Assembly (NCBI RefSeq): GCF_022267315.1
Contig: NZ_JAIKLE010000001.1
Coordinates: 186,001-250,000 of the forward strand
Length of the DNA: 64,000 nucleotides
Source: Maribellus maritimus
GTDB taxonomy: Bacteria; Bacteroidota; Bacteroidia; Bacteroidales; Prolixibacteraceae
Direction of reading: 5' to 3'
A program made the translations under genes and the position numbers. The notes under the pieces were generated by a model. It saw nothing but the letters and a program-made list of their open reading frames with translations. It searched no databases and had not been told where the DNA came from. This document shows positions 1 through 64,000 of this stretch, piece after piece. The first letter of the stretch is position 1. Every line of letters begins with the position of its first letter.

Positions 1-77
1 AACCGTTGTCCTTCACACACGCTGCAGGAGAAAAAACAATCCCTGTTCCGGTGATCAGGTTGAGTTTATTCTGTTTT

Positions 78-796
78 TTACACCGTCATTTCCGGCTCTT
101 CCTTTTTGCCCCGTTTTTTCACCGTTTCATTATTGTCGGCAATAATTTCGGCAATGGTGCGGGCTAATGCGCCATAGGTTGCTTCATCTACAATTTCCAT
201 GGCACGCAGGTATACTACAATTTTGCCGTTTAGCAAATCAACAAGCTCTCTTTTAATCCCGAAGCACTGATTGCGGTGCTTTCCTGTGCTTTCTCCTGTT
301 CATAAGCCAAACGCGCAGCTTCAAACTCACTCTGGGCTGCCTGTAAAGCGGCAATAAGTTCGGCACAACCCGACAGTTGGGCAATTGCATCCTGCAGATT
401 GGGTTTTGCGAGGTCGTTAAGCAGCGAAGCCACCAGCGAAGATTCCGAAGCATAGCTTTTGCCCGTAATCGAAACCCCGTTTTTATCAAATATTTTTTTT
501 ACTTTTTGCGCCGCTGCTTTTACATTATCATCAGGGTGATGCAGCAAGCCCAGCAGCAAATAATAAAACGAGCGTATCTCACTGTCGCGTTTTTCATCTT
601 TTTCTTCCAAGTTACTTTCCGTTTTGCTTCGGTTGATGGCCGATGTAAGATTTTTTGAAAACGACTCAAGAGTGTTAAACATGTGAGGCAAATGGAGATC
701 AGAGTCTAATCCCGCATTTTTGAATGCGCTGATGATACGCATTGAAACAGCGTCAACCTCAGTAACGCGGCTTTTACTTAACAAATTGGGAATCAT
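78..796 (-). pseudogene. DUF6261 family protein, frameshifted near its 3' end
   Basis: The N-terminal 188 codons read without interruption from the ATG at 796 to a stop at 230. The protein is mostly helical and charged, with no signal peptide or membrane segment. From about position 250 downwards a different frame continues smoothly: it encodes KRELVDLL, then a stretch containing NGKIVVYLRAM and DEATYGALARTIAEI, ends with a K/E-rich tail, and stops at 78. That tail is what I recognise as the conserved end of Bacteroidota DUF6261 proteins, usually about 240 residues long, so the two pieces together give the expected length. The total span (719 bp) is not a multiple of three, which fits a single-base indel. 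Function is unknown for the family. It could be a real pseudogene or a sequencing error. The 41-bp hairpin array lies directly upstream of its start. Confidence 0.72.
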
Positions 797-839
797 AATA
801 CTTCATTTTATTTTTTTGAAAGCACCGGGAACAGGGTTT

Positions 840-1175
840 GTACTTGTTTAGGGTGCATCAACATTTTGTTGATTTTTCAATTTTAACCAAAACCATCGGT
901 TTGGCAAAAAAAACGATGATGTTGCTCGACATAATCTTATGCCTCTGGTTTAATTCTCAGATTGTCAGACCATGGCACAATGCCACTGTTTGTTTTTGCA
1001 TCAGAATCGCTTTGGGCAAAATGCCATGGTTTTACTTTTTGTATTTTTAGCTCATGGCACGGTGCCACGCATCCACTTTTTTGCAGGAAAAGGAATGGCA
1101 CTTTGCCACCTCTTTGTTTTTCTCCGCAGCAGATAACAGCACCATGCCACACTATATTTTTAAAGCCACAACAAT
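840..1175 (+). repeat. Array of short hairpins with a 41-bp period (array 1)
   Basis: Short inverted repeats follow each other at near-constant spacing. Clear units are ATCAACA-3-TGTTGAT centred at 865, CATCG(G)TTT-8-AAACGATG at 906, TGGCA-3-TGCCA at 979, GGCA-3-TGCC at 1020, TGGCAC-1-GTGCCA at 1061 and TGGCA-3-TGCCA at 1102. A degenerate unit is centred at 1143. Centres are 41 bp apart except for one 73-bp step between 906 and 979, where a weaker CATAA-2-TTATG lies at 935. The later units share a consensus of about ATGGCACNNTGCCAC followed by roughly 25 bp with a T-tract. The arms of the first two units differ in sequence but keep the spacing. No open reading frame explains it. A related array lies at 48.06-48.39 kb in the opposite orientation. 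Confidence 0.8.
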
Positions 1176-1558
1176 CCTTGTTCCTGTTTTTTTGAAATTA
1201 TGATTACTTTTAAAAGGCAATACATAAAAACTACCGGAACCATTGAACACAACTTTTGCAAATAACAAATGCCCCAACTCCCCAGTCCCCACATTTAAAA
1301 AACAGAATAACAATATTTTACAAGAATACATTATAATAAGATATATGTTGCAATGTATTACGTGCGTTGTGTTTAATTGTAAAAAAGTGCAACACGAATA
1401 ATCTTGAGTAAAACAATTTTCGTCTGACAAGTGAAATTTAATAAAAAAATGTACTGAATTTATGTAGTAAATTTTCTGACTGACTAAAAACAAAGATTGG
1501 AGTAATAAATCATTGTCGACTGAACAACGAATCTCAATCGACAAAAAATAAATTTGAT
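1176..1558. other. Intergenic DNA between hairpin array and cassette-like genes
   Basis: No gene is visible. The stretch is AT-rich. It contains GTGCGTTGTGT at 1363-1373, which is the reverse complement of the CACAACGCAC type of motif that commonly borders cassette-like genes in Bacteroidota, so the left edge of the imported segment may lie near here. A minus-strand open frame covering most of this stretch has a Cys/Phe/Ile-heavy composition and runs into the next gene, so I treat it as spurious. Confidence 0.4.
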
Positions 1559-2008
1559 ATGAATAGTAAATTTTCTTGCAAAAAGAGTCGCTCATTTGGA
1601 GAATTTTTAATCACCGTTAGTTTATTTATTACGTTGGTCGCTTTTGGACTACCAGTCATCCTTAAAGACACAATTGATTTAGTGGCGTTTATTGTATCAA
1701 GTCTGTTCATTTTAATAACAATAGGATTATTTTTATGGTTATGGTTTGGTACTTATTACATAATTGACAATGAAATACTAATTGCGAAATTTGGACCACT
1801 TACCTGGAAAGTTCCCATTAATGAAATATCATTCATTCGGTTGAATCAAGAAACAATTGGAGGAACGTGGAAACTGACTTTATCATGGAAATGCATTGAG
1901 TTAAAATACAAAAAGCCTCGTTCAATATTCATTTCTCCAAATAATCAGAGTGTTTTTATAGATAGGTTAGTTAAAATAAATCCTCAAATTGAGATTAAAC
2001 AGAAATAG
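1559..2008 (+). CDS. Small membrane protein with YyaB-like PH domain (bPH_4 type)
   Basis: The 149-residue protein has two predicted membrane helices at about residues 15-35 and 40-62, followed by a soluble C-terminal region. That region begins TYYIIDNEILIAKFGPLTWKV and contains the pattern of a bacterial PH-like domain: a short beta hairpin, a 'P-I-N-E-I' strand, a positively charged strand (ELKYKKPRS) and a closing helix after an ISPNN turn. This matches the YyaB-like PH family by pattern only, and no function is established for such proteins. It is the first gene of a run of small plus-strand genes that look like cassette cargo, and its stop is 46 bp before the next start. The start ATG at 1559 is the only one before the first helix. 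Confidence 0.6.
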   Translation: MNSKFSCKKSRSFGEFLITVSLFITLVAFGLPVILKDTIDLVAFIVSSLFILITIGLFLWLWFGTYYIIDNEILIAKFGPLTWKVPINEISFIRLNQETIGGTWKLTLSWKCIELKYKKPRSIFISPNNQSVFIDRLVKINPQIEIKQK

Positions 2009-2054
2009 AATAAAGCAAACAACATAAACACAACAAACATTTAGGAAAAGCCGA

Positions 2055-3275
2055 ATGAACAAAATTCTAACATTTATAATCGCACTCTCTTTTTGTTCTT
2101 GTAATGCACAAACAGATTTTAATTCGACTATTGAGTTTTCTTCAGATTTAGAAAATTTTGAAAACATATTAGCCCTAAAAGAAGCTTTACAAAGTGTCGA
2201 AATTATCGCACTTGGAGAAAATACTCACGGACTTGGAGAGGTATTTAAGGCCAAAACTGAATTAGTCAAATTCTTACATCAAGAATTAGGGTTTGATTTG
2301 GTTCTTTTTGAATCAGGCTATGGAGATGGAGCACTAGCTTGGGAGCGATTGGATTCGCTATCAACTAAAGAATTTACAAATGTTTTTAGCTCAAACTTTT
2401 ACTACCACTCAGAAGAAATTGAAAGTCTTGTAGGCTACGCAAAGTCGCAAAATGGAAAGTTAAAAATTCAAGGCTTTGATTGTCAACCGCAACAAAACTA
2501 CCTCATAAAACGAATGTCGGAAGTTGTTCTACCAGTGGATCCCATATTTTCCAAAAAAGTTTCATTGGAAATGAGAAGTTTTAACAATCTCTATCAGTAT
2601 GAAAACGGCAAAGACACATTAGCCTTTTATAATCAACGAGACAGATTTATTGGCTTCATATCAGAATACGACAAACTTTTAGATAAAAACACTAGCGAGT
2701 TGCTTCAATATGGAACCACAAAAAGTGAAATTAATGCATTAAAAAAATCGAATGAAATTTTTGTAAGCACCTATTCAAAGGTCAATTTCGGAGAGATGAT
2801 GAGTTGGCCAACATCAGCAAATATTAGAGACAAAGCATCATTTGAAATCGTAAAATGGTTTAAAGAAAATAATCCTAAATCAAAAATCATTATTTGGGCA
2901 CAAAACAGTCATATTGAAAATAAGACAAAACCAAATTATAATGTGAATTGGATGGGACATAATCTAAAAAAAACATTTGGCGATAAATACTATTCAATTG
3001 GAGCAATTGTTTACAGCGGGAAAAACCTGAACAACAATGGAACTTTTGACTTTGAGCATAACGACAGCGAATATTTTGCATATCACCTTAACCAATTTCA
3101 AAAAGAAAAATTTGTATTCGACTTAAGAAAACACAACAAGCAGGATTTCACTAATCAGCTGCTCTTAGGAATGGAAAGTAATGGAAATACAGCTGAATTT
3201 ATTGCTAAAGACAGGTTTGACGGACTTCTATTTATAAAGTATAGTGATATACCAACACTGATAAGAAAAGAATAA
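2055..3275 (+). CDS. Erythromycin esterase-like family protein, probable lipoprotein
   Basis: The 406-residue protein has an N-terminal signal segment ending in a Cys pair (LSFCSCNAQ) that could be a lipobox. The body carries hallmarks of the erythromycin esterase / succinoglycan-biosynthesis-like family: ALGENTHG (conserved Glu and His) near residue 55, FESGYGDG near residue 88, and a WAQNSHIEN motif near residue 283 corresponding to the family's W-A-H-N-x-H. In known EreA/EreB enzymes these residues hydrolyse the macrolide lactone. Members in environmental Bacteroidota have unknown substrates, so macrolide resistance should not be assumed. It lies in the cassette-like run, without operon-type overlap with its neighbours. 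Confidence 0.8.
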   Translation: MNKILTFIIALSFCSCNAQTDFNSTIEFSSDLENFENILALKEALQSVEIIALGENTHGLGEVFKAKTELVKFLHQELGFDLVLFESGYGDGALAWERLDSLSTKEFTNVFSSNFYYHSEEIESLVGYAKSQNGKLKIQGFDCQPQQNYLIKRMSEVVLPVDPIFSKKVSLEMRSFNNLYQYENGKDTLAFYNQRDRFIGFISEYDKLLDKNTSELLQYGTTKSEINALKKSNEIFVSTYSKVNFGEMMSWPTSANIRDKASFEIVKWFKENNPKSKIIIWAQNSHIENKTKPNYNVNWMGHNLKKTFGDKYYSIGAIVYSGKNLNNNGTFDFEHNDSEYFAYHLNQFQKEKFVFDLRKHNKQDFTNQLLLGMESNGNTAEFIAKDRFDGLLFIKYSDIPTLIRKE

Positions 3276-3506
3276 AAACGTTTGCCAGCAATATGTACAA
3301 GCAATAGCGCTTTCTGTAGGTATTCTGACCTTAGTAGTTCTAATCAGGCAACATGTACCAACCGTCAGATTGTCTAATGACCCGTCCTAAAAAGAATGAT
3401 TTAGGCAACTGACTAAAAAAAGAATAAAATGTTGAAATCTAAACGACTTAATTATACTTTTTAGAAACACTGCCGTTATAGATAATATGATTAAACACGA
3501 AAAACA
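3276..3506. other. Cassette-type spacer
   Basis: The spacer follows the esterase-like gene. Shortly after the stop it contains GTTTGCCAGCAATATGTACA, a motif typical of the start of cassette-like spacers in Bacteroidota. It ends with CTGCCGTTATA at 3471-3481, just before the next gene. ATGTAC occurs at both 3292 and 3352 as a direct repeat. No gene or clear terminator is visible. I read it as a boundary element of the same kind as the spacers after 4638 and 5589. Confidence 0.4.
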
Positions 3507-4109
3507 ATGACAGAATTTTGGGAAGAAAACTTTATTGACAAACAAGAAATGTGGGGGCTTGAACCTTCAGAATCTGCTATTCTGACAAAAGACTATTTTT
3601 TGGAAAATTCTGTAAAAAACATTCTTATTCCCGGAATTGGATATGGACGAAACGCACAACCATTTATTGAAAGTGGAATAACAGTAAGCGGAATTGAAAT
3701 TTCAAAAACTGCAATTGAACTTGCAAAAAAACATTACGGAACTGAAATGACGATTCATCACGGGTCGGTTACCGAAATGCCTTTTGACGACAATAAATAT
3801 GAGGGTATATTTTGTTACGCACTTGTTCATCTGCTCGACAAAAATAAAAGAACAGCGCTTCTAAAGAACTGCTATAACCAACTGAATGATGGAGGAGTTA
3901 TGGTTTTTACCGCTATTACAAAAGATGCACCGAATTTTGGTAAAGGAGAACGAATTAGTGAAGACCGTTATGAACTTCATAAAGGAGCAAAAATCTTCTA
4001 TTACGATCAGGAAGCTGTAAAAACGGAATTTAATGACTTTGGACTTTTTGAAATCAATAAAGTGAATGAAAATCAGCCAATGTTTTTAATAAAATGCAGA
4101 AAGAAATAA
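3507..4109 (+). CDS. Class I SAM-dependent methyltransferase
   Basis: The 200-residue protein has a standard seven-strand methyltransferase layout. Motif I is ILIPGIGYGRNA (residues about 39-50), the acidic end of strand 2 is GIEIS (about 61-65), motif II/III is GSVTEMPF..YEGIFCYALVHL, and the helix after it is followed by GGVMVFTAI. The PGIGYGRNA form resembles TehB/thiopurine-methyltransferase-like proteins, where the substrate is a small molecule or metalloid, but the substrate cannot be read here. It is preceded and followed by cassette-type spacers. The ATG at 3507 lies after an AAACACGAAAAACA leader, and no better start is present. Confidence 0.85.
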   Translation: MTEFWEENFIDKQEMWGLEPSESAILTKDYFLENSVKNILIPGIGYGRNAQPFIESGITVSGIEISKTAIELAKKHYGTEMTIHHGSVTEMPFDDNKYEGIFCYALVHLLDKNKRTALLKNCYNQLNDGGVMVFTAITKDAPNFGKGERISEDRYELHKGAKIFYYDQEAVKTEFNDFGLFEINKVNENQPMFLIKCRKK

Positions 4110-4143
4110 AAAATACTGCACACAACAAGGCACCAATTAAAAA

Positions 4144-4638
4144 ATGGATAGAATTGACCTGTTAATACCGATTGGATTTGTTTTGATTTTTGTCTCAATC
4201 ATTGTTCTTATTTCATATGCCCAACTGAGACAAAAGCGATACATACTGAACAAGCTGAGCAACTATCAATTGGAAAAAGTAAAAATTCGTTTTTTACAGT
4301 CATCTGTTGGGAAGGGAAGTAATGTTGGCGGAATGCCTGTTAAAGCAGAAATGTATATTGCAGATCATTTTTTCTTCATTACTCCAGGAACAAACGGATA
4401 CTTTAATGGAATGTACAACATCAATTTGCCTGTAATTTTCGTTAAGGACGAGAATCAAAAAAACGAATTAGGTTTAAATAACATTATAGTTCCTGACAAA
4501 CTATATATTACAGCCTGGAATTCAGTGGTAATAAAATATCAGAAAGCGCTTACAGGTAACATAAAATACAGCATTCAGATTAATCTGCCTGACAAAAACG
4601 ATATAGAAAAACTAAATAAACTAAAAAACTGGTGCTAA
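4144..4638 (+). CDS. Hypothetical protein with one N-terminal membrane helix
   Basis: I do not recognise the family. The 164-residue protein has one strong membrane helix at residues about 5-26 and then a soluble, beta-rich domain with few Cys and no catalytic-looking motif. The domain contains GKGSNVGGMPVKAEMY and a VIKYQKALTGNIKYSIQI strand pair. It ends in Cys. The gene is flanked on both sides by cassette-type motifs: GCACACAACAAGGC at 4118-4131 before it, and GTGCTAACA right at its stop. That suggests it was acquired together with its neighbours as a mobile cassette or a piece of one. Confidence 0.55.
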   Translation: MDRIDLLIPIGFVLIFVSIIVLISYAQLRQKRYILNKLSNYQLEKVKIRFLQSSVGKGSNVGGMPVKAEMYIADHFFFITPGTNGYFNGMYNINLPVIFVKDENQKNELGLNNIIVPDKLYITAWNSVVIKYQKALTGNIKYSIQINLPDKNDIEKLNKLKNWC

Positions 4639-4780
4639 CAAATTGTAACAGGACAGGCGCGGGATTGAGCGGACTGCCAGGCCTCAGACCTTTTGCCCAC
4701 TTCCTGCGGTTCCGACAGGATTTCTCTTTGAAATCCCGCCCTACCACATACAGGTGACGATTATGGGGCAAAGTTAATGA
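4639..4780. repeat. attC-like structured spacer
   Basis: The spacer begins at the stop codon with GTGCTAACA. It contains long complementary arms, GCGGGATT at 4659-4666 against AATCCCGC at 4732-4739. Inside them is a smaller hairpin, TCCTG...CAGGA, around 4701-4720. It ends with GCAAAGTTAATG at 4767-4778, just before the next gene. A gene-sized unit flanked by folded spacers that start with a TAAC-type core and end with a GTTA-type core is the architecture of integron attC sites. The exact cores are not canonical, so this is 'attC-like' only. Confidence 0.45.
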
Positions 4781-4812
4781 GTAAGTGCGGACAATTAAGA
4801 GGAAATAAAAAA

Positions 4813-5589
4813 ATGACAGACAACAAAGAAAATTGGTTTACGATTGAAAGGATAGACGACAACACTTCGGTTATAAGTGAATATAAACATTGGGAAGAAA
4901 CCCATTGTTATATACTAAACGGAACAGAAAGATGCTTATTAATTGACACCGGACTTGGTGTAAAAAATATTTGGGAACAAGTACAAAAATTGACAGACAA
5001 ACCTGTTACGGTAGTTACAACACACGTACATTACGACCATTTTGGCGGACATAAATATTTCCCTGACTTTTATGTACACGAAACAGAAACTGAATGGATA
5101 AACGGAGGATTTCCTTTGACAATAGAACAGGTCCGAAATTTTCTGATAGAAGAGCCGTGCGATTTTCCAAAGGATTTTGATGTTAATAATTATTACCTGT
5201 TTGAAGGAGTTCCGACACAAGTGCTAAAAGATAACGATACAATTGAATTGGGAGAACGGACAATAAGGGTTTTGCACACGCCAGGGCATTCTCCCGGGCA
5301 TATGTGCTTTTTCGAAAAAGATAAAGAATATTTATACACAGGCGATTTGATCTATATTGGAGAATTATTTGCATATTATCCATCAACAGACCCGATTGCC
5401 TATATGAATTCAGTAAAAAAATTGTTGCCTTTACCAGTAAAGAAAATCCTGCCGGCACATCACAATTTAAATGTCCCTGTGTCAATTATTAAAGATATGG
5501 ACAAAGCTTTTACCGATTTGTATAAAAAAGGGAAGCTAAAACACGGAAGCGGAACTTTTTCGTATTCAAATTTTGGAATAAAACTTTAA
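4813..5589 (+). CDS. MBL-fold metallo-hydrolase
   Basis: A metallo-beta-lactamase-fold hydrolase of about 258 residues. It shows the full zinc-binding signature: THVHYDHFGGH (H-x-H-x-D-H) at about residues 63-73, then HTPGHSPGH, TGDLIY (bridging Asp) and a final PAHH. The fold is shared by glyoxalase II, thiolesterases and lactonases; the exact substrate is not evident. The longest frame starts at 4777. The ATG at 4813 is preferred because AGAGGAAAT sits about 8 bp upstream of it and family members begin near the NWFTIERID segment. It is the last gene of the cassette-like run. Confidence 0.85.
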   Translation: MTDNKENWFTIERIDDNTSVISEYKHWEETHCYILNGTERCLLIDTGLGVKNIWEQVQKLTDKPVTVVTTHVHYDHFGGHKYFPDFYVHETETEWINGGFPLTIEQVRNFLIEEPCDFPKDFDVNNYYLFEGVPTQVLKDNDTIELGERTIRVLHTPGHSPGHMCFFEKDKEYLYTGDLIYIGELFAYYPSTDPIAYMNSVKKLLPLPVKKILPAHHNLNVPVSIIKDMDKAFTDLYKKGKLKHGSGTFSYSNFGIKL

Positions 5590-5619
5590 GATAAAACGGC
5601 AGAAAACTGAAAATAAAAA

Positions 5620-5775
5620 CCCAGCCCATAACATTTGGAAATTGTATTGCTTTGTCGGTAGTACGCCGTTGTCACTGCTCCTTTCCTGACCGTCATTTCC
5701 TTCGGACACTGACGCTCTCCGAAATCCGCAACGACAACTTGCAAGTGCCCTTTTGCTTCCTCATAACAAAAGATT
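5620..5775. repeat. attC-like structured spacer closing the cassette-like segment
   Basis: The spacer begins with CAGCCCATAACA 30 bp after the MBL gene and ends with CATAACAAAAG before the MATE gene. It contains separated complementary arms: GTTGTC at 5668-5673 with GACAAC at 5733-5738, and an outer TTGC-TTGTCG (from 5648) with CGACAACTTGCAA (to 5744). The T/C-rich middle carries repeated GAC/GTC motifs. It resembles the 4639-4780 spacer in layout but not in sequence, as expected for attC sites. No integrase gene is in the window. Confidence 0.4.
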
Positions 5776-5783
5776 AGTCTATT

Positions 5784-7559
5784 TTAAAATTTGATGATTG
5801 TGCTGTTTAAACCAAGCATGCGGGTGTAGTTCACTTCTTTTGCTAAATTTTTAACCAGTTGCAACCCCATTGATTTAAAATCGGAGTCGCCATCGGCGGC
5901 TGAGTAGTTCGCAGGATTAAAAGGGATACCATCATCTTTTAAACTGATCAAAACTTCAGACACGCCAATCGATACGCGCACATCAACCACTTTTTTTGTC
6001 CGGTTGCGGTATCCATGTTGAAAGCTATTCACCGCCAATTCTTCCACTGCTAATCCAACATGCATGGAGGTGCGCTCATTCAATCCATATTCAGAACAAA
6101 ATTGAACGACATTTTCCGACAGTCGGGCTACATTCTTTATATCATCAACAATACTGACATCCAACACTGCGTTGGCTGAAGTTTCTGATTGCAAAAGCAA
6201 CATTCCCTGCAGCCTTGTATCAGAATTTTTTTGAATACGTCGCGTCAGGATAAACACGATAAACAATGTACAAATTTCACTGACTCCGAAAGCCATCCAA
6301 ATACCGGAACCGCCCCAGATTTTACTAAAGACAAAAGCCAATGGCACCACCAACATAAAACCTTGAACAACGGCAATTACCAACGACAGTTTCTTTTGCC
6401 GGATGGTTTGAAAATAATACATCAATACTACGTTCACGGCTGTCCCCAGCAGGCTTACTGAAAATATACGAATAGCATGAACTCCAAGCGTCAACTCATT
6501 TCCCGAACGAACACCAAAAAGCTGTAATACCTGTGAAGGAAAGATTTCAAACAGGGCAATTAAACACAGACTTGCCAATCCTACAATCTTAAACGTACGA
6601 AAAATGGTGAACCTGATGCCTTGTTGATCCTGCTCGCCATACAAAACACCAATAATTGGAGAAATGGTTTGTGCTGCCCCTGAGATAAACATAGATACAA
6701 ATGCCAGGCACGACAAACAAACAGAAAACACCGCCATCCCTGATTTTCCCAGTGTATTAATCACGATAATATTAATCAAAAATATTTTAAAGAATAAAAA
6801 CAGAGTAGTTAATGCAGGCGGCAGACCTGTTGCTGCAATTTTAAGGACTTTTGCCTTCGAGATCATCTCCGGCTTTTTGAGTTGGAACGTTACCGTCTCC
6901 CTGAAAAAGTAGGTCACAAGAACCAGAATACCTGCTCCATAACCGGTTACCGTGGCCAAAGCTGCACCCTCTACCCCCATGTTAAAAACAAACAGGTAGA
7001 TCAAATCAAAAATAAGATTCACCACGTTGGCAACGATTAAAATTACAGATGCCAATTGCGGATTATTGTCAGTTCGAATAAAACAGGCCATGCCGGGAAC
7101 AACAATCATCAGCGGCGCACCTAAAAAAAGAATCTTTATATACGAAACAAGCTTTGCCTCCATTCCGGTATCTCCTGCAATAAATTCGGCAATACGAATA
7201 TGAAAGATTAGCCCGACAACCAGAACAATCACAGATAAAAGAAGCATCATCAAAACAGCCTGGTGAAAGTAAGAGAGTGCGTTGTTTTTATTCCGTTGAC
7301 CAATTGCGATGGCTGCCAGCACGGAGCCGCCAACTCCCATTAAAACATAAATGGAATTAAATCCGAGAACAATCGGTGTCGACAAATTCACAACAGCCAA
7401 CGCTTCAGAACCTAATTTATTTCCAACGATAATACCATCCACAATTATCCCCATCGAAAGAGCCATGGTCATTAAAATTGTAGGTAAAAAATAACGTTTA
7501 AAAATCCGATTGGTTAGTATATCTGAACGTTTCAATGCTATTGTTTTTTTTATATACAA
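5784..7559 (-). CDS. MATE-family transporter fused to an RsbW-like ATPase domain
   Basis: The 591-residue protein has two parts. Residues about 15-445 form a 12-helix MATE (multidrug and toxin extrusion) antiporter. Residues about 458-591 form a GHKL ATPase domain of the anti-sigma/serine-kinase type (HATPase_c_2). Its N-box is VEELAVNSFQHG with Asn near 511, its G1 box LKDDGIPF near 541-547, and it closes with GLQLVKNLA. Canonical MATE proteins are about 450 residues, so the extra domain is a true fusion. It suggests that transport is coupled to a partner-switch or phosphorylation signal; this is inference. It follows the HATPase-GNAT gene on the same strand with a 116-bp gap, so the two are probably one transcription unit with paired functions. 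Confidence 0.87.
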   Translation of the reverse strand: MYIKKTIALKRSDILTNRIFKRYFLPTILMTMALSMGIIVDGIIVGNKLGSEALAVVNLSTPIVLGFNSIYVLMGVGGSVLAAIAIGQRNKNNALSYFHQAVLMMLLLSVIVLVVGLIFHIRIAEFIAGDTGMEAKLVSYIKILFLGAPLMIVVPGMACFIRTDNNPQLASVILIVANVVNLIFDLIYLFVFNMGVEGAALATVTGYGAGILVLVTYFFRETVTFQLKKPEMISKAKVLKIAATGLPPALTTLFLFFKIFLINIIVINTLGKSGMAVFSVCLSCLAFVSMFISGAAQTISPIIGVLYGEQDQQGIRFTIFRTFKIVGLASLCLIALFEIFPSQVLQLFGVRSGNELTLGVHAIRIFSVSLLGTAVNVVLMYYFQTIRQKKLSLVIAVVQGFMLVVPLAFVFSKIWGGSGIWMAFGVSEICTLFIVFILTRRIQKNSDTRLQGMLLLQSETSANAVLDVSIVDDIKNVARLSENVVQFCSEYGLNERTSMHVGLAVEELAVNSFQHGYRNRTKKVVDVRVSIGVSEVLISLKDDGIPFNPANYSAADGDSDFKSMGLQLVKNLAKEVNYTRMLGLNSTIIKF

Positions 7560-7675
7560 TTATAAATCTCGTTCCTGAAGTTATTATATCAAGCTACAAC
7601 ATGATACTTTTATTGGCTTCTAAAAGCTTTCCGGATCCCTTGGTCTGCTTTTTAAAATCAACAAAAAATACTGAC

Positions 7676-9160
7676 TTAATTCAGTTGTAGCTGATCTAGT
7701 ACATATTGAAGTAATTCGCGCGAATGATCGCTGCAAACCCGGATACTTTCCTTATCAAGCTTTACATTGATTTTTTGCAGCAAAATACGATCTTCTCCGT
7801 TATGAATGTGGGGCATAATGCCACAAAATGAAAAACCAGCCTTTTCACACTCCTCAACAACAAAGGGAGAATACGGATGTTGCATACTCATAAAAAGGTA
7901 ACAGGCATCCATTTTCTGCATGATGCATTTTTCCATGTGATGTATGATTTCAGAAACAGTTTCTTTACCAATTTGCCCCACAATGATGAATGCAACGTTT
8001 AATGACTCAGACAAGGGAACCAAAAACACTTGTGACTTTTCAGCGGGAGCATCTATTGTTGGTTCACCGAAAACACGAGGCATCTCCATCCAACGATAAA
8101 TCGACTGAATCATTCCTTTATGCTTTTCAGTTGAATAAACCATCTCTTCGGTGTACTTGAAAGCATTGTAATGATTAACTGTAGTGCCCTTTGCCTGCGT
8201 ATTAATTCCCGTCATATTGGCCTGCATACCTGAGGCAGCTATTCCCATCATTAATGTACAGGGACGCGCACCGATCTCCTGCAATTCTTTCTGAGAAACG
8301 GTGTGCGTTGTAACAGCGCAATCAAAAATTCCATCGGCACCCTGCTCCTGTGCATACTGCTTTGCTGCACTGCCAAGTTCAACCATAACCCCCGGGCACC
8401 TGTAGGTTGGATCGATAAAAGCCAGTCCCATTTCCGGTACATTTTTATCATGGTACTTCAATGCGAGATGGGCAATCACTGCCCTGTCATCTTTATTGAT
8501 CACCACAAACGAAACAAGTTCCTCAGCATTCAACTGATGCTCCAGATTTTTAGCATCGTAAAGCAACTCTTCCTGAGTGTAGCCATAACATTTCCAAGCC
8601 AAACGAACAATGTCTGAAATATCATCTTTGTTTGCACGACGAATTTTATACTCCTTTACCCGGATACGGGTTTGCATTCTGCGCCGGCCATCGTATAATG
8701 CGATTAAACTATCCGGTATCTGGTCTGTCCGGATCTTTTTTGTCAGTCTGGTTTCTTTTCCTTTACGGCCATGCACAATCAATTCAACCTTATCCATTAA
8801 CGAATTCAACATATGCATTCCCAACCCGGCATTATACGGACGATCTAATGAATACTTATTGCTTTTCCCTTGTTGAAAAGGAATTCCTTTTTCAAAAACA
8901 GAAATAATCAATTGACCATCTTTTATTTTATAATGTATATCGATAAAATCTGTTGATTGTACAATGGTTGAATAGTGGTCAATTACATTTTTTACTGCCT
9001 CTTCTACTGCCATCTGTAATTTATTCGATTCTGTTGCATTAAAATGTAACACATGGGCAATACTTTCTGCATTTGCAACAGCCTGCGGGATAAAATCGTA
9101 TAAAACAGGAAGTCGGAATTGTCCGAGAAATAGGGTTTGTTCTGCTGAGATACCGGCCAT
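7676..9160 (-). CDS. RsbW-like ATPase domain plus GNAT acetyltransferase domain protein
   Basis: The 494-residue soluble protein starts with an RsbW-type GHKL ATPase domain (residues about 15-145) with N-box VEEAVKNVIDHYS (Asn58). Its G1 box reads VFEKGIPF, where Glu90 stands in the place usually held by the ADP-contacting Asp. A GNAT domain follows (about 172-315), beginning YKIRRANKDDISDI and with an acetyl-CoA loop like R-C-P-G-V-M near 262. The last 150 residues resemble a second, degenerate GNAT-like half (HPYSPFVVEECEKAGF). This is the promoter-proximal partner of the MATE-ATPase fusion. The pairing of two ATPase-domain proteins suggests a dedicated signalling module. Confidence 0.8.
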   Translation of the reverse strand: MAGISAEQTLFLGQFRLPVLYDFIPQAVANAESIAHVLHFNATESNKLQMAVEEAVKNVIDHYSTIVQSTDFIDIHYKIKDGQLIISVFEKGIPFQQGKSNKYSLDRPYNAGLGMHMLNSLMDKVELIVHGRKGKETRLTKKIRTDQIPDSLIALYDGRRRMQTRIRVKEYKIRRANKDDISDIVRLAWKCYGYTQEELLYDAKNLEHQLNAEELVSFVVINKDDRAVIAHLALKYHDKNVPEMGLAFIDPTYRCPGVMVELGSAAKQYAQEQGADGIFDCAVTTHTVSQKELQEIGARPCTLMMGIAASGMQANMTGINTQAKGTTVNHYNAFKYTEEMVYSTEKHKGMIQSIYRWMEMPRVFGEPTIDAPAEKSQVFLVPLSESLNVAFIIVGQIGKETVSEIIHHMEKCIMQKMDACYLFMSMQHPYSPFVVEECEKAGFSFCGIMPHIHNGEDRILLQKINVKLDKESIRVCSDHSRELLQYVLDQLQLN

Positions 9161-9667
9161 AGACTAATATTTTTGAGTTGCCAATTTAACAATAATTAGC
9201 AAGAATTAGCACCAGAGACCTTTTATTCCTCGCTTGAAATTTAATTTTGTATACTACTGAAACAGACATCGTTTGCAATAAAGGGTGCTTTCGAAAACAC
9301 AGTCTGTGTTTTTTAGACCTGGCAGGAACTTCCAGTTGCATTGATACCCTGGTCTTTTTCCCTCTGAAAATGAGAAACAAACTTCGTTATCCGCGAGTTC
9401 TTCCGCATAGATGATGTCACCGACGCAGGCAAATAAATTATACAAAAACCTGAGAAATGCCACTTTCAATATGATAAAAAAAGATGCAAAAGATTAACAA
9501 AGTAGAATTTGCAAACTGAAGAAATAAAAAATACTAAAATTCTTAAACAGCAAAAATGAAACATTCATTTTTAATAAACCCAATACACTGTCCAAAAAAC
9601 TGAACACTAACAAGCTCTCGTTGTTCAACACATAAAAGTTTTACTGTAATTCATAAAATTCCGATAT
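9161..9667. other. Divergent intergenic region with a 19-bp palindrome
   Basis: This 507-bp region separates the minus-strand ATPase operon from the plus-strand lipoprotein gene. No credible gene is seen; the short minus-strand frames at 9186-9469 have no start context or homology that I recognise. A perfect palindrome AAAACACAG-T-CTGTGTTTT lies at 9294-9312, about 135 bp upstream of the operon start. It could be an operator or a small hairpin terminator. The 9540-9667 stretch is AT-rich and would hold the promoter of the next gene. Confidence 0.45.
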
Positions 9668-11011
9668 ATGAGGAGCCTTTTTTTTGCTGTTTTCACCACA
9701 TTTATTTTTCTCTGTAGTTGCAAACCTCAAAAAAAGGAAGAGCCTCAATCACAAAAAACAAGGTTGGAAAAGTGGTCGGAAGACATTGCATATTTCGAGA
9801 ACAATTATCTGGAGAACTCAAGAACATTTGATACCGATTCAATAGCTGCCTGTAAAAAAATTTTAGATGGTTTAAAAAGCCAACTTGACTCCCTGACGGA
9901 TAATCAAATCATTTTGTCGTTATCAAAATGTGTTGCAAAGGCTAACAACGGACACACAACAATTCATCTAAGCAAAATGGACAAAATACCACTTCGGTAT
10001 TACTGGTTTGCCGATGGACTATATATTATTAAAACAGATACCTCCATTGCAGAACACCTGGGGTCAAAAATATTAAAAATAAATTCTTTGGAAATCGATT
10101 CCGTGTACAAGCAACTAAAGGATCACCTGTCAGGAATTAACCGTTTTAAAAAATTCACAGCAAGCAACTATTTGACAAGCCCCGAAATTTTAAACGGGAT
10201 TGGATTAACAGCTGCTGATTCATTAACACTCACTCTTCTGAAAGGGAAGGATACTTCTGTTGTTAATTTTAAGGTTAAAAAAATGCCTGATAGCAAATAC
10301 GAGTACGAAAGCTGGGCTGATTTATATCCTGATTCCGCAAAAACTACACCGTGGGCTTATTTCACGGGAAATTCAAATGAACTTCCCCTTTATTTAAAAC
10401 ATATGAATGAAGGTGTGTTTTACACCTTTCTTGATGCGGAGGAAATCTCATATTTTAGCATCAACGCATTGTGGTATAAATCTCCCGATTTTAAAGAAAA
10501 AATAAAAAAATTTCTTTCTGAGCTTAAAACAAAAACAGACTATCATGTAGTTTTTGATTTAAGGTATTACACCGGAGGTAACTATGTTATACCTGCAAAA
10601 CTTGCAACGCAACCACCAAAAATAATTGATGACAACAGGAAAATATATCTAATAACCAGTTCTATGACATTTTCTGCAGGATTGGTTACCGCAGCGCGAA
10701 TCAAATATTTTGGTAAAAACAAAGTTGTTATAGTGGGAGAAGAAGTTGGCGACCACCTGAAGTTTTGGGCAGAAGGCGACTATTATACGTTGCCCAATTC
10801 AAATATAAGCATACAAGATTCGAAATACGAACACGACTGGAAGAACAATAAATTTATACCCGGACAAACTTTCTGGCTAAATTTATTTTATGGAGTAGCA
10901 GCCAAAAATTTAAAGGTCAATAAAGAGATAAAACTCCGTTTTGAAAATTACCGGAATAACCAAGACCCGATTATGGAATGGATTAAAAACGAAGTGACAC
11001 AGAATCCTTAA
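9668..11011 (+). CDS. S41-peptidase-like lipoprotein
   Basis: The 447-residue protein has a signal peptide with lipobox FLCSCK (mature Cys near residue 18), so it is probably lipidated. The N-terminal helical part ends in ANNGHTTIHL, typical of the Bacteroidota tail-specific-protease-like family. A central PDZ-like region contains LGSKILKINSLEIDSVYKQL (residues about 134-153). The C-terminal half resembles the S41 catalytic fold: HVVFDLRYYTGGNY, then TSSMTFSAGLVTAA, where the Ser of TFSAG sits where S41 enzymes carry the nucleophile, then VGEEVG. A catalytic Lys is not obvious, so activity is uncertain. The AT-rich leader ends in a weak ribosome-binding context. Confidence 0.68.
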   Translation: MRSLFFAVFTTFIFLCSCKPQKKEEPQSQKTRLEKWSEDIAYFENNYLENSRTFDTDSIAACKKILDGLKSQLDSLTDNQIILSLSKCVAKANNGHTTIHLSKMDKIPLRYYWFADGLYIIKTDTSIAEHLGSKILKINSLEIDSVYKQLKDHLSGINRFKKFTASNYLTSPEILNGIGLTAADSLTLTLLKGKDTSVVNFKVKKMPDSKYEYESWADLYPDSAKTTPWAYFTGNSNELPLYLKHMNEGVFYTFLDAEEISYFSINALWYKSPDFKEKIKKFLSELKTKTDYHVVFDLRYYTGGNYVIPAKLATQPPKIIDDNRKIYLITSSMTFSAGLVTAARIKYFGKNKVVIVGEEVGDHLKFWAEGDYYTLPNSNISIQDSKYEHDWKNNKFIPGQTFWLNLFYGVAAKNLKVNKEIKLRFENYRNNQDPIMEWIKNEVTQNP

Positions 11012-11065
11012 GAATTATGTATATTTGGTATTAAAACAACCATTTACAAACAGCAAGCATATAAA

Positions 11066-11482
11066 ATGAAAACCGCTCCTGCTAAAAATACGATTGTAAA
11101 AATTATTCTGCTGGCAGGATGTTTTTCCTTAATTCAATGTGAAAAAGAACCTGAAATGGTGCATGTAAGATATATTAACGAATCATCCTGTAACATTGAT
11201 ACTTTTGCTGTAGACAATACCGTTTATTTCACTACGATTTCTGCATTTATGGTTAATTTTAATGCAGGTGGCACATCTGAATATTTTAGTTTTGAAAATA
11301 GTGGTTTTATCCCCTTCAATTTAACAGCCAGCTCGGAAATGAAAAAATTCTACTCAAGCTTTGTCTGCGGAAGTTCAACTTCTGATAACTCCAGTATTTC
11401 AGGGGCAGGATACTATGATCTTATCATTACTGGTCTTAATGCAGAAAATGCTTCAATTGTGTACACTATTCAACAAAAATGA
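11066..11482 (+). CDS. Hypothetical lipoprotein
   Basis: I do not recognise the family. The 138-residue protein has an N-terminal signal with lipobox SLIQC (Cys about residue 26), so it is probably an envelope lipoprotein. The mature part is small and rich in Ser/Asn/aromatic residues, with beta-strand character and two further Cys (SSCNID and FVCGSS) that could form a disulphide. The gene is 54 bp downstream of the S41-like lipoprotein gene on the same strand and may be cotranscribed with it. Confidence 0.6.
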   Translation: MKTAPAKNTIVKIILLAGCFSLIQCEKEPEMVHVRYINESSCNIDTFAVDNTVYFTTISAFMVNFNAGGTSEYFSFENSGFIPFNLTASSEMKKFYSSFVCGSSTSDNSSISGAGYYDLIITGLNAENASIVYTIQQK

Positions 11483-11642
11483 CGCATTACCAATTTTCAC
11501 AAAGTAAAATCTTCTCGCGCCTGACATTTTCACTGAATGAAACCCAAATGTATCAGCCAGTTACGATGGGCAATCTTTTTCATGCGAACACTTTATTGGA
11601 TTTTAACACACAGAATTGCAATCAATTATAAAAATCAAAAAA

Positions 11643-12158
11643 ATGAATACTGAAAATCAGGAAACAGAGCAAACACAGGCAGAAAAACCCCAGACAACAG
11701 ACGAGGTAAAAACACTGAAAATAACGGAGGAGGTAAGCACCTACATGAATGAGGCCGGGAAATGGGGGAAATTTCTGGCTATCCTGGGTTTTGTTTTTAT
11801 GGGGCTGCTCGTTGCAGGAGGTTTTGTAATGAGCATCGTTTTTGCCCTTATTCCCACAGAAGGTTTTGGTGGCTTGCCTTTCCCAACCTTTCTGATTGGC
11901 GTATTTTACCTGATTATAGGAGCCATTTATTTTCTGCCGATCCTTTATTTGTACCGTTTTTCTACAGGAATTAAAATGGCATTGTCGTTAAAGAACCAAC
12001 ATCAATTTGTAAAGGCATTTTATAATCTGAAAGCACTCTACCGTTTCATCGGGATTTTTATGATTGTGATTTTCGCAATCTACTTGCTGATGATTGTGAT
12101 AATGATTTTTGCCGGACTGTTTGCAGGTTTCTCTAATTATACGGGGATGCAGGCTTAA
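11643..12158 (+). CDS. DUF5362-type membrane protein
   Basis: The protein is 171 residues long from the ATG at 11643. An acidic/polar N-terminal tail of about 40 residues is followed by four predicted membrane helices (about 50-75, 83-108, 135-160 and a closing hydrophobic stretch). The order matches DUF5362: a YMNEAGKWGKFLAILGFVF segment, then a loop with GGLPFP, then RFSTGIKMALSLKNQ and AFYNLKALYRF. The DUF5362 assignment is from memory of that pattern. The role is unknown. A start at 11616 is possible, but the ATG at 11643 follows a poly-A leader and starts where relatives do. Confidence 0.65.
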   Translation: MNTENQETEQTQAEKPQTTDEVKTLKITEEVSTYMNEAGKWGKFLAILGFVFMGLLVAGGFVMSIVFALIPTEGFGGLPFPTFLIGVFYLIIGAIYFLPILYLYRFSTGIKMALSLKNQHQFVKAFYNLKALYRFIGIFMIVIFAIYLLMIVIMIFAGLFAGFSNYTGMQA

Positions 12159-12262
12159 CTGTAAATGAGAGAAGCCAAAGCTGGAAACCATAAACCCGGA
12201 AATAGCTGCCGCAGTACTGTCGGATGATTAAGAAGAAAAACAAGACGTGAGAACGTTAAGTT

Positions 12263-12598
12263 CTATTCTGAAAAGATCATAAAATACGGCCGTGATATTT
12301 CACGTTGAAGTTCGCTGATCCCAATATTCCTTCTTTTACGGATAGTCTCCCGACTATCAAAAAAGACTAAAATTGTTGGTGCTGCAAAAATCTGGTTTTG
12401 TGCTGCAACATCGGGCAAAACATCCGATTTTATATAGGCCAGTTTTATTTTGGGAAATTCTTTGCTTACTAAAGCAGCTACTTTGGGTTTTAGTACTTTA
12501 CAAACGTTGCACGCATCAGTCGAAAAATAAGCCAGCAAGGCTGGTTCCGTTTCCTTCAATTTTAAAAACTCGTCAAATGATTGAATTTCAATAAACAT
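12263..12598 (-). CDS. Thioredoxin-like protein with CNVC motif
   Basis: The 111-residue cytoplasmic protein has a thioredoxin fold. The ALLAYFSTDACNVCKVLKP segment puts a C-x-x-C (CNVC) at about residues 30-33 instead of the classical CGPC, and a cis-Pro follows in AAPTILVF. The CxxC change suggests a redox potential or partner different from classical thioredoxin, which is encoded separately at 20.8 kb. It lies 16 bp after the CoA-binding protein gene on the same strand, in the ispF group. Confidence 0.85.
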   Translation of the reverse strand: MFIEIQSFDEFLKLKETEPALLAYFSTDACNVCKVLKPKVAALVSKEFPKIKLAYIKSDVLPDVAAQNQIFAAPTILVFFDSRETIRKRRNIGISELQREISRPYFMIFSE

Positions 12599-12614
12599 AG
12601 CCGTATTTTTAAGA

Positions 12615-12983
12615 TTAATACTGTCCGGTGCTCAACAAAACCAAAGTACAGGCCTCAATGGCTTCAATTCCTTTTGCTCTGAGCTTTTGAGAAAACTCCA
12701 TATTTTCAGTGCCGGGGTTAAAAATAACCCGTTCAGGACACAAAGAAAGAACCGGATCAACAAATTCAGGTTGGTTTTGTGGTCCAACATACATCGTTAC
12801 TGTATGAATATTTTCCTTTGACGAAGGAAAGTTGTTGACAAACTCAACATCAGCAACTTTTCCCATACGTTTTGCCAAAGCCACCACATCGTTTCCATGT
12901 TTACGAAGCGATTGAATCGCCAAATTTGAGTAACGCACCGGATTGGTGCTGGCACCGATAACCAAAGTCTTTTTATTTTCCAC
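12615..12983 (-). CDS. CoA-binding domain protein (YccU-like)
   Basis: The 122-residue protein is a single Rossmann-type CoA_binding_2 domain: it starts KTLVIGASTNPVRYSNLA, a nucleotide-binding loop with the conserved N-P..Y-S, and continues with VDPVLSLCPERVIFNPGTEN and a final EACTLVLLSTGQY. Such proteins bind CoA or a related nucleotide, but their physiological role is poorly known. Its start overlaps the end of ispF by 11 bp, which indicates cotranscription and translational coupling. Confidence 0.85.
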   Translation of the reverse strand: MENKKTLVIGASTNPVRYSNLAIQSLRKHGNDVVALAKRMGKVADVEFVNNFPSSKENIHTVTMYVGPQNQPEFVDPVLSLCPERVIFNPGTENMEFSQKLRAKGIEAIEACTLVLLSTGQY

Positions 12984-13464
12984 TGTCAGACTTTTTTACT
13001 AAAACTACGGCGCTGGAAGAAATTCCTTCTTCACGGCCTTCAAAACCTAATTTTTCGGTAGTTGTAGCTTTCACCGAAATCTGTTCTTCATCAATTCCCA
13101 AAACCTGAGCCATGGTTTTCTCCATATCAGGGATAAATGATTTCAGTTTTGGCTTTTGGGCACTGATAGTGGCATCGATATTTACTATTTCATATCCCTT
13201 TCTCTTTACCAGGTGATAAGACTTTTTTAATAGAATCTTACTATCAATATTTTTGAACTCGTCAGAGTTGTCAGGAAAATTTGTTCCGATATCGCGCAAC
13301 TTCAGGGCACCAAGCATGGCATCGCAAATCGCATGAATCAGCACGTCTCCATCGGAATGAGCCACCGTTCCTTTAACGTGTGGAATTAAAATACCGCCAA
13401 GCCATAAGGTTTCTCCTTTAGCAAGGCGGTGTACGTCATATCCTTGTCCAATACGGAAACTCAT
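12973..13464 (-). CDS. ispF: 2-C-methyl-D-erythritol 2,4-cyclodiphosphate synthase
   Basis: The 163-residue protein has the full-length IspF fold of the MEP isoprenoid pathway, converting CDP-methylerythritol 2-phosphate to MEcPP and CMP. The metal ligands are visible as Asp and His in GQGYDVHRL at the N-terminus and His in DGDVLIHAICDAMLGA. The region after KSYHLVKRKGYEIVNIDATI and the C-terminal TTTEKLGFEGREEGISSSAVVLV loop match the family. Trimeric cytoplasmic enzyme. It is 3 bp downstream of the porV stop and overlaps the next gene. The linkage to porV is an operon arrangement without a direct functional link. Confidence 0.96.
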   Translation of the reverse strand: MSFRIGQGYDVHRLAKGETLWLGGILIPHVKGTVAHSDGDVLIHAICDAMLGALKLRDIGTNFPDNSDEFKNIDSKILLKKSYHLVKRKGYEIVNIDATISAQKPKLKSFIPDMEKTMAQVLGIDEEQISVKATTTEKLGFEGREEGISSSAVVLVKKSDSGK

Positions 13465-13467
13465 AAG

Positions 13468-14646
13468 TTATCGCTGATTTCCAAACGCATCAACATCAAA
13501 GGTGAGTGAAAAACGCAGCGTATTCTCCAGAGGATGGTTCCTCTGTGTTGGAATAAGGTAGGAGAAATCGAGCGCAAAAACATTCATTTTTAAACCGGCA
13601 CCGGCTGTAATAAACTTACGATTACCTTTATTCTCATGTTCATAAAAATAACCTCCACGTATTGCAAACTGCTTGTTATACCAGTATTCAACACCTAAAG
13701 AAAGGTTAATTTCCTGCAACTCTTCAGAAAAACCACCTGGCGCATCACCAAACGATTTAAAAACACCTGAAATCACACCAACATCAGAGTTAATTCCACC
13801 GGGATAAATAACATCGTCGGGATTGTAACTTACAGTATCTTCAGGAGGTGTTGGCACCAACAGTTTACTGGCTTCAAACACAAAACTAAACGAGTTGTAA
13901 TCATCAACCTCTGTAGTATATGCTGCTCCCAATTTCAACATTGTTGGAATAAAATCTTTTGTCGTACCATCGTCGTACGAAATTTTGGCACCGATATTCT
14001 GAATATTAATACCCGCTGAAATGATATTATCATTTCCGTTTGCTCTGAATTCATTATAAAGATAGAAGGCAACATCTGCAGCATACGAATTCCCTGCATG
14101 CGTTTGACCGGTTGATTCGTTGTACTGGCCATTTGTTAAATCGGAGCGGATGTAACGGACAGAAACAGCACCCGCAAAAATATCGGAAAGCTGACGCGTA
14201 TATCCAAAATCTAATGCAAATTCATTCGGATTTGCACTCATTCCCGGAGTACCATAAGCATCACGAAACTGAATGCTCCCCAAAGAAAAATAGCGCAGAG
14301 ACGCACTTAAGGTTTGAACGTCATCCAACTTTTTGTAACCTACGAGGTAGGCTAAGTTAATATCGTCGACCAAAGCACGCAACCAGGGAGAATAAGACAA
14401 ACCAACGCCCATATCATTTTCAATAAAAGCGTATTTTGCCGGATTCCAGTGTTGTGAGTTTACATCAGGAGTAGTACCTACTCCTGCATCTCCCATCCCA
14501 CCAGCCCTTGAATCAGGTGTTATCGACAAAAACGGTACGGCTGTTGTAATTGTATTCGCTCCGGAAGTGGTTGCCTGTCCACTTACATTTTCTGCCAGAG
14601 CAATTGTAAGGGAGAAAATAAAAAGTAATCGTAACTGTTTGATCAT
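13468..14646 (-). CDS. porV: Type IX secretion outer membrane protein PorV (LptO)
   Basis: The 392-residue outer-membrane beta-barrel has a signal peptide ending ENVSGQA. Its early motif VPFLSITPDSRAGGMGDAGVGTTPDVNSQHWNPAKYAF is characteristic of the PorV/FadL-like family. The rest is alternating strands, with FALDFGYTRQLSD and a closing RFSLTFDVDAFGNQR strand. PorV works with PorU in the attachment complex that receives T9SS cargo, removes the C-terminal signal and links the protein to lipopolysaccharide. The porU gene lies immediately upstream on the same strand (112-bp gap), as in other Bacteroidota. A -7 element TATCTTTG lies 24 bp before the start. Confidence 0.93.
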   Translation of the reverse strand: MIKQLRLLFIFSLTIALAENVSGQATTSGANTITTAVPFLSITPDSRAGGMGDAGVGTTPDVNSQHWNPAKYAFIENDMGVGLSYSPWLRALVDDINLAYLVGYKKLDDVQTLSASLRYFSLGSIQFRDAYGTPGMSANPNEFALDFGYTRQLSDIFAGAVSVRYIRSDLTNGQYNESTGQTHAGNSYAADVAFYLYNEFRANGNDNIISAGINIQNIGAKISYDDGTTKDFIPTMLKLGAAYTTEVDDYNSFSFVFEASKLLVPTPPEDTVSYNPDDVIYPGGINSDVGVISGVFKSFGDAPGGFSEELQEINLSLGVEYWYNKQFAIRGGYFYEHENKGNRKFITAGAGLKMNVFALDFSYLIPTQRNHPLENTLRFSLTFDVDAFGNQR

Positions 14647-14669
14647 AATATTTTTAAAATTGAGCGCTG

Positions 14670-14677
14670 CAAAGATA
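14670..14677 (-). promoter_or_regulatory. Bacteroidota -7 element upstream of porV
   Basis: On the minus strand this reads TATCTTTG, an exact match to the TAnnTTTG -7 consensus of Bacteroidota sigma-A promoters. It is 24 bp before the porV start codon. No clean TTTG -33 box at standard spacing is seen. It would give porV a transcript of its own besides any read-through from porU. Confidence 0.5.
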
Positions 14678-14757
14678 TAATATTTGTCTTTGTTGCCATA
14701 GTTAAACTAAAAAAGAGAACGGTTTGTTTTATGAAAAATTACCTATCGTTAATAAAT

Positions 14758-17700
14758 TTAATATGAAATAATGAGTTTCCCTGATTCAGAAGCTATTACA
14801 CCGTCTTCATTTTGAGCAGTAAGCTTATAAAAATAAATTCCGTCTCTGGCTTCCAGTTTGAGTTCACTCAGGTCCCATGGAATTGGATTACTCACCAGAC
14901 CGTTTGAGCCGACTTCCGTTTCAAAATAGTCGATTCTACGGCCCTGGATATCAAAAACCTCAATCAAAGTTTTGAAGGTCGCTCCCGACTGATTGTGTTC
15001 AAAAACAAAATAAGTATAGTCAGCCATGGGGTTGGGGTAATTACTTACTCCTGATATTTTAAATTCGCCGGAAACAAAAAATTCGATTTCAACCTCCGAT
15101 GAATTATTTGCTACATCCCAGGCTTTTAACTTCAGTGTATGCATCCCCTGGTCAAGGTTACTAAATGGATATTTTATGACTCCACTGGTATAATCGTCGG
15201 TATTTGCCTGATAATAATTATTTAAAACGTAAACACGAGAATAATCATCATCAAGGACAGCTGTGATATCATGCCCGATACCGGTTCCCGCCGTATTTAT
15301 ACCATTTTCATCTGAAAGAAAAGCCAATAACGCTGGATTTTTACTGGTTTCATCACCCGATGTAAATTCTTCAGAATCCATATATAACTGAATATCTGGC
15401 CCCTGCTCATCCACTATCTGATTATCTGTCCCACCAATCACAAAATTCTCGAAAGCGCCATGGGCGTCTGTTTCTCCATTATCGGCATAATAAACTATTT
15501 TCCCCTTTCCAAGATTATAAGAAATATCTTTAGGGACAACGAAACTAAAAGAAAACTCCCCGTTTGTTACACTTGCAACTCCCTTATAAATTACATTTTC
15601 CTGCACTTCGAATTCCATTGGAGTTTCTCCGGCATTTCCAAGTGTTTCCATTTCAATGGCTTTATCAAAAACCGTTGGAACAATTTCCCCGGAGAAATTC
15701 TGCAACTTTTCACCCTCGTAGTCCGAAATATAACCAGAAACAGTAATCTTTTGCAATGCACCAATGGTATCGGGATTTGCAGTTGCATCCTGACTGTTTA
15801 CCGCTGTAGTTACTACTTTATATTCGGGATACGAAAGTTTCAGAGCCGGGTCGGCAAGCAAGCTGAAATTACGTTTATTTGTAGTGTTTGACGTATTTAT
15901 TTTAGCGAGACGCATTATATCTCCCATCCTGTAATGCGCTCCGTTTTCATCGCGTTCAAAAACATGGTTGTAAAAACTTCTGCTTAATGAATAATTCGGA
16001 CCGGAGATAACCAGACGTGTGGTTGAAAAAAGACCAATCCCACCGCCGTTCGAATTGAATAATACATATTCCCCGGCCGACATTTCTTCTGAATCGAAAC
16101 GGCTAAATTCGCAGGTGGCTGTTACAAATATTGGCAAATTATTCTCGTTTGACCAGGAATTAATATTACTTACATCCAAAACATGTTCATCGGCTAAAAA
16201 TCTTTCGTTGGCATGCCCCACATAGTTTAAAACCAAAACACCATCCTGTACACTTTTGTTAATGGCTTCTGTTACTTCCGGATATCGTTCTCCTGACGTA
16301 CTTGTTTCCTGAACAAAAGCATCGAAATAAACTTTATCAGTAATAAATTCTTTATGGTTTTCGTTCACCAAACCGGCAAGTTTCTCCGAATTCCCCATAT
16401 GAATATTCCCATCCTCATCATCACCGATAAAACAAATTACGTTGCGCCAATTTCCAAGTGCCTGCTCAGAATGATAGTTTTTTATCTTATCGACCACCGT
16501 TTGTGCCTGAAGCAGCGTAGATGCAGGTATTCTTCCAATTCCGAGATCAACTGCACCATTGTAAACGCTCTCTCCTTCATCTAAAAGAACAAAATAATCG
16601 TCGGTAACAAATGAACCAACAGGATTTAAAGAATTTAACGATTGATAGGTAGGTATAAAATTAAAACTCTCTGCATTTATGTTTTTATTATCAAAACTGC
16701 CATCCCCAAAAAGCAAAACATATTTTAATGTGTTTCCCCGATCGTAAAACATCTTTATAAAATTCCGGATTCCGGTTGCATCGAAATGCCCGGAGCTAAA
16801 TTCGTTATATACTTTGTTTGAAACAACAACTTCGGTATTTAACCCGTCATTATTTTCATGAAAATCAGCAAGCTCTTTTGCTGTACTCAAAAATGATGGA
16901 TGTGTAATAATTAAAAATTCGGGAGTTGATAACGCATGCAGATTTTGATTTTCAACATCGCCAACAAGTTCCGGTTCCTGGAAATCACTTTCGGGGTTAA
17001 AAGCCACATATTCCTTTAAATCGTCGGTAGTTGCTCTAATTGACATCTGGTTACCGGAAATTTTTACTGGCACCTCAATAATGTTATTCATATCTGTCAC
17101 ATCAAAGACACGAGAAGTTGAAGAAATCGTCTGAAGCTCAAATTCTGTTATATTGCCATTCCCTGTAGCCTCCAGATTTCTGAAGAAAAGTGTTCCTTCA
17201 TCTAAATTCAGATCCTGCGAATAATTAACTTCAATATAGTCAAGCCAGGCAACCGCGTTTCCATTGCTACCGACAAAAGTTAAAGCAACTTCTAAATTTT
17301 CACTGTTGATGTCAGATAAAATACCACTATCGTTTTCTTCCGCAAAAGTGTCAACAGGATTATCTGTATCTACTCTTGGAAAACTAAATTCACCTATAGT
17401 AACTGAGTTTGCTTTTACCCTCATTTTGGAAGACTGGTAAGAACGAGCCGCAGCATTTATTTTCAGATAAGCCTCTTTCCTATTATTTATACCCGGCAGT
17501 TCAATAGTAAAACTACGTGTTTGGTTATGAGAAAATTTCTCACCAAACCACTGCTTCCCTGAAGAAATCAGATTTATTGCATTTTTCTCATACAAGGCAT
17601 AAGCGTCTGAAGCAGATACGAAGTGCGTTGGTGTTTCGGTTATTTCCCCGGCCATTTGAGGCATTTTTGCGGAACCAACATCCTCTGTTAAAAAGAAAAA

Positions 17701-18498
17701 TCCATTAACTGCATAATCATGACTTTTATGTTCAAAATACTCTCCTTCGTTATTCAGTGTCCACTCAACATTACCCGGCTCATAAAAAAACAGACAGTTT
17801 TCACCACCGTTTTCATCTGTCCATATTGTATTCTGAACTAAATCATCATAAGTAATTTCCCCTGGTTTTTCTGAAAGTTGACGGCCTCCGCTTCCATAAA
17901 CTTTTACATTTGACGGATTTGAAAAGCCCCATTCCGTGAGCCTGGAATAGGGTAATTTATAAACTCCTTTTCCGGCTGTCTTCACTTTAATCCACTTTCC
18001 GTCACTTAAAACCGACTGTGATTTCCATTCATTAGCAGAGGCCATAGCTGTCTTCCTATATTGTACCGGAATCTCTTTCAGACTAAAACCTGTCAAACGA
18101 AATAATTTATCACCTTCTCTTTTAAATGGTAAAACCGTCACTTCTGTTTTTAAAGTTCCCCGGGATTTTAATTCCTGCGTTTCTACTTTTACTTCGGCTG
18201 GCACAATGTTAAATACGTTCTCCTGGAAATCATTTTCAATTTCTTCAAAACGTAAATTTTCTATTATAAATCGAAACCTCGATTTCGAATTTGGCTGCAC
18301 ATATATTTTAGAAAAAGAAGGTAATCCTCTATTTTCAGGAAAGTAAACTGCATTTTCAAAAGTGTAATCTACTCTCCCTCCGACAGCAGTATTTCCCGGC
18401 GAAAAATTGTTCCAATTGAGAACAATAAACTCACTTTGAACATCGTTTGCTGAAAAACCAACAATAAAAATGGTAAACAGAAGTAAATATCTTTTCAT
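14758..18498 (-). CDS. porU: Type IX secretion sortase/signal peptidase PorU
   Basis: The 1246-residue protein has a signal peptide, a large beta-rich N-terminal half, a gingipain-type C25 cysteine-peptidase domain in the middle (about residues 520-910) and a C-terminal beta-sandwich of T9SS CTD type. Catalytic residues are visible as His in LNYVGHANERF and Cys in FVTATCEFSRFD, followed by GEYVLFNSNGGGIGLFSTTR. The CTD begins near SGVSNYPNPMADYTYF and ends SGKLIISY. PorU removes CTDs from T9SS cargo at the cell surface and couples them to A-LPS. It is head-to-head with gldJ; the 196-bp region between them contains TATCTTTA at 18597-18604 on its strand as a possible -7 box. Confidence 0.94.
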   Translation of the reverse strand: MKRYLLLFTIFIVGFSANDVQSEFIVLNWNNFSPGNTAVGGRVDYTFENAVYFPENRGLPSFSKIYVQPNSKSRFRFIIENLRFEEIENDFQENVFNIVPAEVKVETQELKSRGTLKTEVTVLPFKREGDKLFRLTGFSLKEIPVQYRKTAMASANEWKSQSVLSDGKWIKVKTAGKGVYKLPYSRLTEWGFSNPSNVKVYGSGGRQLSEKPGEITYDDLVQNTIWTDENGGENCLFFYEPGNVEWTLNNEGEYFEHKSHDYAVNGFFFLTEDVGSAKMPQMAGEITETPTHFVSASDAYALYEKNAINLISSGKQWFGEKFSHNQTRSFTIELPGINNRKEAYLKINAAARSYQSSKMRVKANSVTIGEFSFPRVDTDNPVDTFAEENDSGILSDINSENLEVALTFVGSNGNAVAWLDYIEVNYSQDLNLDEGTLFFRNLEATGNGNITEFELQTISSTSRVFDVTDMNNIIEVPVKISGNQMSIRATTDDLKEYVAFNPESDFQEPELVGDVENQNLHALSTPEFLIITHPSFLSTAKELADFHENNDGLNTEVVVSNKVYNEFSSGHFDATGIRNFIKMFYDRGNTLKYVLLFGDGSFDNKNINAESFNFIPTYQSLNSLNPVGSFVTDDYFVLLDEGESVYNGAVDLGIGRIPASTLLQAQTVVDKIKNYHSEQALGNWRNVICFIGDDEDGNIHMGNSEKLAGLVNENHKEFITDKVYFDAFVQETSTSGERYPEVTEAINKSVQDGVLVLNYVGHANERFLADEHVLDVSNINSWSNENNLPIFVTATCEFSRFDSEEMSAGEYVLFNSNGGGIGLFSTTRLVISGPNYSLSRSFYNHVFERDENGAHYRMGDIMRLAKINTSNTTNKRNFSLLADPALKLSYPEYKVVTTAVNSQDATANPDTIGALQKITVSGYISDYEGEKLQNFSGEIVPTVFDKAIEMETLGNAGETPMEFEVQENVIYKGVASVTNGEFSFSFVVPKDISYNLGKGKIVYYADNGETDAHGAFENFVIGGTDNQIVDEQGPDIQLYMDSEEFTSGDETSKNPALLAFLSDENGINTAGTGIGHDITAVLDDDYSRVYVLNNYYQANTDDYTSGVIKYPFSNLDQGMHTLKLKAWDVANNSSEVEIEFFVSGEFKISGVSNYPNPMADYTYFVFEHNQSGATFKTLIEVFDIQGRRIDYFETEVGSNGLVSNPIPWDLSELKLEARDGIYFYKLTAQNEDGVIASESGKLIISY

Positions 18499-18670
18499 TA
18501 AACTTTAAAAATTGACAACAGTAAAACGCCTCGTTAAAATAAATATTGCTGGACAAATCCTAATTTCCGATATAAATTATTTGTTACAAGGTGGGCTAAA
18601 GATACAGCAGTTCTGGTTAATTGTAAAAAATATTTAGAATATTAAAACAATAAGAATTAGACAAAATAGT

Positions 18671-18678
18671 TATATTTG
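18671..18678 (+). promoter_or_regulatory. Probable -7 element of the gldJ promoter
   Basis: TATATTTG matches the TAnnTTTG consensus and lies 17 bp upstream of the gldJ ATG, which would give a very short 5' leader. No convincing -33 TTTG box is seen, so this is a tentative call. Confidence 0.4.
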
Positions 18679-18694
18679 TGACGATCAGTATGTA

Positions 18695-20155
18695 ATGAAA
18701 AAAATAAATTCAATGAAGCTAAAAACTTTATTTGTAGTGTTTTTAGCCGCATTCCTTTCAGGATGTGGATTATTTGGAGGGAAAGGAAGCAAAGATGTTT
18801 CCCGTACCACAGGATGGGCGTATAATTCAGATGCAACAGGTGACATCCCCTACGAGTCAGGTTACGAACAGGAAGCCGGACCCGGATTGGTATTTGTGCA
18901 GGGTGGCACATTTACTATGGGGAGAGTTGAGCAGGATGTGATGTACAAATGGGATAATTACCCAAGAAGAGTTACCGTTGCCTCATTTTATATGGATGAA
19001 ACCGAAGTTTCAAATCAGGATTACAGAGAATATACCCACTGGTTAAGAAGAGTTTATCCGGGAGACATGGAAAAACTTAACGCAGCACTTCCTGACACAA
19101 TAAAATGGAGAAGCGAACTGGCTTACAATGAGCCGTATGTAAATAATTATTTCAGACATCCGGCTTACAGTGATTATCCTGTCGTAGCAGTAACATGGGA
19201 GCAGGCAGAAGCTTATTGTGCATGGCGAACCGATAGAGTAAATGAACAAATCCTCGTTGACAAAGGAATTTTGCAACATGACAATACGCAAAGCGGTCAA
19301 AATGTTTTTACAACCGACACCTATCTTGCCGGGTTGTACCAGGGAACCGAAGGAGAAAATCAAATTGAAAACACTGATGGTACAGCCAGAAGATTAAAAT
19401 GGGAAGATGGCATTGCCCTGCCCAGTTACAGATTGCCAACGGAAGCTGAATGGGAATATGCCGCCTATGGCCTCATCGGCAATGTCCAGGGAGAATTGCT
19501 CACCGAAAGAAACTTGTATCCATGGAACGGAACTTATTTAAGAGAGGCATCAAAAGATGGAAAAGGGAGAATGAAAGCAAACTTTGTTCGTGGCCGTGGT
19601 GACATGATGGGGATGGCAGGAGGTCTGAATGACAATGCAGATATAACCTCGCCGGTGTTCTCATACGAACCCAACGATTATGGATTGTATTGTATGTCCG
19701 GAAACGTAAACGAATGGGTTTCAGACGTATATCGTCCTCTTTCAAATCTAGATGTGGAAGAATTTCAACCTTACAGAGGTAATGTTATTACCGAATACAG
19801 AAGAGATACAGATGGTTCTTTGATGAGGAACGAGTACGGCGAACTAATAAAAGATACGATTGCTGACTACAGAAACTTTAAAGACGGAGATATTAATTCC
19901 CAACTTATAGAAGGTACAGATTGGAATTCAGCAGAGAACAGGTCTACAAACGACATGTATGTTCAGGATGATAGGCCGGGAGCATTTTCCTCCTTAATAA
20001 CTGACAAAGTTCGTGTTTACAAAGGAGGATCGTGGAAAGACAGACCTTACTGGTTGGTTCCGGGAACAAGAAGATATCTTGAACAAACAAAAGCACAAAA
20101 CGATTTGGGATTCCGCTGTGCTATGACAAGAGTTGGAAGCCCGGAAGGATTCTAA
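18695..20155 (+). CDS. gldJ: Gliding motility / T9SS lipoprotein GldJ
   Basis: The 486-residue lipoprotein (lipobox FLSGC, Cys about residue 26) has a sulfatase-modifying-factor (FGE-like) domain. The domain starts at GPGLVFVQGGTFTMGR and includes MDETEVSNQDYREY, PVVAVTWEQAEAYCAWR, RLPTEAEWEYAAYG, and YCMSGNVNEWVSDVY, ending KGGSWKDRPY and GFRCAMTRV. GldJ and GldK/PorK share this fold. I choose GldJ because gldJ is the gene found divergent from porU/porV in flavobacteria, while gldK sits with gldLMN, which are absent here. GldJ is needed for stability of the gliding/T9SS machinery. The start could instead be the in-frame Met seven codons later. Confidence 0.9.
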   Translation: MKKINSMKLKTLFVVFLAAFLSGCGLFGGKGSKDVSRTTGWAYNSDATGDIPYESGYEQEAGPGLVFVQGGTFTMGRVEQDVMYKWDNYPRRVTVASFYMDETEVSNQDYREYTHWLRRVYPGDMEKLNAALPDTIKWRSELAYNEPYVNNYFRHPAYSDYPVVAVTWEQAEAYCAWRTDRVNEQILVDKGILQHDNTQSGQNVFTTDTYLAGLYQGTEGENQIENTDGTARRLKWEDGIALPSYRLPTEAEWEYAAYGLIGNVQGELLTERNLYPWNGTYLREASKDGKGRMKANFVRGRGDMMGMAGGLNDNADITSPVFSYEPNDYGLYCMSGNVNEWVSDVYRPLSNLDVEEFQPYRGNVITEYRRDTDGSLMRNEYGELIKDTIADYRNFKDGDINSQLIEGTDWNSAENRSTNDMYVQDDRPGAFSSLITDKVRVYKGGSWKDRPYWLVPGTRRYLEQTKAQNDLGFRCAMTRVGSPEGF

Positions 20156-20180
20156 AAAAGAATAAAACAAATATAACAGA

Positions 20181-20212
20181 AACCTTTCATCGCATTGATG
20201 GAAGGTTTTTTA
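20181..20212 (+). terminator. Intrinsic terminator of gldJ
   Basis: The stem AACCTTTCATC / GATGGAAGGTT with a 5-nt loop is followed by TTTT and a further T-rich run, 25 bp after the gldJ stop codon. Strong match to a rho-independent terminator. Confidence 0.85.
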
Positions 20213-20773
20213 GTTTTGTATACCACCAACCACCAAATTTTTAATGAAAGCAAAGGTGCAAAAACGGAAATCCGGTGCGCAATAATTGAGGGTCATGAAT
20301 CACCACATGGCAAAACATTATCTCCATTGAAAATATCTCAATAATTGTTAGACTCGCCGCAGACAAAGAACAAACTTAACAGAGGACAAAGGGTGATCGG
20401 ATTCAAGGAAAAGCCCAAATCAAAAATTTGAACGCCAAGGTAATTTTCAAATTTAATACAAGTTTTACATTAGAAAAAAGCTATAATTACGTTAGCGTTT
20501 GTCCAAGAATCCTCCTGTTTAAAGTCAAAGGCAGATTTATTGAATTTTTGGAGAGATAAATCGCTATTCAGAACTGAACAGCAACGCCGGAATACACTTG
20601 TGTCCAAACAAAAAAATGTTTTTCCCATAAGAAAAACATTTTATGTTATTATCTGAAGTTCAATTAAATAACTTCCAGCAATATAAAAATACCCCGCAAA
20701 ACCGATGTTTAAAGAATTTAATATATCAGTAAGTAAGAGTACTCCCGGTATCAGTTTGAAAAAACCGTATGTT
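20213..20773. other. Long intergenic region without a gene
   Basis: About 560 bp between gldJ and the convergent thioredoxin gene. All frames are broken by stops and no RNA gene is evident. The region could contain decayed coding sequence, but I cannot assign it to a family. The only clear structure is the hairpin at 20613-20642, listed separately. Confidence 0.5.
20606..20642 (-). terminator. Strong hairpin, probable terminator of thioredoxin gene
   Basis: A perfect 12-bp stem, AAAATGTTTTTC / GAAAAACATTTT, with a 6-nt loop at 20613-20642. Read on the minus strand it is followed by a T run (TTTTTTTG), as expected for termination of the transcript that starts at the thioredoxin gene about 130 bp away. 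Confidence 0.6.
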
Positions 20774-21145
20774 TTAATTGGCCAAAGGCTTTTCAACTTT
20801 TAAAACATCTGCAATTGCCTTTTCAAAGGTGGGCTTTGGAAGTGCTCCCATCGCCATTTGCGGTTGTCCTTCCTGAGGCACAAACAACAAAGAAGGGATA
20901 CTCTGAATGCCAAACATTCCAGCCAATTCCTGCTGTTCTTCAGTGTTGACCTTATAAATTACGATACTATCGCCATACTCCTTTTGCAGCTCTTCCAATA
21001 CAGGAGCTACCATTTTACACGGACCACACCAATCGGCATAAAAATCAATCATACATGGCTTTGAGCCTTCATATTTCCACTCTTTATTAGCTTCCCAATT
21101 GAAAACTTTCTCTTTGAATGTTTCTTTTGTTAAATGTTCCAACAT
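20774..21145 (-). CDS. trxA: Thioredoxin
   Basis: The 123-residue thioredoxin carries the active site WCGPCKMVAP (DFYADWCGPC at about residues 34-43), a cis-Pro in IQSIPSLLF and the closing GALPKPTFEKAI helix. It has about 20 extra residues before the first strand (TKETFKEKVFNWEANKEWKYEG), a form common in Bacteroidota. It has no signal peptide, so it is a cytoplasmic disulphide reductase. It is transcribed alone, divergent from cca. The gene symbol is by class only, since there are probably several thioredoxins in the genome. Confidence 0.9.
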   Translation of the reverse strand: MLEHLTKETFKEKVFNWEANKEWKYEGSKPCMIDFYADWCGPCKMVAPVLEELQKEYGDSIVIYKVNTEEQQELAGMFGIQSIPSLLFVPQEGQPQMAMGALPKPTFEKAIADVLKVEKPLAN

Positions 21146-21324
21146 GATTTATAATTTTAAATTATTTAAATATCTAACAATTTAAATATATTGATTCAAA
21201 AATAGTACCGTTTGGGCAAACCTAAAAATTTACACCACTTTTATTTGAAATAGTTGTAATTTTGTCACAATTTTTTAACAAGTGGCAGTAATTTACTGGT
21301 GAAGTTACAAATTTTGTCAGGATA

Positions 21325-22734
21325 ATGGATAAAAGACTGAAGCTCAAAATATTTGACGTTATATCAAAGGTAAGTGATGAAATGAAGCAGGAATCGTACG
21401 TAATTGGTGGTTATGTTCGCGACATGCTTTTAAAACGCCCCTCTAAAGATATTGATATTGTGACGGTTGGCAGCGGAATTGAACTAGCCCAAAAGGTTGC
21501 GCAAGCACTTCGTTCAAAACCAAGAGTAAATGTTTTTAGAAATTTTGGCACAGCCATGCTAAAATATAAGGACCTGGAAATAGAATTTGTCGGCGCACGA
21601 AAAGAGTCATATCAGAGAAATTCAAGAAAGCCAATCGTTGAAAATGGTACGCTTGAGGATGATCAGAACCGGCGTGACTTTACAATTAACGCACTCGCAC
21701 TGGGTCTAAATACCTACAACTTCGATCTGCTCGTTGACCCTTTTAACGGAATAAAAGACCTGCAGGACAAAATTATCCGTACCCCTCTCGACCCAGCTGT
21801 TACGTTTTCAGATGATCCTCTTCGAATGATGCGAGCCATTCGTTTCTCAACCCAGCTGGGTTTTGAAATCGAAACAAAAACACTTCAGGCTATTGCAGTA
21901 AATAAAAGCAGGATAAAAATTGTTTCGGCTGAACGAATCACAGAAGAATTGAATAAAATAATTCTTGCCCCAAAACCATCTGTTGGGTTTAAATTACTGG
22001 AAGAAACCGGTTTGCTGGAAATCATATTTCCTGAACTTTATAAAATGAAAGGTATCGAAACAGTGAACGGAATCGCACATAAAGATAACTTTTATCACAC
22101 CATAGAGGTTCTCGACAGGATAGCACCCAATACTGAAAATTTATGGTTGCGATGGTCTGCCTTATTACATGATATTGCAAAACCCGCAACAAAAAAGTTT
22201 TTTGAAGGCCAGGGCTGGACATTTCATGCACATAATTATGTGGGTGTAAAAATGATTCCAAAAATCTTCCGAAGAATGAAACTCCCGTTAAATGAAAAGA
22301 TGAAATTTGTTCAGAAAATGGTTCATTTGCACATGCGCCCCATTGTTTTATCAGAAGAAGAAGTCACTGACTCGGCTGTACGCCGTCTCCTCTTTGAAGC
22401 AGGTGATGATATTGATGAACTAATGACATTGTGTGAAGCTGATATCACTTCCAAAAATCAGAACAAAGTAAAACGTTACCTCTCCAATTTTAAAATCGTC
22501 AGAGAAAAGCTAAAAGAAATTGAAGAAAAAGATGCTATTCGAAATTTCCAGCCACCGGTTTCGGGCGAGTTAATTATGGAGACTTTTGGACTTTCGCCCT
22601 GCAAAGACGTGGGGATTATCAAAGATGCAATAAAAGAAGCTATATTGGAAGGAGAAATTCACAACAACTATGATGAAGCCTATTCATACATGCTGAAAAA
22701 AGCAGGCGAACTGGGACACAAAAAGAAAAACTAA
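21325..22734 (+). CDS. cca: CCA tRNA nucleotidyltransferase (HD domain form)
   Basis: The 469-residue protein has a class II nucleotidyltransferase head, [19 protein letters not shown] with the D-x-D metal site (residues about 27-45), the [11 protein letters not shown] motif, [14 protein letters not shown] and [10 protein letters not shown]. An HD domain ([14 protein letters not shown]) lies in the C-terminal half. The enzyme adds or repairs the 3' CCA end of tRNA; the family also includes poly(A) polymerases, but the head-plus-HD layout is usual for bacterial CCA enzymes of this phylum. Its stop overlaps that of the convergent nuclease-fold gene by 4 bp. Confidence 0.92.
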
Positions 22735-23768
22735 TTTAGCAATGTCAATTTAAGCAGAACCGGTAAATGGTCGCTAAAACCTCCTTTGTATGAATAGCCG
22801 TTATAGCTTCGGAACGGTTTTACCCCTCCGTATTTTTCATCTCTTTCCAAAAGGAATGGTAGTTTGATAATTTTTGTATTTCCGGGAAGAATTGAATACC
22901 CCTTTTTACTATTTACTAAAGAACCAGAAACAATACACTGATCATATACCGACCATTGTGACTGGTATTTCAGAGTTTTTATTTCATCTTCCATCCAGCG
23001 GAAAGAAAGATTATATAAACGGTCATTTTCGATGTTATTTGAGAGCGACTGAGCATCTAAAGTTTCCCTGATACTCGCATCAGTAGGTTGGTCATTAAAA
23101 TCGCCAAGAATGATAATTTTAGAATTTTCAGATTTTGACCTCACCTCTTCCACCTTTGTTTTTAATAGTTGCGCTGCGAGCTTTCGCAAAGGCTCTGATT
23201 CCAAGATTCCTTCATAACGTGATGGCCAGTGATTTACAAAAAAGTGAACGGTATCAAGCTCATTTATAATACCTGAAAAATACAAAACCTCCCGCGTTTT
23301 TATTATTTCGTCACCTTGCACCACCGGAAAATACTTGTAATTAAGTGGATAAAGTGTTTCTGGCCGATAAAGCAAAGCAACATCGATTCCCCTGTGGTCG
23401 GGTGATTCTTTGTGAATAATCTTATAATTATATTTTTTTAGCGGAGTTGAGTACAAAAGCCTCTCCAAAACTTCTCTGTTCTCGATCTCACATAATGCAA
23501 TAACATCTGGTTTTGTAAAACCTGAGGAATTCAAAATAACTTTTGAAATGTTTACTAATTTTTTATCTAATTTTCTATTTGTCCAATACCGCTCTCCCGT
23601 TGGTGTAAATTCGTCGTCCTCTTTGCCCGGTTCATCTCTGATGTCAAACAAATTCTCAACATTATAAAACAAGATAGTAAAATCCTCACCTTGAGCTTGC
23701 GGTTGAGATAGCAACGAAAGAGAATAGAAAAGTAAAACAATAAGAAGTAAAAAGAAATTAATCTTCAT
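22731..23768 (-). CDS. Endonuclease/exonuclease/phosphatase family protein, secreted
   Basis: A protein of about 345 residues with an N-terminal signal segment ([22 protein letters not shown]) and the EEP fold: [13 protein letters not shown] (metal-binding Asn/Glu) at the start, [30 protein letters not shown] and [11 protein letters not shown] at the end with the catalytic Asp-His. Members hydrolyse phosphodiesters in nucleic acids, lipids or sugars; the substrate here is unknown, but the location is outside the cytoplasm. I prefer the Met at 23768 over 23789 because the signal peptide starts there; this leaves an 11-bp overlap with the upstream gene, consistent with translational coupling. 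Confidence 0.85.
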
Positions 23769-25209
23769 TCTTTCTTTTAATAAATTCAAAAGCTCCTAAA
23801 TCAGGAGCATCATCTGAGAAACGATCTTTATCGAGAATATCTACAGGGAACATGTTCGCGATTTCCACACTTCCGATATCTCGCGCCGGAGAAAGTGAGT
23901 CGAGCGAATAATCGTAATCTTCATAAGGATCAACAAATAAAGGATCAAAAGCGTCTCCCCGATAAACATTTTTATAATGATCTTTATTCGAAACATTAAA
24001 TGTATCAGGAACTTGAATGATACAATGGTCAAACAAGAAATTAAACTGTTTTTCCTCATTTTTTCCCAATTCCAATTCATTTAGATTATTCCCGTAAATA
24101 ATACTATTTCCAAAAGTCGCTTTATTCAGATCTCCCAGATAGAGTTTACTTGAGCCATCAGAATTAGAAACCTTTAACACATTGGAAACCACCAGTGAAG
24201 ATGTAGAACGCGATTTCCTGGAATAATTCCCCCAATAATTGGCAATAGTAGAATTGTAAAATTCATATTCACCTCCAATCAACAGCGCAACCGCGTAATA
24301 GCCACAATTTGCGATAACATCATTGTATCCGTATATTTTCGACTTCAAAGCAAAAATACCGGCATAAGCCATATTTTCAATTCTCGAATTAGATAAATGA
24401 ACCGAAGCGAACCCTTCATCTTCGATAGTACCAACCTGTAATCCAATATTGGCATTTTTTATGGTTGTAAAATTGAACACATTATCATGACTTCCGGAAA
24501 ACAAAATAATTCCACTCCACTGATCTGGAATGTTTTTATAGGAATCTTCAAGACGATCAGCCTGAAAAGCGATCGGGTTCTGAACTGTTCCGTCGGCAAC
24601 AATCGTCCCCTTTACATACAAACCAGCTCCATCGTGAAAATATACTTTTGTACCTGGCTCGATGGTGAGAGTAGATGTACTGTCAACATAAGCATAATCG
24701 TAAATAAGATAGGGCTTTTCCGCGTTCCAGGTTGTAGTTTCAATTGTCTCACCTTTTATAAGTCTAAAATCCTGGCCATAAGCAACCAGGTTTATCCCCT
24801 GAATATTAGTATTGGTGGTAAATTCAATAGAATCCTCAACAACCATGGGAAGATTTTGTCCATTCGGATCTATTGTCACTTCAACAAAAACAAAAATGCT
24901 GTCTCTTGCAGGTACTTCCACTTCATAAGCCTCATTTGCAGCAATGCCATTTATATTTAACCTAAAACTGGAAAAATCGCCTCCTGCAAGCCTTATTCGC
25001 GAAATCAAAACATTCTCTTCATAAGGATTATAAACGGTAAAACGCCTTGTTGTTGAGCCAATTGTGGTGAAAATAGTATCAAAAGCAACGGTGTCGGCTG
25101 AAAATTGCAATTGCGCATCAGGAGAATTCAAATATTTCTCATCTTCACAGGCAAAAAAGGAGACAGCGAGTAAAACTACCAGCAATATTTGAAGTAGATA
25201 TCTTACCAA
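23758..25209 (-). CDS. Beta-helix repeat lipoprotein
   Basis: The 483-residue protein has lipobox SFFAC at about residue 21, then an N-terminal Ig-like domain (DTVAFDTIFTTIGSTTRRFTVYNP), then a right-handed parallel beta-helix from about residue 170: TIEPGTKVYFHDGAGLYVKGTIVADG, NPIAFQADR, and repeated ladder turns (NANIGLQVG, NSRIENMAYAGIFALKS). The end reads LSPARDIGS...DAPDLGAFEF. This is a common surface-lipoprotein architecture in Bacteroidota. It could be a polysaccharide-binding or lyase-like protein, but no catalytic residues are recognisable. It forms an operon with the EEP-family gene. Confidence 0.75.
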   Translation of the reverse strand: MVRYLLQILLVVLLAVSFFACEDEKYLNSPDAQLQFSADTVAFDTIFTTIGSTTRRFTVYNPYEENVLISRIRLAGGDFSSFRLNINGIAANEAYEVEVPARDSIFVFVEVTIDPNGQNLPMVVEDSIEFTTNTNIQGINLVAYGQDFRLIKGETIETTTWNAEKPYLIYDYAYVDSTSTLTIEPGTKVYFHDGAGLYVKGTIVADGTVQNPIAFQADRLEDSYKNIPDQWSGIILFSGSHDNVFNFTTIKNANIGLQVGTIEDEGFASVHLSNSRIENMAYAGIFALKSKIYGYNDVIANCGYYAVALLIGGEYEFYNSTIANYWGNYSRKSRSTSSLVVSNVLKVSNSDGSSKLYLGDLNKATFGNSIIYGNNLNELELGKNEEKQFNFLFDHCIIQVPDTFNVSNKDHYKNVYRGDAFDPLFVDPYEDYDYSLDSLSPARDIGSVEIANMFPVDILDKDRFSDDAPDLGAFEFIKRKNED

Positions 25210-25256
25210 TTCTTAAGGTTTTTAACTATAACGATTATTCCAGTTGCTTATTATTG

Positions 25257-25264
25257 CAAATATA
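25257..25264 (-). promoter_or_regulatory. -7 element upstream of beta-helix lipoprotein gene
   Basis: On the minus strand this reads TATATTTG, matching the Bacteroidota TAnnTTTG consensus. It lies 47 bp upstream of the start codon at 25209. The best TTTG upstream is only 13 bp away, so the -33 box is not convincing. Confidence 0.4.
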
Positions 25265-25303
25265 ACAATTCAATTTACAAATTTTAACATTTATTTACAA
25301 TCG

Positions 25304-26761
25304 TTAGTTTTTTACAACATATTTTTTAGAAATGAAAAATAAACCTATCATTGTGATTAATCCGTTTAGTATTAAAAGCTCAAATCCAAACCTATAACCG
25401 TTAAAAAGAACCTCTGAATATCTGGATAAAAAATAACAGATAACCGGTGCCAAAAAACCAATAACCGGGACCCAAATATCATTAACATTCCTTTTTGAAT
25501 ACATACCAAAAATAAATAACCCTAAAATTGGGCCGTAAGTATAACCTGCCACTCGAAACACCGCAACAACAATACTTTCATCGTTTATTGCCCTGAAAAG
25601 CAGAATAGTAACAATAAGCAACAGAGAGAAAAGCAGGTGCGACCTTTTTTTTATTTTTTGTTTTTTCTGTTCTTTGTATCTTCCGATATTTAAAAAGTCA
25701 ACACTAAAAGAAGTGGTCATTGCTGTCAGTGCGGAGTCGGCACAGGAATAAGTAGCAGCTGTTATTCCCAGCAGGAAAGCTATCCCGACCGGTAAACCCA
25801 AATAATTCAGAGCAAGGAGCGGATAAAAATCGTCTGTCTTTTCAGGGATTGAAATACCCATGTTTTCGGCAAAAGAATACAAAATTACCCCGAGACTTAA
25901 AAACAAAACCACTGTAGTAAGAAATGACAAACTAAACACCACCATATTTTTTTGTGCTTCTCCTTTATTTTTACAGGTAAGATTTTTTTGCATCATATCC
26001 TGATCAAGCCCGTTAACAGCTATCGTTGTAAAAATTCCGGCCAAAAACTGTTTAAAAAAATTGTTTCCTGAACGCCAGTCCCAAATAAAAATCTTCGCTC
26101 TCGAACTTTCAGCAACTTCATTAAACAATTGTCCGAAGTTCCACTCCATTTTTTGCGAGATAGCTATTATGGTGAACACAACCGCGCTAACCAGGAAAAG
26201 CGTTTGTAATGTATCGGTCCAGACAATGGTTTTTATACCTCCGCGAAATGTATAAATCCAAATTAAAAATATGGTAACAACTACCGTTATAACGAAAGGA
26301 ATATTAAAGGCATCGAAAAAGGCAATTTGGAGCACGCCAGCTACCAAATAAAGCCGAAATGCCGCACCGGTAAGTTTCGAAATCAAAAAGAAAAAAGAGC
26401 CGGTTTTGTATGAATATTTTCCAAAACGCTGTTCTAGGAAAGTGTAAATTGAAATCAGGTTTAACTTATAATATAGCGGCAATAAAATTCCGGCAATCAG
26501 CCAGTAACCAACAAGATTTCCAAAAACAAACTGTAAATAAGCAAAAGCCGAATTTCCAACTTCTCCCGGCACTGAAATAAATGTTACTCCTGAAAGTGTT
26601 GCTCCTACCATACCAAAAGCAACCAAATACCATGGCGATTTTCGGTTTGCTGTAAAAAAAGTATCAGAATTTGCATTTCTCGAGGTCAACCACGAAATAA
26701 ACATCAAAACAAAAAAATAGCCAAGAATTATTCCTAAAACGAGGTAAGGGCTCATAATCAT
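25304..26761 (-). CDS. Sodium:solute symporter (SSS family)
   Basis: The 485-residue membrane protein has about 13 hydrophobic helices and SSS signatures: AFGMVGATLSGVTFISVPGEVG near residues 48-70, a TFRGGIKTIVWTDTLQTLFL segment, DQDMMQKNLTCKN and GITAATYSCADSALTAMTTSFSVDF. The family couples sodium import to uptake of sugars, sialic acids, amino acids or vitamins. The gene overlaps the NamZ-type gene by 4 bp, which places it in a peptidoglycan-fragment context. I infer that it imports an amino sugar or muropeptide product, but a sugar specificity cannot be read directly. Confidence 0.88.
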   Translation of the reverse strand: MIMSPYLVLGIILGYFFVLMFISWLTSRNANSDTFFTANRKSPWYLVAFGMVGATLSGVTFISVPGEVGNSAFAYLQFVFGNLVGYWLIAGILLPLYYKLNLISIYTFLEQRFGKYSYKTGSFFFLISKLTGAAFRLYLVAGVLQIAFFDAFNIPFVITVVVTIFLIWIYTFRGGIKTIVWTDTLQTLFLVSAVVFTIIAISQKMEWNFGQLFNEVAESSRAKIFIWDWRSGNNFFKQFLAGIFTTIAVNGLDQDMMQKNLTCKNKGEAQKNMVVFSLSFLTTVVLFLSLGVILYSFAENMGISIPEKTDDFYPLLALNYLGLPVGIAFLLGITAATYSCADSALTAMTTSFSVDFLNIGRYKEQKKQKIKKRSHLLFSLLLIVTILLFRAINDESIVVAVFRVAGYTYGPILGLFIFGMYSKRNVNDIWVPVIGFLAPVICYFLSRYSEVLFNGYRFGFELLILNGLITMIGLFFISKKYVVKN

Positions 26762-27927
26762 TGAAAATCGGGATACAACAAATATTTCTTTCTGGTTTCT
26801 TTAAATGTGTTCAACTCGTTTTGCCAGTGCGCTTTAATTTCCCGCTCATTTTTCCCTTCCCTTACAAGTTGAATAAACTCGTCGGTTCCGGCAAGAAGAT
26901 TTAACCAATTTTCACGGGTAACAAAATCTTTTTCATCAACAAAGCAGTGATAAAAATCAAGAAAATATTTTAAGGTAAAAACGGGTACGATTTTCAAACT
27001 ACGAAGATCAATTCCGTAACATTTCTCCCCTTCATTTAGCGGGTGTACCGCTACCCCGGGAATCGTTTTGGGAGTAAATTCAAAATCACCCAATTGCGGG
27101 TCCAAACCTCCCAACACCTGAAAAGGAAAATCTGTTCCACGTCCTACGCTTACACTTGTTGCTTCGAAAAAGCAAAGCGAAGGGTATAAACGAACAGACA
27201 AATCGTTGGGTAAATTTGGTGATGGTGCAACCGGAAGAGAATACGAAAGTTTATGGTCATAATTCTCTACCTGAATAACTTTCAAATCACATTTTTTATT
27301 CGCCTTATGCCACCGTTCTCCATTTATCATATTTGCAAGTTCCCCAACTGTGCATCCATGAACAACGGGAATTTGATCCATTCCAACAAACGACTGAAAT
27401 TCTTTTTTCAAAACCGGGCCGGCAACATAATCGCCATTTGGATTTGGCCTGTCAAACACAATCAGCGGAACGTTATTTTCGGCGCAAGCTTCAATAACCA
27501 GGTGAAGTGTGGAAATATAGGTATAAAACCGACAACCTACATCCTGAATATCAAACACCATCAGGTCAATACCCGCCAGTTGTTCCTGGGTTGGTTTACG
27601 GGTTTCTCCGTAAAGAGACAGAACCGGAATTCCTGTTTTTCCATCCACCCCTGCCTTAATTTCTTCTCCTGGGGCTGCCTCCCCTCTAAAGCCATGTTCC
27701 GGCGCAAAAATCTTTTTTACATTTACCTTTTTCTCCAAAAGAAAATCAACCAGGTGAATCTCTCCTGCCAGTGAAGTATGATTAACCACCAGCCCCACTT
27801 TTTTATCATGAATCAAAGCCAAATATTTGTCAGGTTGTTCCGCCCCGCATTTTAACTCTCCTGCACGTATTCCGGATGAATACCCCAGTGAAATTAAAAG
27901 AATAAAATATCTTATAAATTTTGTCAT
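26758..27927 (-). CDS. namZ: Exo-beta-N-acetylmuramidase NamZ-type (DUF1343)
   Basis: The 389-residue protein has a signal peptide and then the DUF1343 fold: KVGLVVNHTSLAG, IFAPEHGFRGEAAPGE, LYGETRKPTQEQLAGIDLMVFDIQDVGCRFYTYISTL, PLIVFDRPNPNGDYVAGPVL and SVGRGTDFPFQVLG. NamZ of Bacillus subtilis and its Tannerella relative release terminal MurNAc from peptidoglycan chains. The gene is coupled by 4 bp to an SSS transporter and is divergent from a GH3-serine hydrolase fusion. The B. subtilis cluster similarly groups namZ with nagZ and amiE. The periplasmic or surface location follows from the signal peptide. Confidence 0.9.
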   Translation of the reverse strand: MTKFIRYFILLISLGYSSGIRAGELKCGAEQPDKYLALIHDKKVGLVVNHTSLAGEIHLVDFLLEKKVNVKKIFAPEHGFRGEAAPGEEIKAGVDGKTGIPVLSLYGETRKPTQEQLAGIDLMVFDIQDVGCRFYTYISTLHLVIEACAENNVPLIVFDRPNPNGDYVAGPVLKKEFQSFVGMDQIPVVHGCTVGELANMINGERWHKANKKCDLKVIQVENYDHKLSYSLPVAPSPNLPNDLSVRLYPSLCFFEATSVSVGRGTDFPFQVLGGLDPQLGDFEFTPKTIPGVAVHPLNEGEKCYGIDLRSLKIVPVFTLKYFLDFYHCFVDEKDFVTRENWLNLLAGTDEFIQLVREGKNEREIKAHWQNELNTFKETRKKYLLYPDFQ

Positions 27928-28135
27928 CTGTTTATTAAAAACTTATACATTTACGGCTTTCCGGTTATTTCTATTCATTTGAACGTTTTAGATAGAATAA
28001 AAATAATTTCGGTAAGTTACACATGGTAAAAAAGGAAAAAAAAATTTTTTATAAAAAAACTGCATTCCTTAACTACTAAACTAAATAAACGAACCAAAAG
28101 TAAGTTATATTACCACAAGTGACTATTATTATATT

Positions 28136-31084
28136 ATGAATAAGGTAATCAAAATATTTGCAGGTATTATTTCTCTGTTTCTGATCTACACGAATCATCT
28201 GGGTGCTGTTGAGCCTCCTTTTCTAAAATTTTCAAACGATGAGTGGGTGAATAAACAGCTGGACAGCATGACTATTGATGAGAAGATTGCACAACTGATG
28301 ATGCTCACTGCATATCCGACACAAAATGACGCCAGCAAAAATAAAGTTATCGAACAAATAAAAAAATATAAACCTGGTGGTGTTTTGGTAATGCAGGGTG
28401 GGCCTGTTAAAACTACTTCATGGATCAATGAATTTCAGGAAAATTCAAAAACACCTCTTCTGATCGCGATCGACGGCGAGTGGGGATTGTCTATGAGAAT
28501 TGACAGTACAGTAGAATATCCATATGCACAAGCAATCGGCGCAGTAAAATACGATGCTTTTGTTTATCAGATGGGGAGAGATATTGGAAACCAGTTAAAA
28601 GACATGGGTATACATATGAATTTTGCTCCGGTGGCTGATGTAAATACCAATCCTGAAAATCCTGTTATTAATTTTCGTTCGTTCGGGGAAGACAAAAAAA
28701 ATGTTGCCAATAAAGCCTGGCAGGTTGCCAAAGGAATGCAGGATGTGGGAGTAATACCCGTGGCCAAACATTTTCCGGGACATGGCGACACGCATAGTGA
28801 CTCTCATAAAACACTTCCTGTTCTTACACATTCAAAAGAAAGAATGGATACCCTCGAAACTTTTCCGTTCCGTTATCTGGCAGAAATGGGAATCAGTGGA
28901 ATAATGTCAGCACATCTTGACGTTCCTTCACTTGATGATTCGGGAACTCCTTCCTCCTTGTCAAAAAAAATCATAACTGATTACCTGAAAAATGAAATTG
29001 GTTTTTCCGGTTTTGTAGTTACCGACGCTATAAATATGCAGGGTGTAAGAACCCAAAGCGGAAATGCAGAACTGGAAGCGCTAAAAGCGGGAAATGATTT
29101 GATTGAATTTGTTCCGGATTTGAATAAAGCGATTGAATCGGTAAAAAACGGCATCGTAAGAGGTGAACTCAGCACAGCTGAAATTGACGAAAAGTGTCGA
29201 AAAATTCTGGCGTTAAAACGTTGGGTGAATTTAAACGAGTACCAGCCGACTGACATAAAATATTTGAGACACAGACTCCACTCTCCTTATTTTGAGATGA
29301 CCAACCGACAGCTTGTTAAAGGAGCACTTACTGTTTTAAAAAACACAGATAACATTCTGCCCGTTGAGCATCTCGATTCTTTCCGTATTGCATCAATATC
29401 AATAGGTTCCGATAATATTACAACCTTTCAGAGAACGCTTGAAAAATATACTGTTGTCGACCACTACTTCCTTCCCAAAGATGCTTCTGAAAGAGATTTG
29501 AGCAGACTCCACGTTTTAATGGAAGATTACAATTTGGTAATAGCAGGTATTCAGGGGATTAATGTTTATCCTTCGAGACAATACGGTACAACTGAAATTC
29601 AAAGACGTGCGGTTTCGGAACTGACGCGAAAAAATAATTCGATCGCTGTTTTTTTTGGCAATGCCTATGCAATGAAACACTTTGAAAATATTGAAAATGT
29701 ACAGGGGCTGATTTTGGCCTATCAGAATAACGAATTAACACAGGAGTTGGCAGCGCAACTTGTGTTTGGAGCAAACCAGGCCAATGGCAGGTTGCCGGTA
29801 ACTGTTGATTCAAGGTTTCAGTTAAACGACAGTATTGAAGTAGCAAGCAACAGCACGCTGTCATACACAATTCCGGAAGAAGTTGGTGTGAATTCAGGAC
29901 AACTTGAAAGAAAGATTGATTCAATTGCCCTGCTGGGAGTTGAAAAAGAAGCTTATCCCGGATGCCAGGTGTTAATTGCAAAAGATGGAAAAGTAATATT
30001 TCATAAATGCTACGGATACCAGACCTATGAAAAGGAGCAGCAAGTAAAAAAAGAGAATTTATACGACTGGGCATCGCTAACCAAGGTAACCGGCCCCTTA
30101 CCAGCGCTCATGAAGTTGGTTGATAAAAAAGAAATGAATCTGGATGCCCCATTTAGCCGTTACTGGGCTGATTTTGACGGCTCCAACAAAAAAAATATTA
30201 CAGTACGCGAGGTTTTAGCACACCAGGCGCGATTGGCATCCTGGATACCTTTTTGGCAAATGACACTTGACAAACAAAAGCACCTGAGTTCTTCCGTCTT
30301 TAAACACAATCCATCTTCAGAATTTAACGTGCGTGTTTCTTCCGACTTATACATGAACAGCCATTTCAGGAAAATAATGTACGATACCATTCGCAATTCG
30401 AAACTGTTGCCCCGTAGCAGATATCTATATTCCGGCTTGAGTTTCTATTTATATCCTGATATTATCAGTAATATCACCGGTGAATCATACGAAGATTATC
30501 TAAAAAAAAATTTTTACCGACCTCTGGGAGCATACACTATCACTTATAACCCTTACAAATATTTTCCGATGAAAGATATTATTCCAACCGAAAAAGATGA
30601 TCTTTTCAGAATGGAAACTATCCGGGGATACGTGCACGACGAGGGAGCAGCGATGATGGGTGGTATCTCGGGAAATGCTGGTCTTTTTGGAACAACCAAC
30701 GACCTGGCGAAACTATTTCAAATGTACCTTCAGAAAGGATATTTTGGAGGACGCAGATATATTTCTGAGAAAACGGTAAATGAATTTATACGCATTCAAT
30801 ATCCGAACAACAACAACCGAAGAGGGCTGGGTTTTGACAAACCGCTGACAGACAATTACAGAAACAGCCTGAAAGACGCTTATCCCGCCATAGATGCAAG
30901 CGCCAACAGCTTTGGACACAGTGGCTTCACAGGAACATTTGCCTGGGCTGATCCTGATAATGGGTTACTCTATATTTTTATGTCGAACAGGGTTCACCCA
31001 ACGCGTGAAAATCAAAAACTCTATCAGTTAAATATTCGGACTGCGATGCACCAGGCAATTTACGATTGTTTAAAAGATAATTGA
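28136..31084 (+). CDS. NagZ-AmiE-like fusion: GH3 beta-N-acetylglucosaminidase plus beta-lactamase-family serine hydrolase
   Basis: The 982-residue secreted protein has two catalytic regions. The N-terminal GH3 domain (about 30-370) contains the NagZ-type loop KHFPGHGDTHSDSH at 211-224, with its general acid/base His, and the nucleophile Asp297 in VVTDAINM. A GH3 C-terminal-like section follows (about 390-570). From about 590 there is a beta-lactamase / class C serine hydrolase domain with Ser647-L-T-K650, Tyr765 in YSG and GHSGFTGT near 928. In B. subtilis nagZ and amiE are separate adjacent genes next to namZ. Here the two activities, removal of GlcNAc and amidase/esterase attack on the muropeptide, are joined in one chain. 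The 208-bp region shared with namZ is a divergent promoter region. Confidence 0.9.
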   Translation: MNKVIKIFAGIISLFLIYTNHLGAVEPPFLKFSNDEWVNKQLDSMTIDEKIAQLMMLTAYPTQNDASKNKVIEQIKKYKPGGVLVMQGGPVKTTSWINEFQENSKTPLLIAIDGEWGLSMRIDSTVEYPYAQAIGAVKYDAFVYQMGRDIGNQLKDMGIHMNFAPVADVNTNPENPVINFRSFGEDKKNVANKAWQVAKGMQDVGVIPVAKHFPGHGDTHSDSHKTLPVLTHSKERMDTLETFPFRYLAEMGISGIMSAHLDVPSLDDSGTPSSLSKKIITDYLKNEIGFSGFVVTDAINMQGVRTQSGNAELEALKAGNDLIEFVPDLNKAIESVKNGIVRGELSTAEIDEKCRKILALKRWVNLNEYQPTDIKYLRHRLHSPYFEMTNRQLVKGALTVLKNTDNILPVEHLDSFRIASISIGSDNITTFQRTLEKYTVVDHYFLPKDASERDLSRLHVLMEDYNLVIAGIQGINVYPSRQYGTTEIQRRAVSELTRKNNSIAVFFGNAYAMKHFENIENVQGLILAYQNNELTQELAAQLVFGANQANGRLPVTVDSRFQLNDSIEVASNSTLSYTIPEEVGVNSGQLERKIDSIALLGVEKEAYPGCQVLIAKDGKVIFHKCYGYQTYEKEQQVKKENLYDWASLTKVTGPLPALMKLVDKKEMNLDAPFSRYWADFDGSNKKNITVREVLAHQARLASWIPFWQMTLDKQKHLSSSVFKHNPSSEFNVRVSSDLYMNSHFRKIMYDTIRNSKLLPRSRYLYSGLSFYLYPDIISNITGESYEDYLKKNFYRPLGAYTITYNPYKYFPMKDIIPTEKDDLFRMETIRGYVHDEGAAMMGGISGNAGLFGTTNDLAKLFQMYLQKGYFGGRRYISEKTVNEFIRIQYPNNNNRRGLGFDKPLTDNYRNSLKDAYPAIDASANSFGHSGFTGTFAWADPDNGLLYIFMSNRVHPTRENQKLYQLNIRTAMHQAIYDCLKDN

Positions 31085-31329
31085 CATCAAACTATTAAAA
31101 AATGTTAATTATTACTTATGCACATTCTGTTAAATACATAGAAACTCACACATAATAATCTGAATTCAAAAAACTTATATTGCCACTTCAAACAGTGTTT
31201 ACATTCCATTAACGTAAAAAATTAAAATTTTTAAAAATTACCTTTACATTACATGCAGGTTATTAAATTATTAATTTTAAATTTACAGATGCAATAAGTT
31301 CTTTATATAATCAAGTAAACTAATAAGAC

Positions 31330-31584
31330 ATGGAGCGTAAAATGACATTTAACGAGCTGCGCAAAATCAAAGACAGCTTGCCTGACGGTTCAATAAAAAA
31401 AATGGCGCAAGAATTTGAAGTAACAGAAGAAACCGTCAGGAATTATTTTGGAGGCGCGAATTACACTAACGGAGCAGCAGTAGGAATACATATGGAACCC
31501 GGACCAAATGGCGGGATAGTTCTAATCGACGACACAAAAATTTTAGAAAGAGCAAAACAAATCATCGAAGCTGAAGCAGTTTAA
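31330..31584 (+). CDS. Small HTH-like putative DNA-binding protein
   Basis: The 84-residue protein is conserved in Bacteroidota as far as I recall. Residues 8-38 form a helix-turn-helix pattern (ELRKIKDSLPDGSIKKMAQEFEVTEETVRNYFGG), where the second and third helices would sit at KKMAQEF and TEETVRNYF. A Gly-rich turn and a short segment with GPNGGIVLIDDTKILERAKQII follow. A DNA-binding role is inferred from the helix pattern only. It has its own terminator and a 245-bp AT-rich leader, so it is expressed alone. The start may instead be the second Met, four codons later. Confidence 0.7.
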   Translation: MERKMTFNELRKIKDSLPDGSIKKMAQEFEVTEETVRNYFGGANYTNGAAVGIHMEPGPNGGIVLIDDTKILERAKQIIEAEAV

Positions 31585-31614
31585 CAAAAAAGAAAAACTT
31601 CATAAAATATTTAG

Positions 31615-31650
31615 AAAACTGTCCTATATTTGAAGGGCAGTTTTTTTTTA
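31615..31650 (+). terminator. Intrinsic terminator after small HTH gene
   Basis: The stem AAAACTGTCC / GGGCAGTTTT (one mismatch) with a 10-nt loop is followed by a run of nine Ts, about 30 bp after the stop codon of the HTH-like gene. Confidence 0.85.
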
Positions 31651-31667
31651 ATCTAAACCTTTTTACC

Positions 31668-32468
31668 ATGAAGAATACATTTTTCCTTTTCCTTATTTCA
31701 ATTTTAGTTTTTAGTTCGTGTTCAACAGAAGAGCCCTGGCAACCACTGTTTAACGGTCAGGATTTAACAGGTTGGGATACGTGGTGCGGCCCCACTGAAG
31801 AAGGTGGAGTGCCTGTTGGCTTAAATAAAGACCCTTTAAATTTGTTTTCAGTTGTTGATTTAGAGGGCGAAAAAGTCATCAAGATTTCAGGTGAAATTAA
31901 TGCCTCTATTGCCACACAGGAAGAATTTGAAAACTACCATCTGGTTATGGAGTTCAAATGGGGTGAAAAAGTATATTCAACAAGAAACAGTGGATTACTT
32001 TATCACAGCTACGGCGATTTTGGAGCAGGTATTGGTGTTTGGATGAGTTCGCACGAATTGCAGTTAAAATCAGGAAATATAGGCGACTCGTACCGAATGG
32101 GAAAATCGTATTGCGAAATTCCGATGAAAAAAAATGCCGAAGAAAAATATATTTATTCAAAAGGTGCCGAAAAAGCACCCTCCATTCCTGATACTGAAAC
32201 TCGGATTATTGCCAAAGATGCCGATTATGAAAATCCGGTGGGCGAATGGAATAAAATCGAACTTTATTGTTTGGGAAGAACATCAGTCCATGTTATTAAC
32301 GGAAAAGTAAACATGATAAATTATAATTCCGGAAAATATTTGGGCCCCAATAATATTGAACCTTTATCAAAAGGCAAGATTCAACTGCAATCCGAAGGCG
32401 GTGAACTTTTTATTCGTTCTATAAAAGTTCAACCCATAAGCGAGATTCCTCAGGAATTGTTACAATAA
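31668..32468 (+). CDS. DUF1080 (3-keto-disaccharide hydrolase type) lipoprotein
   Basis: The 266-residue lipoprotein (lipobox VFSSC, Cys about residue 18) has a concanavalin-like jelly-roll DUF1080 domain: QPLFNGQDLTGWDTWCGPT, EFENYHLVMEFKWG, RNSGLLYHSYG, GEWNKIELYCLGRTSVHVINGKV and GKIQLQSEGGELFIRSIKV. Members of this family cleave 3-keto-glycosides or bind sugars in periplasmic breakdown; the specificity is not visible here. It is one of two DUF1080 genes in the window (the other at 45.8 kb) and is transcribed alone, with terminators on both sides. Confidence 0.85.
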   Translation: MKNTFFLFLISILVFSSCSTEEPWQPLFNGQDLTGWDTWCGPTEEGGVPVGLNKDPLNLFSVVDLEGEKVIKISGEINASIATQEEFENYHLVMEFKWGEKVYSTRNSGLLYHSYGDFGAGIGVWMSSHELQLKSGNIGDSYRMGKSYCEIPMKKNAEEKYIYSKGAEKAPSIPDTETRIIAKDADYENPVGEWNKIELYCLGRTSVHVINGKVNMINYNSGKYLGPNNIEPLSKGKIQLQSEGGELFIRSIKVQPISEIPQELLQ

Positions 32469-32473
32469 CAGCA

Positions 32474-32504
32474 AAACCGTTTCTTTTCAGGAAACGGTTT
32501 TTTT
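32474..32504 (+). terminator. Intrinsic terminator after DUF1080 gene
   Basis: A perfect 10-bp stem AAACCGTTTC / GAAACGGTTT with a 7-nt loop continues into TTTTG, 5 bp after the stop codon. Very strong. Confidence 0.9.
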
Positions 32505-32608
32505 GTGTCATTCAGGTTACCAACAACAATCATTCATTTCGTTAATATCTTTTTTTGACAGCTAAAAAAGAAAAAGTTATTCTTGTTAAAAAAATAAAAC
32601 CTTAATAG

Positions 32609-33814
32609 ATGAAACCAATCTCTTTTCGTGAACAATTCACTGTAAAGAACACCGTATTAGGCGTTCAGTTTCTATTTGTTGCTTTTGGTGCAACCGTTCT
32701 TGTCCCCCTTCTTGTTGGCATTGATCCCTCGGTAGCATTGTTTACCGCCGGAATTGGCACGCTTATTTTTCATTTAATAACCAAAGGAACAGTACCTGCT
32801 TTTCTTGGCAGCAGTTTTGCGTTTATCGCTCCAATCATTGAAGCAACGAGACTTTTTGGCTGGGCCGGGACCTTGTCTGGAATAATTGCAGTGGGTTTGG
32901 TTTACGGAATTGTTTCCGTATTGGTAAAATTACGGGGAATTAAGTTTATTGAAAGCCTGTTTCCCTCGGTTGTTGTCGGGCCGGTAATTATGATCATCGG
33001 ACTATCTCTGGCAACATCGGCAGTAGACATGGCAAAAACCGACTGGCTGCTGGCTACAATAGCTTTAATTGCTTCAATTGTTGTGGTTATTTTTGGAAAA
33101 GGAATGATCAAACTTATCCCGATATTTGTGGGAATTGCCGTAGGATATATTGTTGCCTTAATTTTAGGCAGGGTAGATTACGCCGCAATTTCTGACGCAA
33201 AATGGATAATGCTACCTCAGTTTACAATGCCTGAGTTTAGCTGGCAGGCCATTCTCTATATGATTCCGGTTGCCATTGCTCCGGTAATTGAGCATGTTGG
33301 TGATATGTATGCACTTGGTGGAGTTTGCGACAAAAATTTCATTGAAAAACCGGGCTTAAACCGCACACTTCTGGGCGATGGAATTGCTACTGCTATTGCC
33401 GGCTTTTTTGGCGGCGTTCCTAATACTACTTATTCGGAGGTAACAGGTGCAATTTCATTAACAAAAGTGACCAATCCGTTTATTTTGAGAATTGCTGCAA
33501 TTACTGCTATTGTTTTTGCTTTTGTCGGAAAAATAAGTGGTTTTCTAAAAACCATACCTCAAGCCGTTTTAGGAGGAATTATGTTGCTTCTTTTTGGTAT
33601 GATAGCTTCTATCGGTATAAAAACGCTGATAGACTCAAAGGCCGACCTGGCAGAAACCCGCAACCAGGTAATTGTTTCTGTTGTATTAACAGTAGGGATT
33701 GGCGGTGCAGTTATTCAGTACGGGAACTTCTCGCTGGCTGGAATCGGGCTGGCAGCAGCAGTTGGAATTGTGTTGAACTTAATTCTTCCAAAAACAAAAA
33801 AACAAGACATTTAA
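32609..33814 (+). CDS. uraA: Uracil/nucleobase permease (NCS2, UraA-like)
   Basis: The 401-residue transporter has about 14 helices. The NCS2/UraA hallmarks are present: the early VPLLVGIDPSVALFTAGIGTLIF, the VPAFLGSSFAFIAP segment, the proton/substrate site VIEHVGDMYALG (Glu and His) at about residues 226-237, and TTYSEVTGAISLTKVTNP near 271-288, where UraA has the second Glu. The role is proton-coupled import of uracil or a related base. It lies after a terminator and is convergent with the next gene, overlapping its stop by 4 bp. Confidence 0.88.
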   Translation: MKPISFREQFTVKNTVLGVQFLFVAFGATVLVPLLVGIDPSVALFTAGIGTLIFHLITKGTVPAFLGSSFAFIAPIIEATRLFGWAGTLSGIIAVGLVYGIVSVLVKLRGIKFIESLFPSVVVGPVIMIIGLSLATSAVDMAKTDWLLATIALIASIVVVIFGKGMIKLIPIFVGIAVGYIVALILGRVDYAAISDAKWIMLPQFTMPEFSWQAILYMIPVAIAPVIEHVGDMYALGGVCDKNFIEKPGLNRTLLGDGIATAIAGFFGGVPNTTYSEVTGAISLTKVTNPFILRIAAITAIVFAFVGKISGFLKTIPQAVLGGIMLLLFGMIASIGIKTLIDSKADLAETRNQVIVSVVLTVGIGGAVIQYGNFSLAGIGLAAAVGIVLNLILPKTKKQDI

Positions 33815-34584
33815 CTTTTATTATTTATTTCAGGAAGATATTTCCAAAACCTTCGGGGCATATGTTGCCGTTGTAACCGAAGGTTTTTTCTTTCCTTTAT
33901 GTTGATATTTTTAAAATACGATTTCCACAGCGTCTGATAAAGTTCCTCTTCTTCTTCCAATACATCCTGGTTTACTTTACCCGTTAATGAGTGAAACTCT
34001 TTTTGAGAAATTTCTACTTCCTCCAATTTCTCTTCATGGAATAACACGCCATAACTTCTTTTTAAATCGTACAACAACCAAGATTGATCGGCAAATCGAT
34101 TTCGAAAGTGTTCTACTGTTAGGGGAATTACATCGTAGCGCGGATCTATTCCACAAAAATACAGACCATCTCTTGTATGCTGAAAACGAACAAACTGCCT
34201 TATCTGCTCGGCCTCTTTTAGTACCTTTTGCGAAAGTTGAGAAAGAGACAAAACATCGGAGTCGCTATAATCGGTTTCAATAGGATGTTTTTCCAAAAAC
34301 AAACGTTGAAAGAAACGAAGAATTTTCATTTCAATTCCCGGCTCTTCCGAAAGAAAAGCATAAAACAACATCTGGTTGTTTCGTTTTGAAAGCTTCTTCT
34401 GCGCGCCACTCCATACACGGTCAGCTTTCGCTGCATCAGACAAAACTTCAAAACGTTCAGCAAACAAATTTTTCTGCTCATTTTTTTGAGACACTATATC
34501 TTCAGGAAAATCTTTCCGGCTGTAACATTCAAAAACAGCTGTAAGTAATCCTTCAAAAGTTCCGTCGTATGAATAAATCTGCAT
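33811..34584 (-). CDS. TIGR03915-family putative DNA metabolism protein
   Basis: The protein is 257 residues from MQIYSYDGTFEGLLTAVFECYSRK, which is the characteristic beginning of the TIGR03915 family. It has a middle section with RVWSGAQKKLSKRNNQMLFYAFLSEEP and the end WKSYFKNINIKERKNLRLQRQHMPRRFWKYLPE. In many bacteria this gene is paired with a radical-SAM protein and annotated as a putative DNA-repair or modification pair; the biochemical role is unproven. The radical-SAM partner is not adjacent here. An upstream start at 34668 is possible, but its extra residues overlap the DASS gene, so I choose the ATG at 34584. Confidence 0.8.
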   Translation of the reverse strand: MQIYSYDGTFEGLLTAVFECYSRKDFPEDIVSQKNEQKNLFAERFEVLSDAAKADRVWSGAQKKLSKRNNQMLFYAFLSEEPGIEMKILRFFQRLFLEKHPIETDYSDSDVLSLSQLSQKVLKEAEQIRQFVRFQHTRDGLYFCGIDPRYDVIPLTVEHFRNRFADQSWLLYDLKRSYGVLFHEEKLEEVEISQKEFHSLTGKVNQDVLEEEEELYQTLWKSYFKNINIKERKNLRLQRQHMPRRFWKYLPEINNKS

Positions 34585-34643
34585 AACAAAATTGAACCTT
34601 TTATTTCCGCTGCAAACAAAACAAATATATTCTGAACCGACAA

Positions 34644-36182
34644 CTAATTTACACTCCCTACTGCCCAATCGGGGAAAACCGAAACATCAATCCCAAAGAC
34701 AAGGGTTCCCCAAAAATACATCACCAACGTTGCAATTATAATACCAGCCAGATTTAACAAAATACCCGTTCTTACCATATCTTTCACGCGAATACGGTCG
34801 GTTCCAAAAATAATGGCGTTAGGCGGTGTTGCAACCGGAAGCATAAATGCCAACGATGCCGCCAGTGTTGCAGGAATCATCAACAATAAAGGATTTACTT
34901 CTATTGTCATTGCCAGGCCGGCCAGAATGGGTAAAATCATTTCGGTGGTTGCCACATTTGAAGTGAGTTCCGTTAAAAACGACATCATTGTAACATTGAC
35001 AAAAGTTAGTACAATAGGCTGAACATCCGCCAAACCAGCCAATTGTTCTCCAAACCATACCGACAGCCCGGAGTCAACAAATCCCTGAGCCAAAGCAAAA
35101 CCTCCGCCAAACAGCAAAACAATTCCCCAAGGAATTCTTTTTGCTGTCTCCCAATTCATAATGCGCTCTTCTTTTTTTGATTTTGAAGGAATAATAAAAA
35201 GCAGCAATGCAATAAAAATGGCCACTGTTCCGTCGTTGATATAAGATGGATTTTTAAACAACTTTGACCAACCCGGTATTTCTACTGACTGAATAGAAAA
35301 ACCAGCCCTAAAAATCCACAAAAAAGCTAGAGTTCCAAAAAGTGCCAATACAATTTTCTCTTCGGGCTTTGCTTTCCCCAGAGCCGTATATTCCTTTCTA
35401 AAATCATCCATCTGCAAATTATCCCAACGTTCTTTGGGTTTGTACATCAGATAGAGTAAAAACCAGGCAGCAAAAAAAATCAGTATAGTTACCGGAACAG
35501 CAAAAAGAAACCAGTCAGCAAACGAAATCTCTGTCATTTCAGGAAAAATAATACTTACAATTCTTGCAAATGACAAATTTGGAGGTGTTCCAACCAACGT
35601 AGTAATTCCGCCAATCGAAGCAGAATAGGCAATACCTAAAAGTAAACCAATGTTATATCTCTTTATCTTTTCTTTTCCCAGACTTTCTTCCAGCTTCAAA
35701 ATTATTGACAACGCAATAGGGACCATCATCATTGCGGTTGCAGTATTTGACATCCACATGGAAAGGAACGATGTTGCAAGCATAAAACCCAGCAAAATCC
35801 GCCCGGGACTTATACCAAAGAGAATCAATATTCTCAATGCGATTCTTCTGTGCAGATTCCAGCGTTCCATAGCAAAAGCCATCAAAAACCCGCCGATAAA
35901 AAGAAAAATAAGATGGTTAAAATACATTGACGATACTGTCTTCCCGTCTACAACTCCAAAAAGCGGAAAAAGTGCGACAGGTATTAAAGCTGTTGCTGCC
36001 AGAGGAATGGCTTCGGTAATCCACCAAACAGCCATTAACAATGCTATTGCGAAAGTGTAAGTTACTTTTTTATTTTCAGGATCAAGCTCAACAAACAAAA
36101 TGATAAGCAAACTCATCAGCGGCGCAAGAATTAAAGCAACCTGCTGCAAACGCCCCGATTTCTTTTTGAAGGATTGTGGCAT
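34644..36182 (-). CDS. DASS-family sodium/dicarboxylate-type symporter (SLC13)
   Basis: The 512-residue protein has about 12 helices and DASS family signatures: MAVWWITEAIPLAATALIPV near residues 50-70, STPP/SGT-like TTLVGTPPNLSFARIV, the C-terminal sodium/carboxylate motif SNVATTEMILPILAGLA, and LPVATPPNAIIFGTD. Members import succinate, malate, citrate or sulphate using sodium. The substrate cannot be resolved from sequence alone. It is 59 bp upstream of the TIGR03915 gene on the same strand; whether they share a transcript is unclear. Confidence 0.88.
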   Translation of the reverse strand: MPQSFKKKSGRLQQVALILAPLMSLLIILFVELDPENKKVTYTFAIALLMAVWWITEAIPLAATALIPVALFPLFGVVDGKTVSSMYFNHLIFLFIGGFLMAFAMERWNLHRRIALRILILFGISPGRILLGFMLATSFLSMWMSNTATAMMMVPIALSIILKLEESLGKEKIKRYNIGLLLGIAYSASIGGITTLVGTPPNLSFARIVSIIFPEMTEISFADWFLFAVPVTILIFFAAWFLLYLMYKPKERWDNLQMDDFRKEYTALGKAKPEEKIVLALFGTLAFLWIFRAGFSIQSVEIPGWSKLFKNPSYINDGTVAIFIALLLFIIPSKSKKEERIMNWETAKRIPWGIVLLFGGGFALAQGFVDSGLSVWFGEQLAGLADVQPIVLTFVNVTMMSFLTELTSNVATTEMILPILAGLAMTIEVNPLLLMIPATLAASLAFMLPVATPPNAIIFGTDRIRVKDMVRTGILLNLAGIIIATLVMYFWGTLVFGIDVSVFPDWAVGSVN

Positions 36183-36375
36183 ATTTTAAGTTAAGGTTTT
36201 TTTCTGCGTGTAAATAGTTCAGTTTCCTTTTCAATCTGGACTAAATGTACCAAAACTATATAAAAATTCAATAAAAAAACCTCTCCCAAAAACGACAATC
36301 CGGGTCATTAGATTTTAAAGCAACAAAAAAACAGAAAATGGCTAGTAATTGAAAGTTATTATTTACATCTGGTAA

Positions 36376-36768
36376 TCATCTAAGATTTTCGATTACTTTT
36401 TTGAGCTTTTGTTGAATTTCAACGGCAATTCCACCTAAGGATTCATTTTCTACTGAACTCATTGAAGCAATAGGATCAACAGCTGAAACTTCAACATCTC
36501 CATTCTCATGTTCTTCTACCACAACATTACAAGGCAAAAAAACACCGATCTTATCTTCAGCCGACAAAGCCTCATAAGCGTGTTTTGGACTGCAGGCTCC
36601 TAAAATCTTATACTTTTTGAAGTCAACATCCAGCTTCTTTTTTAATGTTTCACCAACATTTATTTCTGTTAGTACTCCAAAACCTTCTTTCTTTAATTCT
36701 TCGGTAACAAATTCAGCTGCTTCATCAAAACTTTTACCTGAAATAATTTTACTAAAATAATAACTCAT
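36376..36768 (-). CDS. DUF302 family protein
   Basis: The 130-residue soluble protein is a single DUF302 domain. It starts SYYFSKIISGKSFDEAAEFVTEELKKEGFGVLTEINV, then KLDVDFKKYKILGACSPKHAYEALSAEDKIGVFLPCNVVVEE and DPIASMSSVENESLGGIAVEIQQKL. The family folds as a small alpha/beta sandwich with no established activity; it is often linked to heavy-metal or redox genes. Two Cys (ACSP, LPCN) are conserved in it. It is transcribed alone. Confidence 0.9.
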   Translation of the reverse strand: MSYYFSKIISGKSFDEAAEFVTEELKKEGFGVLTEINVGETLKKKLDVDFKKYKILGACSPKHAYEALSAEDKIGVFLPCNVVVEEHENGDVEVSAVDPIASMSSVENESLGGIAVEIQQKLKKVIENLR

Positions 36769-36872
36769 CGTTTATCTGTTTTAAAGTTTATACAATGTAT
36801 TCAAACAACAAACAAATTAAACTCATGTTCAAATAAAAAGATAAACTTTATTGATATACCAGTAACAGAAAT

Positions 36873-37673
36873 CTATTTCTTGTTGATGGTGTTTTTCAAA
36901 ACAAAATCGACCAATGGCCGGGGATCTTCCAAACTGTGCGGATGGTGCCCTACTCCTTCTTTTAAAATCAGCTCGATTTTACCACCAGCATCTTTAAAAT
37001 TCTTTGCCAGCTTTTCTGTATTTTCTGCATAGGGAACGACCTTATCAGCTAGTCCGCAAACATGAATAGCCGGAATATTTGCTTTTGCTATTTTTACCGC
37101 ATTGTTAATCGGAATCCCCTCAAAATCAAAAACCGATTTTTCATCTAAATTATACACCCTTAAACAGGCTTCCCAATCTGACTCACTGCCAATTCCACGA
37201 TATAATCCGCCTGGCCAGCTTTTAATATCACACACCGGAGCATCTGCATAAATACACGCAACCTTCTTTGTGTTCTGCGAAGCCCAATTATAAACAATCA
37301 GGCCACCACGGCTCATTCCTTCTAAAACCACTTTACGATTTAAATCATATTCTTTTCGAAGGAATTTATAAAAATCGTTCCACAAGGCTACTGCCTCGTT
37401 GTTTCCGAAAAAACCTGCTACGTCAACATAAACCACATGAAAACCAACTTCGAGAAGGGCTTTATCCAACTGGGGTTCGTGCCCCCAAAACCGGGCTCGC
37501 CAAACCCAATATTTTCCGTCGTTGCTTTTCTTCGGAAAAACAATTTTTGCATCGTGTCCCTGAAATGAAAATTCTTTACACTCCCAGCCTTCAAAACTAT
37601 TTTCTTGACTAAATATTTGAGGTGAACAAAACAAACTGATTAAAATAATAAACAAAAGGGAAAATACTTTCAT
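36873..37673 (-). CDS. Secreted alpha/beta hydrolase (prolyl-oligopeptidase-like)
   Basis: The 266-residue protein has a signal peptide (LLFIILISLFCSPQIFS) and an alpha/beta-hydrolase fold. The nucleophile elbow is LEGMSRGGLIVYNW (G-x-S-x-G, about residues 117-130), the acid lies near CGLADKVVPYAEN, and the His is in VGHHPHSLEDPRP at about residues 243-255. The N-terminal KIVFPKKSNDGKYWVWRARFWGHEPQLDKALLEVGFHVVYVDVA resembles periplasmic peptidase/esterase proteins encoded near polysaccharide-degradation genes. The substrate is unknown. It is transcribed by itself or as the end gene of the kinase operon's neighbourhood (45-bp gap). Confidence 0.85.
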   Translation of the reverse strand: MKVFSLLFIILISLFCSPQIFSQENSFEGWECKEFSFQGHDAKIVFPKKSNDGKYWVWRARFWGHEPQLDKALLEVGFHVVYVDVAGFFGNNEAVALWNDFYKFLRKEYDLNRKVVLEGMSRGGLIVYNWASQNTKKVACIYADAPVCDIKSWPGGLYRGIGSESDWEACLRVYNLDEKSVFDFEGIPINNAVKIAKANIPAIHVCGLADKVVPYAENTEKLAKNFKDAGGKIELILKEGVGHHPHSLEDPRPLVDFVLKNTINKK

Positions 37674-37718
37674 TGGAATTTGATTTTTTAGGTTAAAAAA
37701 AGTGTTTATTCTACTTCA

Positions 37719-38150
37719 TCAGTCTGACGAAGTTACCCATTTTTTTGCATCATCGATATTTATAAAAGCCTTCATTTTCATTCCAGCTAATTCACAATAA
37801 ATAGTGATTAATTTTGCAATAATATTCAGATTTTGTCTGGTTACAAGAGCAACTTTTTCATTAAATGTTTCTTTCAGGAGTTTTAATGTATCAACAATTC
37901 CCATTAACTCGTCATAACTCGGATGGTAATCCATTTCGATAAGATCTATAATCAATTTGAAATGGGATTTAATTTCCGGGGAATTTATTAAACTTTGGAA
38001 GGCTTCTGTTAGATTGTAATAGTCGGTAACGCCAACACATCGCGCCAAACAAAGTGAGTCCTTAACATTACATTTGAATTCAAAATTGGATGTATCCTGA
38101 CTTTGATCCATTAAGTTGCTTCTGGTTTTTTTCTTCAAAAAAGTAAACAA
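37719..38150 (-). CDS. STAS-like (SpoIIAA-like) protein downstream of the hybrid kinase
   Basis: The 143-residue protein has no signal. The pattern is a beta-alpha repeat: FEFKCNVKDSLCLARCVGV, then FKLIIDLIEMDYHPSYDELMGIVDTLK and EKVALVTRQNLNIIAKLI, ending AFINIDDAKKWV. It resembles the SpoIIAA-like / STAS-related proteins common in marine Bacteroidota. The conserved Ser of true anti-anti-sigma factors is not obvious. Its start is 2 bp from the kinase stop, so the two genes are translationally coupled. A partner-protein role for the kinase is inferred from position only. The Met at 38111 is an alternative start. Confidence 0.6.
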   Translation of the reverse strand: MFTFLKKKTRSNLMDQSQDTSNFEFKCNVKDSLCLARCVGVTDYYNLTEAFQSLINSPEIKSHFKLIIDLIEMDYHPSYDELMGIVDTLKLLKETFNEKVALVTRQNLNIIAKLITIYCELAGMKMKAFINIDDAKKWVTSSD

Positions 38151-38152
38151 AC

Positions 38153-39517
38153 TTAATCATTATTTTTGACATAAATATACTTTTCCAGCACCTCAAACAG
38201 CTTCTCTTTTACGATAGGTTTTGTAATATAACCGTTCGCGCCAGCTTGTTTGGCATTTTCAATTTCATGAGCTGAAGTATAAGCAGACTGAGCAATGACA
38301 GGCAAATCCGGATAGATTTGTTTTATTTTTCTGGTTGCTTCCAATCCATTTAATACAGGCAATTTCACGTCCATTAAAACCAAATCTACGGGATAGTTCC
38401 TTTTACATAAATCTATCGCCTCCTCACCATTTGAAGCCTGAATAATGTGAATGTTTCTGTTTATCTTTTTCAATAATGTTTCCAAATAAAGAAGATTTAC
38501 TTCTTCGTCCTCGGCAATGATAATTTTAAATTTGTTGTTGAGTTCTGCAGTTCCGGTCTTATTATCAACAATTTGCTTATCTACTTGTTTAAAAGGAACT
38601 GACAGATAAAATGTTGAACCGCTCCCTTCCTCTGAAATAACTCTTATTTTCCCACCGAGTAAAGCTGCATTTTCACTGGCAATGGCCAATCCTAGTCCTA
38701 AGCCGCCCGATTTTTTTGAAAGTGCACTATCGACCTGTGAAAATCTTCCGAATATACTCTTTTGTTTTTCTTTATTAATTCCGATTCCGGTATCCTTTAC
38801 ATAAAACTCAATTTCAACATCGTTACAAACATAGCCAAATTCAATGTGTCCTGAATTTGTAAATTTCAATGCATTTTCCAACAAATTACACAAAATTTTA
38901 CTCAGTTTCAATCGGTCGGTATAAGCATTGCTGTATTCGTCGGGCAAAGCTCTTTTTAAATAAATGGGAATCTTACTTTCTTTTGATTTGAGGTTAAAAA
39001 TATTAAACAGCTCAAACATAAAGTCGTTTATATTCACCACCTGTTCATCCAGTTTCACCTGCTTGGTTTCCAGCCTAGAAATCTCAAGGATGTCATCGAT
39101 AATACGCAATAACTGATTACTGCTGTTTACAATTATTTGAGTATAATTTTTCCTTGTTTCGGTGGAAATATCATCTTCATTTAAAAGATTGGCAAATCCA
39201 ATAATGCCGTTCATCGGAGTTCGTATCTCGTGTGATAAATTGGAAATAAAAATCGATTTTAAACGGTTACTCTCCTCTGCGGCCTTTTTTGCCTCTTCGA
39301 GTTGTTTGTTTAAACGTTTAATTTTCTCATTCTCTTTCTCAATCTTTTTCGAGGATCCAATGTCATCAACCATCAAATTAAACCCCATCGCCAAAGCGTC
39401 CAGGTGATCATTCTCCCCTGAAAGCGGAACCTGAATCGAGTAGTCGCCACGAGCTACTTTCATTAAAGCATCAATCAATTCCTCAATTCGTTTTATATCT
39501 GGTTCTTTTTCCAACAT
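38153..39517 (-). CDS. Soluble hybrid histidine kinase with receiver domain
   Basis: The 454-residue protein has no membrane segment. Residues about 8-60 resemble a HAMP-like coil (DYSIQVPLSGENDHLDALAMGFNLMVDDI), then a coiled coil, HisKA with LSHEIRTPMNG (His96), HATPase with NALKFTNSGHIEFGY, DTGIGINKEKQ and GGLGLGLAI (about 180-320), and a C-terminal receiver with VDLVLMDVKLPVLNG (Asp383). Signal entry must be through a partner or the N-terminal coil because no sensor domain is present. Two STAS-like genes, at 39539 and 37719, flank it in one operon. No DNA-binding output is encoded nearby, so the output may be protein-protein. Confidence 0.92.
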   Translation of the reverse strand: MLEKEPDIKRIEELIDALMKVARGDYSIQVPLSGENDHLDALAMGFNLMVDDIGSSKKIEKENEKIKRLNKQLEEAKKAAEESNRLKSIFISNLSHEIRTPMNGIIGFANLLNEDDISTETRKNYTQIIVNSSNQLLRIIDDILEISRLETKQVKLDEQVVNINDFMFELFNIFNLKSKESKIPIYLKRALPDEYSNAYTDRLKLSKILCNLLENALKFTNSGHIEFGYVCNDVEIEFYVKDTGIGINKEKQKSIFGRFSQVDSALSKKSGGLGLGLAIASENAALLGGKIRVISEEGSGSTFYLSVPFKQVDKQIVDNKTGTAELNNKFKIIIAEDEEVNLLYLETLLKKINRNIHIIQASNGEEAIDLCKRNYPVDLVLMDVKLPVLNGLEATRKIKQIYPDLPVIAQSAYTSAHEIENAKQAGANGYITKPIVKEKLFEVLEKYIYVKNND

Positions 39518-39538
39518 AATTGATTTTCTATAAAACGA

Positions 39539-39964
39539 TCAATCGTCATTTATCGTGCCATTCATTTGAATTAACCATACAAGGGCCTCCTCCCGACGGC
39601 TAAAGAACTTGAAATTCTTTTTTCCTGATGCCCCCATAATAAAAGTTGCCAGAACTTTTGCAACCGGATGCAGACCATACAAAGCCACAAACAATGTTTT
39701 TTTCTGATTATTTATCTTAATCCACGTTGCCCTGGCTTTTTTTGAGTTTTTACCACATTGGTTTAAATCAATAAGATAATTTATTTTCCCTTCTACCTGT
39801 GCCACCAGTGTATCGCATACCTCCTTTTGGGCTAAAGCAAGTTCATCTGTTTGATCTCCGATTGCCTCTACAAGAATAATGTTTGGATTTATTAGGGTGG
39901 TGGTGTTATTTCCAACCAAATACTCGTTCTCTGAAATTTTGATAACCTTAATCTCTTCTTTCAT
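39539..39964 (-). CDS. STAS-like (SpoIIAA-like) protein upstream of the hybrid kinase
   Basis: The 141-residue soluble protein follows the same fold pattern as the protein at 37719: a short beta start, INYLIDLNQCGKNSKKARATWIKI, then LFVALYGLHPVAKVLATFIMGASGKKNFKFFSRREEALVWL. This resembles the STAS/SpoIIAA-like group in which one protein senses or binds a partner. It is the first gene of the operon (21-bp gap to the kinase). It is not an obvious paralogue of the other STAS-like protein by sequence, only by fold pattern. Confidence 0.55.
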   Translation of the reverse strand: MKEEIKVIKISENEYLVGNNTTTLINPNIILVEAIGDQTDELALAQKEVCDTLVAQVEGKINYLIDLNQCGKNSKKARATWIKINNQKKTLFVALYGLHPVAKVLATFIMGASGKKNFKFFSRREEALVWLIQMNGTINDD

Positions 39965-40097
39965 ATTAACTCGAACAATGTATCAAATATAAATATTTTT
40001 TTTACTGAAATACAGGAGTTTAAATAACAAAAATCAACTCCACTTGTTAGCAAAAAACAAAAAAATACCTTAACTTTTATATTTAAATTAATGTGCC

Positions 40098-40448
40098 ATG
40101 TATCAGTATAAAGCTACGGTAAAAAGGATTGTTGACGGAGACACGCTCGATGTTGTTATTGATTTGGGATTTAAAATCACCACAAATCAACGTATTCGAC
40201 TGGCCAATATCAATACTCCTGAAACTTACAATGTTAAAAAAGATTCAGACGAATACTCCAGGGGAATGGAGTCTAAAATTTTTGTGGAACAAAGAATTGC
40301 CGCAAACGACTTTGAAGTAATTATTGAAACAGACAAGGATGTGGGTAAATATGGCCGTTACATCGGAACAATCAGACTGGCCGACAACGAAATTACATTA
40401 AACGATGAATTGGTCAAAATGGGTTTGGCAGAATATGCAAAATATTAA
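40098..40448 (+). CDS. Staphylococcal-nuclease-like (SNase) domain protein
   Basis: The 116-residue protein is one SNase domain: KRIVDGDTLDVVIDLGF (metal-binding Asp), RIRLANINTPE (Arg and Glu of the active site), and KYGRYIGTIRL, with LVKMGLAEYAKY at the end. No signal peptide, so it is probably intracellular. It would cleave single-stranded nucleic acid or be a nucleic-acid-binding variant; the active-site residues appear intact. Transcribed alone, with a terminator straight after it. Confidence 0.85.
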   Translation: MYQYKATVKRIVDGDTLDVVIDLGFKITTNQRIRLANINTPETYNVKKDSDEYSRGMESKIFVEQRIAANDFEVIIETDKDVGKYGRYIGTIRLADNEITLNDELVKMGLAEYAKY

Positions 40449-40470
40449 AGCCAGGCAAGCTGGTTTTTTT
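40449..40470 (+). terminator. Intrinsic terminator after SNase gene
   Basis: The stem CCAG / CTGG with a short loop (gcaag) is followed by seven Ts, immediately after the stop codon. Confidence 0.7.
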
Positions 40471-40645
40471 CAATCTTTTATTTTTGTAAATTTTATTATT
40501 CGGCTCAATGCCAGTTACTATAAGGATTCTGAACCTCTCTTTATAGATTAATTCACGAATAAATATGGTGAAATTGACCTTATTTATTAGCAAATCTGTT
40601 TTCATTTTTTTAACTTTCTTACATAATATTTGATTAAAATTCAGA

Positions 40646-42865
40646 ATGAATAATAATTCCAAAAAGTTTGGAACAGCTCCGGTATTTTTTACGGCTATTT
40701 CTACCATTTTAGGTGCAATTCTGTTTTTGCGCTTTGGCTACGCGGTGGGAACGCTGGGTTTCTGGGGAGTGATATTAATTATATTCTTAGGTCATCTTGT
40801 CACCATTCCAACAGCTTTAGCCATTTCGGAAATTGCTACAAACAAACGCGTTGAAGGTGGAGGGGAATACTTTATTATTTCACGTTCCTTTGGATTAAAT
40901 ATTGGTGCAACAATCGGAATCGCCCTGTTTATGTCTCAGGCCATAAGTGTCGCGTTTTACGTTATTGCCTTTACCGAATCCTTTGAATTTCTGTTTAACT
41001 TTTTGCAGGAAAAATACAACTTTGCGTTACCCAGGCAGGTAATCAGCCTGCCTGTTATGGCTTTGCTGGCCATTTTAATCATCAAAAAAGGAGCTAACCT
41101 GGGTGTAAAAGCTTTGTATTTTGTTGTCGCCATTTTGCTGGTTTCCCTGGTTTTATTTTTTCTCGGAACTACAGGACATGCTGATTCGACAACATACAGC
41201 CTTTCGCATGCGGAATTAAGAAACCCGCAAGACTTTTTTATTGTCTTTGCCATTATTTTTCCTGCATTTACAGGAATGACAGCCGGAGTCGGGCTTTCAG
41301 GCGATCTAAAAAAACCTTCCCGCGCTATTCCGCTTGGAACAACACTGGCAACCATTTCAGGAATGATTATTTACTTTTTTATTGTTTACAAACTGGCCAA
41401 GTCGGCGCCCGTTGAAGACTTGATTGAGCACCAGTTAATAATGAGTAAAATTGCTGTTGGGGGGGCAATTGTTATTCCTCTTGGTCTTGCTGCCTCAACA
41501 ATCTCGTCGGCATTAGGTTCGGTTATGGTAGCTCCGCGAACATTGCAGGCTTTGGCGCTCGATCATGCTTTCCCATCTAAAAAAGTGAACCGCTGGCTGG
41601 CTGCAGCAAATGTAAAAGATAACGAGCCTAAAAATGCATCTGTTGTAACGGCTGTAATTGCATTTGTTTTTGTTGCACTTGGCGATGTTAACGCGGTTGC
41701 CTCTATTATTTCCATGTTTTTTATGGTTACTTATGGTTCGCTCTGTCTGATTTCTTTTCTGAACCATTTTGGCTCGTCGCCTTCCTACAGGCCTTCATTT
41801 CGATCGAAATGGTATATCTCACTTACCGGGTTTCTGGTTGCGGTTTGGGTGATGTTTAAAATCAATACGCCTTACGCGTTGCTCTCATTTGCTGTTATTT
41901 CTTTAATTTATATTTATATCAATCACTACCACAAATACCGAAAAGGATTTGCCTCCATTTTTGCCAATGCCCTTTTCCAGTTAAACCGAAACCTTCAAAT
42001 TCTGATTCAAAATAAAAACAGTAAAAAAACACATAAAGAGTGGCGTCCCAGTGCCATCTGCATTTCGAAAGACTCTTTTAAACGCGACAAAGCATTTCTG
42101 TTGCTCAACTGGATTGCCTTCAAATATGGTTTTGGAACCTATTTGCATCGTATCGAAGGTTACTATTCAAAATCCACTGTTCAAACTGCAAAAAATGAAT
42201 CTGAACGACTGCTTTCGATGTTTAGTGACGTAGGAAACCATGTATACATCGACACGCTTATTTCGCCATCATACACGTCGGCAATTGCTCAGGCCATACA
42301 AATCCCAGGTATTGCCGGTATGGAAAATAACATGATTATTTTTGAGTACGACAAAGATAATCCCGATAATCTGGAGGATATAATCGACAATTTCTCACTG
42401 GTAAATTCAGGCGATTTTGATATCTGTATTTTAGCGAGTAGCGGAAAATCCATTCCGTTTAAAAATGGGATTCATGTCTGGATAAATTCGCTGGATTCTG
42501 AAAATGCAAACCTGATGATTCTTTTGAGTTTTATCATTTTAGGTCACCCGGACTGGAAAAAAGGGTACATCCAGATTTTTGAAATTTGTTTGCCCGAAAG
42601 AATGGAAGAAACCCGCCAAAAGATGAAAGAGCTGGTAAATTCCGGACGCCTGCCAATTACAGCAAAGAACATAAAAATCATTCCACAGGAGCCAAATGTT
42701 TCAAGAAAAGCAATCATAAATCAATATTCTGAAAAAGCCGGGTTAACGTTAATTGGCGTCCGCGAGGAGTTGGTTAAACACGAAAAGGAAAAACTATTTG
42801 AAGGATACGATACAATTGGAACAACCCTGTTTGTTCATTCCAAATATCAAAAGGAGATTGAATAA
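40646..42865 (+). CDS. SLC12-type cation-chloride / amino-acid-permease superfamily transporter
   Basis: The 739-residue protein starts as an APC-superfamily transporter: FFTAISTILGAILFLRFGYAVG, EIATNKRVEGGGEYFIISRSFG and IFPAFTGMTAGVGLSGDLKKPSRAIPLGT. It has 12 membrane helices to about residue 430 and then a soluble C-terminal domain of about 300 residues. That layout matches bacterial homologues of Na-K-Cl cotransporters (SLC12). Ion specificity is not resolvable here. It is the first gene of the group: its TAATG stop/start overlaps corA, and an MscS channel lies further down, suggesting ion and volume homeostasis. Confidence 0.85.
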   Translation: MNNNSKKFGTAPVFFTAISTILGAILFLRFGYAVGTLGFWGVILIIFLGHLVTIPTALAISEIATNKRVEGGGEYFIISRSFGLNIGATIGIALFMSQAISVAFYVIAFTESFEFLFNFLQEKYNFALPRQVISLPVMALLAILIIKKGANLGVKALYFVVAILLVSLVLFFLGTTGHADSTTYSLSHAELRNPQDFFIVFAIIFPAFTGMTAGVGLSGDLKKPSRAIPLGTTLATISGMIIYFFIVYKLAKSAPVEDLIEHQLIMSKIAVGGAIVIPLGLAASTISSALGSVMVAPRTLQALALDHAFPSKKVNRWLAAANVKDNEPKNASVVTAVIAFVFVALGDVNAVASIISMFFMVTYGSLCLISFLNHFGSSPSYRPSFRSKWYISLTGFLVAVWVMFKINTPYALLSFAVISLIYIYINHYHKYRKGFASIFANALFQLNRNLQILIQNKNSKKTHKEWRPSAICISKDSFKRDKAFLLLNWIAFKYGFGTYLHRIEGYYSKSTVQTAKNESERLLSMFSDVGNHVYIDTLISPSYTSAIAQAIQIPGIAGMENNMIIFEYDKDNPDNLEDIIDNFSLVNSGDFDICILASSGKSIPFKNGIHVWINSLDSENANLMILLSFIILGHPDWKKGYIQIFEICLPERMEETRQKMKELVNSGRLPITAKNIKIIPQEPNVSRKAIINQYSEKAGLTLIGVREELVKHEKEKLFEGYDTIGTTLFVHSKYQKEIE

Positions 42866-43929
42866 TGGCACGATTTTTAAAAAGTCGCAAAAGTTCGCAT
42901 GGTGCTTCACCCGGTTCACTGATTTTTATTGGAAACAGGAAAATGGAAAAATCAGAGATCCATTTAATAGCATACAACAAAGAAACACTTATTGAAAAAC
43001 AGATTGATAACCTGGATGAAATACAAGATGATCTTCCCGATGAATCGGTTTTGTGGATAAACATATATGGTTTACAAGACACACAACTCATTGAAAAAAT
43101 TGGTGAGAAATTTACCATCCCGCCGCTTGAACTGGAAGACATATTAAATACCGACCAGCGTCCTAAAATTATTGAAAATGAAAACAACCTCACCGTTTTT
43201 CTAAAAGTCCTTGAATATGACCAGGAAAATACCCGGGTCGCAGGAGATCATATTTCAATGGTAGTGGGGAACAATTATGTAATAACGTTTCAGGAACGGG
43301 TAGCACGTTATTTTGAACCGGTGCGCGAGCGTATCAGAAGTAATAAAGGAAGAATCAGAAAAACCGGCCCGGATTATCTGGCATATGCTTTAATAGATAC
43401 CCTGGTAGACGGATATCTTCAAAGTATTGAAAATTTGGGAGCCGTTATTGAAAATATGGAAGAAGAAGTATTTACGGAAACCAGAAAAGAAATTGTTCAG
43501 AAAATTTACCGGCTCAAAATGAATGTCAGTTTTATTCGCAAAAGCGTTTTCCCTTTAAAGGAAATGATGCTCGTTCTAAATAAAACCGAATCAAAATTTA
43601 TCCAGAAAAAAACATACTCTTTTTTTAAAGATTTACTCGATTTGTCGACGCAGGCAATGGAAGCCGTCGATATTTACTACAACATGACCAACGACTACCT
43701 TAATATTTACCACGCAAATGTGGGAAATCGAACAAATGATGTGATGAAAGTGCTCACTATTTTTGCATCGATATTTATTCCCCTCACTTTTATTGCGGGA
43801 GTATACGGAACCAATTTCGACTTTTTGCCCGAATTGCATTTTCAATACAGCTATTTTATAATGCTTGGTGTGATGGCAGTTATTGCGGGGGCTATGTTGT
43901 ACTATTTCAAACGAAAAGACTGGCTTTAA
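42865..43929 (+). CDS. corA: CorA-type magnesium/cobalt transporter
   Basis: The 354-residue protein has a soluble N-terminal funnel domain, a long helix and two C-terminal membrane helices. The pore signature appears as IAGVYGTNFDFLPELHFQYSYF near the end, with YGTN where classical CorA has YGMN. KVLTIFASIFIPLTFIAG precedes it. The family forms pentamers for divalent cation uptake. Its ATG overlaps the stop of the SLC12 gene, so it is coupled. The Thr in place of Met in the YGMN motif is also known in CorA relatives with altered ion preference; no further claim. Confidence 0.9.
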   Translation: MARFLKSRKSSHGASPGSLIFIGNRKMEKSEIHLIAYNKETLIEKQIDNLDEIQDDLPDESVLWINIYGLQDTQLIEKIGEKFTIPPLELEDILNTDQRPKIIENENNLTVFLKVLEYDQENTRVAGDHISMVVGNNYVITFQERVARYFEPVRERIRSNKGRIRKTGPDYLAYALIDTLVDGYLQSIENLGAVIENMEEEVFTETRKEIVQKIYRLKMNVSFIRKSVFPLKEMMLVLNKTESKFIQKKTYSFFKDLLDLSTQAMEAVDIYYNMTNDYLNIYHANVGNRTNDVMKVLTIFASIFIPLTFIAGVYGTNFDFLPELHFQYSYFIMLGVMAVIAGAMLYYFKRKDWL

Positions 43930-43974
43930 AAACAGAATCAAAAAGATAAAAACTATAATTTTAATCATTAAGCA

Positions 43975-44892
43975 ATGCAAGTAATTTTAGGATCAGGAGG
44001 TGCAATAGGAGTTGACCTTGCACATGAATTAAAAAAATACGATAAAAAAGTACGCCTGGTAAGCCGAAATCCTCAAAAAATAAATGATGACGACGAGCTT
44101 TTTCCCTGCGATCTCACAAATACCGACGAAGTTGAAAAGGCGGTTCAGGGAGCAGATGTCGCTTACCTGGTAGTAGGCTTACCTTATAAAGCAAAACTAT
44201 GGGAGAAATTGTGGCCGCTGATGATGCAAAATGTAATCTCTGCCTGCAAAAAACATAAAATGAGACTGGTCTTTTTCGACAATATTTACATGTACAACCC
44301 GGAAGCACTAAATCCGATGACCGAAGAAACAGAAATCCGGCCATCGAGCAAAAAAGGAAAAGTACGAGCCCAAATCGCTCAGATGATTTTTGACGAAGTA
44401 GCTGCCGGAAATATCGAAGCTTTGATTGCACGTTCAGCCGATTTTTACGGCCCGGCTATCAATAATGGCGCTTTAAACGAAACAGTGTTCAAAAATCTCA
44501 AAGCAGGAAAAAAAGCCATCTGGTTTTGTAGCTTAAACACCAAGCACAATTATACCTACACACCCGATGCAGCCAAAGCAACGGCGCTTCTCGGCAACAC
44601 CCAAAATGCATACGGACAGGTTTGGCATTTGCCCACTGCCGGGCCGCATACAGGAAAAGAGTGGATAGAAATGGTTGCCTCTGAAACCGGTGTAAAACCG
44701 AAATTTCAAGTAGCCTCAAAATTCCTGATTTCTGTTATGGGATTGTTTAATCCTGTTATGAAAGAACTTGTTGAAATGTTGTATCAATACGATAGGGATT
44801 ATGTTTTCGACAGTTCGAAATTTGAAACTGTTTTTAAAATGAAAGCCACTCCCGTAAAAATTGCAATCAAAGAAATTGTGAAAGCGGGTTAA
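43975..44892 (+). CDS. NAD(P)-dependent epimerase/NmrA-like Rossmann protein
   Basis: The 305-residue protein has an atypical SDR / NAD-dependent epimerase fold: ILGSGGAIGVDLAHEL (Gly-rich motif), RLVSRNPQKI, a DVAYLVVGLPYK strand and MRLVFFDNIYMYNPEA, with a substrate-binding half. It has no clear Y-x-x-x-K catalytic motif, though Y286 and similar residues are present. The role could be redox sensing or sugar-nucleotide chemistry; not resolvable. It lies 46 bp downstream of corA and upstream of mscS, in the same direction. Confidence 0.75.
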   Translation: MQVILGSGGAIGVDLAHELKKYDKKVRLVSRNPQKINDDDELFPCDLTNTDEVEKAVQGADVAYLVVGLPYKAKLWEKLWPLMMQNVISACKKHKMRLVFFDNIYMYNPEALNPMTEETEIRPSSKKGKVRAQIAQMIFDEVAAGNIEALIARSADFYGPAINNGALNETVFKNLKAGKKAIWFCSLNTKHNYTYTPDAAKATALLGNTQNAYGQVWHLPTAGPHTGKEWIEMVASETGVKPKFQVASKFLISVMGLFNPVMKELVEMLYQYDRDYVFDSSKFETVFKMKATPVKIAIKEIVKAG

Positions 44893-44943
44893 AATAAAAA
44901 TATTTCGTAACTTCCTCTGCTACTTTTTAAAGCGTTTTAAACA

Positions 44944-45843
44944 ATGGATGCCATTCGCACCTATTTAACAGAAACCACCGGATTAACCCACGAAAGCCTT
45001 AATAAAATAATATTGTCGCTTGTTATTATTTTTATTTTGTGGCTTTTACGTTTAATCATTCTGCGAATTGTCTGGCGTCAAACAAAAAATGTAAAAACAC
45101 GCTACCAGTGGAAGCGGTCTATTTCTATGATTATTCCGTTTATCGGAATTATTTTGGTGGGCAGTGTCTGGGTACAGGCTTTTCGCCAGTTTGGAGCTTT
45201 TCTTGGTCTGTTTTCGGCAGGTTTGGCAATTGCATTAAAAGACCCGCTGACCAATCTTGCGGGATGGTTTTTTATCATGTTTCGAAAACCTTTTATTGTT
45301 GGCGACCGGGTGCAGATTGGAGAACATGCCGGAGACGTGATTGATATCCGGCTTTTTCAGTTCACCATTCTTGAAATTGGCAATTGGGTGGAGGCCGACC
45401 AAAGTACAGGAAGAATAATTCATTTGCCCAACGGGAAAGTGTTTATGGAAGCCCAGGCCAATTACAGCACCGGCTTTGAATTCATCTGGAATGAAATAAA
45501 AGTAACCCTCACTTTTGAAAGCAACTGGGAGAAAGGGAAAAACATTCTTCAGCAAATTATAAATGAACATGCCGAACATATCAGCAAAGATGCTGAAAAA
45601 GAAATATTTAAGGCAAGCAGAAACTATATGATTTATTACCATCATCTTACACCGATTGTATACACAAAAGTAAAAGATTTTGGAGTACAACTTACAATTC
45701 GCTATCTGTGCAATCCAAGAAAACGAAGAGGATCGGAAAACGAAATCTGGCAAAACATTCTGCTTCAATTTAAAAATCACGATGACATTCAATTTGCTTA
45801 TCCAACAACCCGTTTTTATAAATATGGTGAAGAAAAAAACTAA
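44944..45843 (+). CDS. Small-conductance mechanosensitive channel (MscS family)
   Basis: The 299-residue protein has three N-terminal membrane helices, the MscS pore helix in GAFLGLFSAGLAIALKDPLTNLAGWFFIMFRKPFIVGDRVQIG, the beta-domain VIDIRLFQFTILEIG, and a C-terminal cytoplasmic alpha/beta domain. The length fits MscS (286 in E. coli). It releases solutes under hypo-osmotic stress. It continues the ion-homeostasis group from SLC12 through corA; a DUF1080 gene follows 5 bp after its stop. Confidence 0.9.
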   Translation: MDAIRTYLTETTGLTHESLNKIILSLVIIFILWLLRLIILRIVWRQTKNVKTRYQWKRSISMIIPFIGIILVGSVWVQAFRQFGAFLGLFSAGLAIALKDPLTNLAGWFFIMFRKPFIVGDRVQIGEHAGDVIDIRLFQFTILEIGNWVEADQSTGRIIHLPNGKVFMEAQANYSTGFEFIWNEIKVTLTFESNWEKGKNILQQIINEHAEHISKDAEKEIFKASRNYMIYYHHLTPIVYTKVKDFGVQLTIRYLCNPRKRRGSENEIWQNILLQFKNHDDIQFAYPTTRFYKYGEEKN

Positions 45844-45847
45844 AAAA

Positions 45848-46582
45848 ATGAAAGAAAAAAAACTATCCGGATTAGCTGCTGTAGTTTTATTGACTATTTT
45901 GTCCATACAATTTTCAGTCGCACAATCGCACAACCAGCTTTCGCAAAAAGAAAAAGCAGAAGGATGGCAACTCCTTTTTAACGGAACCGACTTTACCGGG
46001 TGGAGAGGAGTAAATAAAGATGTTTTCCCGGCAAAAGGCTGGGCGGTAAAAAACAACACGATAACCTGCACAGGTGAAGATGGTGGGAGTATCATTACAA
46101 AAGAAAAATTTGGAGATTTTGAACTCTCGTGGCAGTGGAAAATGGTTTCGCCTGCTGCCAATTCAGGTATCAAATACTTTGTTGCAGAAAGAGAAGGAGA
46201 CACCGGTGGGTATGGTTATGGAATTGAATACCAGTTACTCGACGACCCGGAATATATAAAATCGGGGCAAATGAAAACCAACGATTTTCATACCACCGGC
46301 GCTGCCTATGAATTGTATCCTCCATCGCCCGATAAAAAAACAAAAAAACCGGGTGCCTGGAACAGCAGTAGGATCGTTTCAAAAAACGGGAAAGTTGAAC
46401 ACTGGTTAAATGGTGAAAAAGTGCTGGAATACGACCGATTCAGTGGCAACTTCAAAGAAAAAGTTGCGGCCAGTAAATTTAAAGATGTTACTAATTTTGG
46501 ACAGCATACCAAAGGACACATTTTATTACAGGATCACGATAGCGAAATTTATTTCAGAAATATCAAATTAAAAAAACTATAA
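45848..46582 (+). CDS. DUF1080 (3-keto-disaccharide hydrolase type) secreted protein
   Basis: The 244-residue protein has a signal peptide (GLAAVVLLTILSIQFSVAQ) and a DUF1080 domain: GWQLLFNGTDFTGWRGV, GDFELSWQWK, NSGIKYFVAERE, EYQLLDDPEY, EHWLNGEKVLEYDR and GHILLQDHDSEIYFRNIKL. It is adjacent to a Gfo/Idh/MocA oxidoreductase gene on the same strand. In Bacteroidota this pairing fits oxidation of a glycoside at C3, followed by cleavage of the 3-keto product. The longest frame begins at 45680 inside mscS; the ATG at 45848 is chosen because it starts the signal peptide and lies 5 bp after the mscS stop. Confidence 0.85.
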   Translation: MKEKKLSGLAAVVLLTILSIQFSVAQSHNQLSQKEKAEGWQLLFNGTDFTGWRGVNKDVFPAKGWAVKNNTITCTGEDGGSIITKEKFGDFELSWQWKMVSPAANSGIKYFVAEREGDTGGYGYGIEYQLLDDPEYIKSGQMKTNDFHTTGAAYELYPPSPDKKTKKPGAWNSSRIVSKNGKVEHWLNGEKVLEYDRFSGNFKEKVAASKFKDVTNFGQHTKGHILLQDHDSEIYFRNIKLKKL

Positions 46583-46598
46583 CTTACTAACTCAACTT

Positions 46599-48023
46599 AT
46601 GGAACGACGGAAATTTATAAAAACAACAGCAGCCGGTAGTTTGGCGGTGTCAACCGTTCCAACAATCCTCACCGGCAATCGATGGAAAGGCGCTAACGAC
46701 AGGGTAAACTTAGCTGTTATTGGAGTCAGGGGAATGGGACAAAATCATATTCAGGAATACCAGAAACTTGAAAATGTAGAAGTAGCTGCGCTCTGCGATG
46801 TGGACCAAAACCTTTTTGCCGAGCGAATAAAAAAACATTTTACGGATAAGGACTTGAAGACTCCGCAACTTTACTCCGATATGCGAAAATTATTTGAAAA
46901 CAAAAACATCGATGCTGTTTCGGTAGTAACGCCCAATCACTGGCATTCGCTGGCTGCCATTTGGGCCATCCAGGCAGGGAAACATGTTTCAGTTGAAAAA
47001 CCTTGTTGCCATAACATTTATGAAGGACAAAAACTGGTAGAAGCTGCAAAGAAATATGATGTAATTGTTCAGGATGGTGCCGAACAACGAAGCAATCCTT
47101 GTGCCATTTCAATGGCCGACCATCTCCACTCGGGCAAACTGGGCGAGGTATATATGGCCAAAGGTTTGTGTTTTAAATGGCGCGACTCAATTGGCAGTTA
47201 TCCTGACGGGCCAATGGAAAAAGACGAACAATTTGCGTTTACTGTGGGAAGTAAAAATTATGTTACACCCTATACCAAAGAATATTTATCAAAAGTTGAT
47301 TATAATATGTGGCTGGGGCCAACACCTGAATTACCTTTTAACCGAAACCGCTTTCACTACAACTGGCATTGGAATTGGCTTTACGGAAACGGAGATATGG
47401 GGAATCAGGGCGTTCACGAAATGGATATCGCCCGCTGGGGACTGGGCGTAAAACTTCCGGCAAAAATAAGTTCAATTGGCGGTCATTTTATTTTTGATGA
47501 TGCACAAACCACTCCCAATGACCAGATAACGGTTTTTGAATTTCCAAATCCTGATGGTAGCGGCGATAAAAAGAAAATCTTACAATTTGAAGTACGCCAT
47601 TGGATGAGCAACCGGGAGTTGGCAAGCAAAGCAGGCGAGACCGGCAATACTTATATGGTGAGCGACACTAACGAAATTGGAAATCTGTTTTATGGTTCAG
47701 AAGGCTTTATGAGCAAAACCGTAAACAACTGGCAGGTTTTTGAAGGACAGAAGCGAGAAGCGGGAGCGTCGGGTGACGGATTGGGCAACCACTATCAGAA
47801 TTTTATTCATGCTATTCGGGCCAATGATCAAAAACTGGCAAAAGCAGATATCGAAGAAGGTTTTTACAGTTGTGCGCTTATTCATCTGGGAAATATTTCT
47901 TACCGTTTGGGAAGAACACTGGAGTTTGACCCGGAAACGATGAAATTTATAAACGATCCGGAAGCAGACACAATGCTTACGCGCGAATACCGCGAACCGT
48001 TTGTGGTGCCTGAACACGTTTAA
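46599..48023 (+). CDS. Gfo/Idh/MocA-family oxidoreductase with Tat signal
   Basis: The 474-residue protein starts with a twin-arginine signal (MERRKFIKTTAAGSLAVSTVP), then a Rossmann nucleotide-binding region NLAVIGVRGMGQNHIQEYQ, VSVEKPCCHNIYEG (conserved Lys-Pro) and the C-terminal catalytic half with GNGDMGNQGVHEMDIARWGLG. Secreted Gfo/Idh enzymes of this type (GH109-like or 3-keto-glycoside forming) act on glycosides through NAD-dependent redox chemistry. The upstream DUF1080 gene, 16 bp away, supports the 3-keto pathway. Exact sugar is not known. Confidence 0.88.
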   Translation: MERRKFIKTTAAGSLAVSTVPTILTGNRWKGANDRVNLAVIGVRGMGQNHIQEYQKLENVEVAALCDVDQNLFAERIKKHFTDKDLKTPQLYSDMRKLFENKNIDAVSVVTPNHWHSLAAIWAIQAGKHVSVEKPCCHNIYEGQKLVEAAKKYDVIVQDGAEQRSNPCAISMADHLHSGKLGEVYMAKGLCFKWRDSIGSYPDGPMEKDEQFAFTVGSKNYVTPYTKEYLSKVDYNMWLGPTPELPFNRNRFHYNWHWNWLYGNGDMGNQGVHEMDIARWGLGVKLPAKISSIGGHFIFDDAQTTPNDQITVFEFPNPDGSGDKKKILQFEVRHWMSNRELASKAGETGNTYMVSDTNEIGNLFYGSEGFMSKTVNNWQVFEGQKREAGASGDGLGNHYQNFIHAIRANDQKLAKADIEEGFYSCALIHLGNISYRLGRTLEFDPETMKFINDPEADTMLTREYREPFVVPEHV

Positions 48024-48054
48024 GTGCAGGTCGGCTTATGCCTAAAACAGAATA

Positions 48055-48391
48055 ACCGAAAATATTGCTCCCGCAAAAAATGCGGTTTGACACGGTGGCA
48101 TGATGCCATTGTCTGCGCGGAAGAAAAAGCCGGCTTTAAAATTTATCCATTGCTTCCCCGGAGCAAAAGAAAGATTTAGAGATTTGTTTAAACCTTGTCC
48201 GGGTAAAAAGTGGGGCTATTAAGATATCTCCATTACTTCCCCAAAACAAAGGGAAGCGTTTAAGATTTAACCCAGCCCGGGCAAAAAGGGAAGCCTTCAA
48301 GATATCTTCATCGCCTCACATGGAAAAAAGAAGACCTTAAAGATTTGTTGATTGCGGGTGAGAAATAATTTCTATTTGCAAATTCCCACAA
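48055..48391 (-). repeat. Decayed 41-bp-period hairpin array (array 2)
   Basis: Between two convergent genes lies a degenerate tandem array. Aligning the CCATTG-like anchor on the plus strand gives copies at about 48062, 48106, 48147, 48193, 48230, 48272, 48308 and 48349, so the spacing is 36-46 bp with an average near 41. Clear hairpins are CCGCA-5-TGCGG at 48071-48085, TGGCA-3-TGCCA at 48096-48108 and CTTCCC-9-GGGAAG at 48236-48256. The reverse complement around 48100-48130 matches array 1 around 1113-1150: TTTTTCT-CCGC-GCAG-AA-GCA-ATGCCAC in the same order. The array therefore belongs to the same family, in opposite orientation, and is more eroded. Confidence 0.7.
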
Positions 48392-49579
48392 TTAAATCTC
48401 TTTCTCAATTATCTTACCACTCCCTTTTTCTTTCAGAATCACTTTTTTACGTCCGTCGGGTAAAATTTCCTCTTTTACCAGCCAATGGTTTTCATCGTAT
48501 TCAACAAAAGCAGAAAGCGGTTCCACTTCATCCAATCCGCGCCACTCCTTTATTTCTACCGGCTCCCACTTTTTGGTTTTGGCTGATTTGTAGCAGGCAT
48601 CCATAATCGCATTAACCACATAACCGTCATAAAAATCCTCGATCGGTTTTTTCCCTTGTTCAATAGCATTAAACATATCAGCAAACATATCGTTATATCC
48701 CAACTCATGCACTTCATCACCCACAGGAAATAACCAGCCCGAATCAGATTCAGCCTTTTCTGCCACATATCCCTTTTTCCCTGGAGCAGAAAACATTTCA
48801 AAACCGGTGCGCAGGAAATTATCCAGCCGGATGGAGCCATGCACACCGGCCACTTCATCCTTTAATTCCATTCCTCCACGAAAACACCAACTCACCTCAA
48901 ATTGTCCGATGGCTCCATTCTGATATTTTACCAAACCAATGGCATGATCTTCTGCTGCAATAGGTTTTACCTGCGTGTCGGCCCAGCAAACGACTTCCAC
49001 AGGACGAATATTTTTCCCGATAAAACTCCTTCCGATTTCGATACAATGGCATCCTAAATCGATAATGGCTCCCCCACCCGATTTTTCCGGATTCCAGAAC
49101 CAGTCGCTGTGCGGACCGGGATGTGCTTCACGTGAACGCACCCATAACACTTTCCCGATAGCACCATTTTCTACTGAAGCGTGTGCCTTCAGATGTTTGG
49201 GTGAATAGACCAAATCCTCAAGGTAACCATGAAAAACACCCGCCTGTTCTACTTTTTGTAAAATTTTCCACGCCTCTTTCCCATTTCTGCCCAGCGGTTT
49301 GGTGCATAAAACAGCTTTACCCGCATCCGCAGCGGCAAAAATTGCTTCCTTATGCAAGTCGTTGGGTAAGCCTACTACCACTACATCCACTTCAGGATCC
49401 GAAACAGCTTCCTGCAAATTGGTGGTCCATCTGCGAATATTATTCTCTTTGGCAAATTTCGCCCCCCTTTCTTCCGAGCGCGAATAAACGGAAACGACTT
49501 TGTCGCGACTGCGCAGCCCGTGGAGTGACATCGTATAAAATGTACCGATTAATCCGGTACCTAACATTGCTATATTCAT
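48392..49579 (-). CDS. Gfo/Idh/MocA-family oxidoreductase (cytoplasmic)
   Basis: The 395-residue protein has no signal peptide. The Rossmann start [18 protein letters not shown], then [35 protein letters not shown] (conserved Lys-Pro), the C-terminal domain [19 protein letters not shown] and a substrate loop with [37 protein letters not shown] are typical. The family includes inositol dehydrogenase-like and sugar-lactone oxidoreductases. It is transcribed towards the secreted Gfo/Idh gene and could handle a downstream sugar intermediate. The substrate cannot be defined. Confidence 0.88.
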
Positions 49580-49760
49580 TTACTCTGATTTAATTTGTTT
49601 AAAATTACAAATTGCATTTTTGTTGTAAAAGTTTGTGTGAAATTTAAGCTATGCGACGCTTTCAACTGAAAGTTTTTCTTAGATTTTATAATCCAGGGAA
49701 CACTTACTTTGGTTTCGTTGTTTAGGTTTTAAACAAAAAATGAAATAAATCAAAAACGTT

Positions 49761-50489
49761 ATGGCACGAATATTTATCACCGGCTCAGCAGATGGATTGG
49801 GACAGATGGCAGCCAAGATGCTGGTTAGCCAGGGACACCAGGTGGTGCTGCATGCACGAAATCAAAAACGCGGCGAAGAGGCACTAAAAAAAATTCCCGG
49901 AGCGGAAAACGTTTTGACGGCTGATTTGTCAGATATGGAAGAGACAAAACAGTTAGCTGAAAAAGTAAATGTTCTGGGTCGTTTTGATACAATTATTCAT
50001 AATGCCGGAGTGTACCAGGTAAGCGGTGATCTGATTTTTGCGGTAAATACTCTCGCACCATATATTCTTACATGTCTTATTCAAAAGCCAAAACGTTTGG
50101 TGTATCTCAGTTCAGGTATGCATCTGAGCGGAGACTCCGGCCTTAAAAATATGGAAAGTGGTCGTGTAAGTTACTCCGATTCAAAACTACACGATGTAAT
50201 CCTGTGTATGGCCACAGCCCGCAAATGGCCCGATGTATACTCCAACGCGGTGGACCCGGGATGGGTGCCCACTAAAATGGGGGGACCCGGTGCGCCCGGC
50301 AACCTTCAGAAAGGATTTGAAACACAGGCGTGGCTCGCGGTGAGCAATGATAAAGAAGCCAAAGTGAGCGGCTGCTATTTTTACCACAAAAAACAAAAAT
50401 ACCATGTGCCTGAAGCGACCAATGTTCAAGTTCAGGAACAATTTCTAAATCTGTGTAAAAAAATTACAGGAGTTAGTTTTCCTGAATAA
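49761..50489 (+). CDS. Short-chain dehydrogenase/reductase (SDR)
   Basis: The 242-residue protein shows an SDR fold: cofactor loop ITGSADGLGQMAAKML, TADLSDMEETKQLAE, HNAGVYQV (NAG-type motif), then SSGMHLSGD with catalytic Ser, and YSDSKLHDV with the Tyr and Lys. The PG motif VDPGWVPTKMGGPG follows. It resembles SDRs of the classical type rather than the extended type. The substrate is unknown. It is divergent from the cytoplasmic Gfo/Idh gene. Confidence 0.9.
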   Translation: MARIFITGSADGLGQMAAKMLVSQGHQVVLHARNQKRGEEALKKIPGAENVLTADLSDMEETKQLAEKVNVLGRFDTIIHNAGVYQVSGDLIFAVNTLAPYILTCLIQKPKRLVYLSSGMHLSGDSGLKNMESGRVSYSDSKLHDVILCMATARKWPDVYSNAVDPGWVPTKMGGPGAPGNLQKGFETQAWLAVSNDKEAKVSGCYFYHKKQKYHVPEATNVQVQEQFLNLCKKITGVSFPE

Positions 50490-50517
50490 GCTAAAAGATT
50501 ATTGCCGGCGGTTATTT

Positions 50518-51019
50518 TTATTTGTTAATCCTGATGTTGCCAATATCATACCCAAATGACTCCCAGTCTCTAATTAGTGCCAACAGTTCACCCTCTCTTT
50601 CTGAACTCTCAACCATAAACCGGCATCTGAATTCAGAATTATCTTTCCCCATCGCCAGATAATTGTCAATTCCGGAGAATGTATTAAAAGGACCAATAAT
50701 ATCTCCCTTTAATATTTGTCCGCGATATCCGCTGTAAATCAGCTGAAACTTATCAAGGCCACCTAAATTAATCTGAAAATCATTTGACTCTGTTTTTACC
50801 TTAATGTGATGGTTTGTTAAATAAATTTTACCGATAGATTCATCTTTGTCGTTTTTAAGCGCGATATATAAAATAAACACCATAATCGGTATGAACTAAT
50901 AAATTACGATTTATTGCAGGGAAAAGATGGTATAAAATAACTATTGCACTCCCTAAAATGAGGGTTTCAAAAGTCAAAGAATTTTTACTTTTCGATTTAT
51001 ATATGGAAAGCTCTAACAT
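50518..51019 (-). pseudogene. Small membrane-anchored protein, apparently frameshifted
   Basis: Two minus-strand frames overlap. The upstream frame encodes MLELSIYKSKSKNSLTFETLI and a membrane helix, ending ...YGVYFIYRA and a stop near 50855. The downstream frame continues with ALKNDKDESIGKIYLTNHHIKV and a beta-rich end FMVESSEREGELLALIRDWESF. The join reads naturally as one small protein with an N-terminal helix and a PH-like or beta-sandwich domain. A single-base indel near 50860 would explain it. The downstream frame has its own ATG at 50883, so it might still be expressed as a 121-residue protein. The family is not recognised. Confidence 0.5.
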
Positions 51020-51129
51020 TTTATTTTTCAAAAAACCCGAATGTAACAACAGTGATTTCATCTGTCAGACTATCAGCCCCACATGTCACATTCAAATTGT
51101 CGGGAGATGCCGGTATGCTATTTTATTTT

Positions 51130-51606
51130 TTATTTAACTCTTTTTAAATGATAATTATACCGGTCGCAACAGGGAGAATTTAGATGTAAAGTATCACTTC
51201 CGCTAAATTCCACATATTTCTCGCTGTCCGAAAAAAATAAATCAGATTCCTCATCTGCTTCAAAATCGACTTTAAGCCGCAAGTCATTCGCTGTCTGCGC
51301 CGCAGGAGACATTTTGCCGTAATCGAGAAGAGTGTCATTACTCAAAAAACCATATATTCCATATTCTTTAATCTCCAAATACTCAAAATTTAAGTCATGT
51401 CCATTTCCTGCAAAACCTCCTGAAACCTCAAACAATTTCCATGTACCGTAAACTTTTAAGTAAGGTTCGGCAAACACCTCTGCGGCAAAATATTTTGTCG
51501 CTTCCATTTTTTGAAGGTCACCGGAAATTTGAATCGTATCAGTTTCGCAAGAAATCGACCCACTTAGCAAAATGGAAACAACTAGTGTAAATTTCAAAAT
51601 TTTCAT
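51130..51606 (-). CDS. Hypothetical lipoprotein
   Basis: A protein of about 158 residues starting at MKILKFTLVV, with lipobox SGSISC at about residue 19. The mature part is beta-rich with YLKVYGTWKLFEVSGGFAGNGHDLNFEYLEI, then GFLSNDTLLDYGK, and a closing LNSPCCDRYNYHLKRV with a Cys pair. This pattern recalls lipocalin-like lipoproteins of Bacteroidota (heat-shock-like HslJ/META type), but I cannot assign it. Longer starts up to 51651 would precede the signal peptide and are rejected. Confidence 0.6.
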   Translation of the reverse strand: MKILKFTLVVSILLSGSISCETDTIQISGDLQKMEATKYFAAEVFAEPYLKVYGTWKLFEVSGGFAGNGHDLNFEYLEIKEYGIYGFLSNDTLLDYGKMSPAAQTANDLRLKVDFEADEESDLFFSDSEKYVEFSGSDTLHLNSPCCDRYNYHLKRVK

Positions 51607-51958
51607 TTCCCACATTTTAATACCTGTTTCTATGATGTTTTTTATTCTCATATGGTTGCTTCTTCAGGCAGCTCAGCATTTGAAATAAAAATAGTTAAGC
51701 CCAATAGAATTTTGATACTTCTACTCCAAGATAAAAACAAATACAGAAACTCCAATTCAAATTCTCATGTAATTTTCCTTATAACAAGCTCAACAAAGAT
51801 AAACGATCGCGATTTGCAAAGAATGAAATAAAACGGAGCCCAAACATCACTCGCCTATTTATTCGAAAAAGTTAAGTATGTGATAATGATTCTTAAAAAA
51901 ATATGCCCGCCATACTCATTCATTTTTTTAATTTCGCCCTTAATAAAAATTCACCGAA
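51607..51958. other. Divergent intergenic region
   Basis: About 350 bp between the minus-strand hypothetical lipoprotein and apbE. No gene, hairpin array or clear promoter box is seen; it must carry the two divergent promoters. Confidence 0.4.
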
Positions 51959-52963
51959 ATGAATACCAGAATTTTCTTTATCACAGGTCTGCTGATTTTG
52001 GCTTTAGGTGCCTGCCAACAGTCACCCTCAAAATACGTCTACAATGAAGGTTTTGTATATGGCACCATTTATCATGTTGTATATGAAAGTCCTCAGGGGA
52101 AAGATTTACAGGAAGAAATTCAAAAAAAGCTAAGTGAATACAACTCCATGTTCTCTACCTACGACAAAGCGTCGGTAATTTCAAAAATAAACAACAATGA
52201 AAATGTAAAACTTACACCTGAATTTGTCAACTGTTTTGAAAGGGCAATAGAAATTTCGAAAATTACCGGGGGTGCTTTTGACATTACTGCCGGACCACTG
52301 ATAAACGCCTGGGGTTTTGGCCCGGACGACAAAGAAAAAATGACGCAGGAAAAAGTAGACAGCCTGCTTACTTTTACCGGGTACCAGAAAATAAAACTGG
52401 AAAACGAAAAAGTTGTAAAAGAAAATCCGCAAATGAAAATAGATATGAGCGCCATTGCCAAAGGATATACCTGCGATTTAATTGGTAACTTTCTCGCTGC
52501 AAAAGGATGTAAAAATTATATGATTGACATTGGCGGAGAAATTGTAACCAAAGGCACAAACGAAAATGGTAAAACATGGGGCATTGGTATCAGCCGCCCT
52601 GAAGAAGATGCCTTTTTTGCTGCCAATGATTACGACGCAGTGGTTGAACTGCCGGAAAATGCAATGGCTACGTCAGGAAACTATCGGAACTTCTATATTG
52701 AAGACGGCAAAAAATATGCACACACCATTGACCCAAAAACCGGCTACCCTGTTCAACACAGTATTTTAAGCTCAACCGTTTTGGCCGACAACTGTATGAC
52801 AGCCGATGCATACGCAACTGCATTTATGGTTTTGGGACTGGAAAAAGGAATTGAAATTGCCGGGAAGGTTCCGGAAATTAGCGTGTACTTTATCTATGCC
52901 GACGAAAATGGTGAAAACCAGATTTATATGTCGGATGGTTTTGAGCAGTTTCTCCGTAAATAA
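51959..52963 (+). CDS. apbE: FAD:protein FMN transferase (ApbE)
   Basis: The 334-residue lipoprotein (lipobox LALGAC, Cys about residue 19) has an ApbE fold. Conserved segments are GTIYHVVYE, SMFSTYDKASVISKINNN, GGAFDITAGPLINAWGFG, KIDMSAIAKGYTCDLIG, YMIDIGGEIVTKG and MATSGNYRNFYIEDGKKYAHTIDPKTGYPV, with TADAYATAFMVLG at the end. It attaches FMN covalently to Thr of target proteins such as Na+-NQR or RNF subunits. Neighbouring nqr/rnf genes are not in this window. A small NqrM-like protein is encoded convergently next to it. Confidence 0.95.
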   Translation: MNTRIFFITGLLILALGACQQSPSKYVYNEGFVYGTIYHVVYESPQGKDLQEEIQKKLSEYNSMFSTYDKASVISKINNNENVKLTPEFVNCFERAIEISKITGGAFDITAGPLINAWGFGPDDKEKMTQEKVDSLLTFTGYQKIKLENEKVVKENPQMKIDMSAIAKGYTCDLIGNFLAAKGCKNYMIDIGGEIVTKGTNENGKTWGIGISRPEEDAFFAANDYDAVVELPENAMATSGNYRNFYIEDGKKYAHTIDPKTGYPVQHSILSSTVLADNCMTADAYATAFMVLGLEKGIEIAGKVPEISVYFIYADENGENQIYMSDGFEQFLRK

Positions 52964-52992
52964 AAAAACCGGGAAAAATCCGGCTTCTATTT
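52961..52992. terminator. Probable bidirectional terminator between apbE and small membrane protein gene
   Basis: The sequence AACCGG-gaaaaat-CCGGCTT forms a short GC-rich stem with A-rich and T-rich flanks on the two sides, as expected between two convergent genes. The stem is short, so confidence is moderate. Confidence 0.45.
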
Positions 52993-53226
52993 TTTATCTG
53001 GTGCAAAAGTCAAACTTTCAAACTCTACTTTTTTACGGGCATCCCGCTGTGCCATTTTATCCTGTGTTTGCGAACAATAGACTCCCTGGCTTTTTAAAAA
53101 TTTATTTCCACTCACATGTGTATTCGGAAATTTCCCACCTTTCAACAACAAAATCCGAATGGCTAATCCAAACATTGCAATGGCTACCAATGCAACTGAT
53201 AATAAGATAATTTTAATAACTTCCAT
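52987..53226 (-). CDS. Small membrane protein distantly like NqrM
   Basis: A protein of about 79 residues with one N-terminal membrane helix (VIKIILLSVALVAIAMFGLAIRIL), then KGGKFPNTHVSGNKFLKSQGVYCSQTQDKMAQ. The order resembles the Na+-NQR maturation factor NqrM, where a helix is followed by KGG-F-x-GT..CG and further Cys. Here only one of the Cys positions is retained (GVYC). It may be a paralogue that works with ApbE. The convergent position beside apbE supports a link, but that is inference. Start at Met 53226; a longer start at 53250 is less likely. Confidence 0.55.
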   Translation of the reverse strand: MEVIKIILLSVALVAIAMFGLAIRILLLKGGKFPNTHVSGNKFLKSQGVYCSQTQDKMAQRDARKKVEFESLTFAPDKK

Positions 53227-53392
53227 TTCTAACCTCCAAATTGACCGCAAAAATACATCTTTATTTTTAGTTTCCCTATAAAATAAACTCGTTTACCTAA
53301 CGAAATGTTGTGGTTATCTAAAAAAAAGAAATCTCTTCCTTCTTTCGCCTTGTTTTTTGTAATTTTAATACCAAACAAAAAACAAAAGCATC

Positions 53393-53749
53393 ATGGAAAA
53401 ACACATTAATATTGTTGCTGCCCTTCAAATTGGGTTTAGCATTCTGGGAATAATAATCGGAGCTGTAGTTTTTGCAATCCTGCATTTTGCCGGAGATATA
53501 TCAGGTGACCACGAGGCACAGTTCATTTTATCGATTGTGGCCAATGTTTTAATCATCTTTTTTGCTGTTTTAAGTATTCCCGGAATTATTGCCGGTATAG
53601 GTTTATTTAAAAGAAAAGAGTGGGCACGCATTCTCACTTTAATTATTTCAGTGCTCGATTTGTTTAATTTTCCATTAGGCACTGCTGTTGGAGTGTACTC
53701 CATCTGGGCACTTGTTCAACCGGAGACTGTGGAGCACTTCAAAAAATAG
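53393..53749 (+). CDS. Small DUF4064-like membrane protein
   Basis: The 118-residue protein has four predicted membrane helices at about residues 8-30, 45-65, 70-85 and 90-110, with SIPGIIAGIGLFKRKEWARILTLIISVLDLFNFPLGTAVGVYSIWALVQPETVEHFKK near the end. It resembles small DUF4064/YesK-like membrane proteins in Bacteroidota. No function known. Transcribed alone with a 140-bp leader. Confidence 0.6.
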   Translation: MEKHINIVAALQIGFSILGIIIGAVVFAILHFAGDISGDHEAQFILSIVANVLIIFFAVLSIPGIIAGIGLFKRKEWARILTLIISVLDLFNFPLGTAVGVYSIWALVQPETVEHFKK

Positions 53750-54011
53750 GCTACAAGTTATTTCTGAAAAGTCACTTTACCCCAAATAAAAGAGAAAATA
53801 TCTGCCTCCGGAGATTGTCTGTTGAATCAAACAAAAATAAGTCAACCAAAGAACGGTATACAACTTATATCGAATCAGCATAAAATCAATAAAGGAAATC
53901 ATCTTCTTTTTCCGTTTTCTTCGATAAGTTTGTCTTTTTGAAACAAATTTGAATGTTCCATTCATAAAACCATTTTCATTTTTTGAATGAAGACAAAAAA
54001 TTAAAATACCA

Positions 54012-54284
54012 ATGAAAGAGTATGAAATAAAAGTAAGCGGACGCGTGCAGGGTGTGTGGTTTAGAAAATTTACAGAAGAAAAAGCAAAAGAAACAGGCAT
54101 AAAAGGATGGGTAAAAAATTTGCCCGACGGTAATGTTTTGGTGATTGCCCAGGCAGAGAAAACTGATCTGGATACTTTTATTGATTATTTAAAAATAGGG
54201 CCGCCTATGGCGCGAGTAGATAAAATATTCACCTCAGAAAACAATGTTTTAAGTGATTTTGATAATTTTAGCATCAAATACTAA
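54012..54284 (+). CDS. acyP: Acylphosphatase
   Basis: The 90-residue protein has the complete acylphosphatase signature: KVSGRVQGVWFRKFTEEKAKE with the active-site Arg at about residue 18, and GWVKNLPDGNVLV with the catalytic Asn at about residue 36. It hydrolyses carboxyl-phosphate bonds of small metabolites. Cytoplasmic. It lies 12 bp upstream of the PLP decarboxylase gene on the same strand, so the two are probably cotranscribed; any functional link is not obvious. Confidence 0.95.
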   Translation: MKEYEIKVSGRVQGVWFRKFTEEKAKETGIKGWVKNLPDGNVLVIAQAEKTDLDTFIDYLKIGPPMARVDKIFTSENNVLSDFDNFSIKY

Positions 54285-54296
54285 AAACCACTAAAA

Positions 54297-55727
54297 TTGA
54301 ATCAAAAAAACTACCACATGTCGCCGGAACAGTTCCGCGAAGAAGGCAAGAAAGTCATTGACTGGATTGCTGACTACTACGAAAATGTTGAAAAATACCC
54401 TGTGCTTTCGCAGGTAAAACCAGGTGAAATTATTTCGTCACTGCCCGAAAATCCTCCTCAAAAAGGAGAAACAATGGATAAAATGATGCGGGACATTGAT
54501 GAAAAAATTATGCCGGGAATCACACACTGGCAATCGCCAAATTTTTACGCCTATTTCCCATCAAATACGTCGTTCCCATCCATTTTAGGAGACCTGGTTT
54601 CTTCCGGGTTGGGTGTTCAGGGAATGATTTGGGCTACCAGCCCGGCGGCTACAGAACTTGAAACCCGGGTTCTCGACTGGCTGGCCGAGATGATGGCGAT
54701 GCCGGAAAAATTCAAATCAAAATCAACCGGGGGTGGTGTAATCCAGGATACAGCTTCAACATCGGCATTAACAGCCATTATTGCGGCACGCGAAAGAGTT
54801 ACAAAGTTTGAATCCAATGAAAAGGGAGTGCAGCAAAAACTTGTCGCATATATTTCCACACAAACGCATTCCTCACTTGAGAAGGCCATAAAGATGGCAG
54901 GTATTGGAAAAGAAAACCTGCGTTTGATTGATGTGGACGAAAAATTTGCCATGAAACCGGACATGCTGGATACGCAAATTCAAAAAGATAAAAATGCTGG
55001 CTTTATTCCCTTTTTTATCTGTGGCGCCCTGGGTACAACTTCATCTAACGCAATGGATCCGTTGCGGAAAATCGGTGAAATTGCTCAAAAGGAAAACTGC
55101 TGGTTCCATATTGACGGAGCCATGTCAGGAACAGCCATGCTTTGTCCTGAGTTTCGATATTTAATGGACGGAGTTGAACTGGCCGACAGTTTTGTATTTA
55201 ACCCACACAAATGGATGTTTACCAATTTCGACTGTGATGTGTTTTGGGTAGGCAACCGGAATGAACTCATCCATACCTTTTCCATTCTTCCCGAATACTT
55301 AAAAAACAAAGCTACAGAGTCGGGTGCCGTGTTTGACTACCGCGACTGGCATGTGCAACTGGGGCGCCGGTTTCGTTCGCTAAAACTTTGGTTTGTTATC
55401 CGGCATTATGGCATGGAAGGGTTACAATTTCATATTCGAAAACATGTAGAACTTTCTCAAAAGTTTACAAAGTGGGTTAACGATTCTGATGATTTTGAAC
55501 TGTTTGTTGAACCTCCCTTAAATTTGGTTTGCTTCAGGCATAAGAAGGGTGACGATTTTAACATGAAACTGATGAACACAATCAACGAAACAGGAAAAAT
55601 TTTCTTCACCCATACAAAGCTAAACGGACAGGTTGTTTTGCGAATGAGCATAGGGCAAACCAACACAGAAGAAGCACATGTAAAAAATGCGTGGGACATC
55701 ATTCAAAGAACTGCTAAATCCTTGTAA
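54297..55727 (+). CDS. PLP-dependent group II decarboxylase (aromatic-L-amino-acid type)
   Basis: The 476-residue protein begins with MSPEQFREEGKKVIDWIADYYE, typical of the aromatic-amino-acid decarboxylase family, and has TGGGVIQDTASTSALTAIIAARE, FFICGALGTTSSNAMDP, HIDGAMSGTAMLCPEFR and the PLP lysine in VFNPHKWMFTNFDCD (Lys305 on the long start). C-terminal RFRSLKLWFVIRHYG matches group II. It decarboxylates an aromatic amino acid (tyrosine, tryptophan, phenylalanine or DOPA); the specificity is not resolvable. The frame can start at TTG 54297 or at ATG 54318; the ATG corresponds to the usual N-terminus, so the TTG start is doubtful. Confidence 0.9.
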   Translation: MNQKNYHMSPEQFREEGKKVIDWIADYYENVEKYPVLSQVKPGEIISSLPENPPQKGETMDKMMRDIDEKIMPGITHWQSPNFYAYFPSNTSFPSILGDLVSSGLGVQGMIWATSPAATELETRVLDWLAEMMAMPEKFKSKSTGGGVIQDTASTSALTAIIAARERVTKFESNEKGVQQKLVAYISTQTHSSLEKAIKMAGIGKENLRLIDVDEKFAMKPDMLDTQIQKDKNAGFIPFFICGALGTTSSNAMDPLRKIGEIAQKENCWFHIDGAMSGTAMLCPEFRYLMDGVELADSFVFNPHKWMFTNFDCDVFWVGNRNELIHTFSILPEYLKNKATESGAVFDYRDWHVQLGRRFRSLKLWFVIRHYGMEGLQFHIRKHVELSQKFTKWVNDSDDFELFVEPPLNLVCFRHKKGDDFNMKLMNTINETGKIFFTHTKLNGQVVLRMSIGQTNTEEAHVKNAWDIIQRTAKSL

Positions 55728-55844
55728 AAGCCACTCGGAAAACAGATGTTTTTTTCAGAAGAATAATTTGATGAAAAACTAAAAGTGTAAATTTTACCTT
55801 TAAAATATTTTTATTACATTTACCTGAAATTAAATCAATAAAAA

Positions 55845-57353
55845 ATGACAGATACTAAGCAAATGGAAGTTTGGTTTGTAACAGGAAGCCAACACTTATA
55901 CGGCCCTGAAACACTCAAACAAGTTGATATTGATTCTTCAACCATCGTAGACGGATTAAATATATCGGGGAAAATGCCCGTAAAAATTGTTTTTAAACCG
56001 GTCGTCAAAACACCCGATGAAATACTTGATGTTTGCGTTCAGGCCAGTGCAGACAAAAACTGTATCGGATTGATAACCTGGATGCACACCTTTTCACCTT
56101 CAAAAATGTGGATAGGAGGTTTAAAAGCGCTAAGCAAACCATATATGCATTTGCACACACAATTTAACCGTGACCTTCCGTGGAGTGAGATCGATATGGA
56201 TTATATGAATCTGCATCAAAGTGCACACGGTGGCCGCGAGTATGGTTTTATAAACGCCCGAATGCGCAAAAACCGCAAAGTGGTTGTTGGGCACTGGCAG
56301 GACGAAAACGTTCAGGATCAGGTAGCGGTGTGGTGCCGTACTGCCATTGGCTGGGCCGATTCGCAGGGGTTAAAAGTAGCCCGTTTTGGCGATAACATGC
56401 GTGAGGTTGCTGTAACCGAAGGTGATAAAGTAGAAGCCCAAATTAAATTCGGATGGCAAATCAGTGCATACGGAGTGGGTGATTTAGTTGCTTATGTTGA
56501 AAAAGTAACCGAAGAAGAAGTAGATACACTTTACAAAGAATATGAAAGTTTGTATGATGTAGCAGAAAACTGCAAATCCGGTGGCGAATTTCATGAAAAT
56601 GTGCGTGTTCAGGCACGATATGAAATTGCAATGAAACGTTTTATGGAAGACGGAAATTTTAAAGCTTTTACCACAAACTTTGAAAATTTAACAGGTCTTT
56701 CACAATTGCCGGGGTTGGCATCACAACGCCTGATGGCTGCCGGCTACGGATTTGGTGCCGAAGGAGACTGGAAACAGGCTGCTTTACTTCGTATTGTAAA
56801 AACAATGTCGAAAGGAATGGAGGGTGGAAGTTCATTTATGGAAGACTACACATATCATTTAGACCCGGCCAACGAAGCAGTTCTGGGAGCACACATGCTG
56901 GAAATTTGTCCTTCAATTGCTGCCCAAAAGCCTCGTCTGGAAGTTCAGCCTTTGGGAATTGGAGGAAAAGATGCTCCGGCCCGACTGATTTTTGAAAGTG
57001 CAACCGGCGATGCCATGAATGTTACATTAATTGATATGGGAAATCGATTCCGAATTATTGTAAATACACTCGACGTAATTGAACCGCTTGACAAAATGCC
57101 AAAACTTCCCGTTGCTAGTGCTTTCTGGAAAACACATCCCAATCTGGCAGATGGTGCAGCAGCATGGATTTATGCAGGTGGAACACATCATTCTGCATTT
57201 ACGTTGGCGTTAACTCCGGAATACATCGAAACGTTTGCGGAATATGCCGATATTGAATTTGTTATTATTGATAAGACCACAAATGTAAGCGACTTCAAAA
57301 AAGAACTTCGCTGGAACGAAATGTACTACATGTTGGCAAATGGATTAAAATAG
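55845..57353 (+). CDS. araA: L-arabinose isomerase
   Basis: The 502-residue protein has the araA fold: EVWFVTGSQHLYGPETLKQV, LITWMHTFSPSKMWIGGLKAL, QFNRDLPWSEIDMDYMNLHQSAHGGREYGF, and the metal site region with FGAEGDWKQAALLRIVK, SFMEDYTYHL and HHSAFTLAL near the end (about residue 447), all strongly conserved in AraA. It converts L-arabinose to L-ribulose, or D-galactose to D-tagatose at lower rate. It stands alone here, without araB, araD or an araR-type regulator, so the operon may be elsewhere or incomplete. A strong terminator follows it. Confidence 0.96.
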   Translation: MTDTKQMEVWFVTGSQHLYGPETLKQVDIDSSTIVDGLNISGKMPVKIVFKPVVKTPDEILDVCVQASADKNCIGLITWMHTFSPSKMWIGGLKALSKPYMHLHTQFNRDLPWSEIDMDYMNLHQSAHGGREYGFINARMRKNRKVVVGHWQDENVQDQVAVWCRTAIGWADSQGLKVARFGDNMREVAVTEGDKVEAQIKFGWQISAYGVGDLVAYVEKVTEEEVDTLYKEYESLYDVAENCKSGGEFHENVRVQARYEIAMKRFMEDGNFKAFTTNFENLTGLSQLPGLASQRLMAAGYGFGAEGDWKQAALLRIVKTMSKGMEGGSSFMEDYTYHLDPANEAVLGAHMLEICPSIAAQKPRLEVQPLGIGGKDAPARLIFESATGDAMNVTLIDMGNRFRIIVNTLDVIEPLDKMPKLPVASAFWKTHPNLADGAAAWIYAGGTHHSAFTLALTPEYIETFAEYADIEFVIIDKTTNVSDFKKELRWNEMYYMLANGLK

Positions 57354-57375
57354 TTGGTTTAAGTAAACTATATTT

Positions 57376-57411
57376 AAAATGGTTGTCTGATTTTCAGGCA
57401 GCCATTTTTTA
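57376..57411 (+). terminator. Intrinsic terminator after araA
   Basis: The stem AAAATGG...CTGA / TCAG...CCATTTT with a short TT-containing loop is followed by TTTT, 25 bp after the araA stop codon. The stem has small internal mismatches. Confidence 0.75.
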
Positions 57412-57494
57412 TTCTGATTTTAAATAAGCAATGGTTTTTTTAACCAACTGTTATTTTAATTAAATTGTAGCAAAAAACTAAACCAAACAACATC

Positions 57495-58259
57495 ATGCTA
57501 AAAAAAATCATTGTAATACTAACTTTGGCACTTCCGCTTTTTACTTCAGCACAATTTTTCAAAGTGTATCCATACATGACTCCCGAGGCAGGCGAAAAAG
57601 AACTGGTTTACTGGTTCAGTGCCATAAACTCCGATCATCAGTATTCTTTTTTTGGAAAAAACGTTGACAGAAACGGGCTCATGGCACATTCGCTGGAACT
57701 GGAATATGGTTTAAGTAATAAATGGACCGCCGGCTTATATCTCGATTTTGAGCAACCTGCCGGAGAACAACTAAAACACATTAAAACAAAAGCCCTGATG
57801 TTTCACGGTAGATTTTGGGAAAAAGGGGAACGTCCGGTAGACTTGGGACTCTATGTAGAATATATTCTTCCAAAAAAAGAATACAAAGATGCCGAACAAA
57901 TTGAAATTAAAATCATAATGGAAAAGGACTATGGTTTTCATACAGTAGTACTTAACCCAACTTTTGAAAAGAATATCGCCGGCCCTGATGTTGATGAAGG
58001 TGTGGAATTTGCTCTAAACGGTGGATGGTATCTAAAAAAAAGCCTGACTTTTCAACCTGGCATTGAGTTTTATACTAAATGGGGAGAACTGGCAGAAATG
58101 GCCCCTTTTAATGAATCCAAAACATACATTTTCCCTGCCATTGACATAATAATGGGAAAACACGGCAGATTAATCTGGCACACAGGAGCCGGGTTTGGAC
58201 TAAGCGATCCGGCAGATAATTTTGTGTTTAAATCCATTTTATCAATCGGATTTTTTTAA
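57495..58259 (+). CDS. Outer-membrane beta-barrel-like protein
   Basis: The 254-residue protein has a signal peptide (IVILTLALPLFTSAQ) and then a strand-rich region typical of a small outer-membrane barrel: LEYGLSNKWTAGLYLDFE, RPVDLGLYVEYILPKK, FALNGGWYLKKSLTFQPGIEFYTKWGELAE and GRLIWHTGAGFGLSDPADNFVFKSILSIGFF, ending in an aromatic Phe as expected for BAM-recognised barrels. It is directly upstream (27 bp) of a multiheme cytochrome c gene, which suggests a shared electron-transfer role, but no porin-cytochrome family is recognised. Confidence 0.65.
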   Translation: MLKKIIVILTLALPLFTSAQFFKVYPYMTPEAGEKELVYWFSAINSDHQYSFFGKNVDRNGLMAHSLELEYGLSNKWTAGLYLDFEQPAGEQLKHIKTKALMFHGRFWEKGERPVDLGLYVEYILPKKEYKDAEQIEIKIIMEKDYGFHTVVLNPTFEKNIAGPDVDEGVEFALNGGWYLKKSLTFQPGIEFYTKWGELAEMAPFNESKTYIFPAIDIIMGKHGRLIWHTGAGFGLSDPADNFVFKSILSIGFF

Positions 58260-58286
58260 TCAGCAAACGTTCAAAAATCAAAAATT

Positions 58287-59657
58287 ATGAAAAGACTTAT
58301 ATATATTATTGTACTGATATTTATTACGGAAAATATTACAGCGCAAACAAAATCTGAGCTAAAGATGCAGATTAAAAATCAGGTCAAACCTTATAATTAT
58401 TTTGAAGACCCAAAAGTTTGTGAAGGTTGCCATGTGGATAAATTTAAACGCTGGAATGTATCGCAACATTCCAGAGCATTTACCGGCGACTTTTTTCAAA
58501 AACAATTTTACGAATTGGTTTTGGCCTCGGAATCATTTGCTCCTGAAGTAAAAGAAGCCGTAAAAGGATGCATTGGGTGTCATGCACCAAGCGCTTTTTT
58601 AGCACAGGATTTTGTTCCTTCCCGAACAACAAATCCCGATAATTTCTGGAATAAAAGCAACGGCGACGTATCGATGGCAGATCGAGGTGTTTTTTGTGAT
58701 TTCTGCCACACCGTTTCACATTTTAAAAATGAGCCGCCTTATAATCACGATTATGTTTCAGCGGCGACCGAAGCCGTTGATACAAAATTTGGCGATTTGG
58801 AGTTTCCCTGGTCGCCGCATCACAAAACAGCCACTTCTGAAATCTATGAAGACCCGATGATGTGTTCATCATGCCACAACGAATTAAATCCTTATGATAC
58901 ATGGGTAAAAGCAACTTTTACTGAATATGAAGAAAGTGTCTATCCTGAACAAGGAATAATTTGCCAAACCTGCCATATGCAACCCATGGGTGGAAAACCT
59001 GCTAAAATGGGAATACTTCGCCCGGTGAATTCCGATCACTGGTGGGGAGGCGGATTTACCGAATTTGTTGAAGGAGCGGCACGAGTTGAAATTAAACTAA
59101 ACTCCACTGAATTGGAAGCAGGAGAGGAAGTAAACTTTTTTGTTGACGTACAAGCAGTTGCTACCGGTCATAAATTCCCGACAGGTTCTACCGAAGAACG
59201 TGATGTTTGGCTTCGTCTTTCGTTGGTTGACAAAAATGGAAAAGAACTGTTCCATATTCCGGTTTCTAAAAATCCCGGCGACCCGAACGACAAATATTTT
59301 ATTACCAGCAACCAAAAAGTTGCTTATCCATCGCACAGCAAAATATCAGAACCAATCGCAAGAGATGCACTTCCTGAAGGCGACCGTTTGTATCATAGCG
59401 CCTTCCTCGACAGCGAAGGAGAATTTACTTTTGCCCAATGGTTTTGTGTAAAAGAAATAGAAAACCGATTAAAACCGCTGGAAATAAGAAAAGAGAAATA
59501 CTCTTTTAAAATACCTGAAAATTTAGAGGGTGAAGTCTTTCTGCAAGCAAAATTAAACTACCGAAGAATGCCTGATTCTTTTGCCGACTTTCTGAAAATT
59601 GACAGAAGACCCGTAATTCAAGTAGCTAAAGACTTACGAAAATTAAAAATCAACTAA
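58287..59657 (+). CDS. Periplasmic five-heme cytochrome c
   Basis: The 456-residue protein has a signal peptide ending NITAQ and five c-type heme-binding motifs: CEGCH (45-49), CIGCH (95-99), CDFCH (137-141), CSSCH (193-197) and CQTCH (226-230). The segment HSRAFTGDFFQKQF and a distal His-rich region HDYVSAATEAVDTKFGDLEFPWSPHHK also appear. After about residue 265 a beta-sandwich domain begins (RVEIKLNSTELEAGEEVNFFVDVQAVATGHKFPTGS). This is a multiheme cytochrome c-554-like architecture, suggesting periplasmic electron transfer, but the terminal acceptor is not defined. It is coupled to the outer-membrane protein gene upstream. Confidence 0.88.
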   Translation: MKRLIYIIVLIFITENITAQTKSELKMQIKNQVKPYNYFEDPKVCEGCHVDKFKRWNVSQHSRAFTGDFFQKQFYELVLASESFAPEVKEAVKGCIGCHAPSAFLAQDFVPSRTTNPDNFWNKSNGDVSMADRGVFCDFCHTVSHFKNEPPYNHDYVSAATEAVDTKFGDLEFPWSPHHKTATSEIYEDPMMCSSCHNELNPYDTWVKATFTEYEESVYPEQGIICQTCHMQPMGGKPAKMGILRPVNSDHWWGGGFTEFVEGAARVEIKLNSTELEAGEEVNFFVDVQAVATGHKFPTGSTEERDVWLRLSLVDKNGKELFHIPVSKNPGDPNDKYFITSNQKVAYPSHSKISEPIARDALPEGDRLYHSAFLDSEGEFTFAQWFCVKEIENRLKPLEIRKEKYSFKIPENLEGEVFLQAKLNYRRMPDSFADFLKIDRRPVIQVAKDLRKLKIN

Positions 59658-59660
59658 ATG

Positions 59661-59692
59661 AAAAAATGTCGGGTATCCCCGGCGGACTTTTT
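59661..59692 (+). terminator. Probable terminator after cytochrome c gene
   Basis: A hairpin with core CGGGTATCCCCG and partly paired GTC/GAC outer arms is followed by a run of Ts (CTTTTTTA), just after the stop codon. It lies between convergent genes. Confidence 0.5.
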
Positions 59693-61005
59693 TATGGTAA
59701 TTCTTCAAAATTAATTTGAGGTGGATTGTTGTTCTTTTCTCGTTCAAAAAAAGTATCGATGGGTGTTGTTTTGTTAAAAAATCCGCAGTTTTTTAAAAAG
59801 AAATCATTGCCTTCAACACCTCCGGCATAATCCATTCTTGATTCTTTTCGGGCAGTGGCATCAGCGGTAAACTTGATTTTTGAAAGTTCTTTCCAGTTCC
59901 CGGTTCTGGTATAAACCCATTGATTTGAATATTTTGCCATCCGTGTTATATTTCCGGTTTCCGTCTTAAAATTCTCAAGAAAAGAATAGAGGTGTGTCAG
60001 ATAAGTATCTGTTTTTGGCCTCCGAAAACTTGCAATCAGCTTCCACTCGCCAACTTCAGGGGCAAAAAACCAGGCGGTAAAATCAGTCATCCCTTTCTCA
60101 CTCGGTTTTCCTTTTAACAGAAATTTATAAGTTGTCCCGGCTTTCCATGGAAAAACAAGATAACTTTGGCCGCCCGAGCCTTCGTTTCCAAACTCTCCTG
60201 TATGCACACCGTCTCCCTTTTTTAACAACGATATTTTATACTCATCGGGGATTTCTCCGGGATTATCAGTTTTGAAAGGACTCCAAACCGAGAATAGTAT
60301 TCTGCGTTCAGTGGAGGAGTTTACCTGCATTCCAAAATACCCCTGGGCAAATCCGTCAGCCATAAAATACGATCCCTGAACATCGTTATTTTCAGGTACG
60401 GTAATTTCATTATAAAAATATTCAAGGTCACCGGCATCTTCCGGTATTTCAAAGTTCAAATGAACAGAAGGCCCCCGGCGAGCCCAATAAAAATCATCTT
60501 TTGCGAAATATACCTTACCTTCCGCCGCTTGTCCGCCAATTAAAAGTGATTTCACTTCTGCAAAATATTCGCCTTCTTTTTTTAATCCACGAATATCCAC
60601 CTGATGGTAGCCTGCTTCCCCAACAGTAAAACTGCCAACATAAACGGTGTCTAAATCTGTATTCTCAATGAGGCAATTCTTTGTTTGGCCCTCCAACTTT
60701 ATAACCAGTTCAGACGGGCCAGAGACAGCTTTTGCAAGCAAAGCCAACTGCAATTCTCCGTTATACTCCGTCTTGAAATAGATTTGCGCCTGAGCATTGG
60801 AATCTGTCCAGTTATTTAAACCACCTTCATTAATTTTGGGATTATTTTGAGTTGTATTTGTAAGCCAGCAGTTTCCTTCAAGCGGAATTGAACAAGCGAA
60901 TGCCCAGTCTTCAGAGAGAAAATTGCTTTGTTTCTGACAACTGGAAGTCATAACAGAAAATACAATTAAAACAGCAACACAAATAATATTTCGAACTATT
61001 TTCAT
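59692..61005 (-). CDS. DUF3472 lipoprotein with N-terminal DUF5077-like domain
   Basis: The 437-residue lipoprotein (lipobox MTSSC, Cys about residue 23) has an N-terminal beta-sandwich of DUF5077 type (GLNNWTDSNAQAQIYFKTEYNGELQLALLAKAVSG), followed by a DUF3472 domain with DDFYWARRGPSVHLNFEIPEDAGDLEYFYNEITVPENND, GYFGMQVNSSTERRILFSVWSPFKTD and TDFTAWFFAPEVGEWKLIASFRRP. DUF3472 proteins are common surface lipoproteins in saccharolytic Bacteroidota and may bind carbohydrate. It overlaps the GT2 gene by 4 bp. Confidence 0.85.
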   Translation of the reverse strand: MKIVRNIICVAVLIVFSVMTSSCQKQSNFLSEDWAFACSIPLEGNCWLTNTTQNNPKINEGGLNNWTDSNAQAQIYFKTEYNGELQLALLAKAVSGPSELVIKLEGQTKNCLIENTDLDTVYVGSFTVGEAGYHQVDIRGLKKEGEYFAEVKSLLIGGQAAEGKVYFAKDDFYWARRGPSVHLNFEIPEDAGDLEYFYNEITVPENNDVQGSYFMADGFAQGYFGMQVNSSTERRILFSVWSPFKTDNPGEIPDEYKISLLKKGDGVHTGEFGNEGSGGQSYLVFPWKAGTTYKFLLKGKPSEKGMTDFTAWFFAPEVGEWKLIASFRRPKTDTYLTHLYSFLENFKTETGNITRMAKYSNQWVYTRTGNWKELSKIKFTADATARKESRMDYAGGVEGNDFFLKNCGFFNKTTPIDTFFEREKNNNPPQINFEELP

Positions 61006-62186
61006 TTTAAATATTTATTTAGTTTGTCGACCTGTTCATTAAGATTTGCCTTTGAATAAAATTCTTCGTGGACAAAATTCAGGTATTTTAAAATTTTAAA
61101 CGCATTAAATTTTTGAAAAAACCGCCTTTGAAACGTTTGCTGATTTGCACAGTTGTTGTTTACGTCGTTTAGTTCTTTCCCAAAATTATCATGCAGGAGA
61201 AATTCAAAAACAGGTTTCGGCAGTTTTGAAATTACCGCCTCATATTCCTTTTCATTCATTTTGAACAGTTTGTCCTTCGTATCGAAAAGTTCCTTTAAAT
61301 CTGCAAAAGCCTGAAGATTGTAGGTTTGGGTCAGGTCTTCAGTTCCTTTCATCCATTTTTGAAGAATAGGACCGGTGCCAAACGGTACACGATCTGACAA
61401 GCGGGCTGAGGGATAAACTTTGGTTGTAGTAATTTCACCTACTTCACCTATTTGAGCCAGATTCTGCAAAAAATAAAAATCTTCGCCTGCCTGCCGTCGG
61501 TTCATTCCACCTCGTTTTACATAGGCTTCTGCTTTAACCGCAAATGCAGAGCCTACTGTAAACATGGAATACGGATACCCGGTAAAATGAATTGCATTTT
61601 TATAAAACCAAAGATATTTTTCGTAAAGTTGAATACCCTTTAAATGCCTTGCTTCCAACCCAGTGGTTTGATGTTGAAAGGATATAGTTGCTCCTACGTT
61701 TTTCGGATGCTCGCTAAAATGTCTTTCAATTTCAACAAAATAATTTTCAGCTACTAAAGTGTCAGCATCCAGCGAAACAATTAATCCATTGGGATTTTTG
61801 AGTAAGTCAAAGCGGAACAAGGCTTCATCCATTCCTGTTTTTCTTGCCAATCCTGCCCCAGCCCATTTTTTTCTTAATTTAACGGGGCCCACAATATAAA
61901 AGGTAATGTTACTAAACTTGTTCTCCGAAAGCCAGGATTCAACCTGCTTTTTTGTTTTCCAGTTAAAATCCTTGATAAGCTCATCTTCAACCTCCGAATG
62001 ATTAAGAACAATCAATACTTCTACAGGATAATCAGGGGTTTTACAGGCGGAAAGTGACACCAGCGTTTGCAAGATATCCGGTTCATTATAACAGGGAATT
62101 ACTACAATCAGCTTTGTCCCCGCTTTAGGCGAGTTCCCGATTAAAGATTTCTTATCCTGTTTCAAAAGATATTTTTCTGCAAACAT
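61002..62186 (-). CDS. Glycosyltransferase family 2 protein
   Basis: The 394-residue protein has a GT-A fold start, GTKLIVVIPCYNEPDILQTLVSLSAC, then a D-x-D-like IVSLDADTLVAENYF (DAD motif near residue 141), and QAGEDFYFLQNLAQ for the acceptor region, with no membrane helix. It transfers a sugar to an unknown acceptor. The N-terminal 25 residues precede the usual start and are kept because no internal Met lies nearer. It is 88 bp downstream of the OmpH gene and 4-bp coupled to the DUF3472 gene. Confidence 0.88.
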   Translation of the reverse strand: MFAEKYLLKQDKKSLIGNSPKAGTKLIVVIPCYNEPDILQTLVSLSACKTPDYPVEVLIVLNHSEVEDELIKDFNWKTKKQVESWLSENKFSNITFYIVGPVKLRKKWAGAGLARKTGMDEALFRFDLLKNPNGLIVSLDADTLVAENYFVEIERHFSEHPKNVGATISFQHQTTGLEARHLKGIQLYEKYLWFYKNAIHFTGYPYSMFTVGSAFAVKAEAYVKRGGMNRRQAGEDFYFLQNLAQIGEVGEITTTKVYPSARLSDRVPFGTGPILQKWMKGTEDLTQTYNLQAFADLKELFDTKDKLFKMNEKEYEAVISKLPKPVFEFLLHDNFGKELNDVNNNCANQQTFQRRFFQKFNAFKILKYLNFVHEEFYSKANLNEQVDKLNKYLK

Positions 62187-62219
62187 TATCAGACAATTTC
62201 AATACAAAACTAACTAAAC

Positions 62220-62252
62220 GGGCAAAAAAAATCCGGGAAAATTCCCGGATTT
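62220..62252 (-). terminator. Intrinsic terminator of the OmpH gene
   Basis: A perfect 11-bp inverted repeat AAATCCGGGAA / TTCCCGGATTT with a 2-nt spacer is followed on the minus strand by a T-run (TTTTTTTG). It lies 22 bp downstream of the OmpH stop. It would separate OmpH from the GT2 gene. Confidence 0.85.
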
Positions 62253-62274
62253 AATAAAAATATGTATTAATATT

Positions 62275-62877
62275 TTATTCTTTTGCCTTTGAATATCTTT
62301 CATTTAAAGCTTTCAAAACATCAGCGGTAAGGTTGTTCGCCTCATCACCTACTAAAATATTTGAAGCACTAAAAATATAATCGTATTTTTTTTGAGCATT
62401 TATAATTTCAATATAGCCCATCAAACTGTCCAGTAACTGTTGATTGTTATTGGTTTGCAATTCGGCCAGTTTTGTCGATAACTCCTGATCCAGTTTTTGG
62501 ATTTCCTGCTCTTTTCCCAACAAACGATCGCGCTCCTGTATTGCCCTTTGTTCAGTTAAAAAACCTCCGCGCTGAACTTTTTCCTGAAAAGCTGCAGCTT
62601 CTTTTTCAAAAGATTGTCTCTTCGTTCCATACTCACTGGTGTAAGCTTCCTGTTTTTTTGAGAAATCGTCATGCAGATCCTGTGCTAAGTCATAATTTAA
62701 AAGAACAGAGTCAGCTTTTACGTAAGCAATTTTCAAACCTCCTCCTGATTCAGATTTGCCAACATTTGTTTCTGCAATCTCAGGGCTGTTGCCTCCTGAA
62801 CCGGTAAAGTGAAGTACATACAAAACAGCTACTGCTACAAAAAGTACAATGCTTACGATTAATGATGTTCCTTTCAT
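62275..62877 (-). CDS. OmpH/Skp-family periplasmic chaperone
   Basis: The 200-residue protein has an N-terminal membrane anchor or signal (SIVLFVAVAVLYVLHFTG), then KIAYVKADSVLLNYDLAQDL and a long coiled coil rich in Gln/Glu/Lys (about residues 70-165), ending with IEIINAQKKYDYIFSASNILVGDEANNLTADVLKALNERY, the conserved OmpH end. Skp holds unfolded outer-membrane proteins in the periplasm before BAM insertion. The retained N-terminal segment has no obvious cleavage site, so it may be membrane-anchored. A -7 element lies 37 bp upstream of the start. Confidence 0.9.
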   Translation of the reverse strand: MKGTSLIVSIVLFVAVAVLYVLHFTGSGGNSPEIAETNVGKSESGGGLKIAYVKADSVLLNYDLAQDLHDDFSKKQEAYTSEYGTKRQSFEKEAAAFQEKVQRGGFLTEQRAIQERDRLLGKEQEIQKLDQELSTKLAELQTNNNQQLLDSLMGYIEIINAQKKYDYIFSASNILVGDEANNLTADVLKALNERYSKAKE

Positions 62878-62913
62878 TCTTTAACAATTTTAAAGTGTAA
62901 AAATAAAGTTTGA

Positions 62914-62921
62914 CAAAGATA
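62914..62921 (-). promoter_or_regulatory. -7 element of the OmpH promoter
   Basis: On the minus strand this reads TATCTTTG, an exact TAnnTTTG match, 37 bp upstream of the start codon at 62877. Upstream of it the spacing to a TTTT-type -33 box is not ideal. Confidence 0.5.
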
Positions 62922-63107
62922 ATTTTTTAGATGAAAACGAATAACTGAATTTACTACTTTTTTTACTTCATTATAAATCAACTTATTTCAAAAAAAACCT
63001 GCATTAAATCATAAGTTTATGCTGATAAACATCATTGAAAAAAGCACGTTTGCGGTAGTATTTTTACGTCAACAACTATTTCTATTTCAAACGACTTAAA
63101 ATTTATA

Positions 63108-64000
63108 ATGTTGAATAAGTTAATTGCGAACATGCTGCCTTATATGCCCAAAAAACTGGTCTGGGTATTTTCAAAAAGGTATATCGCTGGTGAAACAATC
63201 GAAGAAGGCCTTTTAGCTTCAAAATTACTCAATGCGAAAAATATTGAAGTAACAGTTGATTTGCTTGGCGAATTTATTGAAACACTAGAAGAGGCGGAGC
63301 AGAATAAAGACTACTACATTAAAATTATTGACGAATTTACCAGTGAAGGAATAAAAGGTAGTTTTTCGTTAAAACCGACTATGTTTGGTTTACTTATTAA
63401 CGCCGAGGCCTGTTATAATTATGTACATGAAGTTGTAAAACATGCAGCTGAAAAAAATTCATTTGTGAGAATCGACATGGAAGACTCGCAATGTGTCGAT
63501 ATGGAAATAGAAATTTTCAGGAAACTCCGGACCAAATTTCCCAAAAATGTGGGGTTGGTATTGCAGGCTTACCTGAAACGAACTTTGGCTGACATAAAAG
63601 GCCTGCAAGATTTAAACACGGACGAAAATCCGATAAATTTCAGACTCTGTAAAGGAATATATGTTGAACCCGCAAAAATTGCGTTTAAAGATTACCAGGA
63701 AGTTAGGGAACATTTTCTCGAAGATCTGGAATATATGCTACAGAATAATATGTATGCAGCCATTGCCACCCATGATAAATTCCTGATTGAAAACGCAAAC
63801 AAACTATTGGAAAAATACAAAACGCCCAAAAACAGGTACGAATTTCAGATGCTTTATGGTGTGACTCCTGAATTACGTCAGTCGATTGTAGATCAGGGAC
63901 ATTTAATGAGGGTTTACGTACCTTTTGGAAAGCATTGGTTTGGATATTCCACACGCAGGCTAAAAGAGAACCCAAAAATGGCGAACCATATAATTAAGGC
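63108..64000 (+). CDS. Proline dehydrogenase, 3' end outside the window
   Basis: The frame from ATG 63108 is open to the end of the window (297 complete codons). It begins MLNKLIANMLPYMPKKLVWVFSKRYI, and the PRODH barrel elements are visible: VTVDLLGEF, FVRIDMEDS, LVLQAYLKRTLADI, FRLCKGIYVEPAKIAFKDYQEV, AAIATHDKFLIENA and YEFQMLYGVTPELRQSIVDQGHLMRVYVPFGKHWFGYSTRRL. The FAD enzyme oxidises proline to pyrroline-5-carboxylate. The frame stays open to the edge because the gene is truncated by the window. Monofunctional short PRODH is common in this phylum; whether a P5C dehydrogenase follows is not visible. Confidence 0.93.
   Translation, partial: MLNKLIANMLPYMPKKLVWVFSKRYIAGETIEEGLLASKLLNAKNIEVTVDLLGEFIETLEEAEQNKDYYIKIIDEFTSEGIKGSFSLKPTMFGLLINAEACYNYVHEVVKHAAEKNSFVRIDMEDSQCVDMEIEIFRKLRTKFPKNVGLVLQAYLKRTLADIKGLQDLNTDENPINFRLCKGIYVEPAKIAFKDYQEVREHFLEDLEYMLQNNMYAAIATHDKFLIENANKLLEKYKTPKNRYEFQMLYGVTPELRQSIVDQGHLMRVYVPFGKHWFGYSTRRLKENPKMANHIIK

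Follow-up and report, generated by a model that had tools for sequence, protein, structure and literature searches.

Type-specific palindromic arrays at a four-turn pitch accompany DUF6261 genes of Bacteroidota and may act as their private DNA addresses

What purpose does a string of short palindromes serve when it stands at an exact spacing of 41 bp in front of a DUF6261 gene, and is the arrangement peculiar to one locus? The string in question lies in a stretch of 64,000 nucleotides from Maribellus maritimus, called the window below. It consists of five palindromes of one sequence type (TGGCA-nnn-TGCCA), each exactly 41 bp from the next, which stand upstream of a DUF6261 gene with a frameshift. 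The locus has the following features.

939..1161, no strand: 41-bp periodic array, given as the extent of the self-match at offset 41
973..985, no strand: dyad 1, TGGCACAATGCCA, centre 979
1015..1025, no strand: dyad 2, GGCAAAATGCC, centre 1020
1055..1067, no strand: dyad 3, TGGCACGGTGCCA, centre 1061
1096..1108, no strand: dyad 4, TGGCACTTTGCCA, centre 1102
1139..1147, no strand: dyad 5, GCACCATGC (core only), centre 1143
890..902, no strand: palindrome AAACCATCGGTTT, one base off the 41-bp register, of unsure array membership
857..873, no strand: palindrome ATCAACATTTTGTTGAT, unlike the array units in sequence, outside the 41-bp register and left out of the unit count
230..796, minus strand: DUF6261 (PF19775) reading frame of 188 aa, which follows the family profile as far as position 112 of 154
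80..236, minus strand: C-terminal DUF6261-like stretch in another frame, judged by eye against the intact gene of the same genome; either the gene is frameshifted or the assembly is in error
878..885, minus strand: possible -7 promoter element TAAAATTG between the array and the start codon, with one mismatch to TAnnTTTG (loose pattern match; L003, -89 from ATG)

The original prediction had placed at least seven hairpin centres here. Those at 979, 1020, 1061, 1102 and 1143 hold, with exact 41-bp steps, and a run of T, which had been claimed for most hairpins, can be read behind each of the five dyads. The centre at 865 is that of a genuine palindrome, which is out of register and has another sequence, and the one at 906 is weak, as it scores solely through a 9-base arm with mismatches; the 73-bp step that had been described therefore joins two unlike things. 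A dyad scan gave no convincing palindrome at 938.

Between periods of 20 and 70, the sequence of 797-1396 has its top score, 34.1, at period 41, and this is reached at no period by any of 300 Markov resamples, the highest of which scored 21.3, so that the array withstands the shuffling proposed as a check on it. A comb test over seven positions from 897 to 1143 gave a score of 30, which was matched by 0 of 340 resamples in that phase and by 0 of 60 when the best of the 41 phases was taken; one other phase of the real sequence likewise scores 30. The dyad search with column permutation yields z 5.7 for this array, and Tandem Repeats Finder does not have it among its listed repeats. Resampling, in the window and at the family loci described below, excludes chance as the source of the periodicity.

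The window gene scores 63.1 bits against the PF19775 profile, for which the curated cut-off is 27, and thus belongs to DUF6261. The same genome has an intact DUF6261 gene, preceded by a separate array with period 42 and a different palindrome, and a third copy (L002) with an internal stop and no array. Since its gene is frameshifted and its array is weak, the window copy may be decaying.

The arrangement is not peculiar to the window. A tandem array with a period of 41 or 42 was found in the 600 bp upstream of 105 of 116 DUF6261 loci, in each case above all 100 resamples, where the loci are best matches plus chosen paralogs and not a random draw. As controls, 103 segments of the 64 kb gave four arrays, one of which is a genuine second one, and the stretches downstream of the genes gave 5 in 116, the two strong ones at loci without an upstream array. 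When all periods from 20 to 70 were allowed to compete (30 resamples), 102 loci were significant, with the best period at 42 in 55 of them, at 41 in 45, at 43 in one and at 54 in one; the many arrays of about 41 bp near DUF6261 genes that had been named as the supporting outcome are thus there, 100 of the 102 significant best periods being 41 or 42. For the count of 116, start codons were set by the family profile, and we left out L100-L107 and L109 (nine presumed duplicates), L024 (222 bp upstream), L004-L009 (the same places as L001-L003) and L123, which is under the family cut-off and unmatched by the family profile built here. In an earlier pass 16 of 93 loci were without a significant array, and some of those had wrong start codons, since reset. 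L122 is counted as negative (21.0 against a null maximum of 76.0), though a more distant stretch, beyond its earlier start on the upstream side, gives 66.7 at period 42. Also among the 11 negatives are L096 and L098, a DUF6261 clade with the array downstream and, on the other side, a gene that we take to be RAYT-like.

In four related genomes (G111-G114) all 39 DUF6261 genes, one of them a fragment of 58 residues, have arrays above all 30 resamples. Period 41/42 was found at 16 of 20 DUF6261 loci from other families of the phylum. Array lengths run from 75 to 394 bp and over; at some loci the array ends less than 50 bp before the start codon. The signal is weak in Parabacteroides distasonis; for the upstream array on a plasmid-labelled Parabacteroides record it is weak at 17.6, the highest of 100 resamples being 13.8. 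The family is present in 75 of 140 genomes of the window's taxonomic family, where a single genome can have as many as 14 matches. In a sample of 395 genomes from the whole phylum it is present in 12, counting that of the window. Carriage by plasmids or viruses gained little support: that plasmid-labelled record was the one found, and one query each against viral contigs and phages gave no confirmed relative. Nor is there a conserved neighbourhood, as the largest of the 20 largest neighbour clusters spans 8 loci and none is general. In this clustering a transposase gene, again presumably RAYT-like, lies near 7 of the compared loci.

What is kept within these arrays is foremost their pitch. Between cores, 382 of 419 steps are 41 or 42 bp, a count that is partly circular because the arrays were preselected for a period of 41-43; steps of 20-21 were found in L131 and L132. 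B-DNA has 10.4-10.5 bp per turn, and both 41 and 42 bp fit four turns, so that the proposed period of about four helical turns holds across loci. A period fixed for each protein clade is not what we see: the two periods change 26 times along a 101-row tree, against a mean of 40.4 after shuffling, that is, they are clustered on the protein tree, yet swap between close relatives. In the test against column permutation 45 of 87 arrays have dyads at p<=0.05 (mean z 2.9) and 42 have no significant dyad, the 87 not being independent since orthologous arrays were counted separately. In the arrays displayed, the arms are by eye often kept while loop and spacer drift. The units differ among gene types and the spacing of about four turns stays, which bears out the earlier view that sequence varies more freely than spacing or the shape of the palindrome.

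To whom, then, does a unit belong? Among the 39 genes of G111-G114, protein pairs of at least 84% identity have matching arrays in 20 of 26 cases, the other six being L256-L259, L256-L255, L029-L023, L058-L047, L058-L084 and a fragment pair. At 73% to 81% identity the arrays match in 2 of 25 pairs, both between genomes (L055-L083 and L083-L042), and in same-genome paralog pairs above 50% identity they match in 0 of 7. All array matches in this set fall within protein pairs above 50% identity. For the gene types tested, the units are thus mostly common to close orthologs and not to paralogs of the same genome.

Five DUF6261 arrays (L047, L046, L043, L001 and that of the window) were run against whole genomes, and two of them, L047 and L046, have distant sister arrays with their unit. 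The L047-type array occurs in G113 at its own locus and three distant places, in G112 at two places besides the ortholog's own array, and in G111 as two short matches. The L046 type has its own locus and three more places in G113, and it recurs in G111, G112 and G114. Of the remaining three, L043 gave only its self-match in G113 plus 52 bp in G114, and neither L001 nor the window array has a convincing sister in their genome (G000), the best other match of the latter having E 0.019. A control with reversed queries over 800 kb gave 0 matches, against 5 places for the real arrays. In G113 at least tens of kilobases separate every sister place from the nearest DUF6261 match. Judged by eye from their flanks, five of the seven distinct sister sites have tandem genes on their two sides and the other two have convergent ones; at four of the seven the same flanking genes are present in at least two genomes. 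One intergenic site in G113 (L269:5140-5843, C1 at about 2.05 Mb) has adjacent arrays of the L047 and L044 types. Against recognition by a matching protein stands the persistence of an L046-type array in G111, as none of the nine DUF6261 proteins of that genome is more than 50% identical to L046.

The strongest single sign that arrays at separate places answer to one reader is a concerted change in one lineage. The G111 ortholog L058 is 91% identical to L047, yet has a different array unit, and this L058-type unit also stands, at 68-78% identity, at two distant G111 sites whose orthologous places in G112 or G113 have the L047 type. Counted by profile, old and new units number 9/1, 6/1, 7/0 and 11/0 in G113, and 8/1, 8/2 and 9/1 in G112, compared to 0/6 in the own array of G111 and 2/7 and 2/8 at its distant sites; since it was the genes' own arrays that supplied the profiles, the rows for those arrays are not independent, and the distant rows are. 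The distant G111 sites thus retain some units of the old type beside the new. By eye the two unit types are alike over roughly half of their sequence, so that about half of the unit has been replaced. Conversion between arrays could give an identical picture without any protein.

The best reading of these results is that every DUF6261 protein goes with a phased array of its own type in cis, and that some at least also have such arrays in trans. In its full form this describes a chromosomal system in which each paralog type would own a private code phased at four turns, placed beside the gene and, in the case of some types, also at a few conserved positions far from it, with all sites rewritten together; we put this forward tentatively, at slightly below an even likelihood. 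For the statement that the window array is the private DNA address of its own DUF6261 gene, our judgement is evenly balanced.

A rival that needs no recognition is satellite DNA, that is, a recombination or mobile mechanism that spreads and homogenises the arrays, with DUF6261 travelling beside one copy. Arrays without DUF6261 do exist, gene conversion also gives concerted change, and the RAYT-like gene is near 7 of the compared loci. Such a process would however leave unexplained why an array is found upstream of so many DUF6261 genes (105/116), why the period of 41/42 recurs in other families of the phylum (16/20 loci), and why the units are unlike in 7 of 7 same-genome paralog pairs above 50% identity. 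We consider it rather unlikely.

Another option is that the array acts as RNA: it would be transcribed into a repeat RNA to which the protein binds, after the pattern of type III toxin-antitoxin systems, with DUF6261 as the toxin or an RNA-binding effector. In those systems (ToxIN, CptIN), whose antitoxin is a repeat RNA according to the part of PMC8860590 available to us, tandem repeats likewise stand directly upstream of a small protein gene, the order seen at the 105 of 116 loci, and the close approach of some arrays to the start codon, within 50 bp, would fit as well. The arms of the arrays point the other way. In the 45 arrays with dyads, 1835 arm cells comprise 1328 with the main pair, 95 compensatory changes, 75 G-U, 91 A-C and 246 other mismatches; since G-U on the gene strand is about as frequent as A-C, there is no sign of an RNA strand. 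Of 93 loci, 8 have a promoter-like motif near the array start, and in 26 such a motif separates the array from the start codon, frequently some 90-112 bp ahead of the ATG. This evidence is weak both ways, because near the array start the opposite strand has the motif just as often as the gene strand. In addition, sister arrays stand alone without a DUF6261 gene, Rfam has no match at 600-1500 of the window, and no ToxN-like endoribonuclease was matched in Pfam, NCBIfam and PADLOC scans of 20 DUF6261 members. The original prediction had left open whether proteins line up on one face of the DNA or an RNA carries evenly spaced stem-loops; the near equality of G-U and A-C and the interchange of 41 and 42 between relatives favour the former and not the latter. 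Hairpins in an RNA, for which neither the mismatch asymmetry nor Rfam gave support, are thus improbable.

Equally improbable in our estimate is ordinary autoregulation, with the array as the operator string of a local repressor and nothing more: dyads, helical phasing, a position upstream of a possible promoter and the absence of a sister for three of the five searched arrays are what it would give, but two types have sister arrays between tandem or convergent genes, and simple operators are shorter as a rule than the 75 to 394 bp and over of these arrays.

Returning to type-specific recognition, each DUF6261 protein (ca 244 aa) would bind its own unit on DNA, directly or through a partner, and probably as a dimer at the dyad. 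As consecutive units are four helical turns apart, the bound proteins may stack on one face of the DNA and bind cooperatively. An array at its own gene would then serve the control of that gene, and sister arrays between tandem or convergent genes could organise or insulate the DNA. Direct binding is what we infer from the arrays, and since the proteins are mostly acidic (median pI 5.0, 5-95% range 4.7-9.1, 123 proteins), an adaptor role is possible. In a Pfam scan of 20 members all 20 match PF19775, and each other family is matched by one member, with a best E of 0.0015. When remote homology was sought in Pfam, PADLOC, NCBIfam, PHROGs and PDB sequences, the matches were scattered and came from one or two members, the best outside PF19775 having E 0.00013 (one member, NCBIfam), and no known DNA-binding family was matched convincingly.

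Arrays are also found away from DUF6261. In the window there is a second one, between convergent genes and without a DUF6261 gene:

48106..48350, no strand: array with steps of about 41, less regular than at the DUF6261 loci

By eye it has the spacer motif CCGGGcAAAAAG in common with the array of the intact gene; searches with the two arrays found nothing strong, and the sharing was not confirmed. In 864 kb of the window genome 20 tandem features pass the threshold, few of which resemble DUF6261 arrays. A small array with steps of about 40 bp and CCCGGGCAA units (L180:14561-14674, contig C135 of G000) lies away from the three DUF6261 matches. In the first 800 kb of G113, 21 arrays were picked from 75 features: three are DUF6261's own, two are trans matches and 16 are unmatched. 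Other non-coding arrays of that genome have periods such as 21, 22, 42, 105 and 106.

Two of the 16 unmatched arrays, 90% identical, lie upstream of a pair of proteins of ca 240 aa that are 93% identical (L213:5332-6051 and L227:153-872), each about 95 bp downstream of its matching 42-bp array. A 219-aa protein (L221:6310-6966, minus strand) has a 42-bp array about 250 bp upstream. For both kinds of protein, 100 tested residues gave no Pfam match above cut-off, and homology to DUF6261 was not detected for either; they are possibly a second and a third array-linked family. Similar arrays therefore extend wider than DUF6261, and with these G113 proteins of ca 220-240 aa, which are not detectably related to it, behind arrays of equal pitch, DUF6261 may be one of several array-linked families.

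Among known systems, the palindromic intergenic repeats REP/BIME are, like the DUF6261 units, type-specific and tied to one protein family beside a copy, in their case RAYT. According to the part of PMC2817692 available to us, REP sequences exceed 100 copies per genome and alternate in orientation in BIMEs. The DUF6261 units are instead in tandem at a fixed 41/42 bp with few sister sites, three of five arrays having no convincing sister and two having three distant places each in G113; and the partner of REP is a tyrosine (Y1) transposase, for which the Pfam scan gave no match among the 20 members. The iterons and partition centromeres of plasmids are phased sites of one protein near its own gene, with iterons about two turns apart. 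DUF6261 arrays resemble them in being phased sites near a gene, to which the protein would bind, and differ in being chromosomal, with up to 14 paralogs per genome, type-specific units and, for some, distant arrays; the same scan of 20 members matched no replication or partition family. CRISPR arrays also have regular repeats, often with palindromic parts, but in DUF6261 arrays it is the whole 41/42-bp unit that recurs, with drift instead of identical repeats and with no unique spacers. On the features tested, the arrays do not belong to known RNA families, CRISPR or REP/RAYT. In the parts of the open-licence literature available to us there is no description of DUF6261-linked arrays, and the family is named there only in work that is unrelated by title.

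The association with phased arrays provides the uncharacterised DUF6261 family with a strong and testable clue to its function. If paralogs do have private, switchable DNA codes, they would constitute natural protein-DNA pairs in which the evolution of recognition can be studied, with G111 versus G112 and G113 as a ready natural experiment, and they would perhaps represent a new layer of chromosome organisation in Bacteroidota.
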